58,502 bases of DNA, from contig JBFMCS010000033.1 in NCBI GenBank assembly GCA_040754315.1, positions 1-58,502 on the forward strand, given 5' to 3'. A program made the position numbers and the translations under genes. Position 1 is the stretch's first letter, and every line of letters begins with the position of its first letter. Below are positions 1-58,502 of this stretch, piece after piece. The DNA is from Bacillota bacterium. Lineage in GTDB: Bacteria > Bacillota > Sulfobacillia > DUSP01 > JBFMCS01. The notes beneath the pieces are model-generated. The model was not told the DNA's origin, did not search any database, and saw only the letters and a list, made by a program, of their open reading frames with translations.

Positions 1-143
1 GCCTTGCGCTGCTGCCTGCTCAGCGGCAGATTTGACGAATTCTGGGCTCGCTATCGGCCGAATAGCCTCCGGTAGGTTCTCTAAAGTGGAATTGCCAATT
101 ATTTACTCATAAGATTGTCGTGCACCCAAAGAGGCCCTTACAT
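1..143. other. Window edge upstream of secG, no assignable gene
   Basis: Frame 1 is open from the window edge to a TAG at 73-75 (about 24 codons) and could be the 3' end of an upstream gene, but the peptide is too short to recognise. Frame 2 is also open, to about 110. Nothing else is visible before the secG promoter. Confidence 0.15.
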
Positions 144-172
144 TTGTCTTAGGTCTGTGAATGTGCTAGAAT
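144..172 (+). promoter_or_regulatory. SigA-type promoter of secG
   Basis: TTGTCT at 144-149 and TAGAAT at 167-172 are separated by 17 bp. They match the consensus at 4/6 and 5/6 positions and lie about 35 bp before the secG start. Confidence 0.6.
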
Positions 173-206
173 ATGAGTCGTCAGGTGTTGGGGGAGGGGT
201 GGTTGG

Positions 207-437
207 ATGGTCTTTGACATCCTCACGTACGTTCACGTTTTGATTACCCTAGGCTTGATTGTCGTTATTCTCCTGCAGTCAGGGAAGAGCGCTGGCCTCG
301 GCACCATCGGGGGCGGGGCTGAGAAGATCCTGGGCAAGAAGAAGAAGAGCCTAGATCATATGCTGTCCAGGGCGACAGTCCTGGCTGCGGCGGTCTTCAT
401 GATTTCCGCCCTCATACTGTCGGTTTTCCGAGGCTAG
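207..437 (+). CDS. secG: Preprotein translocase subunit SecG
   Basis: This 76-residue protein has the SecG layout. There is a membrane helix at about residues 8-24, then the conserved segment LLQSGKSAGLGTIGGG, a basic cytoplasmic loop (GKKKKSLD), and a second helix at about 55-73. SecG is the small accessory subunit of the SecYEG channel in the cytoplasmic membrane and stimulates SecA-driven export. The ATG follows a purine-rich GGGGGAGGGG site at about 190-199. A promoter precedes it and a terminator follows, so it is probably transcribed on its own. Position upstream of rnr-smpB-ssrA is the common Firmicutes arrangement. The identification is secure. Confidence 0.95.
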   Translation: MVFDILTYVHVLITLGLIVVILLQSGKSAGLGTIGGGAEKILGKKKKSLDHMLSRATVLAAAVFMISALILSVFRG

Positions 438-461
438 GCTGTGGTGCTTGCCTAGCCAGAT

Positions 462-487
462 AAGGGTGCCGTTACGGCGCCCTTTTT
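462..487 (+). terminator. Rho-independent terminator after secG
   Basis: GGGTGCC pairs with GGCGCCC across a short loop and is followed by TTTTT. It separates secG from the thioesterase gene. Confidence 0.75.
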
Positions 488-508
488 GGCTAAGAGGGGG
501 TGCTGTTC

Positions 509-913
509 ATGAAGGAGTCCGTTCCGATGTGTTTTGGCTGCGGCCGGGATAACCCCATAGGGCTAAAGCTCGTGTTCCGGGAGGAGAACGACCTGTACGT
601 GTCGGATTTTTCCCCCTTGCCTGAGCACCAAGGCTATCCCGGCATGGTTCATGGTGGCATCATCTGCGCAATACTGGATGAGGCCATGGGGCGACTGGTA
701 TGGTCCCAGGGGTGTGATTCCTTCACGGCCAGGCTAGAGACACGGTTCAAGAAACCGGTTCCCATTGAGCATCCCATAAGGGTACAAGCTCGGCAAGTGT
801 CCCAGGGCCGCGCCGGTACACTGCTGGAGGCCAGGATTCTCCTGGAGAACGGCCAGGTGGCTGCTGAGGCAAAGGGCACGTACCTGAAGGCCAAAGGGAA
901 CACTGGCCGTTAG
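509..913 (+). CDS. PaaI-family hotdog thioesterase
   Basis: This protein of about 134 residues is of the 4HBT/PaaI type. It has an N-terminal CFGCGRDNPIGLKL motif and a hotdog core with GMVHGGIICAILDEAMG, where the HGG and the Asp/Glu of the central helix are the usual active-site elements. Such enzymes hydrolyse acyl-CoA thioesters; the natural substrate cannot be read from sequence. An upstream in-frame GTG at 500 overlaps the purine-rich AAGAGGGGG site, so ATG 509 is preferred. It lies between the secG terminator and the HD-domain gene and has no obvious pathway partner here. Confidence 0.85.
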   Translation: MKESVPMCFGCGRDNPIGLKLVFREENDLYVSDFSPLPEHQGYPGMVHGGIICAILDEAMGRLVWSQGCDSFTARLETRFKKPVPIEHPIRVQARQVSQGRAGTLLEARILLENGQVAAEAKGTYLKAKGNTGR

Positions 914-962
914 GAGGAACTGTAAATGAAGGGAGGTAGGGGCGCCTTGGCGCGCCGAGGAC

Positions 963-1514
963 ATGACCAGAGATGAGGCTATAAGGGAAGTCAAGGCCAG
1001 GATCAAGACAAAGAACCTCATAAAACACGTGCTTGCTGTGGAGGCAGTCATGAGACGCCTGGCAACCCACTTCGGCGAGGACCCTGACCGGTGGGGGCTA
1101 GCCGGGGTTCTCCACGACCTCGATTATGAGGAGACAAAGGATGACCCGGCGCGCCACTCCCTGGTAGGAGCCAAGGTGCTGGAGGAAATGGGTATTGACT
1201 CAGGCATAGTCCAGGCTGTGAGGTCCCACAACGAGTACCACGGGTTACCCAGGGAGACACTCATGGAGAAGGCCCTTTACTGTTCGGATCCCCTCACCGG
1301 GCTCATAGTGGCCTCGGCCCTAATACATCCGGATAAGAATCTCGCCAGCATAGACTCGGCTTTCGTGCTAAAGAGGTTTGATGAGAAGGCTTTTGCCAAG
1401 GGAGCAAACCGTGAGACCATCAGGGCCTGTGGTGAACTTGGGTTAGGACTTGACGACTTCGTTTCTATGGGTCTCGAAGCGATGCGGGGCATAGCGGGGG
1501 AGATAGGTCTATAG
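963..1514 (+). CDS. HD-domain (HDIG-type) protein
   Basis: This 183-residue protein carries a metal-dependent phosphohydrolase signature: His22 in the first helix, the His-Asp pair at residues 51-52 (LHDLDYEE), and a further His at about 65 (ARHSLVGA). The family hydrolyses phosphomonoesters or cyclic nucleotides; the substrate is unknown. Members of this short HD family are often annotated only as 'hydrolase'. The stop codon overlaps the GTG start of rnr by one base, implying translational coupling with RNase R and possibly a role in nucleotide or RNA metabolism (inference). Confidence 0.8.
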   Translation: MTRDEAIREVKARIKTKNLIKHVLAVEAVMRRLATHFGEDPDRWGLAGVLHDLDYEETKDDPARHSLVGAKVLEEMGIDSGIVQAVRSHNEYHGLPRETLMEKALYCSDPLTGLIVASALIHPDKNLASIDSAFVLKRFDEKAFAKGANRETIRACGELGLGLDDFVSMGLEAMRGIAGEIGL

Positions 1515-3583
1515 TGGTAAACGAAGAACAGGTCCTGAGGTATATGAGGCAGAAGTCCTACCGTCCCTTGCGACTGGAGGCGCTCCTGGATGCCCTGGAT
1601 CTTCAAAGCGCTGATGCTGGTATTTTAGGCGGGATGCTGGCCCGCATGGAGAAGCAGGGCTCAATTGTCAAGACCCGGGCGGGAAGCTACAGCGTTCCCG
1701 AGCGCATGAGTCTTGTGGTAGGGGAGATACAGGTACACTCCAGGGGTTTCGGTCACATCCTCATGCCGGGCAGGGACCTTTACGTTGCTGAAGAGGACAT
1801 GGGTGGGGCAATGGATGGCGATCGTGTGCTTGCCAGGCCGTCCCACGGGCAAGCCATCGTGGTTCGGGTGCTGGAGAGGCGGAACCTCATTGTAGCAGGC
1901 ACCTACGAGAGGGGTGAGCCCTTCGACTTCCTCAAGCCCGACAACAAGCGGTTGGTTTGGCCGATCGCCGTAGCCTCCAGGGACAGTATGGGAGCCCTGG
2001 ACGGAGAGCGAGTGGTGGTGGAGGTCACCAGGTGGCCCCAGGGCCGGAAGGGGCCGCAGGGCCGAGTGTTGAAGCGTCTGGGGCTAGCATCGGATGCCAC
2101 TAGTGACCTCCCCTTCATCCTGGAGAAGTTCGGGCTCACAAAGGAGTTCTCCCAAGAGGTGCTCCAGCAGGCGAACGGACTCAGGCCCCCGGATGCGGGG
2201 GAGATTAAGGGTCGATGGGACCTGTGCTCCCTGCCGCTGGTGACCATTGATGGGGAAGACGCAAAGGATTTCGACGATGCGGTGTCCCTGGAGAAGAAGA
2301 AGGACAGTTACCGTCTGGGAGTACACATAGCCGATGTGTCCTATTACGTTACCGAGGGAAGCCCCATCGATAATGAGGCGCGTAAGAGGGGCACCAGCGT
2401 CTACTTGATGGACAGTGTGGTCCACATGCTGCCGGAGAGGCTCAGCACTGACCTATGTAGCCTGAGGCCGGGCGAGAAAAGGCTAGCCCTTAGCGTGTTC
2501 ATGGACTATAGCCTGGATGGCAAGATGACTGGCCACTCCCTGGGTCGAAGCATTATCCAGAGCAAGGCCCGGCTCACATATGCCGAGGTTGATCATGCCC
2601 TGGACACTGGAGAGCCCGCACCGGTTCCCCTGCGGGACATGGCCAAGCTGGCATTCATGCTTAGGGAAGCCAGGATGGAACGGGGTGCCCTGGACCTTTT
2701 CAGTGCTGAGCAGGAGATTACCCTGGACATAAACGGCAATCCGCTGGACATCTCCGCGGCCCCAAGATATCGTTCCCACTCCATCATTGAGGAGTTTATG
2801 CTTGTTGCCAATGAACTGGTGGCACGGATGGCCGCGACGAAGGGACTTCCCTTCATCTACAGGGTGCACGAGGAACCGGACCCTGCGAAGATGGAGGCGC
2901 TCGGGGAGTTTCTCTTCCGGATAGGCTATCTCCGGAGGCGACCCAGGCGGGTCCGACCGAGGCTGCTCAGGGAGGCCCTGGAGAAGAGCCGGGGAAGACC
3001 TGAGGAAGATCTTGTCAACGTCGTAGCCTTGAGATCGCTGAAATTGGCAAGGTATGAAGCCTCCCCATCCATCCACTTCGGGTTGCAGGCTCCCTTTTAC
3101 TGCCACTTCACCTCACCGATAAGGCGGTATCCTGACATGGTGGCGCACCGTGTGGTAAGTGCCTTCCTAACAGGGCGGTACTCCTCCAAGTGCTTCAAGC
3201 GATGGCAGGAGAGCTTCCCGGACCTGGCCCACCATTCGTCTGAGAGGGAGCGTAACGCAAAAGAGGCCGAGAGAAATATGGCTGAGCTGAAGACCTTGAG
3301 GCATATGAGGCAGAAGCTGGGACAGGTGTTCGGAGGGATCATCTCTGGGGTAGTCCCCTATGGCTTCTACGTGCAAATGGGCAACGGGGCCGAAGGATTT
3401 GTGCATGTAAGATGCCTGGCTGATGACTACTACGAATTCCGTGAGGAAACCTACAGCCTTGTCGGGAGCCGAACCAAGAAACGGTTCAGGCTGGGTGACA
3501 AGGTAGACGTTGTGGTCTCGGCCGTGGATCTTGAAGCCAGGACCCTGGATCTTACGCTTGCCGGTGATCTTGGTACCGCCTAG
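1514..3583 (+). CDS. rnr: Ribonuclease R (RNase II/RNB family exoribonuclease)
   Basis: This 689-residue protein has an N-terminal helical/cold-shock region, then an RNB catalytic domain with the metal-binding signature GEDAKDFDDA at about residues 246-255, and a C-terminal S1 RNA-binding domain from about 602. RNase R is a processive 3'-5' exonuclease that degrades structured RNA and works with SmpB-tmRNA to clear non-stop mRNAs. Its position directly before smpB and ssrA fits that role. The start is GTG at 1514, overlapping the upstream stop, with GGGGGAGATAGG before it. It is a little shorter than the E. coli protein but normal for Clostridia. Confidence 0.95.
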   Translation: MVNEEQVLRYMRQKSYRPLRLEALLDALDLQSADAGILGGMLARMEKQGSIVKTRAGSYSVPERMSLVVGEIQVHSRGFGHILMPGRDLYVAEEDMGGAMDGDRVLARPSHGQAIVVRVLERRNLIVAGTYERGEPFDFLKPDNKRLVWPIAVASRDSMGALDGERVVVEVTRWPQGRKGPQGRVLKRLGLASDATSDLPFILEKFGLTKEFSQEVLQQANGLRPPDAGEIKGRWDLCSLPLVTIDGEDAKDFDDAVSLEKKKDSYRLGVHIADVSYYVTEGSPIDNEARKRGTSVYLMDSVVHMLPERLSTDLCSLRPGEKRLALSVFMDYSLDGKMTGHSLGRSIIQSKARLTYAEVDHALDTGEPAPVPLRDMAKLAFMLREARMERGALDLFSAEQEITLDINGNPLDISAAPRYRSHSIIEEFMLVANELVARMAATKGLPFIYRVHEEPDPAKMEALGEFLFRIGYLRRRPRRVRPRLLREALEKSRGRPEEDLVNVVALRSLKLARYEASPSIHFGLQAPFYCHFTSPIRRYPDMVAHRVVSAFLTGRYSSKCFKRWQESFPDLAHHSSERERNAKEAERNMAELKTLRHMRQKLGQVFGGIISGVVPYGFYVQMGNGAEGFVHVRCLADDYYEFREETYSLVGSRTKKRFRLGDKVDVVVSAVDLEARTLDLTLAGDLGTA

Positions 3584-3613
3584 ACGGTTCGCATCCATTA
3601 ATTGGCCATTGCC

Positions 3614-3642
3614 TTGTGTTTTCTGGTCGTAAAGCATATAAT
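3614..3642 (+). promoter_or_regulatory. SigA-type promoter of smpB-ssrA
   Basis: A perfect TATAAT at 3637-3642 sits 17 bp from a weak TTGTGT at 3614-3619. It is placed to drive smpB and probably tmRNA independently of rnr. Confidence 0.6.
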
Positions 3643-3715
3643 CTTAGTGAGAGATGCGCATGCCTCGTTGTCTTCGCGGAGAAGACAAGGAGGTTCTTTA
3701 CCGGGGGGCTCAAAG

Positions 3716-4177
3716 TTGAAGGCGAGCAAGGAAAGGTTGGTTGCTGACAACAGGAAGGCCCGCCATGACTACCATGTGGACGAGGTTATCGAGGCGGGAT
3801 TGGTACTTACCGGTGCCGAGGTCAAGTCCCTCCGTGCTGGAAGAGCCAACCTGCGCGACGGTTACGCTGTGGTGGAAGGTGGCCAGGTATTCCTCCACAA
3901 CGTCCACATCAGCCCCTACGATAAGGCGCCCACGGATGAGCAGGATCCCTTGAGAGTGCGGAAACTCTTGCTTCACAAGGCCGAGATCAGGAGGTTGGCC
4001 GGGAAGGTGAGGGAGAAGGGTTATACCCTGGTCCCTCTCAGGCTTTACTTCGGCTCATCCGGGAAGGCCAAGGTGGAAGTGGCTCTTGCCAAAGGCAAGA
4101 GACTGTATGACAAGCGGCAGGACATGCAGGAAAGGGACGACAGGCGAAAGATGGAGAGGGCTTTGAAAGGCAAGTAA
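3716..4177 (+). CDS. smpB: SsrA-binding protein SmpB
   Basis: This 153-residue protein is the partner of tmRNA in trans-translation. It binds the tRNA-like domain and mimics the anticodon arm in the ribosomal decoding site. Recognisable segments are the N-terminal NRKARHDYHVDE, the central EVKSLRAGRANLRDGYA, and the basic C-terminal tail (KGKRLYDKRQDMQERDDRRKMERALKGK region) that enters the mRNA channel. The frame is open from 3602, but the conserved protein begins at TTG 3716, which follows a GGGGGG ribosome-binding site. The tmRNA gene begins 4 nt after the stop, so the two partners are probably co-transcribed. Confidence 0.95.
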   Translation: MKASKERLVADNRKARHDYHVDEVIEAGLVLTGAEVKSLRAGRANLRDGYAVVEGGQVFLHNVHISPYDKAPTDEQDPLRVRKLLLHKAEIRRLAGKVREKGYTLVPLRLYFGSSGKAKVEVALAKGKRLYDKRQDMQERDDRRKMERALKGK

Positions 4178-4181
4178 ACAT

Positions 4182-4528
4182 GGGGGCGAAATAGTCTCGA
4201 CGCGGGATGGTTGGGCACCAGCTGCGAGCCGAGTCCGCGACTCGTAAACCGCGGAAAAGCACAAAAGCCAACACTGAATACGCACTGGCTGCCTGATTAG
4301 CAGCCACGCTTGCCCGTTCCGCTCCCACCGGAACGGAACAGGCGACAAAAAGTGGGGTACCTTCGCGCAGTTGCCCGTGGGCGCGGAGGGAAACCTCTCG
4401 GGATAGCCGTTAACTAGTCCTTGCCCCTGAGGCAGGGTTAAGGGCGAAACAAGGAATCAGGGGATACGCTCGTAGACGCTTATGCTTGGCGCCTTGCGGA
4501 CCCGGCTGCGAAGCCGGCGCCTCCACCA
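4182..4528 (+). ncRNA. ssrA: tmRNA (SsrA)
   Basis: The 5' end GGGGGCGAAATAGTC and the 3' end CGCCTCC-ACCA form the tRNA-like acceptor stem (seven pairs including one G-U). The T arm GGACCCGGCTGCGAAGCC-type segment lies just before the 3' end. The tag reading frame ends GAA TAC GCA CTG GCT GCC TGA and reads ANTEYALAA if resumption is at GCC 4267 (stop 4294-4296). The -ALAA end is the usual ClpXP degron. CCA is encoded. Length is 347 nt, typical for one-piece tmRNA. SmpB is encoded immediately upstream, and ClpP/ClpX and Lon, which degrade tagged proteins, are elsewhere in this window. Confidence 0.95.
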
Positions 4529-4537
4529 AATATTGAT

Positions 4538-4557
4538 GCCGCCCCCAGGGCGGCTTT
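4538..4557 (+). terminator. Terminator after tmRNA
   Basis: GCCGCC (4538-4543) pairs with GGCGGC (4549-4554), followed by a short TTT run. It lies between ssrA and the convergent reductase gene. Confidence 0.6.
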
Positions 4558-4578
4558 CATGATCTGTGAGTAAGCCAC

Positions 4579-5643
4579 TCACCCTTTCTCAGGCCTCCGG
4601 AGGGGCGTTACCCGGCCGCCCTCGCGGGGGCCTTTATCCCTGTCTTCAGGCTTCCATAGGAGGGATGTGTCAAGGAACACGTCATTTACCGGAGCGTCCC
4701 CCTTGCATGCCCTGAACTTGCCGCCACTGCGGAGTCGGGTTATACAGGCGCCGCAGGTGCCCTCGGCGCACACCATGATGCAGTTGTTAGAGCCTGTCAG
4801 GGTTGCCCTTAGGTTCCTGGCCTCCATGAGTCTCTCCAAGCGGTAGTGCTGGCCGTCGGCCCCGCCGCTGAACACCAGGGCGGGCTGGAACCTCTCCAGG
4901 CAAGAGGCAAGGAATTCTTCCCCTGTCTTTGTCCTGAGATCGATATCGAACACCTGGACGCCCAATTCTCGCAGGGCCTCCTCGGCCAAGTTGTGCTCCA
5001 AGGGTCCCGGGTCCAGGAGCGCCCATAAGAGGTTACGGTGCCTCACCATTTCCCTCGCCACTGACAAGGAGGTTGCCTGGCCGGTACCCCTTAACACCAG
5101 GAGGGCCCTAGAGGAGTGCAATGCCTTCAAGTACCGCCCTCCGAAGACACCATTGAAGTAGGGACCCCGGACCCATACGTCACCGAGATTCCCAGGTCGC
5201 TGGACCCAGGAGGCCAGGGAGCGAGTCTTGGGCCCCACCACCTCCAGAACCACGGTGGCTGAATCTTCCCCCGTGTCATAGATGGTGAGCGGTACGTCGA
5301 AACGGCTGGGTTCGTGTATTGCCCTGGCAAATACCATAGCGCCCGGTTGTGCCAGCTCCGGCGTCACTGAGGATGGCACCGAAAAGGTGAACGAGACATG
5401 GGTATCGCTCAGTCTCCGCACATCAATGATCCGGGAGCGAACCTCCTCCCTGCCTGGACGAGGCACTCCACTCTCCCACTGGAAGTGCTGCAGGACGCAG
5501 AGGCCTGGCCAGGAGCAGTCACAGAGGTCAAAGCCCTGCAGGTGGGTGCAGGTTAGGCACTCTCCAACGAGTGCTAGGAAGCAGGGGCAGTACCGGGTGC
5601 CCGCATCGGCGCAGGGAAGGCTCACGGGGGGTTCCTTCTTCAT
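4579..5643 (-). CDS. PyrK-like FAD/NAD-binding reductase subunit with N-terminal Cys cluster
   Basis: This 354-residue protein resembles the electron-transfer subunit of dihydroorotate or sulfide dehydrogenases. It has a ferredoxin-reductase FAD domain (about 70-180), an NAD domain (about 180-300), and a C-terminal [2Fe-2S] site CAEGTCGAC followed by a fourth Cys. Unlike plain PyrK it starts with about 50 residues holding eight cysteines (C11, C19, C21, C29, C32, C41, C43, C49), including CLTC and CDCSWPGLC, which may bind another Fe-S cluster (inference). Start ATG 5643 is preferred over upstream ATGs because AAGGAGGGAG lies 6-7 nt before it. It is a single gene, divergent from the amidase, with no catalytic partner subunit nearby, so its electron donor and acceptor are unknown. 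Confidence 0.8.
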   Translation of the reverse strand: MKKEPPVSLPCADAGTRYCPCFLALVGECLTCTHLQGFDLCDCSWPGLCVLQHFQWESGVPRPGREEVRSRIIDVRRLSDTHVSFTFSVPSSVTPELAQPGAMVFARAIHEPSRFDVPLTIYDTGEDSATVVLEVVGPKTRSLASWVQRPGNLGDVWVRGPYFNGVFGGRYLKALHSSRALLVLRGTGQATSLSVAREMVRHRNLLWALLDPGPLEHNLAEEALRELGVQVFDIDLRTKTGEEFLASCLERFQPALVFSGGADGQHYRLERLMEARNLRATLTGSNNCIMVCAEGTCGACITRLRSGGKFRACKGDAPVNDVFLDTSLLWKPEDRDKGPREGGRVTPLRRPEKG

Positions 5644-5806
5644 GCGGCTCCCTCCTTGACGGTTCATCCTACGCCTCAACTATTACAGATGTGAAAGACT
5701 GGCCGCCCCAATTGCTTTCTCTTCATGCAGGATTTTGCCGTTTATGGTCGAAAACGCCAATGAAGGTCTCACTTTCCGTCAACTTGCCTGGAAAGGAGTG
5801 CGCCTT

Positions 5807-7783
5807 TTGAGCCGGAACGGCGTACCTTTTAAGATCTTCATCGTGACTTATGTAGTGACGGCCCTTCTCGTGGCGGGGACTCCGCCCACCGTATACGCTT
5901 CTTCCGGCATTCAGCTGCTTATTGACGGAACACATATTATTGCGGACGTGCCTCCCAGGATCGTTGGGGGAAGGACGCTAGTGCCCATCCGGGTGGTCTC
6001 CGAATCCCTGGGTGCCAAGGTGGACTGGGACGGCAGCACCAGGACGGTGACCGTAGAGAGAGCAGGCACCTCGCTGAGCCTCCGCATAGGTGAGCCCACT
6101 GCGGTGGTCAACGGCAAGAGCGTGCCATTGGATGTGCCTCCAAGCATCATCGACTCCCGGACTATGGTTCCGATAAGGTTTGTCGCCACGGCACTGGGCG
6201 CCGAGGTTTCCTGGGATGAGAAGACCCGGACGGTCCGGGTTGATAGTCCTGTGGCTCCTCCTCCTGCCACCGCTGGGAAACTGCATGTGGGTTCCCTGTC
6301 TTACGAGGTGACCAGTGAAGGTGTTCTCTTTACAGTAGGGGGACGAGGGCTCCAGGTCTGTTCCGTGAAGACCCTAGAGGCAGACGGGCAGGTCCCTCAC
6401 AGGCTTCTCCTTGACTTCCCCGGCCTGGTTCTGGCGTTACCCTATAGCATGTTTCCCATTGAGGCTGGGCCAGTGCTGAGGATGCGCACGGGGATGGTCA
6501 GCACCAATCCCGATGTTGCCCGGCTGGTGTTCGACCTCTCCGAGCCCGTCCGCTATGAACTGGCTGTCTCTCCCTCGGGGGAGAGCCTGAGTCTCCTAGT
6601 CAGGCATATTGTCACAGCGGTAGAAGTCCAGTCCACCCGAGACGGTCCTGTCATCCTGGTGAAGGCTACAGGTCCGGTGTCCCACAGGGTCTCGAAACTA
6701 GGCGACCCGCCCAGGCTTGTGGTGGACATCCCCGGGACCACGGTATCGCGGGACTTCCCGCCTATCCTGGCCAATAACAGTGAGGGTATCAAGAAGATCA
6801 GGGTTGGCCAATTCCAGGTGAATCCCGACATCGTCCGGGTGGTAGTGGAGACCGATAATCTGAACACCTATGACGTGGAAACCACCCCGGAAGGCCTGGT
6901 AATCAGCTTCCTCGCGCGCATTAACGCCATGAACTGGGACTCGTGGTCAGGGGGCTCCAGGCTTACGCTGGATGCCACTGGACCAGTCAATGCCGAGGTG
7001 ACTAAGGACAAGAAACGCCTGGTAGTTACCATTCCTTCAACGACCTGGGGGCTTGAGGAAACGGAGTTCGTCGTTAACCAGGGAAACATTGCTGCAATCA
7101 GGGTAGAGGAGCGGAGGATGAGCCCGCCCAGCGTAACCCTGGAGGTAGACCTGCTGGAGGATACCAGCTTCTCCGTGGTTTCCAGTGGCCAGCAAGGGCG
7201 TGTGGTTGTGGACATAGGCGGCTCCAACCTGCTGCGCGGGAAACGCATCATGATAGACCCGGGACACGGTGGTTCTGATCCGGGTGCCATAAGCTACAGC
7301 GGGATATATGAAAAGGAGTTCACGCTTGCCATATCCCATATGCTCAGGGAGATCCTCGAGGGTCAAGGTGCCGAGGTCCGGATGACTAGGACCGGTGACC
7401 AGACCGTCGAGGTGAGGGACCGGGTATATATGGCCAATGCCTTCAGGACGGATGTTCTCATATCCGTCCATGCCAATTCCTTTAATGACAGCTCGAAACG
7501 GGGGATAGAGGTTTATCATTGTTCGAAGCTGGATACCACGATACAACTGGCGGAGATCATGAGAGACACGCTGGTCAAAGCCCTTGGGTTCGAGGACAGG
7601 GGCGTTCGCAAGGCCATGTTCCTGGTGTTGCTGGAGACCAACATGCCTTCGGTCCTGGTGGAAACAGGATACATTTCCAACCCTCAGGAAGAGAAACTCC
7701 TCAGGGACCCCGCGTTCCAGCGGCGAGTGGCTGAAGCCCTCTCCGCTGGCATGATCAAGTACTTCACCGGCACCCGGAGTTGA
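5807..7783 (+). CDS. Secreted N-acetylmuramoyl-L-alanine amidase (AmiC/Amidase_3) with copper-amine-oxidase-N and AMIN domains
   Basis: This exported cell-wall hydrolase has about 658 residues. A signal peptide (about 1-30) precedes paired copper-amine-oxidase N-terminal-like repeats (about 35-130, with the 'GRTLVPIR' and 'SRTMVPIRFV' signatures). AMIN-like beta domains follow (about 150-470), then an Amidase_3 catalytic domain from about 478. Zinc ligands are visible in DPGHGG, the Glu of YEKEF and SVHANS, and the catalytic Glu in LVETGYISN (about residue 619). It cleaves the amide between MurNAc and the stem peptide. The frame opens at 5735, but TTG 5807 has AAAGGAG 8 nt upstream and gives a clean signal peptide. 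AMIN domains suggest septal or wall targeting. Confidence 0.9.
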   Translation: MSRNGVPFKIFIVTYVVTALLVAGTPPTVYASSGIQLLIDGTHIIADVPPRIVGGRTLVPIRVVSESLGAKVDWDGSTRTVTVERAGTSLSLRIGEPTAVVNGKSVPLDVPPSIIDSRTMVPIRFVATALGAEVSWDEKTRTVRVDSPVAPPPATAGKLHVGSLSYEVTSEGVLFTVGGRGLQVCSVKTLEADGQVPHRLLLDFPGLVLALPYSMFPIEAGPVLRMRTGMVSTNPDVARLVFDLSEPVRYELAVSPSGESLSLLVRHIVTAVEVQSTRDGPVILVKATGPVSHRVSKLGDPPRLVVDIPGTTVSRDFPPILANNSEGIKKIRVGQFQVNPDIVRVVVETDNLNTYDVETTPEGLVISFLARINAMNWDSWSGGSRLTLDATGPVNAEVTKDKKRLVVTIPSTTWGLEETEFVVNQGNIAAIRVEERRMSPPSVTLEVDLLEDTSFSVVSSGQQGRVVVDIGGSNLLRGKRIMIDPGHGGSDPGAISYSGIYEKEFTLAISHMLREILEGQGAEVRMTRTGDQTVEVRDRVYMANAFRTDVLISVHANSFNDSSKRGIEVYHCSKLDTTIQLAEIMRDTLVKALGFEDRGVRKAMFLVLLETNMPSVLVETGYISNPQEEKLLRDPAFQRRVAEALSAGMIKYFTGTRS

Positions 7784-7906
7784 CACCCCTGAATCGCGTA
7801 TAGGGCGGTGGCCGCAAGGGAACGAATCCCATTGGAGCGGGCTCCGGAACCTTGCACTATGGGGCCCAGCCCTTTTTGTATCATACACGGGAGGCGCAAA
7901 GTCCAG

Positions 7907-8659
7907 ATGATAAGATCCGATGGCCGGAGGCCCGACCAGATGAGGCCTGTGAGAATAACCCGGGAATACCTCAGGTACCCAGAAGGGTCATGCCTGGCGG
8001 AGTTTGGGGATACCAAAGTAATCTGTACCGCCAGTATCGAAGACAAGGTGCCGCAATTCGTGAAATCCACCGGTCACGGCTGGCTCACCGCAGAATACTC
8101 CATGTTGCCCAGGGCCACTCCAGTGAGAAACACAAGGGAATCTACCAAGGGGCGCCCGGGAGGAAGGACCCTGGAAATACAGCGGCTCATAGGCAGGAGC
8201 CTCAGGTCCGTCCTGGACCTCGGCGCCCTGGGTGAACGCACGATATGGGTGGATTGCGACGTAATACAGGCTGACGGGGGTACTAGGACTGCCTCCATCA
8301 CTGGGGCTTTCGTCGCCTTGGTGCTGGCCCTTGACCGCCTGGCAGGCGAGGGGAAGATACAGGGGATACCGGTTTCAGATTTCGTGGCCGCCACCAGTGC
8401 CGGGGTAGTGAGGGATGCATTCTTGCTGGACCTCTGTTTCTCTGAGGATGCCAATGCCAGGGTCGACATGAATATCGTCATGACAGGACTTGGCCAGATC
8501 GTTGAGATCCAGGGCACAGGCGAGCAGGCTCCCTTCACTCAGGGTGAGATGGAAACCCTGCTGCGGCTTGCCTACAGGGGTATCTCAGAACTCGTGACCG
8601 TGCAGCGCAATGTGTTGGGGAGCCTCGCGGGGGGAATCGGGGTGAAACCCGGCATATGA
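7907..8659 (+). CDS. rph: Ribonuclease PH
   Basis: This 250-residue phosphorolytic 3'-5' exoribonuclease trims tRNA 3' ends. Signatures are the N-terminal [31 protein letters not shown] and the phosphate-binding segment [10 protein letters not shown]. The start ATG 7907 matches the family N-terminus and is preceded by GGGAGGCG; the longer open frame from 7808 has no support. The last codons overlap the start of the pyrophosphatase gene by 4 nt (ATGA), an arrangement seen widely in Firmicutes. Confidence 0.95.
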
Positions 8660-9264
8660 GGAGACTGGTGCTGGCCACCGCGAATGCCGGCAAGGCCCTG
8701 GAGTTCAGGAGCATGCTTTCCAGGGAGGGGATCGATGCAGAGGTTCTTTCACTCTTGGACTTCAGCGGGGTGGGTGAACCTCCGCCCGAGGGTTCCAGCT
8801 ATGTGTCAAACGCCGTCTCCAAGGCCACATGGGCTGCCTCGGCCACCCGCCACCTGGCCCTTGCTGATGATTCCGGGATTGAGGTGGATGCCCTGAGGGG
8901 TGCCCCGGGGCCATTTTCCTCACGGTACGCTGGAGATGAAGCCACTGACAGTGACAACATTGCCAAGCTCCTTAAGGAAATGGAGCACATAGCTGAGGAG
9001 CGCAGGACGGCGCGGTTCCGGTGTGTGCTTGCCCTGGTCGACGTATCCGGCTGGTGTGTACTGAGAGAGGGCACGTGTGAAGGCACCATACTCCGGAAGC
9101 CAGTGGGGGCCGGCGGGTTTGGCTATGACCCGGTGTTCTATTATGGTCCTTTGGGAAAGACCTTTGCCGAGATGTCAATGGAGGAGAAAAACTTGTTGAG
9201 CCATCGTGCAAGGGCCCTGGAAGCCTTGGTGCCCGACCTCAAGTCGCTGCTATATGGCGCTTAA
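8656..9264 (+). CDS. rdgB: XTP/dITP pyrophosphatase (RdgB/HAM1 family)
   Basis: This 202-residue nucleotide-pool sanitiser hydrolyses non-canonical purine triphosphates (dITP, XTP) to monophosphates, keeping them out of DNA and RNA. The family motifs are clear: [10 protein letters not shown] at the N-terminus (S/T-x-N-x-x-K), [12 protein letters not shown], and FGYDPVF. It is translationally coupled to rph by an ATGA overlap. The next feature is a promoter followed by tRNA-Pro, so the rph-rdgB transcript probably ends here, though no strong terminator is seen. Confidence 0.95.
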
Positions 9265-9272
9265 GACTGTGA

Positions 9273-9302
9273 TTGACACCTTAGACTGCACAAGGCTATA
9301 CT
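9273..9302 (+). promoter_or_regulatory. Promoter of tRNA-Pro
   Basis: Consensus TTGACA (9273-9278) and TATACT (9297-9302) with an 18-bp spacer, ending 14 bp before the tRNA. Confidence 0.75.
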
Positions 9303-9316
9303 AATTGTGGCGGTAT

Positions 9317-9393
9317 CGGGGCGTAGCGCAGCTTGGTAGCGCACCAGCTTTGGGAGCTGGGGGCCCCGGGTTCGAATCCCGGCGCCCCGACCA
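9317..9393 (+). tRNA. tRNA-Pro (TGG)
   Basis: Cloverleaf with acceptor CGGGGCG/CGCCCCG, anticodon loop TTTGGGA giving TGG, T loop TTCGAAT and encoded CCA. Confidence 0.97.
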
Positions 9394-9434
9394 GAAAACC
9401 GCTGTTATCTCAGCGTTCAGGCGTCTGGCGTTTT

Positions 9435-9463
9435 TTGACTTCAGTATTGTCCTGCGCTATACT
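9435..9463 (+). promoter_or_regulatory. Promoter of tRNA-Gly
   Basis: TTGACT (9435-9440), 17-bp spacer, TATACT (9458-9463); the tRNA begins 20 bp downstream. Each of these two tRNAs therefore has its own promoter. Confidence 0.75.
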
Positions 9464-9483
9464 AAATGCTCACAGGGACTGTT

Positions 9484-9557
9484 GCGGGAGTAGCTCAATG
9501 GCAGAGCCCCAGCCTTCCAAGCTGGTCGTGCGGGTTCGATTCCCGTCTCCCGCTCCA
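9484..9557 (+). tRNA. tRNA-Gly (TCC)
   Basis: Acceptor GCGGGAG/CTCCCGC, anticodon loop CTTCCAA giving TCC, T loop TTCGATT, encoded CCA. Confidence 0.97.
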
Positions 9558-9639
9558 TCTTTTGTTTGGCAGTTTGCAGCATCTTTTCCAACTGGCAACC
9601 GCAACCACGCGCTAGTCACCCCTAGAGACAGGTTCTTGC

Positions 9640-9960
9640 CACGCCGGACACTCCGGGCGCCAGGTAGGATGACTGGAATCCCAGCGGTGATGCGGGACCC
9701 AGACCTGGTACCCAGGGTTCCGCAAGATCATAAGAAGAGATGGCAACGGGTGAGGGAAAAGGGAAGGTTGAGAGGTCCATTTTCGACAATTCCACCGCTG
9801 GTTTCGCCGAACAAGGCGGTGGTGAGGGGGGGTGACGGCAGGATCAGTCATCTGAAGCGCTGCTACGGACTCAAGCGGTGCCCCATGACGGCCTTGATGG
9901 TAAACGAGTACTGGGGGGGGGGGTCGGCATCCTGGCCTACAATATCCCTGCAAACGTAAG
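9640..9960 (+). pseudogene. C-terminal remnant of a DDE transposase
   Basis: Two adjoining frames together read like the end of an IS4/IS5/IS1182-group transposase. GRISHLKRCYGLKRC (frame of 9333) is followed in the next frame by GLDGKRVLGGGVGILAYN, which matches the family pattern 'RISxLKRxYGLxRxxxxGxEGxxxxVGxGILAYN'. A frameshift lies near 9880. An 11-G run at about 9913-9923 sits inside the second segment. Only the last 100 or so codons remain, there is no start, and no inverted repeats were found. The family call is by pattern, so the exact IS family is uncertain. Confidence 0.6.
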
Positions 9961-10063
9961 TCCCGCCACGGAGCCCCGACCCACCAAGGGTAGGAGCCTG
10001 CTGGGGCATGCGGCGGATACCAAAAAAACCTACTATCGTCAACGTGGACCTTTTAAGTTCGAA

Positions 10064-11338
10064 CTACTTACATCTATCAAGTTCCGGCTCCTCCAGGCAA
10101 ACGATGGCTTTTTCGATCCGGTGTTCGGTTATCTCCGTCACTTTGATGACGAGGCCCTCGGTCTCCAGCTCGAAGCGGCTGCCGTCCTCGGGGATCTCGC
10201 CAAGCGCTCCGAACACTAGCCCGCCGAAGGTGTCGTAATCTTCGCAGGGCAACGCGACGCCCAAAGCCTCCGCAACCTTGTCAAGCGGTGCGGAGCCGTG
10301 TATCTTCCATGTCTTCGAGTCAATGCGATCAATTAAAGGCGTGGATATGGACGTGTCGGTATTCTTGTCAAACTTACCCACAAGCTGTTCCACCAAATCG
10401 TTCATTGTCACGATGCCCAGCATTCCGCCGTATTCATCCAACACCACCCCCATGTGTTCGCGGACGCGTTTCATATTGCGAAACAGGATGTCCGCCTTGA
10501 CGCTCTGCGGGATGAAGTAGGCGGGTTTCACCGCCTGCTCCATAATGCTCTTGCGGCTTCTGTCGGACAGGCGGAAATAGTCCTTGGCGTTCAGGACACC
10601 GACAACGTCGTCCACCGTCTCGTCGCACACTGGATATAGGGAGTGGCGGCTGTCATGAATGGTCTGCTCCCACTGCTCCACGCTCTCGTCCATCCAAAGC
10701 AGGGAAACTTCGGTCCGGTGGGTGGCGATCTCCCCAGCGGTGAGGTCGTCGAACTCAAATATGTTTCGTATAAGGTTTTTTTCCTCCTCGTCGATACCTC
10801 CGTCCTCATGAGCCTCGTCCACGAGTGTCAGCAGCTCGCCTTCGGTGACACGGGTTGTCTCTGAGTTTTGGAATATCCTGGAGAGAAGTCTTTTCCAATA
10901 CATGAACATTTGATTCACGGGATAGAGTAGGGTTATGAGCAGTTTGAGCACAGGTGCTACAGATATTGCCAAGCGCTCAGGTGATTCTTTGGCAAGGCTT
11001 TTCGGTGAGATTTCGCCAAATATAAGCACAATAATAGTCATGACGAGCGTAGAGACTGCAGCTCCAGCATTGCCCAGCCGATCTACAAACCACACCGTAC
11101 CAATTGCGGAAATCGCAATGTTAACGATATTATTACCGATCAATAGAGTAGACAAAAGACTGTCGTACTTCTCCGAAAGCTTCAGTACAAGGCTCGCGCG
11201 CCTGCTACCATTTTGACTCATAATCTTGATGCGAGTACGATTCAATGAAGAATATGCAGTCTCGCTGGCGGAAAAAAACGCAGATAAGGATAACAGTACT
11301 ATTATACCAATTAACGTAAGAAGTGACTCATTGTCCAT
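10064..11338 (-). CDS. CNNM/CorC-HlyC family membrane protein (DUF21, CBS pair, CorC domain)
   Basis: This 424-residue protein has an N-terminal DUF21/CNNM membrane domain with about four hydrophobic segments (residues 5-25, 60-80, 92-112, 125-145) including FFSASETAYSSLNRTRI, then a CBS-domain pair (about 195-325, with DEYGGMLGIVT) and a C-terminal CorC_HlyC transporter-associated domain (about 340-415). The family is linked to magnesium or cobalt export; older annotations call it hemolysin. The start is ATG 11338, preceded by GAGGAGAAAG. By eye its base composition is more AT-rich than its neighbours. It is alone, flanked by two ruined transposases, which suggests acquisition by transfer (inference). 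Confidence 0.9.
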   Translation of the reverse strand: MDNESLLTLIGIIVLLSLSAFFSASETAYSSLNRTRIKIMSQNGSRRASLVLKLSEKYDSLLSTLLIGNNIVNIAISAIGTVWFVDRLGNAGAAVSTLVMTIIVLIFGEISPKSLAKESPERLAISVAPVLKLLITLLYPVNQMFMYWKRLLSRIFQNSETTRVTEGELLTLVDEAHEDGGIDEEEKNLIRNIFEFDDLTAGEIATHRTEVSLLWMDESVEQWEQTIHDSRHSLYPVCDETVDDVVGVLNAKDYFRLSDRSRKSIMEQAVKPAYFIPQSVKADILFRNMKRVREHMGVVLDEYGGMLGIVTMNDLVEQLVGKFDKNTDTSISTPLIDRIDSKTWKIHGSAPLDKVAEALGVALPCEDYDTFGGLVFGALGEIPEDGSRFELETEGLVIKVTEITEHRIEKAIVCLEEPELDRCK

Positions 11339-11975
11339 TTACTTTCTCCTCAGTTTATCGCATGTAGAATAACATGCGTGATCAAAATCCTACCATGCAG
11401 CGCCCTGTCCCACAACTTCCCAGGAATATTATGACACGTCCTGCCATCTGCTGGCACCCGTGGGGCTAACCCAACACGCATGTCAGAATAACGCGTACTC
11501 TTTTTATATGGACCTCTTCAGATCTGGCGCCCTGCGATCGTTTTCGATGCCGCGGCATGGCCGTTTTCAAGCTGCTCGGCTTTCACCTTGTCATGCTTAC
11601 GCAGGGTGCTCCCTGGAGATATGGAGTAACGTATAGAGCTCACAGACAGCGGACGCCCTAAGGGCACAATTCAGGCCACGATCATGAAGCGCATAACAAC
11701 AACAAAAGCACAGCCCGCCTTCCGGAGCGACCGGAACACAGGTTATGCTTTCTGATTGTCGGTACCAACATAAGGGAGGCTGACTTCCGTCAGTACTGTC
11801 ACTGACGTCCATAGGGTTGACTATCGTCTCCCTCCAAAAGGCAATGCGACACACTAAATTCTACAGGACCTATGATGTCGTGTCAACATGCCGCAATCAC
11901 TGGGTGCACGACAATTCTGTGAGTAAATAAACGGCAGGGATAGTTGCTTTATCCCAACTTACGTAGCGCTACTCC
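11339..11975. other. Non-coding stretch upstream of the CNNM gene
   Basis: About 640 bp with no credible gene. It holds two related palindrome-like motifs (separate entry). A minus-strand open stretch ends at about 11523 and reads LRKHDKVKAEQLENGHAAAS near its end; it is bounded upstream by a stop, has no ribosome-binding site, and could be a gene fragment. I looked for an M-box or Mn riboswitch before the CorC-like gene and could not align one. Confidence 0.4.
11359..11496. repeat. Two copies of an operator-like palindromic motif
   Basis: CGCATG-TAGAATAA-CATGCG at 11359-11378 is a perfect 6-bp inverted repeat around 8 bp. A variant, CGCATGTCAGAATAACGCGT, lies at 11477-11496. They sit 20 and 140 bp upstream of the CNNM start, so they may be regulator-binding sites (inference). 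Confidence 0.5.
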
Positions 11976-13153
11976 TTATCTGGAGGCGAGTCGGTGGGGC
12001 TGAAATGGGCCAGCGGCAATCTTCCACACCCAATCCAGCACAGCGGGTGGGGAGTCGTTACTTGTTTCCAAAGACTTATGATCGAAGAGCTTTGCGAGTG
12101 GCCATGTAGTTGTTGGCCCTGAAGCGGGCTCAGAAATCATCGAATGTATTGCTGAGCGGCTGTAGCAAAGGGCGATCATGGCGGCTTCCTTCAGGCTCCA
12201 GAACATGCCCGGTCTTTTTAGGCGCTGGGTGATGACCACCACCTTGCAGCCTGGATTCCACCACGCCGGAACCCACGCAGAGGCCGAGGGAGCGAGAGTA
12301 GTCATAACGCATCCGCTGGCGGTTATTGCTGAAGTACTCGAACTCCATTGAGGTCATGGAACCGATGTCTGCATCGGGTGTTCTCTGACAGCGGATTGCC
12401 TGTGAGAGGGCATCAAGGTTCCCCGACTCCGGTTCATCATGGCGCCAGTCGCCCACTTCCTGGCCAGGTCGGTACCGACGCCGGAAATGCTGCTGGCGAG
12501 TTGGCTGAGGTGCTCCTTGGCGTGGTACAGGTCGACGATCTGGATGGCCTCCGGGACGATCGTGGAGGCGAGGTTCCAGATCCATGGGGCCCCGTCGCCG
12601 ATAAAGACCTGGCGCCGGGCGAGGAAGAAACCGCGCCTCTTCAATTCCCGCTCGACCCGAAGGGCGAAAGGTGGGGTGTCTTTGCAGGCGTTATCCCAGG
12701 CGCAGATTTCTATGGCGGCTGAATAGCTCACCGATCCCGGGTCGCGCACCGGATTGCCCTCGTCGTCCCGATCATCGGCGGTCCAGACCACGCGCTGACC
12801 TCCCTGGTCTTCGATGACCCGTCGGCCTACTTGCCGGGTCTGCAAGCCACCTCGTTCGGGCGCATGGGGATACCGGTTCCGTCCACGGCGTACATGGTAT
12901 CGCTCGGGTTCGGTTTTTCCTCGATGGCGGCCTCATCGGTGGCGATGGTGGCGCCGAGCTTCTTGGCGGTAGCTTCGACCTGCTTGGCGCCAACGAAGAT
13001 CCCGCCAATCCGGCCTGGAATCTGGAGCCCTGAAGGAAAGATCCCGCCGGCGCTACCAGGGTGCTCATGCGGGTCACCCCCGGTGACAATAGGAACGGAC
13101 GAGGATGATGTCGCCCAGAGCCCTAAGAACAGGCTCGAAACGGAAACCGTCAC
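11976..13153 (-). pseudogene. Decayed ISKra4-type transposase
   Basis: Three overlapping minus-strand frames reconstruct one transposase. The N-terminal part holds YAVDGTGIPMRPNE (12827-13153), the middle part has VFIGDGAPWIWNLA and VDLYHAKEHL (12354-12845), and the C-terminal part has SGVVES then, in another frame, GCKVVVITQRLKRPGMFW (11976-12305). These are typical ISKra4-family segments, with the two catalytic Asp motifs (VDGTG, IGDGA) still visible. At least three frameshifts separate the pieces, so it is inactive. Sequence to about 13280 may belong to the same element. Terminal repeats were not identified. Confidence 0.8.
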
Positions 13154-13288
13154 TGAATTAAAAGCTCTATTGGGTCAGGATTTTTTGCCTAATTCGAAAC
13201 TATGGAGAACGTGCCAGCTTTTTAGAGCCAGGCCCTTAAGTTCAAGAAACCCAGAGTCTGCGGAACCTCTGGCCCTGGTACCTGCCCG

Positions 13289-13317
13289 TTGATCTCAGGT
13301 GCAAAACAGGGTATCAT
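13289..13317 (+). promoter_or_regulatory. Likely promoter of the five-tRNA cluster
   Basis: TTGATC (13289-13294) and TATCAT (13312-13317) with 17-bp spacing, about 130 bp before tRNA-Arg and just outside the transposase remnant. Confidence 0.5.
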
Positions 13318-13445
13318 ATATTGTGAACCTCAGGACTGGAAGTCACACTGGGCGGTTAAGGGTGCACGAATAGCCATGACGATCTGCGACTGGTAGACGA
13401 AGCGCCTTGGCATAAACCCCTGTGAAGAGTCATGACAGTTCTTGA

Positions 13446-13521
13446 GCGCCTGTAGCTCAGGGGATAGAGCAACGGACTTCTAATCCGTTGGCCGCAGGTT
13501 CGATTCCTGCCAGGCGCGCCA
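13446..13521 (+). tRNA. tRNA-Arg (TCT)
   Basis: Acceptor GCGCCTG/CAGGCGC, anticodon loop CTTCTAA giving TCT, encoded CCA. It reads AGA and by wobble AGG, a codon used heavily in this genome. Confidence 0.97.
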
Positions 13522-13537
13522 CTTAGATTAGATTTGT

Positions 13538-13615
13538 GGTGGGTGTAGCTCAGCTGGTTAGAGCGTGGGATTGTGGCTCCCAAGGCCGCGGGTTCGATTC
13601 CCGTCACTCACCCCA
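13538..13615 (+). tRNA. tRNA-His (GTG)
   Basis: Acceptor GTGGGTG/CACTCAC with the extra G-1 (13538) opposite C73, anticodon loop TTGTGGC giving GTG, encoded CCA. Confidence 0.97.
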
Positions 13616-13625
13616 TTTTTCTGTG

Positions 13626-13700
13626 TGGGGCGTAGCCAAGCGGTAAGGCAAGGGACTTTGGATCCCTGATCCGTAGGTTCGAATCCTACCGCCCCAGCCA
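13626..13700 (+). tRNA. tRNA-Gln (TTG)
   Basis: Acceptor TGGGGCG/CGCCCCA, anticodon loop CTTTGGA giving TTG, encoded CCA. Confidence 0.97.
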
Positions 13701-13708
13701 AAAACCGT

Positions 13709-13783
13709 GGGCCATTAGCTCAGTGGCAGAGCACCCGCCTTTTAAGCGGGGTGTCGATGGTTCGATACCATCATGGCCCACCA
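13709..13783 (+). tRNA. tRNA-Lys (TTT)
   Basis: Acceptor GGGCCAT/ATGGCCC, anticodon loop CTTTTAA giving TTT, encoded CCA. Confidence 0.97.
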
Positions 13784-13792
13784 TATTGTCTA

Positions 13793-13879
13793 GCGGGTGT
13801 GGCGGAATTGGCATTCGCGCAGGACTTAGGATCCTGTGGGGGACACCCCGTGTGGGTTCAAATCCCACCGCCCGCACCA
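13793..13879 (+). tRNA. tRNA-Leu (TAG)
   Basis: Class II tRNA of 87 nt with a long variable arm, acceptor GCGGGTG/CGCCCGC, anticodon loop CTTAGGA giving TAG, encoded CCA. Confidence 0.96.
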
Positions 13880-13970
13880 AGCCTAAAGCCCACCGGTTAA
13901 CACAATAACCCTACATGGAGTCGGTTTGTCATTATCGTGCTTCCACACGCTTCTTGCGGAGAAGCTGTGT

Positions 13971-14906
13971 TCATGCATCTCTGAGATGGTCAAACAAGAC
14001 AGTGCTGAGGTAGCGTTCACCGCAAGAAGGTATGATTACTACTACCATCTTCCCTGTGTTCTCGGGAAGGCTTGCCACCTGGACAGCTGCGTGAAGAGCC
14101 GCTCCCGACGAAATTCCTACCAGGATGCCCTCTTCCCGGGCCACCCGGCGTGCCATTTCTAAGGCCTCTTCATCCGTGACTCCTATCACCCGGTCTATGA
14201 TAGCCATGTTAAGGACATCTGGAACGAAGCCCGCGCCGATACCCTGGATCTTGTGGGGTCCCGGTTGCCCGCCAGAGAGTACTGGTGAGCCAGTCGGTTC
14301 TACACCGATGGCCTGCAGAGAGGGCTTCCGTGCCTTGAGGATCTCTGCTACACCGGTAAGGGTGCCGCCAGTCCCCACACCTGAGACCAGGGCGTCGATC
14401 CTTCCTCCAGTGTCCCGCCATATCTCCTCCGCTGTAGTAATGCGGTGGATTTCGGGGTTGGCAGGGTTCTTGAATTGCTGCAGTATGAGATAACGGCTGT
14501 CTGAAGCAGCCATGGAATCGGCCTTGTTGACTGCACCCCGCATTCCCTCCGTGCCCGGCGTTAGGATGAGTTCCGCTCCGAATGCTCGGAGCAAGACCCG
14601 CCGTTCGGAGCTCATGGTATCTGGCATCACCAAAGTACACTTGTATCCCTTGGCGGCGCATACAAAGGCCAATCCGATTCCAGTATTCCCGCTGGTCGGC
14701 TCCAGGATGATGGTGTCTTCCCCAATCAGGTTGGCCTTTTCGGCATCTTCGATCATGCTAAGAGCAATGCGGTCCTTAACACTAGATGCAGGGTTGAAGA
14801 ACTCCAGTTTCGCCACGATGGTGGCTCCCGCTCCCCACGCCAACCTGTTAAGGCGCACCATGGGTGTGTTGCCTATGAGATCCGTTATGCTGTCTGCGAC
14901 TCTCAT
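13971..14906 (-). CDS. cysK: Cysteine synthase (O-acetylserine sulfhydrylase)
   Basis: This 311-residue PLP enzyme makes cysteine from O-acetylserine and sulfide. The PLP lysine is K44 in [11 protein letters not shown], the substrate loop is TSGNTGIG, and the phosphate-binding loop is [10 protein letters not shown]. The start ATG 14906 follows AGGAGGAAGGC and gives the standard N-terminus; the open frame continues upstream without support. It lies about 300 bp downstream of the cysteine-desulfurase-like gene on the same strand, at the end of the Rrf2-controlled sulfur cluster. It converges toward the tRNA-Leu gene. Confidence 0.95.
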
Positions 14907-15204
14907 CTGCCTTCCTCCTCTTGCCCCCTGTATCTTAACGAAGGGCCACGAAAGATCTTGCCATGAGTGGCCAGTTCCCAAAAACCGATCGCCTGAGTGC
15001 TCCGGCAGTACGACTTATCTTGCCTTTGCCATTGGGTACGGGCTTTAAGGGGCATACCCAGCCCTGTTTCTGGCGTGCGAGCGAGAACGTCCTGGAAACC
15101 TTCCGTGAACCTGGTCGCCCACTTCGGGTGGGTAAGGGATATCGAAAGCACTCGTCTTGGGATAACCCTATCGCACGATGGCCAGGCATGGCGTTTTCGT
15201 CGTT
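14907..15204. other. Non-coding gap between the desulfurase-like gene and cysK
   Basis: About 300 bp. Minus-strand open frames here have no family resemblance or start signal. I saw no T-box or SAM-type riboswitch. It may contain the cysK promoter. Confidence 0.4.
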
Positions 15205-16362
15205 TTAGTAGCGGCTCTCCTCGGCGATCTGGCCGATCGCTGAGACGAGCCTCTCCACGTGGTCTGGCTGGTTAAAGTATCCGAAACTGGCCCGTATTGT
15301 TCCCTGGGGAAAGGTTCCCAAGGCCTTATGGGCGTCAGGCGAACAGTGAAGCCCTGGCCTGACACCAATGGCAAAGGTTTGGTCCAGAATCGTTCCTGCC
15401 ACAGATGCCTCGCAGCCACGGATGGTGAAAGACACAATCCCATTCTCAGGGCCCCCAGGGCCCTGAAAAACCTGGACTCCTGGGATCCTTTCCAGACCTT
15501 GGACCAGTAGGGCGGAGAGTTCAGCCTCCTTTGCCCTTACTGCCTTGAGCCCCACAGATCGGAGGAACTTGACCCCAGCCCCCAGTCCCGCGATCCCTGG
15601 AAGGTTGGGCGTCCCTGCCTCCAGCGCCCAGGGCAGGTCACGGGGGTGAAACTCCTCTTCGGACCCGACTCCCGTTCCACCCTCCCTAAGGGGTTCTATG
15701 TCCAGTTCCCGGCTCATGATCAGGAGACCTACGCCCATGGGTCCCAGGAGGCCTTTGTGTCCCGGGGCTACCACCAGGTCAACCCCGAGATCTCGGACGT
15801 CTATTTCCATTTTCCCTGCTGTCTGAGCAGCATCTAGAAGGAAGAGGCCCCCGCTTTCATGAACGATCTCCGCCATCTCCCTTATTGGCTGTGTCCGACC
15901 TGTGACGTTTGAGGCGTGAGAGACCACCACCAGTTTCGCGCCGCCCCGGCACTCTTCCCTGAATTGCTCCAAGTTCACAGTCAAGTTTTGGGTGCCATCT
16001 ACCGCCCGCAGGGAGACCCCCCGGGTTTGCAGGTGTCTGAGCGGCCTCATAACCGAGTTGTGCTCATAGGGACCTGTCACAACCTTGTCGCCGGGCCTGA
16101 GGAGGCCCTTTAGGGCCATGTTCAAGGCATCCGTGCAGTTTAGCGTGAATATCACGTGAGAGGGTGATGGCGCCCCGAAGAAGCCTGCCACCAGCGCCCG
16201 GGTTTCGCCGATAATCCACTCGGCGGCCACAGACATCCTATGGGAAGCCCTGCCAGGGTTTGCCCCGGACTCTCGCAGGCACCGGGCCACAGCTTCATAG
16301 ACTACCTCAGGTTTAGGCCACGTAGTGGCTGCATTATCCAGGTATATGAAGTCTTCGTTCAT
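15205..16362 (-). CDS. Cysteine desulfurase-like class V aminotransferase
   Basis: This 385-residue PLP enzyme matches the clostridial desulfurase-like group. Evidence is YLDNAATTWPKP at the N-terminus, Asp177 (LLDAAQ), the PLP lysine K203 in APGHKGLLGP, and the active-site loop GVRPGLHCSPDAHKALG with Cys340. GYFN near the C-terminus is also characteristic. It should take sulfur from cysteine (or a related donor) onto Cys340 as a persulfide. Its start is 3 bp after the stop of the ThiF-like gene, so the two are co-transcribed. Pairing with an E1-like enzyme suggests sulfur delivery to a carrier protein, but no ThiS/MoaD gene is in the window. Confidence 0.85.
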   Translation of the reverse strand: MNEDFIYLDNAATTWPKPEVVYEAVARCLRESGANPGRASHRMSVAAEWIIGETRALVAGFFGAPSPSHVIFTLNCTDALNMALKGLLRPGDKVVTGPYEHNSVMRPLRHLQTRGVSLRAVDGTQNLTVNLEQFREECRGGAKLVVVSHASNVTGRTQPIREMAEIVHESGGLFLLDAAQTAGKMEIDVRDLGVDLVVAPGHKGLLGPMGVGLLIMSRELDIEPLREGGTGVGSEEEFHPRDLPWALEAGTPNLPGIAGLGAGVKFLRSVGLKAVRAKEAELSALLVQGLERIPGVQVFQGPGGPENGIVSFTIRGCEASVAGTILDQTFAIGVRPGLHCSPDAHKALGTFPQGTIRASFGYFNQPDHVERLVSAIGQIAEESRY

Positions 16363-16365
16363 CCC

Positions 16366-17391
16366 TTAGCCTCCAATGTACTTGGCATAAAGGGTCTTGG
16401 CCAGCCTCGGGTCGGATGTGCCGAGGATCATGGCCCTGCCATCACGAAAAAGCACGATTTCCTGGTCACCGCAGGCAGCTCTCAGGAGATACCTGTTGAC
16501 CATTACAGGAAACAGCCTTTCAAGCCTGGCAGTTGTGGCCTCAAAATCGAAGTTCACAGCATGCTCGGGCACGACCTGCACGGCGTTCTGCCCACATATA
16601 GATGATATCATCATAGGTTCAGGCTTGCTCAACAGATCGAATTCCCTGTGTCCACAGACGGAACACTCGGGGTCGCGACTGACTGATACGAAATTGGCAA
16701 GGCTATCCCAGAGATCAAAAGCCATCAGGTACCTAGAAACCTTGGATAGCCTACCGGCCAGTATTTTCAGGGCTTCCAAAGCCTCCCAGGATGCCACAGC
16801 AAAGGCTACGGGTCCCAGCACCCCAACGGTATCGCAGGTATAGGGGGAGATCATGGTGGCGGCTCCGGGGAAAAGGCAATTGTAACAGGCAGTGTCTCCC
16901 GGGACAACAGTGGCGACGGTGCCGTAGGTGGATATACAGGCGCCGTGGATCCAGGGAGTGCCCGCCTTGACGCAGGCCTCGTTAATCAAGGCCCTGGTAT
17001 AGAAGTTGTCAAGACCGTCCAGCACAACGGAGGCTCCCGCCACCACCCTTTCTACATTGGTCGGATTGACATCCTCGACCAGAGCCTCGTAACGGGTTTC
17101 CGAATTCACCCTCCTCAGGTGCTGCTCCGCGGCGACAGCCTTCGGCAGGTTGTTCCTGACGTCCTCTTCGTCATAGAGCCCTTGCCGTTGCAGGTTGGTC
17201 CACTCCACGAAGTCCCGGTCCACCATGCGCAGCGCACCTACCCCAGCCCTTGCCAGGAGGTTTGCGACGGTACTTCCGAGAGCGCCGAGACCTATAACTA
17301 CCGCCAATCCCTTCCCGATTCTCTCCTGGCCGTCTTCGCCTATCTCCTGTACCAGTACCTGGCGGGAGTACCTGTTTCCTTCATGATCCAA
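16366..17391 (-). CDS. ThiF/MoeB/HesA-family E1-like adenylyltransferase
   Basis: This 341-residue protein has the Rossmann ATP motif GLGALGS (34-40), two zinc CxxC pairs (C169/C172 and C243/C246), and a candidate catalytic Cys186 in PYTCDTVG. The family adenylates the C-terminal glycine of ubiquitin-like sulfur carriers. A C-terminal extension of about 80 residues (from about 260) ends in ...YIGG, a terminal diglycine. The 3' end of the Rrf2 gene overlaps its start by 11 bp, and the desulfurase-like gene follows at 3 bp. The operon suggests a sulfur-relay role in cysteine, thiamin or molybdopterin chemistry; the carrier is not identified. Confidence 0.85.
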   Translation of the reverse strand: MDHEGNRYSRQVLVQEIGEDGQERIGKGLAVVIGLGALGSTVANLLARAGVGALRMVDRDFVEWTNLQRQGLYDEEDVRNNLPKAVAAEQHLRRVNSETRYEALVEDVNPTNVERVVAGASVVLDGLDNFYTRALINEACVKAGTPWIHGACISTYGTVATVVPGDTACYNCLFPGAATMISPYTCDTVGVLGPVAFAVASWEALEALKILAGRLSKVSRYLMAFDLWDSLANFVSVSRDPECSVCGHREFDLLSKPEPMMISSICGQNAVQVVPEHAVNFDFEATTARLERLFPVMVNRYLLRAACGDQEIVLFRDGRAMILGTSDPRLAKTLYAKYIGG

Positions 17392-17833
17392 GGTCTTTAC
17401 CCCCGTATCCCTCAGGAACGCGGTTAATGAGGGAGCCTATGGTTATGGATTCCAGGACCTCCTCCATCTTGCGCTGGAGTGAAGCCCAGGCGGGCCGGGT
17501 CAAGCACGTAGTCTCCCTCTCACATGGGCCCTTAGGGTTCTGGTCAGGAGGAAGGAGACAGCCCAGAGGGGCGATGGGCCCATCCACGGCGCGGATCACG
17601 GAAGCCAGGCTAATCCCTCCGGGGTCCCTGGAGAGTCTATAACCACCGTTTATACCCCTGTCTGCCTCCACAAACCCTGCCTTCCTAAGCTGGTGAAAGA
17701 GAAGGCTCAGGTATTGCCTGGATATACTCTCACGCTCGGCAATGCGTGAGAGGGGCACGGGCCCTTCTTTCGACATCAGGGCCAAGCGGCATAGAGCCCT
17801 CACGGCGTAGCGTGCCCTGGTGGGAATCTTCAT
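17381..17833 (-). CDS. Rrf2-family transcriptional regulator with three conserved cysteines
   Basis: This 150-residue winged-helix protein starts with the Rrf2 signature (KIPTRARYAVRALCRLAL) and has a recognition region SRQYLSLLFHQLRKAGFV and wing GGYRLSRD. Cys92, Cys104 and Cys110 lie in a loop like the Fe-S ligands of IscR, so it may sense Fe-S or cysteine status (inference). Relatives include IscR and CymR. ATG 17833 follows GGGGGG at a 6-nt spacing. It heads the minus-strand ThiF/desulfurase operon and probably autoregulates through the dyad just upstream. Confidence 0.9.
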   Translation of the reverse strand: MKIPTRARYAVRALCRLALMSKEGPVPLSRIAERESISRQYLSLLFHQLRKAGFVEADRGINGGYRLSRDPGGISLASVIRAVDGPIAPLGCLLPPDQNPKGPCERETTCLTRPAWASLQRKMEEVLESITIGSLINRVPEGYGGKDLGS

Positions 17834-17849
17834 CAAGATCCCCCCAATT

Positions 17850-17884
17850 TAAAGCTAATTGCTAATAATTCCGGGCATATTGTA
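17850..17884 (-). promoter_or_regulatory. Candidate -10 and operator of the Rrf2 operon
   Basis: On the minus strand TACAAT (17884-17879) is a good -10; the -35 region is poor. Just downstream, AGC-TAATT-GCT (about 17853-17863) in an AT-rich block forms an imperfect dyad covering the start of transcription, a good place for Rrf2 repression. No experimental support. Confidence 0.4.
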
Positions 17885-17957
17885 GCACACTTCACCCGGC
17901 TATGCTAGCAGACGGACCAACCCGCCCGAATGGTGTACTTTGGGGTTCTCAAACCAC

Positions 17958-20581
<2,624 letters not shown>

Positions 20582-20613
20582 CTCTATCAGCCGCTCTTTG
20601 GTTGTTAGGCTAA

Positions 20614-20642
20614 ATGATACCATCCTCGCCTAATGGTGTCAA
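20614..20642 (-). promoter_or_regulatory. Promoter of the metYX riboswitch transcript
   Basis: On the minus strand a perfect TTGACA (20642-20637), a 17-bp spacer and TATCAT (20619-20614). Transcription would begin about 25 nt before the aptamer. Confidence 0.8.
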
Positions 20643-20649
20643 CAGGCGA

Positions 20650-20700
20650 GTTGCCTCACCAAGAATCTAGATGAAACCGATTCGTTGCCTCACCTAAGAA
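20650..20700. repeat. Left terminal repeat of the insertion sequence
   Basis: It begins GTTGCCTCACC-AAGAATCTA and contains a second copy, GTTGCCTCACCTAAGAATCTAA, from 20684. It is the inverse of the right end at 22012-22062. The inner copy continues into a short tandem GAATCTAA duplication at about 20697-20712. Confidence 0.8.
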
Positions 20701-20727
20701 TCTAAGAATCTAAACGAAGATCCCCTC

Positions 20728-22010
20728 TTGAGAAAGTCCGAGAGGGGGGCGAGCGAGGTGGGGCTCTCGACGCAAAGCAGACTGGATGTGGTTGTGGAGG
20801 CGGCGAAGAAGTACCGGCGGGCCAGCAAGAAGGAGAAGGGTGATATTCTTGACAGCCTGGTGACCCTTACGGGCTACAACAGGGCCTATGCTTCTTACCT
20901 GCTCGGCCTATGTGTCAAGAAGGTACTCGTAAGGGGGTCTGACGGTAAGGTGTACCGCCTTGTGGCGGGTCCCAAGGCGAAAAAGAGCCGGAGGCGGGAG
21001 AAGGCGTACGGCCAGGATGTGCTGGCGCCACTGAGACGCATCTGGCACGTCATGGACTTGTCCTGCGGCAAGAGGCTGGCGCCCTGCTTGAGGTGGCTTG
21101 TCCCGAAGCTCGAGCAGTGTGGCGAACTGAGCGTTACCCCGGAGGTAAGAGAGAAACTGCTGTCCGTCTCGGCTTCCACTATCGACCGGCTGCTCAAGCC
21201 CTGACAGAAAGGCTTTCATGCTGAAGAGGCGCTCCCATACAAAGCCCGGTACTCTGCTTAAGCATCAGATCCCGATCCGTACTTTCAGCCAGTGGGACGA
21301 CCTGAGGCCGGGGTTTGTCGAGATAGACCTGGTAGACCATGGGGGAGGCTCCACCCAGGGGGAATACCTCTTCACTCTTGACGTCACCGACGTGGCCACG
21401 GGTTGGATAGAGAACCGGGCGGCAAAAAACAGAGCGCAAAGGTGGGTCTTTCAGGCATTGACCCTTATCAGGGATAGGCTGGCCGTTGCTGGGCATCGAT
21501 TCCGACAACGACAGCGCGTTCATCAACGACCACCTGTTCCGCTTCTGCCAGGCAAACCAAGTCACCTTCACTAGATCCAGAGCCGGAAAGAAGAACGACA
21601 ACTGCTACGTGGAACAGAAAAACTGGTCGGTGGTGAGAAGACTCGCTGGATACGGTCGTTTGGAGACCGATAAGGAACTCAACATCCTCAACCAGATCTA
21701 CGATGTCGCGCGGCTCTATCAGAACTTCTTCCAGCCATCGCTCAAACTGCTCAGCAAAGAAAGGCTTAGCGCCAAGATCATAAAGCGATACGATGAAGCC
21801 AAGACCCCATAGCAAAGAGTCTTGGCGTCTGACCAGGTAGAAGAGAACGTCAAGGAGCATCTGCGTGAAACATTCGCCCAGATGAATCCGGCCGAACTGA
21901 AGCGGAAGATCATGAGGCTCCAGATGGCGCTGAGCAAGGCCAGCGCGGAGAAGGATAAGGATGTATCCATACGGAACGTGACCGTCTCCTCCGCGGCCAC
22001 GTTCCTTTAG
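20728..22010 (+). pseudogene. Decayed DDE (rve-type) transposase
   Basis: The pieces form one integrase-core transposase of about 420 residues. First comes an N-terminal HTH region (likely start GTG 20758, after AGAGGGGGG). The catalytic core follows in a second frame (VEIDLVDHGG, LDVTDVATGW) and continues in a third (LGIDSDNDSAFIND, KNDNCYVEQKN, LYQNFFQP, KRYDEAKTP). Lesions are a +1 shift at CCC-TGA near 21199-21204, a second +1 shift near 21482, and an in-frame TAG at 21810 replacing the Tyr expected in KTPYQRVLAS. The remaining C-terminal stretch, ASDQVEENVKEHLRE through a coiled helix, ends at 22010. The family is common in clostridia, but I cannot name the IS group. Confidence 0.85.
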
Positions 22011-22011
22011 A

Positions 22012-22062
22012 AAACTACCTGAGGCAACGAATCCCCTTCGTTTAGATTCTTACGTGAGGCAA
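22012..22062. repeat. Right terminal repeat of the insertion sequence
   Basis: The reverse complement reads GTTGCCTCACGTAAGAATCT, then AAACGAAG, GGGATTC and a second GTTGCCTCA, matching the left end over about 50 bp with few differences. No clear target-site duplication is seen outside 20650 and 22062. Confidence 0.8.
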
Positions 22063-22208
22063 CACCCAGGGAGGCCAACTTGCACCTGCCCACACTTACA
22101 CATTGGCCGGGTTGCCTCCCTTGAAGTTCGGCAAACGGTGGGGAATCGTCTTCTTCCCCCAAGAATGTGGTTAAAGCGCCGGCTTTCTGCTAGACACAAG
22201 ACCCTAGG

Positions 22209-24218
22209 CTACACCTTCACCTGAATAGCTGTGGTGGTGTCCACCCCAAAGACGTCAGTCACCTTAACGCAGATATCATACCGGCCGGGTTTGCCGTATT
22301 CCCAACCGAGGTCGCTCCGCGTCTTGAGTGTGCGGTCCCTGCGTGTGCGGAAGTCTTGCCAGTGATGCTCGAAGGTCTTGCCATCGTGCCATTTGAAGTC
22401 CACTGCCCAGAAATCGATGAAGTCCAATGGCGACCAGATTGCCCGCTCTCGCAACGCTGCTACTTCTGCCCCGGGCACACCGGCCAGTGATGGCGTGAAT
22501 CTCACCAATTCCACGTCTACCCTCTTCCCCTTTTTCACTGCCTTTGCTTCCAGGTGACCAGCCTCGAAGAACTGGCACTCCGCACGGTTTGGCTCCATGA
22601 TCTCCCTGGGGATGTACTTCAGGTGAATGATGAGGCCAGCTTCGGCTTCAAGTGTCCGCTTCTTGGCAACAAGATCCGTTTCAAACTCCCAAGCCAAACA
22701 GTGTAGATCACGTGCTCCTGCTAACTGAGCGGCTCTGGCTACTTTTCTGAGATCTTTGAGGGCAAAGACGCTATCAACGGAAGCCACGTGTACCAGGGCG
22801 CCGTGTTTATCGCCATGGAGTAGCGGGGTGGGCGGACTGCCCAGAGGGGAGGCTCCGTAGAATCGCAGGACAATGTGCCGGTACGCTGCATCTAGCCCTT
22901 TGAGGCGTTCACTCTGCCACCACTGGCGCTCATGCCGGCCAAGGCTATAGACATCAAAGGAGCGACAAGGCCTTCCCTTAGCACGTAGTTCGCGATGCAC
23001 ATGGATGAGCCGCTTGCGGGACATGTGAATAGCGTGGCGTCCGAGATCCACCCCGATCCAGCGGCGCCCTAGTTTCTCTGCCACTACCATGGTCGTGCCT
23101 GAGCCACAGAAGAAGTCGGCCACCAAGTCGCCCTCGTTTGATGACGACCGGATAATGCGTTGAAGCAGAGATTCGGGCTTCTGGGTGTCAAAGCCGGTCT
23201 TCTCCTGTTCGGATAGATGCATCGCATCCGGGATGTCCGGCCATGCATCACCCACGGGGACGGATTCCACGATATAACGATCTTCCGTATCGAGAAAGTA
23301 CTTGATTCGAACGTTTCCCGTCCGGGTATCGTGGACCCGTCCTTCTGCCCTTAACGCAGCTATGCTGGCGTCGGTGTAGTCGCCCCGGGGCGCCGTCTTG
23401 AACCACCGGCCTGATTCATCTTGCCTGAATCCCGCCTTCCTCGCCTCCTCGAAGGTATAGAGTCTTCGGAGAATGTCGCCGTTGAATACATGGGCTGGGG
23501 ACTTCCTGTAGTAGAGGATGTTATCGTGATTACGCGCAAACTGCGAGGCTATCGCCTTTGCGCCTCGCGCACTTGACCCGTAAACCCATGCGATGGAGTT
23601 CAGGAAGCAGTCGGGCCCGAATACCTCATCCAGCAAGCCTCGCAAGAACCCGCTCATGCGCCAGTCACAGTGCACATAGATAGCCCCGTGTTCGCTGAGC
23701 AGGTCACGCATCAAAGCGAGACGTTCGTACATCATATGCTGGTAGGAGTCGGTTCCTTTGCCCCAAGTATCCCGGTAGGCGACTTCTTCCATGATGGAGT
23801 GCTCCCTGAGAGGCGTGTCGTTCTCTTCACCGAGTTGCACCTGCACAGTGAAGTCGGCACCTACCGCGAAGGGTGGGTCTATGTATATCAGGTCTATCCT
23901 TCCGCCCAAGTGCTCCAGCAAAGAGTTCATGACCAGCTTGTTGTCTCCCCAGATGAGCATGTTGTGAAAGTTGTCACGGTGCATCTCTTGCAGAAAAGCA
24001 GGCTCGTCGAAGGTATTTACCAGGTCGGTTCTTACACGGCTACGTGGTACACCAATTGATTCTATGTGTTGGAGGGGTAGGGGAGAAACGGGGAGCTTCA
24101 CGGGTCGCCGGCTTCCATATTCATCGTACTTCCCCTCCCAGACTAGTTCAGTTCTGCGTGACAGAGGATGTGGGTTGGTGGGCCCCCAAGGTTGTGGGAT
24201 TCCTTTGCTCCCTTCCAC
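22209..24218 (-). CDS. Site-specific DNA methyltransferase (beta-class, Mod-like)
   Basis: This amino-methyltransferase has about 669 residues. The catalytic motif IYIDPPFAVG precedes the SAM-binding motif DFFCGSGTTMVVAEKLGRRWIGVDLG-type segment, the beta-class order used by type III Mod proteins. It would methylate adenine N6 or cytosine N4; the target is unknown. About 200 residues beyond the SAM motif probably carry other functions. The frame opens at 24368, but GTG 24218 has GGAGGG 10 nt upstream and sits just before the conserved TELVWEGKYDEYG; the true start is uncertain. No restriction subunit, helicase or specificity gene is adjacent: an insertion-sequence wreck lies downstream and an alcohol dehydrogenase upstream. 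Confidence 0.85.
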   Translation of the reverse strand: MEGSKGIPQPWGPTNPHPLSRRTELVWEGKYDEYGSRRPVKLPVSPLPLQHIESIGVPRSRVRTDLVNTFDEPAFLQEMHRDNFHNMLIWGDNKLVMNSLLEHLGGRIDLIYIDPPFAVGADFTVQVQLGEENDTPLREHSIMEEVAYRDTWGKGTDSYQHMMYERLALMRDLLSEHGAIYVHCDWRMSGFLRGLLDEVFGPDCFLNSIAWVYGSSARGAKAIASQFARNHDNILYYRKSPAHVFNGDILRRLYTFEEARKAGFRQDESGRWFKTAPRGDYTDASIAALRAEGRVHDTRTGNVRIKYFLDTEDRYIVESVPVGDAWPDIPDAMHLSEQEKTGFDTQKPESLLQRIIRSSSNEGDLVADFFCGSGTTMVVAEKLGRRWIGVDLGRHAIHMSRKRLIHVHRELRAKGRPCRSFDVYSLGRHERQWWQSERLKGLDAAYRHIVLRFYGASPLGSPPTPLLHGDKHGALVHVASVDSVFALKDLRKVARAAQLAGARDLHCLAWEFETDLVAKKRTLEAEAGLIIHLKYIPREIMEPNRAECQFFEAGHLEAKAVKKGKRVDVELVRFTPSLAGVPGAEVAALRERAIWSPLDFIDFWAVDFKWHDGKTFEHHWQDFRTRRDRTLKTRSDLGWEYGKPGRYDICVKVTDVFGVDTTTAIQVKV

Positions 24219-24393
24219 GTGTGGTCTTCCCTCCAAGACAACGTCGAATTGCTTATTGCTAGGGGCTGTATCCCCCGCTCTCACCGGCAGGGGATACAGC
24301 CGAACGCTCCAGGTTTCCATTAACATGGCGCAATGGCTGGCTGGCCAGATGCTGGCCAGCAACCACACGTGTGCCGAAGTTCACCACACTGGG

Positions 24394-25560
24394 CTAACTA
24401 TCTCTCAACGCCCTCCGGAACAGGTCACCAAAGACCTCTTTACTAACGGGTCTCGGGTTACTTCCCGCAGACCCGTTAGCCGCAGCCAGCCTCGCCAGAT
24501 CATCAAAGCCACTGGGGTCGATACCCAAGTCCCCGAACCGGGGTATGTCCAGATCATCTGACAGAGCCCTCACAGCCTCCACGGATCTCATGGCAGCCTC
24601 AGGTACTGACAGCCCGGTAACAGTCTCCCCCATGGCCGAGGCGACGAGTGCCAGTTTCTCCGCGGAAGAGGGGAGATTGAATTCCATTACGTAGGGAAGG
24701 AAGATGGAGTTGGCTACTCCATGGGGTGTGTCGTAGACCCCTCCCAGGGCCTCGGCCATGCAGTGAACACCTGCCACGTCCGCATTGGCGAAGGCCATTC
24801 CCGCCAGGAGGCTCCCCATGAGCATGCCGGATCGGGCCTCCAGGTTCTCTCCATCACGGGTGGCAGTGGCAAGATGCTTGGCTATGAGCTGGATGGCTGA
24901 CAGGGACAGCGCATTGCTAATGGGGTTAGCCTTCGTGCTAGTCAAGGCCTCAATGGCGTGAGTCAGGGCGTCCATGCCCGTCGAGGCTGTTATGGGTGCC
25001 GGCATGCTCACCGTTAACGCCGGGTCCAGCACAGCAAGCCTGGCTGTGGCCAAGGGGCTGTTTATGCTGAATTTGTACCGCCGCCCCGTATCGGTGATCA
25101 CTGACGAGAATGTGACCTCACTTCCCGTCCCGGCGGTTGTAGGAACAGCTACAAGGGGTGGTATTGGCCGGGGAACCCGGCCACGGCCTTCGTAGTCCCG
25201 GAGCCTGCCCCCGGAGGTCACCAGGATCCCTGCTGCTTTGGCCGCATCTATCACGCTCCCGCCGCCGACAGCCACCAGCCCACCGGCGGCAACCTCCCGG
25301 GCCACGCCTGCCGCTCGCTCCACGGTGCTGTCCCGGGGGTTAGGCTCAACCTCATCAAACCAAGTGACGTCTATCCCCAGGGACTCCACGGTCTCTGCAA
25401 TCCCGTCCACCACACCGGCCCTCCGGACACCACGGTCCGTCAGCAACAGAACACGGCGGACACCCATTTCCTGGAGTTCCGACCCCAAACCCTGCAAGGA
25501 TCCAGTTCCATACAGGATGCGGGTACGCATCATAAAGGAAAAGGTCTTCACCAGGTCCAA
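24394..25560 (-). CDS. Iron-containing alcohol dehydrogenase
   Basis: This 388-residue group III dehydrogenase has the nucleotide-binding GGGSVIDAAKA at about residues 99-109. Metal ligands are expected at Asp and His in the regions STGMDALTHAIEA, VHCMAEALGG and DTPHGVANSIFLP. It oxidises or reduces short-chain alcohols, diols or aldehydes with NAD(P); substrate unknown. The TTG start at 25560 follows GGGGAGGGACTGAA. It stands alone on the minus strand, divergent from the THF riboswitch and folT. Confidence 0.9.
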   Translation of the reverse strand: MDLVKTFSFMMRTRILYGTGSLQGLGSELQEMGVRRVLLLTDRGVRRAGVVDGIAETVESLGIDVTWFDEVEPNPRDSTVERAAGVAREVAAGGLVAVGGGSVIDAAKAAGILVTSGGRLRDYEGRGRVPRPIPPLVAVPTTAGTGSEVTFSSVITDTGRRYKFSINSPLATARLAVLDPALTVSMPAPITASTGMDALTHAIEALTSTKANPISNALSLSAIQLIAKHLATATRDGENLEARSGMLMGSLLAGMAFANADVAGVHCMAEALGGVYDTPHGVANSIFLPYVMEFNLPSSAEKLALVASAMGETVTGLSVPEAAMRSVEAVRALSDDLDIPRFGDLGIDPSGFDDLARLAAANGSAGSNPRPVSKEVFGDLFRRALRDS

Positions 25561-25756
25561 TTCAGTCCCTCCCCACGGTTTCGCTGGATTGGGATTTCTC
25601 TGGCGAGGCGGCTATGACCTTCCAGGGTCGTCCCTAGGGCCAACAGGCAAGGAACAATTTCTTGAACCCTGGTCTCGCCCGTTAAAGGAATCTGGCAAAT
25701 GGCATAGAAGGAGAACACTTAACTAGGTCCGGTGGGACCTACAACAACACAAGGAA

Positions 25757-25840
25757 GGGCAGAGTAGGTGCTTCGCGTCAAGTGCTAGGGGATGGGATGT
25801 GGCCCCTAGACGAAAGGCCACCATCAGCGTGGACCTGCGG
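25757..25840 (+). promoter_or_regulatory. Tetrahydrofolate riboswitch
   Basis: AGAGTAGGTGCTTCGCGTC, AAGTGC, GGGATGT, ACGAAAGGCCACC and CGTGGACCTGC follow the THF aptamer consensus in order, with GCAG/CTGC closing the base. It lies 93 nt before folT. A CCTTCT segment at about 25879 could pair with AGAAGG in the folT ribosome-binding site, so control may be translational (inference). Confidence 0.9.
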
Positions 25841-25932
25841 TGGAGCGCCGCGTCCGCTGTCACATCGTAGGGAGCCTCCCTTCTCCCCGGTGTGGCTACT
25901 GCCATCCGAGAAAGAAGGAGAGGTGTTTATTT

Positions 25933-26493
25933 GTGCGCAAGAGCACTGCCCGCCTTACCTCCATGGCCTTGCTCATCGGTCTAGCTATCGTCTTGACCAG
26001 GGTGGCCAGCGTGAGGATCGCCATCGGCGGCATCGAAGGGATCAGGATCGGTTTTGGCAGCCTGCCCATCATAATGGCCGGTGCCATGTTCGGGCCGGGG
26101 GCTGGAGCCATGGCAGGGGCACTGGAGGACCTTATCGGTTACTTCATCAACCCCATGGGCCCCTACATGCCCCATTTCACGGTGGCCCAGGCTCTGTCAG
26201 GGTTCATCCCAGGCTTGATCCTGTGGTTTCGCACTACCGAGGTGCCATCTATCATGCACCTGATGCTGGCAGTCGCTGTGGGCCAGGGTATAGTAGCGGT
26301 GGGCTTGAGGCCTTACTTCCTTGAGACGCTCTTTGGCATTCCCAGGGCGGTGACCATACCCCCCAGGGTAGTATCCACCGTGGCAGACGTGGTGATCTAC
26401 TCTACGTTCATCCAGATAGTCATGAAGCGCCTTGCCTATGGCGGAGTACTGAAGAGACTAGCCTCCCTGAGAACTGGTTCTCCCAAGAGCTAG
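25933..26493 (+). CDS. folT: Folate-specific ECF transporter S component
   Basis: This membrane protein of about 186 residues has five or six hydrophobic segments and the FolT-like pattern RIGFGSLPIIMAGAMFGPGAGA near residues 40-60, plus an LEDLIGYFINPMGPY motif. S components bind the vitamin and dock on a shared ECF energising module, which is not encoded here. The GTG start 25933 follows AAGGAGAGG by 9 nt and gives a clean N-terminus; the frame is open to 25840 but would run into the riboswitch. The THF riboswitch directly upstream supports folate as the substrate. Confidence 0.9.
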   Translation: MRKSTARLTSMALLIGLAIVLTRVASVRIAIGGIEGIRIGFGSLPIIMAGAMFGPGAGAMAGALEDLIGYFINPMGPYMPHFTVAQALSGFIPGLILWFRTTEVPSIMHLMLAVAVGQGIVAVGLRPYFLETLFGIPRAVTIPPRVVSTVADVVIYSTFIQIVMKRLAYGGVLKRLASLRTGSPKS

Positions 26494-26529
26494 ACAGCAT
26501 CACTGTATCGATATCGACACGCTTTGCTG

Positions 26530-26561
26530 CCTGGCGCAGGGTCCGGGGAACTTGCGCCAGG
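26530..26561 (+). promoter_or_regulatory. Perfect 9-bp inverted repeat overlapping the tig -35 region
   Basis: CCTGGCGCA (26530-26538) and TGCGCCAGG (about 26553-26561) are perfectly complementary across 14 bp. The right arm contains the -35 hexamer. There is no T run, so an operator is as likely as a folT terminator. Confidence 0.5.
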
Positions 26562-26580
26562 CTTGATATAGCGGTATAAT
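26552..26580 (+). promoter_or_regulatory. Promoter of tig
   Basis: A perfect TATAAT (26575-26580) lies 17 bp from TTGCGC (26552-26557). The leader would be about 150 nt and holds two hairpins: TTGACG/CGTCAA (about 26585-26612) and a perfect GGTTTGGCC/GGCCAAACC at about 26644-26673. Confidence 0.6.
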
Positions 26581-26735
26581 TCCCGTTGACGAAGTACACT
26601 TTCGCGTCAAGGGCGCGAGCAAAGTGGATCTTCATCACGATGATGGTTTGGCCGTGGATAGCTCTGGCCAAACCGTTTCGTTGGCAGTCTGGCCATGGCT
26701 GCACCAGGTGGTGACACTAGGAGTGGGAGGTTCAT

Positions 26736-28061
26736 ATGAAGGTCAACGTAACCGAGACTAACAAGAACGAGAGGCTTCTTGAGGTAGAGGTTGAGGCCGA
26801 GGCCATGGATAAGGCCATGGAGCAGGCCTACAGGAAGCTAGTCAAGAAGTACAACATACCGGGTTTCCGAAAGGGTCGCGCACCCCGGCCGATACTCGAG
26901 AACTACATTGGCAAGGGCGTCTTGATGGAGGAAGCCCTGGAGCAACTCCTGCCTGCCTCATACGCGGCGGCTGTGAAGGAGAGCCAGGTGGTGCCTGTGG
27001 ACCGGCCCAGCCTGGAACTCCTGGAGGCAGCAGAAGGGAAGTCCCTGAGGTTCAAGGCCACTGTCACCGTGAAGCCCGAGGTGCAGCTAGGAGCGTACAA
27101 GGAAATCAAGGTGGAGAAGAAGCCGGTCAAGGTCACTGACGAGGAGATCCACCAGGAGCTGGAAGCGCTCCGGGACAGGCGTGCAGAATTGGTGGAGGTG
27201 GAGGGTGACGAAGCGACAACGGGCCGAATAGCCTTTATTGAGTACGTTCTCCAGGCCCAAGGCGAACCTGCACAGCAACCCACCATTGCCGCTGTGGAGA
27301 TGGGCGGTGAGACCTCCTATCCCGAGGTTCAACAGGCGCTTGAGGGAGCCCGAGTCGGGGAAGAGAGGACAGCCAAGATCAAGTTCGCTGAAGATAACCC
27401 CGATGAGAGCCTGCGGGGGAAGGCAGTTCAAATGATGATAAAGGTACAGGGCATCAAGGAAAAAAGGTTGTCTGAACTGGACGATGGTTTTGCCAAGACC
27501 GTGGGAGAGTACGAGACGTTAGAGGATTTAAAGACCGAGATCAAGAATACCCTTGCCAGCCACAAGACCCGGAGGGAGCTCCACGACCGGGAGAAGCAAG
27601 CAATGGAGCAGGCTGTTTCCCAGACCCAGGTGGACATTCCTGAGGTTATGATTGAGAGGGAAATCGACGACATTATTGGTGAGATCAAGTACAGGCTCGA
27701 AAGAGCCGGTCTCACCATAGAGGGCATGTACGAGCACACCGGCAAGGACGAGGCAGCTGTTAGGGAAGAGTATAAAGAGGCGGCCGAGAAGAGAGTCAAG
27801 CAGTACCTGGTAGAAGATGCCATCGCCAAGGCCGAGGGCATCGCCGCTCAGGAGGGTGACTTTGAGAAGGTCATCCAGTGGCAGGCATCCGCCTACGGAC
27901 AGAAACCTGAGATAATCAGGAAGATATTGATGTCCCGCGGGGGAATGGAACAGGTGCAGGGGGGCATCATACGCAGTAAAGTCGCCGGTCTCCTCTTGGG
28001 CGAGCCTTGGGAAAGCTTGCTCGGGGTTCAAGGGGAAGAAACGGAGAAGCAGGAGGGATAG
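26736..28061 (+). CDS. tig: Trigger factor (ribosome-associated chaperone and prolyl isomerase)
   Basis: This 441-residue protein has the N-terminal ribosome-binding signature GFRKGRAP at about residues 46-53, an FKBP-type peptidyl-prolyl isomerase domain (about 150-240) and a long helical C-terminal chaperone domain. It binds near the ribosome exit tunnel and shields nascent chains. ATG 26736 follows GTGGGAGG. It heads the proteostasis block tig-clpP-clpX-lonB-lon, an order conserved in Firmicutes. Confidence 0.95.
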
Positions 28062-28063
28062 TT

Positions 28064-28678
28064 TTGGCCGACTACCTTGTCCCAATGGTAATAGAGCAGA
28101 CGGGCCGCGGGGAACGTGCCTACGACATATACTCCAGGCTTCTTAAGGATAGGATCATCTTCATCGGCACAGCCATAGACGACGCCGTGGCCAACCTGGT
28201 CGTGGCCCAGATGCTTTTCCTGGAGGTGGAAGACCCCGACAGGGATGTACACGTTTATGTCAACTCCCCCGGAGGCTCCATATCGGCTGGCCTGGGGATC
28301 TATGACACGATGCAATACATCAAACCAGACGTTTCCACCATTTGCGTGGGTATGGCAGCAAGCATGGCAGCGGTGATACTGGCAGGGGGAGCCAAGGGAA
28401 AACGCTACGCGCTCCCCAATGCCAAGGTGCTTATCCACCAGCCCTGGGGTGGTGTCAAGGGACAGGCAACGGAGATAGAAATCCACGCGAAGGAAATCCT
28501 CAGGACCCGGCAGGTAATCAACAAGGTCCTTGCGGATCACAGTGGTCAGCCCATGGAGAAGATCGAGCGGGACACAGAGAGGGACTTCTTCATGACGGTT
28601 GAAGAAGCTAAGGACTACGGCCTTATTGACGAGATCTTCGTGTCCAGGAGAAAAACACCAAAGGGCGGCGGCAGGTAG
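28064..28678 (+). CDS. clpP: ATP-dependent Clp protease proteolytic subunit
   Basis: This 204-residue serine peptidase forms the barrel of ClpXP. The catalytic Ser is in [11 protein letters not shown], the His in LIHQPWGG, and the Asp about 50 residues later in ERDTERDFF. The handle motif [19 protein letters not shown] is intact. TTG 28064 gives the family N-terminus and follows AGGAGGG by 6 nt; the tig stop is 3 nt before it, so the genes are coupled. It partners with ClpX encoded next. Confidence 0.96.
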
Positions 28679-28690
28679 GAGGAGAGGAGC

Positions 28691-29956
28691 ATGTTCAAGT
28701 TCACCGAGGAAAAGGGCCAATTGAAGTGCTCCTTCTGCGGAAAGTACCAGGAGCAGGTGCGCCGGCTCGTGGCCGGTCCGGGGGTCTACATCTGCGATGA
28801 GTGTGTGGAGTTGTGCAACGAGATCATAGAGGAAGAACTGGCGGACGAGGAGGAGCTGGATCTCAAGCACATCCCCAAGCCTAAGGAGATCAAGGCCACC
28901 CTTGATGAGTACGTCATAGGCCAGGAGAAGGCCAAGAAGATCCTGTCAGTGGCAGTGTACAATCACTACAAGAGGGTCAACCTTGGCGGGCGTGTGGACG
29001 ATGTCGAGCTCCAGAAGTCCAACATAGTCATGCTAGGCCCGACCGGTTCTGGCAAGACCCTGCTGGCTCAGACGCTTGCCCGTATTCTCAACGTTCCCTT
29101 TGCCATCGCTGATGCCACGTCGCTGACAGAGGCCGGCTACGTCGGTGAGGATGTGGAGAACATACTCCTCAAGCTGATCCAGGCCGCTGACTACGACGTG
29201 GAGAAGGCGGAGAAGGGCATCGTATACATAGACGAGATAGACAAGATAGCCCGGAAATCCGAGAATCCCTCTATCACGAGGGATGTATCGGGCGAGGGTG
29301 TCCAGCAGGCGTTGCTGAAGATACTGGAGGGCACTGTGGCCAGCGTTCCGCCGCAGGGGGGACGCAAGCACCCGCACCAGGAATTCATCCAGATAGATAC
29401 CACAAACATCCTTTTTATCTGCGGCGGCGCCTTTGAGGGCGTCGACAAGATCATCCAGGCGAGAGTAGGCAAGAAGATCATGGGATTTGGGGCCGATATC
29501 CGCACCAAGGAGCAGTTGCGGATAGGTGAGATCCTTGACCAGATCCTGCCCCAGGACCTTCTTAAGTTCGGAATGATCCCTGAGTTTGTGGGGCGCGTGC
29601 CCATCATCGTTACGCTGGATGCTCTGGATGAGGATGCACTAGTCCGGATCCTCACCGAGCCCAAGAATGCCATGGTCAAGCAATACCAGAAGTTCTTCGA
29701 GCTGGACGGAATTGACCTGGAGTTCACTGAGGAAGCCCTGAAGTCTGTTGCTCGGGAGGCCATGAAGCGCAACACCGGCGCCAGGGGTCTCAGGGCCATC
29801 ATAGAGGACATAATGCTGGACGTGATGTACGACATCCCATCCAGGTCCGATGTGGTCAAGTGCGTGGTCACCGAGGACGTTGTGGGCAAGAGCAAGGACC
29901 CGCTCCTGGTAACATCTGAGCGCAAGAAGGTCCGGAAGAAGGAAGAGACAGCGTAG
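28691..29956 (+). CDS. clpX: ATP-dependent Clp protease ATP-binding subunit ClpX
   Basis: This 421-residue AAA+ unfoldase has an N-terminal C4 zinc finger (CSFCGKY ... CDECVELC), Walker A GPTGSGKT, Walker [10 protein letters not shown], and the ClpP-docking loop at KIMGFGAD. It recognises SsrA-tagged proteins, whose tag is encoded by the tmRNA in this window. ATG 28691 follows AGGAGGAGAGG, 12 nt after clpP. A strong hairpin follows the stop. Confidence 0.97.
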
Positions 29957-29965
29957 GAGAGCGTC

Positions 29966-29989
29966 TAGGGGGCACTCAGGTGCCCCCTA
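29966..29989. terminator. Hairpin after clpX
   Basis: TAGGGGGCAC pairs perfectly with GTGCCCCCTA around TCAG. There is no T run on either strand, so it may be a processing or weak bidirectional terminator. Confidence 0.5.
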
Positions 29990-30248
29990 AACGCTTCCTT
30001 GCCCAGTTCTCCGCCAGGCGCCTGAACTTGCTGATGGTACTCTCTCCCCCCGAAGCCAACCTGTGTAGCCCCTCCTTTAGCTGCCTCAAACCTTCCTCGG
30101 CGCCTTCCACCAGGGGTTTCTTGGAAGCCATGAGCCTCACCTCGGTTCTAGTGTCTCTCCTGGCGTCCCGGACCGCCCTGTAAATTTCAGCCAGTCCTCC
30201 TGCAGGATACAAACCCTTCCTTGAGGGATAATATTGGACGCGGGATGC
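29976..30248 (-). CDS. Unrecognised small minus-strand ORF between clpX and lonB
   Basis: About 90 codons are open on the minus strand from an ATG near 30256 (or an inner ATG at about 30131, which has GAGGTG upstream). The peptide is charged and helical, for example EIYRAVRDARRDTRTEV and KFRRLAENWARKRL, and its codons (AGG, CTG, GAG) resemble real genes here. The stop falls inside the clpX hairpin. No family is recognised and no ribosome-binding site supports the longest form. If real it is convergent with clpX; otherwise this stretch of about 270 bp is simply intergenic. Confidence 0.35.
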   Translation of the reverse strand, partial: ASRVQYYPSRKGLYPAGGLAEIYRAVRDARRDTRTEVRLMASKKPLVEGAEEGLRQLKEGLHRLASGGESTISKFRRLAENWARKRLGGT

Positions 30249-30291
30249 AACGTCCATTTTTTTGCGGGGACTCGTTGGAGGGGTGAACCAT

Positions 30292-31926
30292 ATGGGATAT
30301 CCAGGGAGTGCCATGGCCTATGTTCAGGTGGGATTAGCTATTCTCATCGGTCTTTACTTCTGGAACCTCCTTCGAAACCAGCAAACTTCCAAGGTAGGCG
30401 TTGCCAAGGAATCCCGCAAGGAGACGGAGAACCTCCGCCGCCTGCGGGAAATATCCCTGTCTGAGCCCCTTTCCGAGAGGACCAGGCCCACGTGCTTCCA
30501 GGAGATCGTCGGCCAGGAAGAGGGGCTCAAGGGGCTAAGGGCTGCACTATGTGGTCCCAACCCTCAGCACGTGATCGTCTACGGCCCCCCGGGTGTGGGC
30601 AAGACAGCTGCCGCCAGGCTGGTGCTGGAGGAGGCGAAGTCCAAGGGGATAGGCCCCTTCAAGCACAGTGCCAAGTTTGTGGAGATAGATGCCACCACAG
30701 CGAGGTTCGATGAGAGGGGCATCGCAGACCCGCTAATCGGGTCCGTTCACGACCCCATATACCAGGGTGCGGGGCCTCTGGGAATGGCTGGCGTACCCCA
30801 GCCAAAGCCCGGGGCCGTCACCAAGGCCCACGGCGGGGTGCTCTTCATTGATGAGATCGGGGAACTCCACCCCATACAGATGAACAAACTACTCAAGGTT
30901 CTGGAGGACCGCAAGGTATTCCTAGAGTCGGCCTACTTCAACCCTGACGACTCCAACGTTCCCTCGCACATCAAGGACATCTTCGAAAACGGCCTTCCGG
31001 CGGACTTCAGGCTGATAGGGGCAACCACGAGAATGCCCGAAGACATACCGGCGGCCATCCGCTCACGATGCCTGGAGGTCTTCTTCAAACCCCTGAGACC
31101 TGCTGAGGTCGGAGCCATAGCGCGGAATGCGGCTTCGAAGATTGGTATGGAAATGGGCAGCGGCTGCCTATCTGTCATCGAGCGCTTTGCCTCGAACGGA
31201 AGGGAGGCGGTGAACATTGTGCAGGTGGCAGCAGGGATAGCCTCGGGGGAGGGCAGGGCCACCGTGCGGCAGGAGGATGTGGAATGGGTGGTTTCCAGCG
31301 GGCAGTATTGCCCTCGACCCGAGAGGCGCATACCGTCACACCCCCAGGTAGGATGTGCCAACGGCCTTGCGGTCATGGGGCCGAACACGGGGATCATGCT
31401 GGAGGTAGAGGTTGCCACGTACCCGGCAGAAGGTGAGGGCCGTATTACCGTCACCGGGATTATCGAGGAGGAAGAGCTGGGCCACTACGGTCACCGGATG
31501 AGGCGAAAGAGCCTGGTGAAGGGCTCCGTGGAAAACGTCCTTACCGTCCTACGGCGATATATTGACGTGGATCCCAAGTCGTACGACATCCACATCAACT
31601 TCCCCGGCGGTGTACCCATAGACGGGCCCTCGGCAGGGGTGACCGTCGCCACCGCCATATACAGTTCCATCACTGAAACACCAATATCAAATACGGTGGC
31701 CATGACTGGCGAGGTATCCATCAGGGGCCTGGTGCGTCCTGTGGGTGGAGTGGTCTCCAAGGTGGAAGCCGCAAGAGAGGCCGGGGTCACCAAGGTGATC
31801 ATTCCCAGGGACAACTGGCAGGAGATCTTCAAGGAGGCCAGCGTGGAGGTGGTGCCCGTCGATACCATGGATGAAGTGCTGCAGCACGCGCTGCTCTCCC
31901 CGACCTTGAGCGTGACAGCCAGCTAG
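30292..31926 (+). CDS. lonB: ATP-dependent protease LonB (membrane-anchored Lon-like)
   Basis: This protein of about 544 residues has one N-terminal membrane helix (about 8-24), an AAA+ module with Walker [10 protein letters not shown] and Walker B LFIDEIGEL, and a C-terminal Lon peptidase domain with the Ser of DGPSAGVTVATA and a Lys in VSKVEAAREAGV. It lacks the large N-terminal Lon domain, which is diagnostic of LonB. In Bacillus LonB acts in the forespore. ATG 30292 follows GGAGGGG by 7 nt. It precedes lon, as is usual. Confidence 0.93.
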   Translation: MGYPGSAMAYVQVGLAILIGLYFWNLLRNQQTSKVGVAKESRKETENLRRLREISLSEPLSERTRPTCFQEIVGQEEGLKGLRAALCGPNPQHVIVYGPPGVGKTAAARLVLEEAKSKGIGPFKHSAKFVEIDATTARFDERGIADPLIGSVHDPIYQGAGPLGMAGVPQPKPGAVTKAHGGVLFIDEIGELHPIQMNKLLKVLEDRKVFLESAYFNPDDSNVPSHIKDIFENGLPADFRLIGATTRMPEDIPAAIRSRCLEVFFKPLRPAEVGAIARNAASKIGMEMGSGCLSVIERFASNGREAVNIVQVAAGIASGEGRATVRQEDVEWVVSSGQYCPRPERRIPSHPQVGCANGLAVMGPNTGIMLEVEVATYPAEGEGRITVTGIIEEEELGHYGHRMRRKSLVKGSVENVLTVLRRYIDVDPKSYDIHINFPGGVPIDGPSAGVTVATAIYSSITETPISNTVAMTGEVSIRGLVRPVGGVVSKVEAAREAGVTKVIIPRDNWQEIFKEASVEVVPVDTMDEVLQHALLSPTLSVTAS

Positions 31927-32298
31927 GCAAATTTTGAAGTTCCAGCGAAGGATTGTCCTTACCCCTGCTACTACCCCAGGCCCCCTCAGGTACTTCCTGG
32001 AAAGAGAGCCCAGGGCGCCCGTGCGCTATACCATGCCTTCCAGCCAGGGAGGGACCATATGCCTTTCAGGCTACATCCCCTGGAGACACTAGAATCCTGG
32101 AAGTAGTATTCAATTCACGGCCCCCTTCCACGATGCAAGAATCACATGAACTGTGCCTCCCCTTCGCCAGGGCACAGCCCTGTGCGATCCGGGGGAATTG
32201 GACCCTTGCGCCCCGAGGGGAGGAATCGCCATCCCGCTAGAGAATATCAAAGCATAGAGCCCAAAACGAGGGCGGGAGTGCCGGAGGAGATGAGATGG
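31927..32298. other. Gap between lonB and lon
   Basis: About 370 bp. The lon frame is open from 32146, but that extension has no family resemblance. I saw no CIRCE element, CtsR-like repeat or convincing promoter. Confidence 0.4.
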
Positions 32299-34713
32299 AT
32301 GGTCAAGGCATGGAAGGGTGCAGGGGAGTATCCCCTTATACCCCTCCGCGGGATGCTGGTTTTTCCCTCAACCATTGTCCCCCTGGAGGTTGGCAGGCAA
32401 CGTTCGGTTAGCGCCCTGGACGAGGCTATGAGCCAGGACCGGTTCGTTGTCCTGGCAACACAGAGAGAGACACGTGTGGATGAACCAGGACCGGGAGACA
32501 TATTCCCCATGGGTACTATTGCCGAGATAAAGCAGATGGCTCGCCTTCCCGGAGGCAACCTCCGGGCTGTGGTTGAGGGGATTGGCAGGTGCGAAATCCT
32601 AGAGTACACCGCGATGGACCCTCATATCAGGGTCACAGTGAGGGAGTTCCCCGAGTCCCTGGAACATGACGCTGAGATTGAGGCCCTGGTCCGTACTGTG
32701 AAGGAGCAGTACGAGAAGATAGTTAAGATGAGCAAGAAGGTGCCCGCGGAGGCTCTGATTGCCGTATCCAGCGTGCAAGAGCCCGGCAAGCTGGCTGACA
32801 CCGTGGGGGCTCAAATGGCGCTGAAACTCGAAGATAAGCAGGCCTTGCTCCATGAAACAAGTATCAGGGCCAGGCTGGAGAGGGTCCTGGAGTTCATCAA
32901 CCGCGAAATAGATCTGATGGAGCTGGAGAAGCGCATCAGCGGGAGGGTCAAAAAGCAGATAGAACGCACCCAGAAGGAATTCTACCTGAGGGAACAGATG
33001 AAGGCCATCCAGAAGGAGCTGGGGGACAAGGACGACAAAGGCGGCGAGGTCGCCGAGTTCCGCCAGAAAATACAGGAGGCCAATCTGCCCGCGGAGATTG
33101 AGGAGAAGGCCCTCAAAGAGGTGGACCGGCTGGAGAAGATGCCGCCCATGGCGGCGGAGGCTGTGGTGGTCAGGACGTACCTGGAGTGGATCGTGGCTCT
33201 GCCATGGAACGTCGAGACAGAGGATCGGCTGGATATCAACGAAGCCGAGCGGATCCTCAATGAGGACCACTACGGGTTGGATAAGGTCAAGGAGAGGGTC
33301 CTGGAGTACCTAGCCGTCAGGCAACTGGTCAAGAGCATGAAGGGCCCCATACTCTGCCTGGTGGGCCCCCCGGGTGTGGGCAAGACCTCCCTGGCCAAGT
33401 CGGTGGCCAGGGCCCTGGGGCGCAAGTTCGCCCGCATTTCCCTGGGGGGAGTCCGGGACGAGGCAGAGATCAGGGGGCACAGGAGGACCTACGTGGGTGC
33501 TCTGCCCGGCAGGATCCTTCACGGCATGCGCCAGGCGGGCTCCAAGAACCCAGTCTTCCTTATGGACGAGATAGATAAGCTGACCTCCGACTTCCGCGGG
33601 GACCCGGCGGCGGCGCTCCTGGAGGTGCTGGACCCCGAGCAGAACCTGGCTTTTAGCGATCACTACCTGGAGATGCCCTTCGACCTCTCTAAGGTCATGT
33701 TCATAACCACCGCCAACAGCACTCACAACATCCCCAAAGCCCTCCTGGACCGGATGGAGACCATATTCCTCCCTGGCTACACTGAGGAGGAGAAGATCCA
33801 TATAGGAAGGCTTTTTCTCCTGCCCAAGCAGATGAAGGAGCATGGGTTAGCCGGGGCAAATCTAGAGGTCTCTGACAACGCCATCAAGGAGATCTCCCGC
33901 CGGTACACACGGGAGGCAGGTGTTCGAAACCTCGAAAGGGAACTGGCCACCATTTGTCGCAAGGTGGCTAAGGAACTGGTAAAGGGTGAGACTGAAGCGG
34001 TCCGGGTAAACAAGACTAATCTTACCCGTTACCTGGGTATCCCAAGATACCGTTACGGCACGGCGGAGAAGAAGGACGAGATAGGGATTGCCACGGGGGT
34101 AGCGGTGACGGACACTGGGGGAGACCTAATGCCCATTGAGGTTACCCTTATGATGGGGAAGGGCAACCTGATGCTCACCGGGAAACTCGGAGACGTCATG
34201 AAGGAGTCGGCACAGGCTGCCTTCAGCTACGTACGCTCCAGGGCTCATGACCTCGGAGTCGATGAGGGTTTCCACGAGAAGTATGATGTGCACATCCATG
34301 TTCCCGAAGGTGCCATCCCTAAGGATGGACCCTCCGCGGGCATCGCAATTGCGTCCGCCCTGGCTTCAGCCCTTACCGGCATCCCTGTCCGGCACGATGT
34401 GGCCATGACAGGGGAGGTCACTCTCAGGGGACGGGTGCTGCCAGTAGGGGGTGTCAAGGAAAAGACGCTGGCAGTGTTCAGGGCGGGGATACGCACAATG
34501 ATCCTGCCGGAGGACAACCGGAAGGACCTGGACGAAGTGGCTCGGAATGTCACCAGGAGAATGCGGTTCATCCTCGTGGATCACATGGACGAAGTGCTTA
34601 GGGTGGCCATGCTGAGGCCTGGCTTCAACGAAGGAAGGCAATCCCGGGACTGTTTTCCCATTCCCGAACCAGCCACAGGCTGCCTGCCCATGGCTGATCA
34701 GACTGGGCCATAG
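32299..34713 (+). CDS. lon: ATP-dependent protease Lon (LonA)
   Basis: This 804-residue soluble Lon has an N-terminal substrate domain starting [14 protein letters not shown], a coiled-coil middle, an AAA+ domain (Walker [10 protein letters not shown], Walker [11 protein letters not shown]) and a C-terminal peptidase domain with Ser in [13 protein letters not shown] and Lys in [11 protein letters not shown]. It degrades misfolded and regulatory proteins. ATG 32299 is preferred because GGAGGAG lies about 9 nt before it; the ATG at 32290 touches that site. The C-terminus carries about 25 extra residues (from EGRQSRDCF) beyond the usual end. Confidence 0.95.
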
Positions 34714-34741
34714 GCAAATAGGCAAGGCATAGGGATCGAGA

Positions 34742-34790
34742 GAGGGAGAGGCCGCTGCCACCGGCAGGAAGGCCTCCCTCCATTTTCTTG
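34742..34790 (+). terminator. Probable terminator after lon
   Basis: GAGGGA/GGCC arms pair with GGCCTCCCTC around an inner CTGCC-ACC-GGCAG hairpin, followed by CATTTTCTT. Confidence 0.5.
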
Positions 34791-34848
34791 AAGGAAGGAG
34801 AAGAGGGTACCTAGAAGATGCCATGGGATTCAAGAGGGAGGGTCGCCT

Positions 34849-35316
34849 GTGGTCAGGGGCTGTACTACTGTGTTGCGCCCCGCGTGTGGCCGCTATCTAG
34901 GGGATCTCATGAAACTGGCAAGCGATGCCACAGGGTGGCCGGCAGGGGAACTGCACCCGGAGTCGCCCAGTGGACGTGGTCTTTCCAGGCGCCTTTGGGC
35001 AATACAGACCCAGGAAGACCATACCATAGGATACATAGGGCTTGGTTCCTTCACATGGTGTTCGGCGGAACTGCGGGTGTACATCCTTGACCCCAGCTTC
35101 ATCGGTCAAGGCTATGGCACTGATGCTGTCTCAGCCTTCATCGATTTCGTCTTCACCAGGACGGCCCTGAGGTACCTCTACCTAAGGGTGTTCAAAGACA
35201 ACCTGGCAGCGGTCAGGTGCTACAAGAAGTGCGGGTTCCAGGTGGAGGCTGTTCTGAAGGCGGGAGGGCATGGTCCCTGCCGGGATGTCCTGCTCATGCG
35301 CCGCGAAAGGCTGTGA
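34849..35316 (+). CDS. GNAT-family N-acetyltransferase
   Basis: This 155-residue protein has the GNAT acetyl-CoA site IGQGYGTDAVSAFIDFVF (Q-x-x-G-x-G/A type) and a C-terminal CYKKCGF motif (N-x-x-A-x-x-x-Y-x-K-x-G-F form) like RimJ/RimL or spermidine acetyltransferases. Substrate unknown. The start is GTG 34849 with GGGAGGG upstream. Its N-terminal half (about 1-60) is poorly conserved by eye. It is convergent with the ferritin-like gene. Confidence 0.85.
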   Translation: MVRGCTTVLRPACGRYLGDLMKLASDATGWPAGELHPESPSGRGLSRRLWAIQTQEDHTIGYIGLGSFTWCSAELRVYILDPSFIGQGYGTDAVSAFIDFVFTRTALRYLYLRVFKDNLAAVRCYKKCGFQVEAVLKAGGHGPCRDVLLMRRERL

Positions 35317-35327
35317 TGGAATAAAGT

Positions 35328-35378
35328 GGGGCACAGGCCGCGGCATGTGCCCCTATGAGGTGGACCCCGGGGTCCACC
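35328..35378. terminator. Two hairpins in a convergent intergenic region
   Basis: GGGGCACA/TGTGCCCC (35328-35335/35346-35353) is followed by a loopless perfect palindrome GGTGGACCCCGGGGTCCACC (35359-35378). They probably terminate both converging genes. Confidence 0.6.
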
Positions 35379-35384
35379 CTCTTG

Positions 35385-35957
35385 CTAGATATTCTCCCTG
35401 GCAGCCTCCGCATGGTGAAGGCAGGTCTCACGAACCAGGCGGGAAAGGGTGGCCACGTGTGCCTCGTCGTCCTGCATAATCCTTTCCACCAGGAGGAGGA
35501 CAAAGGGATCCTCAACTATGGCCTGTACTGCCTTGCACGCATTAATGATGAGCCTTTCCATGTGCAGGTCAGCGGCAAGCCGGTCACAGAGGTCCTTCCC
35601 GCGGTAGATCGGGTATTCCCTTTGCCCAGGCGAAGCGATTTGCCCAAGTGCGTTGCCCTCCAGGAGGCGGACCACTTTCAAGGCCAGCTGGATGTGGCGG
35701 GTTTCCACCTCGGATATTCTCTGGAGGGTATCCGAGACGGAACTGTACCGCCGCGACAGGGCCCTCGAGTGGTGGCTGTACTGCGCCACCGCCCGCTGCT
35801 TACTCGCAGGGCCTGAGAGGATTTCCTGGAAGATCTGGGCATAATACTGGTTAGGCCTGATAACCCTTGGCTCTGGGTAGCTGGCGGGTGCAGAGTACAT
35901 CCATTCTGCCGCTTCATGGCCCATGTTCATCCTGCTGTTACCCATGAAGAAGACCAT
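35385..35957 (-). CDS. Ferritin-like di-iron four-helix protein
   Basis: This helical protein of about 190 residues has paired metal-ligand patterns typical of ferritin-like or rubrerythrin-type folds: EVETRH in one helix and DDEAH in another, with an additional Glu in LHMERLI. Such proteins oxidise and store iron, act as peroxidases, or are spore-coat catalase-like; this one is not assigned to a named subfamily. The start is uncertain: ATG 35957 has AGGGGG 11 nt upstream, while ATG 35945 and TTG 36002 are alternatives. It is divergent from the membrane-anchored regulator at 36136, and a 9-bp inverted repeat lies between them. Confidence 0.7.
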   Translation of the reverse strand: MVFFMGNSRMNMGHEAAEWMYSAPASYPEPRVIRPNQYYAQIFQEILSGPASKQRAVAQYSHHSRALSRRYSSVSDTLQRISEVETRHIQLALKVVRLLEGNALGQIASPGQREYPIYRGKDLCDRLAADLHMERLIINACKAVQAIVEDPFVLLLVERIMQDDEAHVATLSRLVRETCLHHAEAARENI

Positions 35958-36002
35958 TAGTGAGAAGACCCCCTGGTCAAAGTAATAACAATCTGTTTTC
36001 AA

Positions 36003-36041
36003 CAGTTTATGAAGGTGACCCTCAACAAGTTACATAAACTG
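36003..36041. promoter_or_regulatory. Inverted repeat between divergent genes
   Basis: CAGTTTATG (36003-36011) and CATAAACTG (36033-36041) are perfect complements with centres 30 bp apart, about three helical turns. It is a candidate shared operator for the ferritin-like gene and the regulator. Confidence 0.5.
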
Positions 36042-36061
36042 CTTCACACATGGGGTCATCC

Positions 36062-36090
36062 TTGACACCCCCGGATTTAGCTCTTATGCT
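36062..36090 (+). promoter_or_regulatory. Promoter of the winged-helix membrane protein
   Basis: A perfect TTGACA (36062-36067), a 17-bp spacer and TATGCT (36085-36090). The inverted repeat lies just upstream. Confidence 0.65.
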
Positions 36091-36135
36091 TTACCTACGG
36101 GTTACGGGTAGGACGCGTCCTGAGGAGGGATGTAT

Positions 36136-36837
36136 GTGCTTACCAGAAGGCAGAAGGAGTTCATGGAGATTATACTGGACCTGCACGAGAGGACTGGATC
36201 TTGCGTGCACTACACCGAGGTGGCGGACCTTCTCAATGTGAGCAAGTGGACCGCCTATGATGTCATGAATTCCCTGGCCAAGAGGGACCTATTGGATGTC
36301 CGGCATGACCTTGAGCGGCGGGAACGACCCCAGGGGCGGTCAATGGTGTTACACGCGCCTACCCAGAAGGCGTATGACGCCCTGGGACTGGAGAAGGAAG
36401 TGAGGGAAGACTGGCCTCACATCAGGGCGAAGTTGTTAGAGAAGGTCGTGCTGGCCCGGGAGACGGGAGTGGGGCGCACCATCAAGGAGACCCTGGCGGA
36501 GATAACCCGGCTCAGGTCCCCCTTCTTGTTCTGCGCCTACATGATTGTCCTGCTTGTGCTGGTGATCGCCGCCGTGAAGAAAACGGCCGAGGGCTCTACC
36601 ATCATGGTACACCTGATGTCCAGCGTTGCAGCTCCCGACCTTGCCCTCCTTCTGTTCGCCGGTGCAACCCTGGCCTTTACCTTGGGGTCCCCCCAGCACA
36701 GCCAGAGCTCGCTGGCCATCATAAACGGGCTGGTGGGTGACTACGAGGCAAACCTCCGCAGGGTTGACGCATCGCAAAAGAGACAGCTCCTCGAGTTTGC
36801 CCAAGAGGCCGGGGGCCTCCTCGGCTCTTGCACCTGA
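36136..36837 (+). CDS. Membrane-anchored winged-helix protein of unknown function
   Basis: This protein of about 233 residues is not assigned to a named family. An N-terminal winged helix-turn-helix (about 1-75; RRQKEFMEIILDL, then EVADLLNVSKWTAYDVMNSL) is followed by a helical linker, two hydrophobic segments (about 132-150 and 165-190) and a charged C-terminal tail. That makes it a one-component membrane regulator candidate. GTG 36136 is preferred because GAGGAGGG lies 6 nt before it; ATG 36130 directly abuts that site. The divergent partner is the ferritin-like gene; valS follows 46 nt downstream and may be co-transcribed. What it senses is unknown. Confidence 0.65.
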   Translation: MLTRRQKEFMEIILDLHERTGSCVHYTEVADLLNVSKWTAYDVMNSLAKRDLLDVRHDLERRERPQGRSMVLHAPTQKAYDALGLEKEVREDWPHIRAKLLEKVVLARETGVGRTIKETLAEITRLRSPFLFCAYMIVLLVLVIAAVKKTAEGSTIMVHLMSSVAAPDLALLLFAGATLAFTLGSPQHSQSSLAIINGLVGDYEANLRRVDASQKRQLLEFAQEAGGLLGSCT

Positions 36838-36883
36838 AGCCCGTGGGGGACTGCCCGGGGCGCTACAGCCAAGGAGGTAAGCG

Positions 36884-39535
36884 ATGAACGCCAGGGAAGA
36901 CTTCCCCAAGGTATACGATCCTGCCCGAGTTGAATCCAAGTGGTACCAAGAGTGGCTTGACAGGGACCTCTTCAGGGCGGAAGTGAGACCTGAGAAGGTC
37001 CCCTTCACGATAGTGATTCCCCCGCCCAATGTGACCGGTTCCCTCCACATGGGTCACGCCCTTGACGAGACCATTCAGGATGTGCTTGCTCGCTGGAGGC
37101 GCATGCAGGGTTACGAGGTCTTGTGGCTCCCCGGAACTGACCACGCAGGTATAGCCACACAGCATGTAGTGGATGCCAGCCTGTCGAAGGAGGGCACCAG
37201 CCGCTACGATGTGGGACGGGAAAGGTTCATCGAGAAGGTGTGGGAGTGGAAGGACGAGTACGGGAACAGGATCGTGCTCCAGCTGCAGCGACTGGGGTGC
37301 TCCTGTGACTGGTCACGGCTGGCCTTCACCATGGATGAAAAGCGGTCCAGGGCGGTACGCGAGGTCTTCGCCAGTCTCTACCGGAAGGGTCTCATCTACA
37401 GGGGTGACTACATAATCAACTGGTGCCCCGAGTGCAAGACCGCCCTGAGCGATATCGAGGTGGAACACGAGGAGCACAAGAGCTCCATCTGGTACGTGAG
37501 GTACCCGCTAGAGTCGGGGAAGGGATTCATCACCGTGGCGACAACTCGACCCGAGACCATACTGGGAGACACCGCCGTGGCGGTGAATCCCAGCGACGAG
37601 CGGTACAAGGAACTGGTGGGTCTAAGAGCGGTGCTTCCTGTCCTGGGAAGACCCCTCCCCATAGTAGCCGACGAGTACGTGGACCCGTCCTTCGGCAGCG
37701 GTGCCGTGAAGGTAACCCCGGCGCACGATCCCAACGACTTCGAGATCGCCACCCGTCACGGGCTTTCCAGGATTTCCGTCATCGACCCAAGCGGCAGGAT
37801 GACCCAGGATGCCGGCCCCTACGCGGGGCTTGACCGCTACGAGTGTCGCAAGGCTCTCCTGGAGGAACTGGATCGCCTTGGGCTCCTGGTGAGGGTTGAA
37901 GAGTACACCCACTCCGTGGGCCAGTGCTACCGGTGTGACACCGTGATAGAGCCTCTCCTCTCCCGCCAGTGGTTCGTGAGAATGAAGCCGCTGGCCCAGC
38001 CCGCCATGGAGGCAGTGCTCCAGGGAAGGGTGAGGTTTGTCCCAGAGCGTTTCACGAAGATCTATCTGAACTGGATGGAGAACATCAGGGACTGGTGCAT
38101 CTCCCGGCAGATCTGGTGGGGCCACCGCATCCCTGCGTGGTACTGCAGGACATGCCAGGAGATCATGGTGACGGTGGATCCCCCCGAGGCTTGTGCCTGC
38201 GGGAGCCAGGACCTGGAACAGGACGAGGATGTCCTGGACACGTGGTTCAGTTCAGCCCTCTGGCCCTTCTCCACCCTGGGCTGGCCCGAGGACAGCGATG
38301 ACCTGCGCTACTTCTACCCGACATCGGTCCTGGTGACAGGATATGATATCATCTTCTTCTGGGTGGCCAGGATGATGGTGATGGGCGAGGAGTTCATGAA
38401 GGAGGAGCCCTTCCGGAACGTCCTCATCCATGGCTTGGTCAGGGATGCGCAGGGGCGGAAGATGTCGAAGTCCCTGGGCAACGGCATCGATCCGCTTGAG
38501 GTCATCGAGAAGTACGGAGCGGATACCCTTCGCTTTACCCTCATGACCGGCAACACGCCTGGGAATGACATGCGGTTTTACTGGGAGAGGGTGGAGTCCA
38601 GCAGGAACTTCGCCAACAAGATCTGGAACGCGACCAGGTTCGTCCTGATGAACCTGGAAGGCCACGAAGGTGAAGGGTTCGGGGAACCCGTGCCCACCAA
38701 CCTGGCAGAGCGCTGGATACTCAGCCGCTATGCCTCCACTGTCAGGGATGTGACCGGCTGCCTTGAGCGCTACGAGCTGGGGGAGGCCGCCCGGCTGCTG
38801 TACGATTTCGTGTGGGACGAGTTCTGTGACTGGTACGTTGAGATGTCCAAGACCTACCTTTACCACGGAGAGGCCTCCCAGCGGCGCCAGGCCCAGGGTA
38901 TCTTGGGCTACGTGCTCCTGGGGACAATGCAGCTGCTCCACCCGTTCATGCCCTTCATTTCCGAGGAAATATGGAATCACCTGGAAGGAAGCAGGCGTTC
39001 CATCGTAGGCTCCAGCTGGCCCAGGGTTCCAGAGGCCCTCCTTGACGCCGGGTCTGAGGAGACCATGACAAGGGTCAAGGAGGTGGTGCGAGCCATACGC
39101 AACCTGCGCGCGGAGGTGAACGTGCCGCCGTCAAGGCTTGCCAGGGTGGTGCTCCAGCCCACCTCTGACTCGAGCAAGGAGGCCCTGCAGCAGGTGAAGG
39201 CGCACATTGAGAGCCTGGCCATGGCTGACCCCCTGGTCTTCCAGGAAACGGGCAGCGCGAGGCCAGATCAAGCGCTAGCGGCTGTGACTGCCGCCGCCGA
39301 GGTCTACTTGCCCCTTGTGGGTCTTGTGGACGTGGACAAGGAAGTAGAGCGGCTCGAAAGGGATCTGGCCTTAGAGGAAACGGAGCTAGAGAGGGTCACA
39401 AAGAGACTCTCCAACAAGGAGTTTCTGAATAAGGCGCCGCAGGAGATCGTCCAGAAGGAGAGGGGCAGGCAGCACGAAAGGCTTGAGAAGGTCTCAAGGC
39501 TCAAAGCCAGAATAGATGCGTTGAAGGGTACATAG
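36884..39535 (+). CDS. valS: Valyl-tRNA synthetase
   Basis: This 883-residue class I synthetase has the HIGH-equivalent NVTGSLHMGHALD and the KMSKS loop GRKMSKSLGNGIDP, an editing domain between, an anticodon-binding domain, and the ValRS C-terminal coiled coil (VDVDKEVERLERDLALEE onward) that clamps tRNA-Val. ATG 36884 follows AAGGAGG. I see no T-box leader in the 46 bp before it. folC follows 20 nt downstream, a widespread pairing. Confidence 0.97.
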   Translation: MNAREDFPKVYDPARVESKWYQEWLDRDLFRAEVRPEKVPFTIVIPPPNVTGSLHMGHALDETIQDVLARWRRMQGYEVLWLPGTDHAGIATQHVVDASLSKEGTSRYDVGRERFIEKVWEWKDEYGNRIVLQLQRLGCSCDWSRLAFTMDEKRSRAVREVFASLYRKGLIYRGDYIINWCPECKTALSDIEVEHEEHKSSIWYVRYPLESGKGFITVATTRPETILGDTAVAVNPSDERYKELVGLRAVLPVLGRPLPIVADEYVDPSFGSGAVKVTPAHDPNDFEIATRHGLSRISVIDPSGRMTQDAGPYAGLDRYECRKALLEELDRLGLLVRVEEYTHSVGQCYRCDTVIEPLLSRQWFVRMKPLAQPAMEAVLQGRVRFVPERFTKIYLNWMENIRDWCISRQIWWGHRIPAWYCRTCQEIMVTVDPPEACACGSQDLEQDEDVLDTWFSSALWPFSTLGWPEDSDDLRYFYPTSVLVTGYDIIFFWVARMMVMGEEFMKEEPFRNVLIHGLVRDAQGRKMSKSLGNGIDPLEVIEKYGADTLRFTLMTGNTPGNDMRFYWERVESSRNFANKIWNATRFVLMNLEGHEGEGFGEPVPTNLAERWILSRYASTVRDVTGCLERYELGEAARLLYDFVWDEFCDWYVEMSKTYLYHGEASQRRQAQGILGYVLLGTMQLLHPFMPFISEEIWNHLEGSRRSIVGSSWPRVPEALLDAGSEETMTRVKEVVRAIRNLRAEVNVPPSRLARVVLQPTSDSSKEALQQVKAHIESLAMADPLVFQETGSARPDQALAAVTAAAEVYLPLVGLVDVDKEVERLERDLALEETELERVTKRLSNKEFLNKAPQEIVQKERGRQHERLEKVSRLKARIDALKGT

Positions 39536-39555
39536 GTCCGAAGGAGAGCCGAGCG

Positions 39556-40887
39556 TTGATGAACTATCGTGAGGCCCGGGAATACCTGGACGCGTTGTCG
39601 AAGTTCGGGAGCATTCTTGGTCTGGACAGAATGACCGGTCTCATGGAGAGACTGGGCAACCCCCACCACAACCTGCAGTTTGTTCACGTGGCTGGCACCA
39701 ATGGTAAGGGCTCCGTGACAGCCATGACCTCCTCGATCCTCCAAGCCAGCGGCCTCAAGGTGGGCAGGTACATTTCTCCCTACCTGGAAGACTTCACTGA
39801 ACGGATTGCGGTGAACTCCCGCAACATAAGCGAGGACCGGGTGGCCCAGATCCTCACCAGGACAGAGCCCGAGGTAGAGGCCATGGCAAGGGCCGGGCAG
39901 CAACCCACCGAGTTCGAAGTGATCACAGCCATGGGTTTCCTGTACTTCCTAGAGGAACGGTGTGACATCGTCTGCCTGGAGGTCGGGCTGGGAGGACGCT
40001 TCGATGCCACCAATGTCATCCGGGATCCCCTGGTGTCGGCCATAACGGAGATTGGGATGGACCACATGGACAGGCTGGGGAAGACCCTAGGGAAGATCGC
40101 CCGGGAGAAGGCAGGCATCATCAAACCCGGCAGTCCCGTGGTTTCGGCTCCGCAGAAACCCAGTGCCCTGAAGGTCCTGGAAGGCACTTCCCGGAAGACG
40201 GGCTCCAGGCTATTCCTAGGGGGCCGGGACATCACGTGGAGGGAGAGGCACTCAGGGATCGATGGGCAGACCGTGGACTATGCCGGCCTCCTTGGAGACT
40301 ATCCCGAGGTGAGGATCCCCCTCTTAGGACGCCACCAGCAAGAGAATGCCGCCGTGGCCCTGGGTTCCGTGGAGTGCCTTCTCTCCAGGGGTTACGAGGT
40401 ATCCCCCAAGGCGATATATGAGGGATTTGCGAAGACATCTTGGCCTGGCCGGCTTGAAGTGATGGCCCGGGATCCCCTAGTCGTCATAGACGGCGCCCAT
40501 AACCTTGACGGAATACTCAGGCTGGCCGAGACAGTCCGGACTGTCCTACCCCATAGACGGCTCGTGCTGGTCCTGGGGGTTCTCACCGACAAGGACGTGG
40601 AGGGAATGATCAAGGCCCTGGTTCCCGTGACCTCATATGCGGTAACCACAAGGCCTGCCAGCCTCAGGTCGATGGATCCCGTCACCCTGGCGGGCATGCT
40701 GGGAAGGCAAGGCCTGGAGGCGAAGGCGATAGAGGATATTCCCAGGGCCCTGGACTGCGCCCTGGACTGCGCTGGGCCTGAGGACATGGTGCTGGTGGCA
40801 GGCTCCATCTACCTGGCGGGTCCCGCCAGGACCTACCTAAGATCCAAAACCCAAGAATTATCGGGCACTCAGAGAATATATCTCTAG
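39556..40887 (+). CDS. folC: Folylpolyglutamate synthase/dihydrofolate synthase
   Basis: This 443-residue Mur-ligase-family enzyme adds glutamate to folates. It has the P-loop GTNGKGSVTAM, the downstream EVGLGGRFDATN and the C-terminal domain segment VIDGAHNLDG. The start is TTG 39556 with AAGGAG 9 nt upstream; the adjoining ATG 39559 is 12 nt away. Together with folT under the THF riboswitch this gives folate uptake and retention in one window. Confidence 0.95.
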   Translation: MMNYREAREYLDALSKFGSILGLDRMTGLMERLGNPHHNLQFVHVAGTNGKGSVTAMTSSILQASGLKVGRYISPYLEDFTERIAVNSRNISEDRVAQILTRTEPEVEAMARAGQQPTEFEVITAMGFLYFLEERCDIVCLEVGLGGRFDATNVIRDPLVSAITEIGMDHMDRLGKTLGKIAREKAGIIKPGSPVVSAPQKPSALKVLEGTSRKTGSRLFLGGRDITWRERHSGIDGQTVDYAGLLGDYPEVRIPLLGRHQQENAAVALGSVECLLSRGYEVSPKAIYEGFAKTSWPGRLEVMARDPLVVIDGAHNLDGILRLAETVRTVLPHRRLVLVLGVLTDKDVEGMIKALVPVTSYAVTTRPASLRSMDPVTLAGMLGRQGLEAKAIEDIPRALDCALDCAGPEDMVLVAGSIYLAGPARTYLRSKTQELSGTQRIYL

Positions 40888-40927
40888 GGACAGGGGTGTA
40901 CGATAGCCTGCCCAGGGGGAGAGGTCG

Positions 40928-41350
40928 TTGAAGACCAGACACCTTAACCCCAGATGGCAAGGGGAGCCCATGACCTTCCTTGAGCCGACCTGTCTCGTAT
41001 TCGACTCGGCCGAGGAGATGCTGAGGGCTTATGCGGCGCCTAGCTGCATCCCCCGAAGGGTTTTCCAGGGCCATGTGGTGCTGGCCTTTCACAGGGGGCT
41101 CTGCAGGACCGGAGGGCACTTTGTGAGGATCTTAAGCCTTGCCAGGGAAGGCGGTGAGGTGACAGTAAGGGTCCAGTACAGTGATCCCAAGCCGGGCGAC
41201 TTCGTAACCCTGGTTTTCACCTATCCGTTTGACATGGTCCAGATCCCCAGGTCGTCGTTGCGTCGGGACGACGGTCGAAAAGACCTGCTATTCCGGGTAG
41301 TTGACAGTGGGGGTAGGGAAGTGTGCAGGCGGGAGGTAAGCATTGACTAG
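40928..41350 (+). CDS. PrcB C-terminal-like protein
   Basis: This 140-residue protein resembles the PrcB/protease-complex C-terminal domain. It is a small beta-rich protein with VVLAFHRGLCRTGGHFVRI in the middle and a conserved TYPFDMVQIPR near residue 110. The role is unknown; in treponemes PrcB is an accessory of the dentilisin protease. It lies between folC and the SPOR gene, with 12 nt to the latter. The TTG 40928 start follows GGGGAGAGG. No signal peptide is evident. Confidence 0.6.
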   Translation: MKTRHLNPRWQGEPMTFLEPTCLVFDSAEEMLRAYAAPSCIPRRVFQGHVVLAFHRGLCRTGGHFVRILSLAREGGEVTVRVQYSDPKPGDFVTLVFTYPFDMVQIPRSSLRRDDGRKDLLFRVVDSGGREVCRREVSID

Positions 41351-41362
41351 GTGGTGATCTGA

Positions 41363-42226
41363 GTGCGCAGGGAACCAGGATCGAGCCCCAGGAGAAGAAG
41401 AGGCCTTAGACCCAAACTTCCGGTGGCTGCCTTCTTCGTTGCCTTCGGCCTGGTAGCGGTGTTCAGCGGTTACTTCCTGGGGAAGTTCCTCGTCAACGCC
41501 CTAGTCGCCTCCGACTTGCGCTTGCCAGGCGACAGCGGGCAGCCCGTGGCCGGCGACGCTCCCGCGGCCGCACCCACGGACAAGAACGTGGTTCACCTCC
41601 CCTCCATCAGCATGCACCGGTTGCAGCTGGGGGTTTTCTCCTCACCTAGTAACGCCCAGGAGTTGGCGGAACGTGTAAAATCGCTGAACCTCCCCGCGGG
41701 AGTGGTGGGCCAGGATCCCTACCGGGTAGTAGGAGGCTACTTCAGTACCAAGGAGGCGGGGCAGAGGGCAGCTGCGCAGTACACCGCCAAGGGCTTTGAG
41801 GTGTTTGTGGCTCCCGTTGATGTTGGCGGAGGGACCCTGGAGGTCCGAGGCCTGCCAGCCGAATTCGAGCAGGCTCTCTCAGCGGCCTTCGGGGAGGTGG
41901 GCACGGTGCTGGAGGTTGAGTCAGGCCTATGGGATGACCTGGTTCTGGGACAGCAGGCTGCCGTGGAGGTACTTTCGGGTCTGGAAAGCGGTGTACGCCA
42001 GGCGAACCTGGACCTCTCAGCGGTGGAGCCCCCTTCCGGCTGGGAGATGACCCACAGCATGGCCAAGAGCCTTCTGGACCTCGCCCTCAGAAATGTGGTT
42101 GAGTTGAAAGCCTACCAGGAAAAAGCTGACCCTTCACATTACGCTAACGCTGGCGTATACTTTGTTCAGATGGTATCGGCCTACGAAGACCTGCTAAACC
42201 AGGCGGTCATGGCGGCGGGAAGTTAG
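41363..42226 (+). CDS. SPOR-domain membrane protein
   Basis: This 287-residue protein has a basic N-terminus, one membrane helix (about 21-43) and a SPOR-type repeat at about 85-150 (RLQLGVFSSPSNAQELAERV, then GYFSTKEAGQRAAAQY). SPOR domains bind denuded peptidoglycan glycans at division sites or in spore cortex. The C-terminal half is helical and unassigned. The start at 41363 is GTG preceded by GGTGATCTGA, a weak site, probably coupled to the upstream gene. The strong terminator follows at once, closing the valS-folC group. Confidence 0.8.
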   Translation: MRREPGSSPRRRRGLRPKLPVAAFFVAFGLVAVFSGYFLGKFLVNALVASDLRLPGDSGQPVAGDAPAAAPTDKNVVHLPSISMHRLQLGVFSSPSNAQELAERVKSLNLPAGVVGQDPYRVVGGYFSTKEAGQRAAAQYTAKGFEVFVAPVDVGGGTLEVRGLPAEFEQALSAAFGEVGTVLEVESGLWDDLVLGQQAAVEVLSGLESGVRQANLDLSAVEPPSGWEMTHSMAKSLLDLALRNVVELKAYQEKADPSHYANAGVYFVQMVSAYEDLLNQAVMAAGS

Positions 42227-42234
42227 GACCTTCT

Positions 42235-42300
42235 ACCTGACCCGGGTTCTGGGTTAAGCAGGTCGTACCTGCTTCGCCGGGTCAGGTTTCTTCTTTTTTG
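42235..42300 (+). terminator. Strong branched terminator before the rnf operon
   Basis: ACCTGACCCGG (42235-42245) pairs with CCGGGTCAGGT (42277-42287); an inner hairpin AAGCAGGT-CGT-ACCTGCTT nests inside, followed by TTCTTCTTTTTT. Confidence 0.85.
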
Positions 42301-42377
42301 CCATCACGGTTTTGGCCGTTGACTGGCAGGAGATCTCCCGGTGGGATAGAAACACACACATGGTTTGGGTAATTCAC

Positions 42378-42397
42378 GGGCTCCGTCCCCGGAGCCC
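42378..42397 (+). promoter_or_regulatory. Hairpin in the rnfC leader
   Basis: GGGCTCCG-TCCC-CGGAGCCC is a perfect 8-bp stem 31 nt before the rnfC start with no T run. It may affect mRNA stability or translation. Confidence 0.4.
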
Positions 42398-42427
42398 TTG
42401 ACTCTTGGAAAAAGCGCAGGAAGAGGG

Positions 42428-43783
42428 GTGACCGAACACGTGGAGGCCGTGACCTTCCCGGGCGGCATTCATCCTCCCTACAGGAAGTCCTATACCAAGG
42501 ACAAGGCTGTGGAGAGGGCCGGCGAGCCCGAAGTGGTTGTCATACCGCTCCACCAGCATACTGGCGCGCCCAATGAGGCCCAGGTTGCCGTGGGAGACGA
42601 GGTCCGTGTTGGCCAGGTGATTGGGGCCACGGATGCCTTTGTGTCCGCGCCAGTGCATTCCAGCGTATCGGGAAAGGTGAAAGCCATCGAACTGGGGCCT
42701 CACCCGGCCATGGGAGCCAAGGTCATGTCCGTGGTGATCGAATCCGACGGGACCGAAACCCTGCACGATAGTGTGAAGCCCCGGGGCGACTACTCCGACA
42801 TGAGCCCCGATGATGTCAAGACGATCATCCGGGACTCCGGGATAGTGGGCCTGGGCGGGGCTGCCTTCCCCACGGCGGTCAAGGTGTCACCGCCCAAGGA
42901 CAAGCCCATTGACACATATCTCTTGAACGGTGCCGAGTGCGAACCATACCTCACGTCGGATCACCGCCTCATGGTGGAGAGGGCCGACGAGGTTGTCTAC
43001 GGGCTGAGGGTGCTGATGCATGCCTCCGGCACTCCCAGGGCCGTGGTTTGCGTTGAGGATAACAAGCCCGACGCCATAGCCGCTCTGAAGAAGGCCGTGG
43101 CAGGCCTGGAGAACATCGAGGTCACCGCGCTCCACACCAAGTACCCCCAGGGTTCGGAGAAGCATCTGATCAAGGCAGTCCTGAGTAGGGAGGTGCCCAC
43201 GGGAGGGCTTCCCTTCCATGTGGGAGTCATGGTGAGCAATGCGGGAACCGCGGTGGCTGTCTCTGATGCCTTCCAGAAGGGCATGCCCCTGATCGAGCGA
43301 GTGGTAACTGTGACAGGTTCCATCGTGAAGGAACCCCGGAACCTCCTGGCCAAAATAGGGACCCGCTTCGGTGACCTCATCGAGGAGTGCGGGGGTCTCA
43401 CGGGGAAACCCAGCAAGGTCCTCATGGGGGGGCCCATGATGGGAATAGCCCAGTATACTCTGGAGGTGCCCGTTATCAAGGGAACCTCTGGTATCCTGGT
43501 GCTCAGTGAGGAGGAAGCGGACTTCGGTCCCACAGTGCCCTGCGTCAAGTGCGCCCGGTGTGTGGACGTGTGCCCTGTGTCGCTCCTTCCGCTGTTCCTG
43601 GCGGCCTATTCCGAGAGAAAGATGTACGACATGGCCGAGGCCTCGAACGCACTGGACTGCATCGAATGCGGGTGCTGCAGTTACGTTTGTCCCGCACGGA
43701 GGCCCCTGGTTCACGCCATCCGCGTGGCAAAGGCGGAGATAATGCAAAAGAAGCGCCGTGAGATGCAGGCAGCCAAGAAGTAG
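42428..43783 (+). CDS. rnfC: Rnf complex subunit RnfC
   Basis: This 451-residue peripheral subunit takes electrons from or gives them to NAD. It has the N-terminal FPGGIHPPYRK, a glycine-rich NADH/FMN region (VGLGGAAFPTAVK), and two C-terminal [4Fe-4S] motifs (CVKCARCVDVCP and CIECGCCSYVCP). GTG 42428 follows AGGAAGAGGG and fits the family; the frame opens at 42365. It is the first gene of rnfCDEAB. The Rnf complex couples ferredoxin:NAD oxidoreduction to Na+ or H+ transport. Confidence 0.95.
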   Translation: MTEHVEAVTFPGGIHPPYRKSYTKDKAVERAGEPEVVVIPLHQHTGAPNEAQVAVGDEVRVGQVIGATDAFVSAPVHSSVSGKVKAIELGPHPAMGAKVMSVVIESDGTETLHDSVKPRGDYSDMSPDDVKTIIRDSGIVGLGGAAFPTAVKVSPPKDKPIDTYLLNGAECEPYLTSDHRLMVERADEVVYGLRVLMHASGTPRAVVCVEDNKPDAIAALKKAVAGLENIEVTALHTKYPQGSEKHLIKAVLSREVPTGGLPFHVGVMVSNAGTAVAVSDAFQKGMPLIERVVTVTGSIVKEPRNLLAKIGTRFGDLIEECGGLTGKPSKVLMGGPMMGIAQYTLEVPVIKGTSGILVLSEEEADFGPTVPCVKCARCVDVCPVSLLPLFLAAYSERKMYDMAEASNALDCIECGCCSYVCPARRPLVHAIRVAKAEIMQKKRREMQAAKK

Positions 43784-43803
43784 CGGGACCGGGAGGGATA
43801 GAC

Positions 43804-44736
43804 TTGGAACTAGAAAGAGTTGTAGTTTCCTCATCCCCGCATCTCAGATCACCGGCCACGGTGCCCGTGCTCATGAGGGATGTGGTCGTGGCACTGGTGC
43901 CAGCAGCCCTTGCAGGAATAGTCTTCTTCGGTTACAACGCCCTCCTGTTGACGGTGGCCTCGGTTGTGGCAGCGGTGGCGGCGGAGGCGGCCTACCAGAA
44001 GGTGGCGGGGAAAGAGGTCTCGGTGGGCGACTGGAGCGCTGTCATCACCGGTATCCTGGTGGCCTTCAACGTGCCGCCCAGCGCACCCTTATGGCTGCCG
44101 GTGGTGGGATCAGCCTTTGCAATAGTGGTGGTGAAGCAACTCTTCGGAGGCATCGGAAGCAACTTCGTCAACCCGGCCCTTGCCGCCAGGGCGTTCCTGG
44201 TGGCGTCATGGCCGGCCCACATGACCAGGTGGACGTCACCCTTCGATGCGGTTTCCACAGCCACTCCCCTGGTTACCATGGGTTCCGGGGAGGTGCCAGC
44301 CTATGCCGACATGTTCCTGGGCAACATCGCTGGGTGTGTCGGCGAGACCTCTGCCTTGGCCCTCTTGATCGGTGCGGGTTATCTCCTGGCCAGGAGGGTC
44401 ATTGACTGGCGCATACCTGGCGCGTACCTTGGCACCGTTAGTGTCCTGTCCTGGATCCTCGGACCCAGGGGCATCTTCACCGGAGACCCCCTGGCGCATC
44501 TCCTGGCAGGTGGTCTCCTCCTCGGGGCCTTCTTCATGGCCACCGACTACGTGACAAGCCCCGTAACTAAGAAGGGACGCCTGTACATGGGCATCGGCTG
44601 TGGGATCCTGACCGTTCTCATAAGGCTCTACGGCGGCTTCCCAGAGGGGGTATCCTACTCAATACTCCTTATGAACCTGGCAACGCCGCTCATTGACAAG
44701 TTTACCGGCCCCAGGGTGTTTGGCCATGCCAAGTGA
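43804..44736 (+). CDS. rnfD: Rnf complex subunit RnfD
   Basis: This 310-residue membrane subunit has eight or more hydrophobic helices. The flavinylation site is DAVSTATPL, with Thr154 as the likely FMN-accepting residue; the usual form is S/T-G-A-T, so the Gly is replaced by Thr152. ApbE encoded downstream would attach the FMN. The TTG start 43804 follows GGGAGGG. RnfE begins 29 nt after the RnfD stop, with no room for RnfG. Confidence 0.92.
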   Translation: MELERVVVSSSPHLRSPATVPVLMRDVVVALVPAALAGIVFFGYNALLLTVASVVAAVAAEAAYQKVAGKEVSVGDWSAVITGILVAFNVPPSAPLWLPVVGSAFAIVVVKQLFGGIGSNFVNPALAARAFLVASWPAHMTRWTSPFDAVSTATPLVTMGSGEVPAYADMFLGNIAGCVGETSALALLIGAGYLLARRVIDWRIPGAYLGTVSVLSWILGPRGIFTGDPLAHLLAGGLLLGAFFMATDYVTSPVTKKGRLYMGIGCGILTVLIRLYGGFPEGVSYSILLMNLATPLIDKFTGPRVFGHAK

Positions 44737-44765
44737 CCCGAAAGGGTGGGTTGGAGGTGAATAGG

Positions 44766-45377
44766 GTGTCATCCCTGACCAGGGACTTCACAAACGGAAT
44801 AGTAGGGGAAAACCCGGTGTTCCGCCTGCTCCTAGGCATGTGTCCCGTCCTGGCGGTCACCACCGCCGTGGAGAACGCCTTCTGGATGGGCCTGGCTGTA
44901 CTGTTCGTGCTTACGTGCTCGAACCTCATCGTGTCATCGGTGAAATCCGTCATACCCGACAAGATCCGTATCCCCTGTTTCATAGTTGTCATAGCCACCT
45001 TTGTGACAATAGTTGAGCTGGCGATGAACGCCTTCCTGCCGGAGATGTACGAGATTCTGGGAATATTCATCCCATTGATCGTTGTCAACTGCATCATCCT
45101 GGCGAGGGCCGAGGCCTTCGCCTCAAAGAACTCCATTCTTAACTCTGTGGCTGACGGGGTGGGAATGAGTGTTGGCTTCACCCTGGCCACTGTAGTCATC
45201 TCTGCGGTAAGGGAACTGCTGGGTACTGGCAATCTGACCTTTGCCGGGGCCTCACTCTTTGGCCCCGGGGGGATAGGCATTGACCCCGTCATGGTAATGA
45301 TTGCCCCGCCTGGCGCCTTCATAACCATGGGCATCCTGCTTGGCCTCCTGAACCTGGCCAGCAGGCGCCGGAGCTGA
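44766..45377 (+). CDS. rnfE: Rnf complex subunit RnfE
   Basis: This 203-residue six-helix membrane subunit has NGIVGENPVFRLLLGMCPVLAVTT at its start and NCIILARAEAFASKN in the middle. With RnfA it forms the ion-translocating core that binds a membrane Fe-S centre between the cysteine-containing helices. GTG 44766 follows GGAGGTGA by 5 nt; the longer open frame from 44733 overlaps the RnfD stop. In standard operons RnfG lies just before this gene. Confidence 0.94.
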   Translation: MSSLTRDFTNGIVGENPVFRLLLGMCPVLAVTTAVENAFWMGLAVLFVLTCSNLIVSSVKSVIPDKIRIPCFIVVIATFVTIVELAMNAFLPEMYEILGIFIPLIVVNCIILARAEAFASKNSILNSVADGVGMSVGFTLATVVISAVRELLGTGNLTFAGASLFGPGGIGIDPVMVMIAPPGAFITMGILLGLLNLASRRRS

Positions 45378-45393
45378 GAGGGGGACTTGGAGC

Positions 45394-45981
45394 ATGACCT
45401 ACTTCGGAATTCTCATCGGGGGGCTCCTGGTCAGCAACTTCATTTTCGCTCGTTTCCTGGGGATATGCCCCTTCCTGGGCGTCTCGAAGAAGCTGGAGAC
45501 CGCTGCGGGCATGTCCATGGCTGTCATATTCGTTATTACCGTGGCCTCGATGATCACCTGGCTCTTTAACCAGTTCATCCTGGTGCCCCTGGGCCTTGAG
45601 TTCCTCATGACGGTGTCGTTCATCCTGGTCATCGCCTCCCTGGTGCAGTTCGTGGAGATGGTGATCATGAAGGTATCGCCCGTTCTCTACCAGGCCCTGG
45701 GCATATACCTTCCCTTGATCACCACCAACTGCGCGGTGCTGGGGGCCGCCATACTGAACGTTCGTTCTCACTACGGTTTTCTTGAGGCGGTGGTGGCAGG
45801 GTTTGCGGCTGCCTGTGGCTGGAGCCTGGCCATCCTGCTCTTCGCCGGAATCCGGGAGCGGCTGGAACTCTCAGACATCCCGGAGGTCCTCAAGGGGTTT
45901 CCAATTGCCCTCATTTCCACCGGGCTGATGGCCATGAGTTTCGTGGGCTTCCAGGGCCTTTTCCAGGAGTTACTGCACTGA
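45394..45981 (+). CDS. rnfA: Rnf complex subunit RnfA
   Basis: This 195-residue six-helix membrane protein is homologous to RnfE in inverted topology. It has LLVSNFIFARFLGICPFLGVSKK at the N-terminus and ITTNCAVLG in the middle, with conserved cysteines for the intramembrane Fe-S centre. ATG 45394 follows GGGGGACTTGGAG. It is spaced 16 nt from rnfE and 14 nt from rnfB. Confidence 0.95.
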   Translation: MTYFGILIGGLLVSNFIFARFLGICPFLGVSKKLETAAGMSMAVIFVITVASMITWLFNQFILVPLGLEFLMTVSFILVIASLVQFVEMVIMKVSPVLYQALGIYLPLITTNCAVLGAAILNVRSHYGFLEAVVAGFAAACGWSLAILLFAGIRERLELSDIPEVLKGFPIALISTGLMAMSFVGFQGLFQELLH

Positions 45982-45995
45982 GGGGGTGTGTTTAG

Positions 45996-46817
45996 ATGCT
46001 CTACGCAGTAGTGAGCCTTGCCGTGACGGGGCTTGCCTTTGGTGCGCTCCTGGCGTTCGCCGCGCAAAGGTTCGCGGTACCGGTCGACCCCAGGGTTGAG
46101 GCTATCAAGAAGGAACTCCCCAATGCTAACTGCGGCGGGTGTGGGTTTGCCAGTTGCGGGGCCCTAGCTGAGGCCATTGCTGGCGGCAGGGCGCCCGTGG
46201 ACGGCTGTGGGGTTGGCGGTTCACCGGTGGCCCAGAAGATCGGGGAGATCATGGGGATTGGCGTGGAGGACAAGGAACCTCAGGTAGCAAGGGTGAAGTG
46301 CCTGGGTGGGAAGGCCGAGGCGGAAGAACTCTTCACCTATGAGGGAATCAGGGATTGCAGGGCGGCATCCATACCGCAGATCCAAGGAGGTTTCAAGGCT
46401 TGCACCTACGGTTGCCTGGGACTTGGCAGCTGCGTGAGGGTTTGCGTGTTCGGTGCCATGTCCATGGGACCCAACAGTCTTCCCGTGGTGGACGACACCA
46501 AGTGCACCGCCTGCGGGAAGTGTGTGGCGGAGTGCCCCCGGAGCATTATCGAGCTGGTGGGACGATCCCGGAAGGTGCACGTCTGCTGCCAGAACAAGGA
46601 TAAGGGCGCGGTGGCCCGGAAGCTCTGCAAGGTGGCCTGTATTGCCTGCAAGCGCTGTGAGAAGGCCTGCGAGTACGATGCCATCAAGGTTGAGAACAAC
46701 CTGGCCAGTATTGACTACTCTAAGTGCACGAACTGCGGTGCGTGCGCAGCCGCCTGCCCGCCCAAGTGCATCATCGATGAGAGGCCCTCTGAGGAGTGTG
46801 AGGTGGCGGCATCCTGA
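45996..46817 (+). CDS. rnfB: Rnf complex subunit RnfB
   Basis: This 273-residue ferredoxin-interacting subunit has an N-terminal membrane helix (about 3-24), a four-Cys site PNANCGGCGFASCG with its fourth Cys near GCGVGG, and ferredoxin-like clusters in the C-terminal half: CTYGCLGLGSCVRVC, CTACGKCVAECP, CIACKRCEKAC and CTNCGACAAACPP. It passes electrons from soluble ferredoxin into the membrane complex. ATG 45996 follows a GAGGGGGTG site. A GGTGGC/GCCACC hairpin spans the stop codon. Confidence 0.95.
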   Translation: MLYAVVSLAVTGLAFGALLAFAAQRFAVPVDPRVEAIKKELPNANCGGCGFASCGALAEAIAGGRAPVDGCGVGGSPVAQKIGEIMGIGVEDKEPQVARVKCLGGKAEAEELFTYEGIRDCRAASIPQIQGGFKACTYGCLGLGSCVRVCVFGAMSMGPNSLPVVDDTKCTACGKCVAECPRSIIELVGRSRKVHVCCQNKDKGAVARKLCKVACIACKRCEKACEYDAIKVENNLASIDYSKCTNCGACAAACPPKCIIDERPSEECEVAAS

Positions 46818-46841
46818 CACACTGTGATGCCACCAGGGGCC

Positions 46842-47045
46842 GAACGGGGGAGGAAAGCGAAAACCCGGGAAACCCCGTGCTGGAGCGGGTGTACGCGATA
46901 GAGAGACTCCCGGTTTCCGGACGGGAGAGAGAAAGAGCCGGGCATCCCCCGGCTCGCCTTGTGGGCGAACAAGAAATGAGGAGGTGACGACCCGGCCAGG
47001 GGCCTGTGGCTTGCCGCTTGAAGCCACAGGGAAAGGGCGGGGTTA
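46842..47045 (+). ncRNA. Candidate structured leader RNA before apbE
   Basis: Five stems can be drawn in about 200 nt without a gene. ACGGGG/CCCCGT is 46844-46849/46873-46878, and CTCCCG/CGGGAG is 46907-46912/46922-46927. GAGCCGGG/CCCGGCTC is 46935-46942/46948-46955, and CGCC/GGCG is 46955-46967. CCTGTGGCTT/AAGCCACAGG is 47003-47012/47021-47030. An unused ribosome-binding-like GAGGAGGTGA lies at about 46979-46988. It matches none of the riboswitch classes I could test by eye (FMN, cobalamin, SAM, THF, c-di-GMP). Confidence 0.5.
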
Positions 47046-47051
47046 AGTCCT

Positions 47052-48038
47052 GTGAAGAGGATGACATGGGTGGTCCTTCCAGTCACCCTGCTGGCTATGG
47101 CTCTATTGCCGGGGTGTTCCAGGAAACCCTTCACTGAGTCGGACTTTATCATGGACACCTTGGTTCGGATTGAGGTTCACGGCCCCAGGGCCGAGACCGC
47201 GGCAAGGGCCGCCCTGGATGAGATGAGGCGAGTGGAGTCACTCATGAGTGCCTACGTAGAAACCAGTGATGTCTCCCGCATCAACAGCCAAGCAGGCGTG
47301 GCCCCTGTAACAATATCCCCCGAGACCTCCTTCGTACTCCAGGAGGCCCTCAGGATATCCGAGGCCAGCTGGGGGGCTTTCGACGTCACCGTGGGGCCGC
47401 TGGTGGGGCTCTGGGATATCGCCGGGGAGAACCCGAGAGTGCCCTCCCCAGAAGAGATCGAGGACGCCCTGGAGAAGGTGAACTACCAGAGGCTCCAAGT
47501 GAAGGAGGGCAGGGCCTTCCTGGAGGCCCCCGGCATGAGGGTGGATCTTGGAGCAATTGCCAAGGGCTACGCCGTGGACAGGGCTGCCCAGATCCTTCTA
47601 GACCATGGTGTCACATCTGCCATCCTGGATGCTGGGGGCAACGTCTACGTCGTGGGCAGCCGGAGTGATGGCTCACCCTGGAGGGTGGGCATCCGCCACC
47701 CCAGGCGTGAGGGCGAGGCCTTGGCCGTTCTTGAGGCTTCTGATACAGGGGTAGTCACCTCCGGTGACTACCAGCGATACTTTGAATCAGACGGGGTGAG
47801 GTACCACCACATCTTCGACCCTAGGACGGGCTACCCTGCACGGGAGAGTGCCAGTGCTACGGTAGTTTCTCCCTCGTCGGTGGAGGCAGACGCCCTCTCC
47901 ACCGCCCTATTCGTCCTGGGCCCTGTAGAAGGGATGAATCTCATCGAATCCCTGGAGGGCGTTGAGGGGCTTGTGGTTGACGCCGCCGGAGAGATTACCG
48001 TATCGACAGGGCTTTTTCTGACCCGGGTCAATCCTTGA
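47052..48038 (+). CDS. apbE: FAD:protein FMN transferase (lipoprotein)
   Basis: This 328-residue lipoprotein has a signal peptide ending in the lipobox LLPGC (Cys about 24) and the ApbE domain: FIMDTLVRIEVHG, VGLWDIAG, DLGAIAKGYAVDRA, DAGGNVYVVG and HIFDPRTGYPA. It attaches FMN from FAD to Ser/Thr of flavinylation motifs, here most likely RnfD. GTG 47052 has only a weak GGGCGGGG site 9 nt upstream, and the start lies at the end of the structured leader, so expression may be controlled there. Confidence 0.93.
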   Translation: MKRMTWVVLPVTLLAMALLPGCSRKPFTESDFIMDTLVRIEVHGPRAETAARAALDEMRRVESLMSAYVETSDVSRINSQAGVAPVTISPETSFVLQEALRISEASWGAFDVTVGPLVGLWDIAGENPRVPSPEEIEDALEKVNYQRLQVKEGRAFLEAPGMRVDLGAIAKGYAVDRAAQILLDHGVTSAILDAGGNVYVVGSRSDGSPWRVGIRHPRREGEALAVLEASDTGVVTSGDYQRYFESDGVRYHHIFDPRTGYPARESASATVVSPSSVEADALSTALFVLGPVEGMNLIESLEGVEGLVVDAAGEITVSTGLFLTRVNP

Positions 48039-48082
48039 ATGAATGGGCCCTCAGGAGGCCATGATAAAGGAAGAAGATACCA

Positions 48083-48184
48083 ATGCATGAGATAGAGACT
48101 GCCAGACTGGACACAAGGAATCCGGCAGGAAGAAAAGAATATGACAAGGAAAAAGAGCGCCGCTTCAAGGAGGTTAGGGCATGA
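48083..48184 (+). CDS. Possible 33-residue charged peptide
   Basis: An ATG ORF of 33 codons, rich in Lys, Arg and Glu, ends by overlapping the DUF4321-like start (ATGA). A modest AAAGGAAG lies upstream. It has no recognised family and may be a translational-coupling leader rather than a functional peptide. Confidence 0.3.
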   Translation: MHEIETARLDTRNPAGRKEYDKEKERRFKEVRA

Positions 48185-48441
48185 GCACTGGAAGGCGACG
48201 GTATGGTCTGGGCTTCACTATTCTCCTTGTTCTCACCGGGGCATTCATGGGCACACTTGCAGCTCACCTGGCGGGAGACGTGCTTCCCTTCCTGCTTATG
48301 TCCCTTTCCTTTGGTCTTGAACCCCCAGTAACCCTCAGGCTGTGGGACCTCTTCAGCCTTACACTAGGGTGCACCTTCCGGTTCAACGTGGGCGGTGCCC
48401 TGGGCATCCTCATAGCCCTCCTGTTGTTCAGGAGGGGATAG
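48181..48441 (+). CDS. DUF4321-like small membrane protein
   Basis: This 86-residue protein has two hydrophobic segments (about 10-35 and 65-83) around a short loop. It matches the small DUF4321-type membrane proteins found just before maf-radC-mreB in clostridia; the function is unknown. ATG 48181 follows AAGGAGG. maf begins 1 nt after the stop. The family call is from size, layout and position. Confidence 0.7.
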   Translation: MSTGRRRYGLGFTILLVLTGAFMGTLAAHLAGDVLPFLLMSLSFGLEPPVTLRLWDLFSLTLGCTFRFNVGGALGILIALLLFRRG

Positions 48442-48442
48442 G

Positions 48443-49039
48443 ATGCCCGGCTCAGGGTCGCGTTTCCGGGTGGTGCTGGCCTCCTCTTCCCCGCGGAGAC
48501 GATATCTCATGGAACTTTTGGGCATCGAGTTCCAGGTCGATCCCGCACTGGGCGAGGAGAGGGTGTTCCAGGGAGAGAACCCGGGGGAAGCCGCTGTGCG
48601 GCTGGCCACGCAGAAGGCTTCTGAGGTGTCCTCCAGGAGACCGGAGGACGTGGTGGTGGGGGCTGACACCCTGGTGGTCCTGGACCACCTGGTCCTGGGG
48701 AAACCTGCCACTGCCAAGGAGGCTCGCGAGATGCTGGAGGCGCTCTCTGGCCGCACCCATGTGGTGGTGACTGGGGTCACCGTGGCCCAGGCAAGCACGG
48801 GCAGGGTAGAGCAAGGTTTCGAACGCACACTGGTGGAGTTCGACGTGCTTTGTCCCGGCGTGATTGAAGCCTACGTGGCCACCGGGGAACCCATGGACAA
48901 GGCGGGTGCCTACGCTATTCAAGGCAGGGGGTCCGTCCTTGTCAAAGGGATTAGCGGTTGCTACTTCAACGTGGTGGGGCTGCCCCTCCGGCGGCTGAGC
49001 CAGATGCTGGCCCAGTTCGGTGTGAGGGTGCTGGGATAG
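48443..49039 (+). CDS. maf: Maf-family nucleotide pyrophosphatase
   Basis: This 198-residue Maf/YhdE protein starts with VVLASSSPRRRYLMELLG, the substrate loop, and continues with VVGADTLVVLD and GKAGAYAIQGRG-like motifs. Maf proteins hydrolyse dTTP/UTP or modified nucleotides and affect septation when overproduced. ATG 48443 lies directly after the upstream stop, so the pair is coupled. Confidence 0.93.
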   Translation: MPGSGSRFRVVLASSSPRRRYLMELLGIEFQVDPALGEERVFQGENPGEAAVRLATQKASEVSSRRPEDVVVGADTLVVLDHLVLGKPATAKEAREMLEALSGRTHVVVTGVTVAQASTGRVEQGFERTLVEFDVLCPGVIEAYVATGEPMDKAGAYAIQGRGSVLVKGISGCYFNVVGLPLRRLSQMLAQFGVRVLG

Positions 49040-49072
49040 GGAGAGGAAGGGGCGTCCGGGAGGGAGGACGCC

Positions 49073-49810
49073 GTGTCGAGAGCCGAATACCATCTGGGCA
49101 TGAAAGACTTGCCCCAGGAAGACAGGCCCAGGGAGAGGCTGGCGGACAAGGGACCCGAATCCCTTTCCGCCCAAGAGCTCCTGGCCATTGTCATCGGGAG
49201 CGGTACCGATCGGGAGAACGCCCTGGAACTCGCGGGCAGGCTGCTTGAGAGGGCATGCCAGGAGCGTGGCTCCGAGGCTTCGCCTTCAATTTGCCTAAGG
49301 TACCTTCTGAACGCAAGCCTGGAAGAGATCATGACTGTCCGGGGTATTGGCCGGGCTAAGGCCGTTACCATCAAGGCCGCTATTGAACTGGGAAGACGGC
49401 TTTCTTCTCCAGGCCCCAAGACCGTCATCAGGTCTCCGGGGGATGTCTCCGAACTCGTCATGGACCGCCTGCGTTACCTGGAGAAGGAGCACTTTCACGT
49501 AGTGCTCTTGGATGCCAGGAACAGGGTACTGGGAACCGAGATGGTATCCATGGGTAGCCTGAACGCCTCCATCGTCCATCCCAGGGAGGTCTTCAAGGGG
49601 GCGGTGCGCCGGGCTGCGGCTGGAGTTATCCTGGTGCACAACCACCCCAGTGGTGACCCGACGCCTAGCGCAGAGGACCAGGATGTCACCAGGAGGCTGG
49701 TGGAGGTGGGCAATCTCCTGGGAATCGATGTGCTGGACCACATCATCGTAGGCGACGGGAGGTTTGTGAGCATGCGAGAACGGAAGCAGGGATGGGGGAC
49801 GCCTAGCTAG
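49073..49810 (+). CDS. radC: RadC/JAB-domain protein
   Basis: This 245-residue protein has an N-terminal helix-hairpin-helix (about 60-110, VRGIGRAKAVTIKAAIELG) and a C-terminal JAMM/MPN+ metal site, HNHPSGDPTPSAED, at about 190-203. The cellular role is unsettled; a DNA-repair function is doubtful. The GTG start 49073 follows GGGAGGGAGG. Position between maf and mreB is conserved in Firmicutes. Confidence 0.95.
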   Translation: MSRAEYHLGMKDLPQEDRPRERLADKGPESLSAQELLAIVIGSGTDRENALELAGRLLERACQERGSEASPSICLRYLLNASLEEIMTVRGIGRAKAVTIKAAIELGRRLSSPGPKTVIRSPGDVSELVMDRLRYLEKEHFHVVLLDARNRVLGTEMVSMGSLNASIVHPREVFKGAVRRAAAGVILVHNHPSGDPTPSAEDQDVTRRLVEVGNLLGIDVLDHIIVGDGRFVSMRERKQGWGTPS

Positions 49811-49828
49811 GAGAAAGGGGTACGGGAC

Positions 49829-50875
49829 ATGCTCAGCTTTGTCTTCAACTTCTTTTCCAGGGATATGGGGATCGATCTAGGCACGGCCAACACCCTTGTG
49901 CACGTCAAGGGGAGAGGCGTGGTGCTGCACGAGCCGTCCGTGGTGGCCATCCAGAAGGACACCGGGGCTGTGCTTGCCGTGGGTGCTGAGGCCAAGCGGA
50001 TGATCGGGCGTACGCCCGGCAACATTGTGGCCATCCGCCCCATGAAGGACGGCGTCATAGCAGACTTCGACATCACTCAGACAATGCTAAGGTACTTCAT
50101 CCAGAAGGCCCATATCAGGCGCCTCCCCGTTAAGCCCCGGGTTGTAGTGGCGGTGCCCTCAGGTGTGACCGAGGTGGAGAAGAGAGCGGTTATCGACGCG
50201 GCGCTCCAGGCAGGAGCCCGCGAGGCCTATCTTATAGAAGAGCCCATGGCTGCGGCCATTGGAGCGGGACTCCCGGTTCACGAACCCACGGGGAACATGG
50301 TGGTGGATGTGGGAGGCGGCACCACTGAGGTGGCCATCGTGTCCCTGGGCGGCATTGTCACCTGCAAGTCAATACGGATTGCTGGTGACGAAATGGATGA
50401 GGCCATCACAAGCTACGTAAAGCGCAGCTATAATATGATGATTGGAGAGCGCACAGCCGAAGACATCAAGGTAGGCCTGGGCTCTGCATACCTGGAGAAG
50501 GATGAGCAGAGGTCTGAAACCATGGATGTGAGGGGACGCGATCTGGTCACGGGCCTTCCCAAGACCCTCTCCCTTACAGCTGAAGAGATCCAGGAGGCCC
50601 TCCAGGACCCCATAGGGGCCATCATGGAGGCCATCAAGGTGACCCTGGAAAGGACCCCTCCCGAGCTGGCTGCCGATATCATGGACAAGGGGATTGTTGT
50701 GACAGGCGGCGGCTCACTCCTCAGGGGGTTCGACCGCCTGGTGAGCGAAGAGACGGGCATGCCCGTGCACCTCTCGGAGGAGCCCCTGCTGTGTGTTGTG
50801 AAGGGCACCGGTAAGGTCCTGGAGGAGCTGGACACCCTGAAGAAGGTCCTTGTTTCCCCCAGGAAGCTGGGATAG
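49829..50875 (+). CDS. mreB: Rod shape-determining protein MreB
   Basis: This 348-residue bacterial actin has the N-terminal [19 protein letters not shown], the phosphate-2 segment [16 protein letters not shown] and the adenosine segment [12 protein letters not shown]. It assembles on the membrane to guide the elongation complex with MreC, MreD, PBP2 and RodA, all encoded downstream. The ATG 49829 site follows GGAGAAAGGGG. Confidence 0.97.
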
Positions 50876-50884
50876 ACGAAAGGC

Positions 50885-51736
50885 GTGATCTCCGTGCGGG
50901 GCCTCATAAGGTACCGCCGTGTCATTCTTGCCTTCTCAGTGGTGATAGGCCTGGTTACGGCAATCAGTTTCACCACGAGAGAGAGGGACGGCGTAACCTG
51001 GGGAGAGCAGGCCCTCAGTGAGGTTCTGGCTCCTGCCCAGAAGGTCGTAACCACCGTCTCCCGGGGGGTGCGTGACACCTACCAGCAGGTGGTGACCCTC
51101 TGGGATCTAGACGCAGAGAACCAGGCCTTGGCAGACAAGGTAGCGGACTACGCCGTGCTCCTGAACGAGGTGAGGGATCTCCGGTGGGAGAATGCCCGGC
51201 TCCGCCACCTGCTGGGTTTCAGCGAGCGTAACCCCGTTAGTTTCATCCCGGCCGAGGTCATCGGCAGGCCCCCGGACCAGTGGTTCTCCTACGTCATTGT
51301 GGACAAGGGGTCAGCGGCGGGGGTTGCCAAGGATCAGCCCGCTGTGACCGGGCAGGGCCTCGTGGGAAGGGTGGTCCGGGTAACGCCCAACACCGCCACA
51401 GTGATGCTGCTCACCAGCAGGGATGCCCGGGTGGGCGGCCGGGTGCAGCGCTCCCGGGACCCAGGCATGGTTGAGGGAGATGTCGAAGGCTCAAATGTGC
51501 TTCACATGAGGTTCTTTTCCCGGGATGCCGAGGTCAGGCCTGGAGATCCCATTGTGACCTCGGGCCTTGGTACCGTGTTTCCGGAAGGGCTCCTCATCGG
51601 CACTGTCACGCGGGTGGGAGTGGAGGAGTTCGGACTGGTGAAATACGCTGCCATTGAGTCGTCGGTAGACTTTGACCGCCTGGAGGAGGTTCTCATTCTC
51701 AGGGAGACCTCGGGCATAGAGGAGGGCGGGCCTTGA
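50885..51736 (+). CDS. mreC: Rod shape-determining protein MreC
   Basis: This 283-residue single-pass membrane protein has an N-terminal helix (about 10-30), a coiled coil (about 70-100) and two extracytoplasmic beta domains, with VDKGSAAGVAKDQPAV and SGLGTVFPEG as family landmarks. It links MreB to PBP2. GTG 50885 is 9 nt after the mreB stop; its stop overlaps the mreD start. Confidence 0.93.
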   Translation: MISVRGLIRYRRVILAFSVVIGLVTAISFTTRERDGVTWGEQALSEVLAPAQKVVTTVSRGVRDTYQQVVTLWDLDAENQALADKVADYAVLLNEVRDLRWENARLRHLLGFSERNPVSFIPAEVIGRPPDQWFSYVIVDKGSAAGVAKDQPAVTGQGLVGRVVRVTPNTATVMLLTSRDARVGGRVQRSRDPGMVEGDVEGSNVLHMRFFSRDAEVRPGDPIVTSGLGTVFPEGLLIGTVTRVGVEEFGLVKYAAIESSVDFDRLEEVLILRETSGIEEGGP

Positions 51737-52230
51737 AGGTACACCACTACGCCATCCTCATAGCAGCCGCGCTGGTGCTCGAGACGTCCCTTGGTCCCTT
51801 CCTGAGAGTAAAGGGGGCCACTCCAGACTTCCTGCTGCTTGTGGCTCTGGCTGCAGCCATGCGCCTTGGCCCGGGGGCCGGGCTGCGTATGGGGTTCTTC
51901 GCCGGCCTCATGGAGGACCTGCTCCTGGGGCGGTTCGTTGGCCTGAATGCCCTGGCCAATGGCGGGGTGGCCTGTCTAGCGGGTTTGTCAGGCCAGAAGG
52001 TGTTCAGGGATAGCCTTCCCGTATTAGTCCTGGTGGGCTTTGCAGCTAGCCTTGCCTCTCAGATAGTAATCCTCTCGGCGATGGGTCTGGCAGGCTACGC
52101 GGGGCTCCCCACCTACACGCTGCTGAGGACCATGGTGTACAGGGCATTGTATAACGCACTGCTGCTTCCCCTGTTTTTCCGTGGCCTGAGGCGGTTTCGC
52201 TCCGTTCCATCTGAACCTGGGGGTATTTAA
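51733..52230 (+). CDS. mreD: Rod shape-determining protein MreD
   Basis: This 165-residue protein is almost wholly hydrophobic, with about five membrane helices and the motif GLMEDLLLGRFVGLNALANG. It is part of the elongasome. TTG 51733 follows GGAGGGCGGG and overlaps the mreC stop. The next intact gene in the operon, PBP2, is more than 1.1 kb away because an IS607-type element is inserted here. Confidence 0.92.
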   Translation: MKVHHYAILIAAALVLETSLGPFLRVKGATPDFLLLVALAAAMRLGPGAGLRMGFFAGLMEDLLLGRFVGLNALANGGVACLAGLSGQKVFRDSLPVLVLVGFAASLASQIVILSAMGLAGYAGLPTYTLLRTMVYRALYNALLLPLFFRGLRRFRSVPSEPGGI

Positions 52231-52255
52231 CAGCCAAGCCTGTCATGCTAAGACT

Positions 52256-52802
52256 ATGAGGGTCAAACTATCGGTTTGGCTAAACAGAATGGAATCAGTT
52301 ACAAAACGGAACAGCGCTGGTATTACGCGGGCAAATTGCCCGTTCCTACCGCCAAGACGCCTACCGGGCGCATAATGGTATGTCTGGATGAGCCGGTACC
52401 TGCCGGAAAAACCGTGCTCTATGGTCGAGTTTCCTCATTTGATCAGAAGGACGATCTGAGGCGTCAAATGGATCGCCTTCGAATGTTCGCCGCAGGATGC
52501 GGATTTGCAGGTATTGACGTTGTCGAGGAGATCGGATCGGGATTGAATGGAAAGAGGACCCGTTTGTTGCGACTAATTAGCAAACCCCAAGGTAGCGACC
52601 ATCGTAGTTGAGCACCGGGATCGGCTCGCTCGCTTTGGCGTTGAGTACATCGAAGCAGCTCTTGCCGCGCAAGGCCGGAAGCTGGTAGTGATGGAGGCCG
52701 GAGAACAGAAGCTGGATATCACGCAAGTTTCGTAGATACAGTGACCCCGACGGCGAGCGTCACGAAGTCGCGCCCGTCGTGCCCTTAAGGCGGCGGAGAT
52801 GG
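52256..52802 (+). pseudogene. IS607-type serine recombinase (TnpA) remnant
   Basis: The frame pieces give an IS607 resolvase. ATG 52256 and an HTH start (VKLSVW) are interrupted by a one-base loss near 52278. Then come AKQNGISYKTEQRWYYAGKL and the catalytic segment LYGRVSSFDQKDDL (nucleophile Ser). A frameshift near 52578 is followed by VATIVVEHRDRLARFG and KLDITQ, and the C-terminal RARRALKAAEMA whose TGA overlaps the tnpB ATG. A stop at 52735 and an apparent deletion before the last segment make it inactive. Confidence 0.85.
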
Positions 52803-52803
52803 C

Positions 52804-53243
52804 ATGAGAGGCTATAAGCGGGAACTTGACCCGAATAGCGCGCAGATAAAGGCGCTGCTGGATCACGCCGGCGCAGCGCGGTGTGCATATAACTGGGGGC
52901 TCGAGCGCAAACAACAGGCGTACGCAGCAGGACAGGAGTCGCCAGCGGCCATCGACCTGCACCTGAACCCTGCCGTCTCAAAAAGCTGCCCGCCGAGCAA
53001 GGTGGCGTGCCCTGGCTGTATGAAGTGTCAAAGTGCGCCCCGCAGGGCGGATAGTTTCATCCTTCCTCAAAGATCTGTTCGATTTGTGGCCATGTCCTGG
53101 ACAAACTGCCGCTCGAAATCCGGCGATGGACCTGTCCAGACTGCGGGAGCGAACATCACCGGGACATGAACGCCGCGGTGAAACTACGGAACTTGGCCGC
53201 CAGTTCGGCGCTCGAAGCCTACCGTCCCGGGAGCGCTGGCTGA
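52804..53243 (+). pseudogene. Internally deleted TnpB (RNA-guided nuclease) remnant
   Basis: The N-terminal 50 codons (RGYKRELDPNSAQIKALLDH, CAYNWGLERKQQAYAAG) are TnpB-like. After a frameshift near 52968 the frame reads KLPAEQGGVPWLYEVSKCAP, meets TAG at 53052, and then jumps directly to the zinc finger (CSICG, CPDCG) and RuvC-III motif RDMNAAVKL. Roughly 250 residues carrying the first RuvC motifs are missing. A short tail and possible guide-RNA end lie between 53243 and 53340. Confidence 0.85.
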
Positions 53244-53345
53244 AGCGCAAGATTCGACGAGACTCCTGGTTGGGTAGGAACCGAGAGTGTCATCAGATGA
53301 GGCAGACTCGGAGAACGGCACTGACCTCATATCGGAGGTGTAGAG

Positions 53346-55220
53346 TTGTCCCAGGGCAAGATAGAGAACCGGATAGCCGTTTTCGTGCTGCTTGTCCTGG
53401 TGGGCTTTGCCTTGCTGGCGGGACGCATGGCCCAGCTCCAGCTGGTGCAGGGCGCTGAGTACAACCGCTTGGCTGATGGAAACCGCCGGAGGATCGAGCT
53501 CCTCCGGGCTCCCAGAGGGATCATCTTTGACAGGGAGGGCAGGGTGCTGGCAACGAACCGGCCAGCCTTCACTGTCTCCCTGGTGCGCATGGGAGCCTCC
53601 TCTCCCGACCCCGAGGTGCTCCGCAGGCTTGCCTCCATACTGGACATCGCTCCAAGCGAAATGGAGGAAAGGGTAACCCGGGGCGCCAGTGTTCCCCTCT
53701 ACCAGCCGCTGCGCATCAAGAGGGATGTGAGCCCCGAGGTATACACCATCATCGATGAGAATTCCCACGAGCTCCCCGGGGTTATCCTTGAGGTTGAGCC
53801 CATGAGGGAGTATCCCTTCCACAACCTTGCCTCGCATGTGCTGGGCTACCTCAGGGAGATCGACGATGTGGAGCTGGCACGCCTGTCCGAACAGGGGTAC
53901 CGCATGGGGGACATGGTAGGCAAGGCAGGTGTCGAGGCCCTTTACGACTTGGAGCTCCACGGTACCCACGGCGGGCGCCAGGTAGAGGTGGATGCCCGCG
54001 GCCGGCGCATCAAGACCCTCCCTAGGCAGGTGGACCCTGTGCCCGGGAACAGCCTGGTGCTAACCATCGACGCCCATCTCCAGGATGTGGCGGAAAAGGC
54101 ACTTCTGGAGCAGATGAAGATCCTGCGGGAGGACCCCTTGATGCCCCAGGAACGGGTTGGAGCCGGGGCCGCTGTGGTGCTGGACGTTAAGACCGGAGAG
54201 GTGCTGGCCATGGCCTCCATCCCCGACTACGATCCCAACCTCTTCGCGGGGGAGATCAGCCTGGAGGCTTGGCTAACCCTGGAGCAGAACCCCCTGTTTC
54301 CCTTCAGCAACCGAGCCATAACGGCCGAGTACGCCCCTGGCTCCACCTTCAAGATGGTTACGGCCATAGCTGCCCTGGAGACTGGCAGGATCCACCCAAG
54401 AGAGACCTTCTACGACCCGGGGGTCTACTGGAGGGTCATGCCCAAGACGTGCTGGGAAAGAAGGGGTCACGGCACGCTCAGCCTTGAGCAGGCCATAGCC
54501 CAGTCGTGCAACGTGGCCTTTTATGAGATAGGCTACCGCACCGGGATAGATAGCATTGCCCGGTATGCCGCCAAGCTCGGTCTTGGCGAGCCCACCGGGA
54601 TCCAGTTTGTGCCCAGGGAGAACCTGGGCCTGGTTCCCAGTACCGCCTGGAAGAAGCAGGCCTTTGAAGAGGGACTCCCCGGTATAAGAGACCCACGCTG
54701 GTATGACGCAGAGACCCTGGATGCATCCATAGGCCAGGGGTTCCACCGCTACACGCCGCTTCAAATGGCGGTGTACGCTTCGGCCTTGGCCACCGGCCAG
54801 CGCCTGCAGCCCCAGGTTGTCAAGGAGGTGCTCGACCCGGGCGGGACACCGGTGCGGCAGCTGGAACCCAAGGTAGTGGGTACCGTTGGGGTGGCCAGCG
54901 CTCATCTTGACGCCATCCGAAACGGGATGCTCAAGGTCACCCAGCCGGGCGGCACGGCAGGGCATCTCTTTACGGACCTTCCCATAGCGGTGGCAGGCAA
55001 AACAGGGACCGTGGAGATGGATGCCAGGCTCGGCCGGGACGACCACGGCTGGTTCGTTGGATACGCACCCTTCGCTGATCCCCAGGTAGCCGTGGCTGTC
55101 ATTGTGGAAGAGGGGGGCGGCGGCTCTAGGGCCGCGGCACCCGTGGCAAAGAAGATACTCCAGGCCTACTTCGGTTTTCCCGTAGAGATCCCCGCCAGGG
55201 AGGAACTGGAAGGATCTTGA
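53346..55220 (+). CDS. mrdA: Penicillin-binding protein 2 (elongation transpeptidase)
   Basis: This 624-residue class B PBP has an N-terminal membrane anchor (about 10-28), a PBP dimer domain, and a transpeptidase domain with the SxxK motif APGSTFKMV, the SxN motif SQSCN and the KTG motif VAGKTGTVEM. It cross-links peptidoglycan during elongation with RodA. TTG 53346 follows CGGAGGTG. It is separated from mreD by the insertion wreck, yet its own ribosome-binding site survives; whether it is still read from the mre promoter is unclear. Confidence 0.95.
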   Translation: MSQGKIENRIAVFVLLVLVGFALLAGRMAQLQLVQGAEYNRLADGNRRRIELLRAPRGIIFDREGRVLATNRPAFTVSLVRMGASSPDPEVLRRLASILDIAPSEMEERVTRGASVPLYQPLRIKRDVSPEVYTIIDENSHELPGVILEVEPMREYPFHNLASHVLGYLREIDDVELARLSEQGYRMGDMVGKAGVEALYDLELHGTHGGRQVEVDARGRRIKTLPRQVDPVPGNSLVLTIDAHLQDVAEKALLEQMKILREDPLMPQERVGAGAAVVLDVKTGEVLAMASIPDYDPNLFAGEISLEAWLTLEQNPLFPFSNRAITAEYAPGSTFKMVTAIAALETGRIHPRETFYDPGVYWRVMPKTCWERRGHGTLSLEQAIAQSCNVAFYEIGYRTGIDSIARYAAKLGLGEPTGIQFVPRENLGLVPSTAWKKQAFEEGLPGIRDPRWYDAETLDASIGQGFHRYTPLQMAVYASALATGQRLQPQVVKEVLDPGGTPVRQLEPKVVGTVGVASAHLDAIRNGMLKVTQPGGTAGHLFTDLPIAVAGKTGTVEMDARLGRDDHGWFVGYAPFADPQVAVAVIVEEGGGGSRAAAPVAKKILQAYFGFPVEIPAREELEGS

Positions 55221-55258
55221 AGAATACCTCCCAGGAGGCCGCCCTGAGGAGGGGTTCC

Positions 55259-55975
55259 ATGGCGGAACGGATCACCCTAAGAAGCACCAAGGCTGGGCTC
55301 CTGGTGGTCCTTGACGATGAAGGAGACTTCCTCCACATCCGTGCCCTGCTGGACGAGAGGCTTCAGGCCTCAGGGGACCTCTTCTCCGGGCTTGATGTTA
55401 CGGTTGACCTCGGCGATAGGAGGATCCTGCCTCGTGAACTCAAGGCCCTGGAGGATCTGGTCTCAAGCCATGGAGGTATGAGGCTGGTCAGGGTGGTTCA
55501 TGGTGGGCAGAGGTCCCGGGCCGAGGAGGGCAAGGGGACTACCCTCCTACGCTCCGGGCCTGTGAAGGCCTTCGCCGAAGACGGCCCCTCGCTGCCAGGG
55601 GGCAGGGATCTTCCCACCCTTCTGGTTAGGGGTACGGTGCGCTCGGGGCAGGAGGTCAGGAACGAGGGCAATGTGGTCATCGTCGGGGATGTGAACCCTG
55701 GCGCGGAGGTCATTGCCACCGGCGACATCGTGGTGCTGGGAAGCCTCAGGGGAGTGGCCCACGCAGGGGCGTCAGGGGACGCCACCTCCATAGTGGCGGC
55801 GGTGAGCCTGAGGCCCATCCAGCTCAGGATTGCTGAGCATGTAGGACGGCCCCCTGACGGAGAGGACCTGCCCTCCGGACCTGAACTGGCCAGGGTGCAA
55901 GATGGCCGCATAGTGGTGGAGAACTACAGTGGCGCGAGCAGAGGAGGGGATGGCGTATGGGGCAGACCGTGGTGA
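55259..55975 (+). CDS. minC: Septum site-determining protein MinC
   Basis: This FtsZ-inhibiting protein of about 238 residues has an N-terminal FtsZ-interacting domain and a C-terminal beta-helix domain (from about 128) with VRGTVRSGQEV, NVVIVGDVNPGAEV and DIVVLGSLRGVAHAG. ATG 55259 follows GAGGAGGGG and is preferred; the frame is open from 55217. Its 3' end overlaps minD by 19 nt. Confidence 0.94.
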   Translation: MAERITLRSTKAGLLVVLDDEGDFLHIRALLDERLQASGDLFSGLDVTVDLGDRRILPRELKALEDLVSSHGGMRLVRVVHGGQRSRAEEGKGTTLLRSGPVKAFAEDGPSLPGGRDLPTLLVRGTVRSGQEVRNEGNVVIVGDVNPGAEVIATGDIVVLGSLRGVAHAGASGDATSIVAAVSLRPIQLRIAEHVGRPPDGEDLPSGPELARVQDGRIVVENYSGASRGGDGVWGRPW

Positions 55976-56763
55976 TCACCTCGGGAAAGGGTGGTGTTGG
56001 CAAGACCACTGCCTGCGCCAACCTGGGCATGGCAGTGGCGGTGCTGGGCAAGAGCGTGGTGCTGGTGGATGCGGACATTGGCCTGAGGAACCTGGATGTG
56101 GTCATGGGATTGGAAAATCGCATCGTATATGATCTGGTGGACGTGGTTGAGGGCTACTGCCGTACTCGCCAGGCCTTGATAAAGGACAAGAGGGTTGAGG
56201 ATCTCTACCTGCTCCCAGCTGCCCAGACCCGTGACAAGACCGCAGTGAGTCCCAGCCAGATGAAGAGCCTCACGGATGAGCTGAAGGAGGAGTTCGACTA
56301 CGTCCTGGTGGATTGCCCCGCAGGCATAGAGCAAGGCTTTCGAAATGCCATTGCCGGGGCGGACCTGGCCATCATCATCACCACGCCTGAGGTTGCCGCA
56401 GTCAGGGACGCGGACCGTGTCATCGGGCTCCTGGAGGCCCAGGAGATATACCCCCCAAAGCTGGTGGTCAACCGGATCAGACCGCTGATGGTTAAGCGCG
56501 GGGACATGATGGACATCGAGGACATCCTGGATATCCTGGCCATAGACCTCCTTGGCGTGGTACCGGAAGACGAGTCCATCATCGTCTCGACAAACCGGGG
56601 TGAGCCCGCGGTGCTCCAGAACGGCTCCAAGGCGGGACAGGCCTTCCGGAACGTGGCCCGGAGACTCAATGGAGAAAACGTGCCCTGCATGCCCCTGGCG
56701 ACCCCTGCGGGCCTCCTGGGACGCCTCAGGAAACTGGTGGGCTTTGAACCAGGGGGGTGCTAG
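55957..56763 (+). CDS. minD: Septum site-determining ATPase MinD
   Basis: This 268-residue ParA-family ATPase has the deviant Walker A SGKGGVGKTTACANLG at about 9-24, VLVDADIGLRNLDVVMG, and DYVLVDCPAGIEQGF. It recruits MinC to the membrane and is released by MinE. ATG 55957 follows GAGGAGGGGATGG. The presence of MinE indicates pole-to-pole oscillation rather than a DivIVA/MinJ system. Confidence 0.97.
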   Translation: MGQTVVITSGKGGVGKTTACANLGMAVAVLGKSVVLVDADIGLRNLDVVMGLENRIVYDLVDVVEGYCRTRQALIKDKRVEDLYLLPAAQTRDKTAVSPSQMKSLTDELKEEFDYVLVDCPAGIEQGFRNAIAGADLAIIITTPEVAAVRDADRVIGLLEAQEIYPPKLVVNRIRPLMVKRGDMMDIEDILDILAIDLLGVVPEDESIIVSTNRGEPAVLQNGSKAGQAFRNVARRLNGENVPCMPLATPAGLLGRLRKLVGFEPGGC

Positions 56764-56764
56764 A

Positions 56765-57049
56765 ATGGAAATCTTCAGCCGGCTGTTTGGGCACCGGGAG
56801 GGCCAGGAGTCCAAGAGTGTAGCCAAGGAAAGGCTCCGGCTGGTGCTGGTGCACGACAGGGCCAAGGTAGCCCCCCAGATCATGGAGATGCTCAAGGAGG
56901 ACATCGTCCAGGCGATATCCCGGTATATGGACATAGACGAAAAGGGTATGGAAATCAACATCGACCGCGGGGATAGCCAAGTGGCCCTCTCCGCGAACAT
57001 CCCCATTGTCCGGGTGAAAAGAGGCTACCTAACGGGGGAAATGAGGTAG
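56765..57049 (+). CDS. minE: Cell division topological specificity factor MinE
   Basis: This 94-residue protein has an N-terminal amphipathic segment, the MinD-interacting helix (KERLRLVLVHDR) and a C-terminal dimerisation domain (IVQAISRYMDIDEKGMEINI). ATG 56765 lies 1 nt after the minD stop and follows GGGGGG. Confidence 0.96.
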   Translation: MEIFSRLFGHREGQESKSVAKERLRLVLVHDRAKVAPQIMEMLKEDIVQAISRYMDIDEKGMEINIDRGDSQVALSANIPIVRVKRGYLTGEMR

Positions 57050-57054
57050 AGTTT

Positions 57055-58188
57055 GTGGAGACCAAGAGACGGCTGCAAAGGATTGACTGGGTCCTGGTAG
57101 TGACAGTATTGGCCCTTTGCGGGGCAGGGCTGCTGGTCATCGCCAGCGCCACCAGAACCACAGCCGTGGAGGGGGACTCCCTCTACTACGTGAAGAAGCA
57201 GGTCCTGGCACTAGGGATAGGGTTGAGCTTGGCTGTGATGGCGGCAGCCATTGACTACCACACCTTCAGGTATTTGTCCAATCTCTTCTACATCAGCAAC
57301 CTGGGCCTTCTCTTGGCGGTACTGGCGTTTGGCAAGGAGACCCTGGGGGCGCAGCGCTGGATCCAGGTGGGACCGCTGCCTCTGCAACCGTCCGAGGTCG
57401 CCAAGGTGGTCCTCATACTCACCCTGGCGAACCTCCTCGCTCACAAGCAGGGGAAGTGGAAGTCCTGGCTGGACCTGGGGATTCCCTTAGCTCACACGCT
57501 TGTGCCTATGCTCCTCATCTTGAGGCAGCCTGACCTGGGCACCTCCCTGGTATTTGTCGCCGTGGTCCTAGGCATGCTGTTCGTGTCTGGCGCCCCTTTG
57601 CGCCAGCTGGGTATCCTGGTGGGCACTGCCCTGGCGAGCGTTGTCGGTGCCCTGTACATGCACCTGGAATATGGCATGAAGCTTCCCCTCAGGGAGTACC
57701 AGGTCAAGCGGCTCATCGTATTCCTGAACCCCAGCATGGATCCACTCAACTCAGGCTATCACATAATCCAGTCATTGATAGCCATCGGTTCCGGGGGGCT
57801 TACGGGTAAGAGCCTGTTTTCCGGGACCCAAAGCGGGCTCGCCTTCCTTCCCTTCCAGCACACCGACTTCGTGTTCTCGGTGGTGGGGGAGGAAATGGGG
57901 TTTGCCGGTGGCGCCATATTACTGTGCCTTTACCTCATACTCATCCTTAAGGCGCTCTCCATTGCCGGGCAGGCCAAGGATGTTTTCGGAGCGCTCATCG
58001 CAGCCGGGATCGCATCCATGTGGTCGTTTCATGTCTTTGTCAATATTGGAATGACCATGGGGGTCATGCCCATCACGGGCCTGCCCCTGCCCTTCCTGAG
58101 TTACGGAGGGAGCTCCCTGATTACTAACTTGACGGCTATGGGGCTCTTGATAAATGTGAACATGAGAAGGCACAAGATATCCTTCTAG
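57055..58188 (+). CDS. rodA: RodA/FtsW-family glycosyltransferase
   Basis: This 377-residue SEDS membrane protein has about ten hydrophobic helices. It has SGYHIIQSLIAIGSGGLTGKSL, FVFSVVGEEMGF and the C-terminal GLPLPFLSYGGSSL motif. It polymerises lipid II during elongation, partnering PBP2 encoded upstream; an FtsW role cannot be excluded from sequence. GTG 57055 is 5 nt after the minE stop. A CAGTTA/TAACTG hairpin with a short T run follows at about 58226-58250. Confidence 0.92.
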   Translation: METKRRLQRIDWVLVVTVLALCGAGLLVIASATRTTAVEGDSLYYVKKQVLALGIGLSLAVMAAAIDYHTFRYLSNLFYISNLGLLLAVLAFGKETLGAQRWIQVGPLPLQPSEVAKVVLILTLANLLAHKQGKWKSWLDLGIPLAHTLVPMLLILRQPDLGTSLVFVAVVLGMLFVSGAPLRQLGILVGTALASVVGALYMHLEYGMKLPLREYQVKRLIVFLNPSMDPLNSGYHIIQSLIAIGSGGLTGKSLFSGTQSGLAFLPFQHTDFVFSVVGEEMGFAGGAILLCLYLILILKALSIAGQAKDVFGALIAAGIASMWSFHVFVNIGMTMGVMPITGLPLPFLSYGGSSLITNLTAMGLLINVNMRRHKISF

Positions 58189-58272
58189 AGAAAACATGGG
58201 GGGATACCGTGAAGGGAGGATGAAACAGTTACCGGATAACTGACTTTTCCTCCACAAACCTGCCCGAAGCAT

Positions 58273-58301
58273 TTGACAAGGAGGCAAGAATGATGTATAC
58301 T
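58273..58301 (+). promoter_or_regulatory. SigA-like promoter overlapping the last ORF
   Basis: TTGACA (58273-58278), a 17-bp spacer and TATACT (58296-58301) look excellent, yet the spacer also contains AAGGAGG and the ORF's ATG at 58290. Both readings cannot serve the same start. Confidence 0.45.
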
Positions 58302-58502
58302 ACAGAGGAGATTGGTGAGGATTTCGTGGTGGTCAACGGTGAACGGATTGAAGTTGACCCGCCATTTGAAACCGTGCCAGACAAGCAAGAATATGAGATT
58401 TGGTTGAACGAGGTAATGCTGGATGCTGTTGAGGCAATTGGAAGTAGAGAGAACATACAGGCTTTCCAAGACCACCTTGCACCGGTGGCTCAAGGACGGA
58501 AA
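58290..58502 (+). CDS. Unrecognised partial ORF at the window edge
   Basis: From ATG 58290, with AAGGAGG 6 nt upstream, the frame stays open for 71 codons to the edge. The acidic peptide (MMYTTEEIGEDFVVVNGERI start) has no recognised family. By eye it is more AT-rich than the preceding genes. It is incomplete, and the overlapping promoter leaves its start in doubt. Confidence 0.5.
   Translation, partial: MMYTTEEIGEDFVVVNGERIEVDPPFETVPDKQEYEIWLNEVMLDAVEAIGSRENIQAFQDHLAPVAQGRK

Follow-up and report, generated by a model that had tools for sequence, protein, structure and literature searches.

The window, by which we mean the whole 58,502-nt stretch of DNA that was analysed, carries an rnf gene cluster followed by apbE. 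The genes rnfC, rnfD, rnfE, rnfA and rnfB occupy 42365-46817 and end with the rnfB stop codon at 46815-46817. A gap of 234 nt (46818-47051) then leads to apbE, and all of these genes lie on the + strand. The gap contains no convincing gene: its open frames are short, the longest on the + strand spanning 72 and 61 codons from stop to stop with no convincing coding score, and a hidden gene was rejected. Between 45000 and 48600, no promoter-like site was found on either strand, and the only terminator-like site is on the minus strand. Because neither a promoter-like site nor a + strand terminator was found, we infer that rnfCDEAB and apbE are probably co-transcribed, and that the spacer would form an untranslated junction within this transcript. 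The features of the junction are collected in Table 1.

Table 1. Features at the rnfB-apbE junction, with positions in the window and computed values where available
Feature	Position	Strand	Details
rnfB, last gene of the rnfCDEAB cluster	45996-46817	+	Pfam FeS/Fer4 domains
Imperfect GC-rich stem, rnfB-proximal half of the spacer	46874-46925	+	Pair probabilities mostly 0.8-0.93
8-bp hairpin GAGCCGGG-CATCC-CCCGGCTC	46935-46955	+	Pair probabilities 0.79-0.92
Perfect Shine-Dalgarno AGGAGGTGA	46979-46987	+	Complementary to the host's own 16S 3' end GGATCACCTCCTT
Three-part hairpin (predicted)	46989-47044	+	56 nt, -35.3 kcal/mol
Perfect 10-bp inverted repeat CCTGTGGCTT/AAGCCACAGG	47003-47030	+	Exact; pairing probability about 1.0
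apbE, FAD:protein FMN transferase	47052-48038	+	Pfam ApbE PF02424, E 2e-97
apbE signal-peptide codons GTCACCCT, able to pair with and sequester the orphan Shine-Dalgarno in free RNA	47073-47080	+	Pair probability 0.46

The apbE gene in the window is likely to encode the flavin transferase of Rnf. ApbE is the enzyme that links FMN covalently to RnfD and RnfG homologues (PMC12174285). An rnfG gene is missing from the rnfCDEAB cluster, in which rnfD and rnfE overlap (44733-44736); rnfD is also followed directly by rnfE in many relatives of the class. An RnfG-like FMN_bind protein containing SGATVSSKAV is encoded on another contig (L096 8868-9443, G000:C36). Elsewhere, a second apbE homologue is followed directly by a small FMN_bind protein (L097 7124-8553, G000:C60), the only other FMN_bind gene, which suggests a separate flavinylation pair. 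The assignment to Rnf follows from this adjacency and from the location of the RnfG-like gene, and has no bearing on the RNA mechanism discussed below.

The start of apbE has a weak local ribosome-binding site (RBS). An in-frame stop codon at 47019 excludes an N-terminally extended ApbE, and no in-frame ATG, GTG or TTG lies between that stop and the GTG at 47052. Thus, plausible starts come down to this GTG (or the ATG at 47061), and the GTG yields a well-formed lipoprotein signal, MKRMTWVVLPVTLLAMALLPGC. The best local Shine-Dalgarno (SD) match at the GTG is 3 nt long, and there is no other usable SD. In a sample of 310 genes, by contrast, only about 10 lack a plausible start with an SD match of at least 4 nt. 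The apbE genes of both order relatives likewise appear to start without a clear SD.

A perfect SD lies within the spacer with no start codon at a normal distance. The sequence GAGGAGGTGA occupies 46978-46987, and its 9-nt core, AGGAGGTGA, could pair along its whole length with the 16S tail located in the host genome at G000:C15:1876, with a hybrid energy of -14.8 kcal/mol. An exact copy of the core is present only once in the window, and one arises in 106 of 20,000 shuffles of the spacer (0.5%). No ATG, GTG or TTG occurs 3-14 nt downstream of it. The short open frames of the spacer were considered as its users and rejected, as the SD does not serve them. In the computed fold of the free RNA, this orphan SD has a pairing level of about 65%, to which apbE codons contribute.

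Between the orphan SD and the apbE start, the RNA is predicted to fold into a three-part hairpin, set off by 1 nt from the SD and by 7 nt from the GTG. An outer stem (46989-46993/47040-47044, closed by a G-U pair) and a middle stem (46995-46997/47036-47038) enclose a perfect inner stem of 10 bp (47003-47012/47021-47030). Among shuffled sequences, a stem of at least 10 bp turned up once in 300 versions of the spacer and never in 1000 versions of the 67-nt stretch from the SD core to the start. This stretch folds with a z score of -3.61 (10 of 5000 shuffles as stable), or -3.98 in a second run (0 of 300), and falls within the lowest 0.14% of 67-nt segments over 58.5 kb. The probability of the outer stem is 0.49-0.57 in free RNA and rises to 0.87-0.98 if the SD is kept unpaired in the model to mimic binding by 16S.

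The SD-to-start stretch is the only part of the spacer that stands out in folding. The whole spacer has a z score of -2.04 (7 of 200 shuffles as stable) and, in a second run, of -1.90 (6 of 300), which is only mildly unusual and ordinary for the host genome, where 24% of 37 sampled co-directional spacers reach -2.04 or lower. The upstream half is little more structured than its shuffles (z -1.4), and the stretch 46870-46930 gives a z score of -2.44. The first-pass annotation had already described a gene-free region of about 200 nt, an orphan SD inside it, a weak RBS at apbE and a perfect 10-bp hairpin, and each of these descriptions holds. Its several GC-rich stems are formally right, although the whole-spacer fold that they make up is only mildly unusual. 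The most informative feature is the geometry of SD, hairpin and start, the pieces of which were present in that annotation but left unconnected.

The stems nearest rnfB invite comparison with a terminator. In relatives of the same order, read-through from rnfB into apbE may be cut by an intrinsic terminator or attenuator: one relative (L048) has a clear hairpin followed by T6 after rnfB, and another (L047) has a 10-bp hairpin with a T-rich tail. The stem at 46874-46925 lies where several relatives carry a terminator-like hairpin, and the second stem, at 46935-46955, follows it. We consider such a terminator unlikely here, as a T-tract is absent after every + strand hairpin in the spacer, and an intrinsic terminator is defined by one. 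The 46935-46955 hairpin is followed by GCCTTGTGGG, and is terminator-like only when read on the minus strand, where its tail is TTTCTCTCTC. A terminator with a T-tract is nevertheless in use in the host genome, upstream of rnfC (about 42236-42300).

A promoter or operator for apbE is extremely improbable. The palindrome could be a repressor site, or a sigma-54 promoter (TGGCTTG-N4-TTGAA) could lie inside it; RpoN is encoded in the genome, and a -24-like TGGC and a TTG are in register by eye. However, sigma-54 promoters have GG at -24 and GC at -12, and here the -12 GC dinucleotide is replaced by GA. No sigma-70-like promoter was found, and the palindrome at 47003-47030 has no second exact copy in the genome. 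With up to 3 mismatches it has one other match there, which is no longer a perfect palindrome.

The rnfB-apbE spacer appears, from sequence comparison, to be a species-specific leader. An rnfB homologue is present at E<=1e-45 in 47 of 154 genomes of the class, and the rnfB-apbE spacers of relatives, recovered through RnfB, are unrelated to it in sequence and length (26-244 nt). No homologous spacer was found by DNA search in 60 relatives or among the spacers recovered from the class; these relatives belong to the same order or are more distant, and none is in the same family. A search for a plasmid homologue was also negative. The spacer and its palindrome are each single-copy in the genome, and a dispersed palindromic repeat (REP- or MITE-like) or mobile palindrome was rejected. 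Homology to the rnfC leader was likewise rejected, the local alignment score being within the shuffled range.

These comparisons do not support a riboswitch. No Rfam family matches the spacer at gathering thresholds, only chance matches to mammalian lncRNA families appear at E<=10, and the rnfB-apbE loci of 18 relatives from the class gave no Rfam family either. Like FMN and other riboswitches in Rfam, the spacer is a structured RNA near a flavin-related gene; unlike them, it has no family match or conserved core and is restricted to a single species. The first-pass annotation had proposed a riboswitch or processing element that sets the level of the flavin transferase relative to Rnf, and had named a simple repeat family as an outcome that would speak against this. 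The repeat was not seen, as the spacer is single-copy, and the remark that the RNA fits no known riboswitch class agrees with the empty Rfam comparison. The riboswitch reading itself gains no support, with the same lack of a match, a single copy, no homologous spacer in the relatives searched and an unremarkable upstream half. An effect on apbE levels through translation is nevertheless plausible.

We suggest that apbE may be translated through a hairpin-accommodated (split) RBS. This is the best-supported mechanism on the sequence and the folding model, and we rate it just short of an even chance. The 30S subunit would bind the perfect SD at 46979-46987 while the hairpin at 46989-47044 remains folded, so that the intervening RNA is looped out. 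The GGAGG core would thereby be brought to 11 nt (TGAC plus AAGTCCT) from the GTG at 47052, instead of 67 nt. Ribosomes would then actually use the distal SD, and the bridged site could set a low or structure-dependent level of ApbE relative to Rnf. SDs of the AGGAGG type in the host genome are spaced 3-14 nt from their starts, with a mode of 7-8 nt, and the bridged 11 nt falls within this range. In a rough balance of hybridisation energy and mRNA unfolding, computed with no spacing penalties, the bridged SD reaches -5.6 kcal/mol compared with +10.6 kcal/mol for the local site.

To our knowledge, hairpin-bridged start sites are known mainly from phage T4. As summarised in PMC3014915, structure reduces the SD-to-start distance of T4 gene 25 from 27 to 11 nt, as reporter assays and DMS probing have confirmed (Nivinskas 1999; Malys & Nivinskas 2009), and this arrangement is conserved among T-even phages. 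The same account gives a reduction from 22 to 5 nt for T4 gene 38, tested by destabilising mutations. The apbE site resembles that of gene 25 in being intercistronic, in having a strong SD that is too distant, and in a hairpin that would reduce the spacing to the same 11 nt. It differs in that a 56-nt hairpin would cover a reduction from 67 nt, in a chromosomal gene known from its sequence and computed folding. As in gene 38, an SD is predicted to be brought to a functional distance by structure, although the gene 38 case is smaller and backed by mutations. In E. coli thrS, which has a split RBS, a long hairpin stays folded while the ribosome accommodates it, according to PMC3936740, citing Sacerdot et al. 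A long hairpin is likewise predicted within the ribosome-binding region of apbE. Unlike the apbE hairpin, that of thrS precedes the SD, and the thrS product regulates its own gene. By analogy, the apbE RBS, with its distant strong SD, a predicted stable structure in between and a looped-out spacing of 11 nt, is a candidate addition to the accommodated sites of the T4 type, with chance as the main rival.

The apbE arrangement is unique in the host genome. We find 84 sites of AGGAGGTGA genome-wide, compared with 60 for a reversed control motif, a modest over-representation. Of these sites, 30 have a coding start at a normal distance and 16 are non-coding orphans, five of which have a clear gene start no more than about 110 nt away (46979 in the window, L090:4393, L117, L138 and L165). 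Read from the listed sequences, the genes at the other four have an SD of their own, and apbE alone is without one. In a 7-mer survey of a 403-kb sample, 29 far SDs were found, against 21 and 8 in two controls, so that far SDs are not clearly enriched as a class.

Two further sets of AGGAGGTGA sites were noted. At L090 4393-4436 (G000:C5), the motif precedes an 8-bp hairpin, CTTCGCGC/GCGCGAAG, after which comes GAGGCCATG of a thiamine-diphosphate-type enzyme. The gene's own SD is only 2 nt from its ATG, and the hairpin lies between this SD and the upstream one; from its sequence, the site may be a second, weaker candidate for a hairpin-bridged SD. The sites at position 1501 of L136 and position 1025 of L146 (minus strand) share a near-identical downstream sequence that begins with AGGAGGTGAGCGCCCTGGAA, and are probably copies of one mobile or duplicated element.

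Several observations speak for an accommodated RBS at apbE. It is favoured by a perfect orphan SD, by a local SD of 3 nt that sets apbE apart from nearly all sampled genes, and by the significant structure between SD and start, with a bridging stem that becomes highly probable once the SD is occupied. The energy balance, the genome-range spacing, the equal spacing in T4 gene 25 and the long-hairpin precedent of thrS point the same way, as does the position of apbE as the sole SD-less gene among the five near-gene orphans.

Other considerations weaken the accommodated RBS. The hypothesis was framed after the sequence had been seen, and concerns a single, unconserved case whose closest relatives belong to another family of the order and lack a homologous spacer. 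Orphan copies of AGGAGGTGA arise by chance, given the modest over-representation, and the geometry is easily obtained: a single hairpin with 11 nt or fewer left outside also forms in 35% of the shuffled 67-nt sequences. A weak start may simply be tolerated, as in the order relatives; the 56-nt hairpin is far larger than those implied by the T4 spacing figures; and the SD is largely paired in free RNA, partly with apbE itself.

The locus could instead be an ordinary GC-rich junction, a reading that we hold to be a substantial possibility, if somewhat below even. The hairpins would then be U-poor 3'-end or stability elements of the rnf transcript, the SD would be there by chance, and apbE would start weakly on its own, as little enzyme is needed. 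Consistent with this, 90.6 kb of non-genic sequence holds 29 perfect hairpins with stems of at least 9 bp and no T-tract, of which about a dozen closely follow a stop codon, and in several relatives rnfB is soon followed by a GC-rich hairpin or an intrinsic terminator. The commonness of the whole-spacer z score in the host genome, the SD-poor apbE starts of the order relatives and the orphan AGGAGGTGA copies elsewhere also fit. However, the 10-bp hairpin is 185 nt away from rnfB and 21 nt from apbE, which is not a 3'-end position. Furthermore, a perfect SD, a significant hairpin and an SD-less start are jointly improbable, with a rough, post hoc expectation of 0.001-0.006 per genome; this figure is the product of the SD-less-start rate, the chance motif density and the hairpin density, and is not a clean test.

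The pairing of the orphan SD with apbE codons raises the further prospect of a cis-regulatory switch. The SD would be either paired with codons 47073-47080 (off) or free with the bridging hairpin formed (on), and a ligand, a protein or temperature would decide between these states. In the model, each pairing excludes the other and the two are close to equal in probability (0.49-0.57 for the outer stem, 0.46 for the SD with the coding sequence). Such control is very unlikely, however, because a partner of 7-8 bp within 100 nt is not unusual for a G-rich SD, and because no conserved aptamer-like core, Rfam class or unusually structured upstream half was found. It is also distinctly improbable that the chromosomal RBS functions solely with the 56-nt hairpin spanning the distance from SD to start, while the apbE codons compete for the SD as an inherent part of the design, so that flavin-transferase synthesis would be governed by an RNA switch with two states that adjusts ApbE to Rnf.

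If the accommodated RBS of apbE is real, it would be a bacterial chromosomal example of the T4-type arrangement, with an unusually large looped-out hairpin. It would also be a warning for gene prediction, as a perfect SD could serve as the RBS of a start codon 67 nt away. If it is not real, the locus is an ordinary GC-rich operon junction; in either case, the riboswitch candidate is weakened.

Other structured spacers occur in the window. The leader of the rnf operon (42227-42440) ranks with the most strongly folded of the sampled spacers (z -3.5 to -4.3). It comprises the intrinsic terminator of the upstream gene, with its T-tract, and then a GGGCTCCG/CGGAGCCC hairpin just before rnfC, and has no Rfam match. 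The spacer at 26494-26735 has a folding z score of -4.2 and lies about 600 nt downstream of a THF riboswitch (25758-25861). Perfect GC-rich intergenic hairpins of 9-15 bp with no T-tract are abundant in the sampled stretches of the genome (L086-L105) and the window, often 10-30 nt after stop codons, and are possibly U-less 3'-end signals in this lineage.
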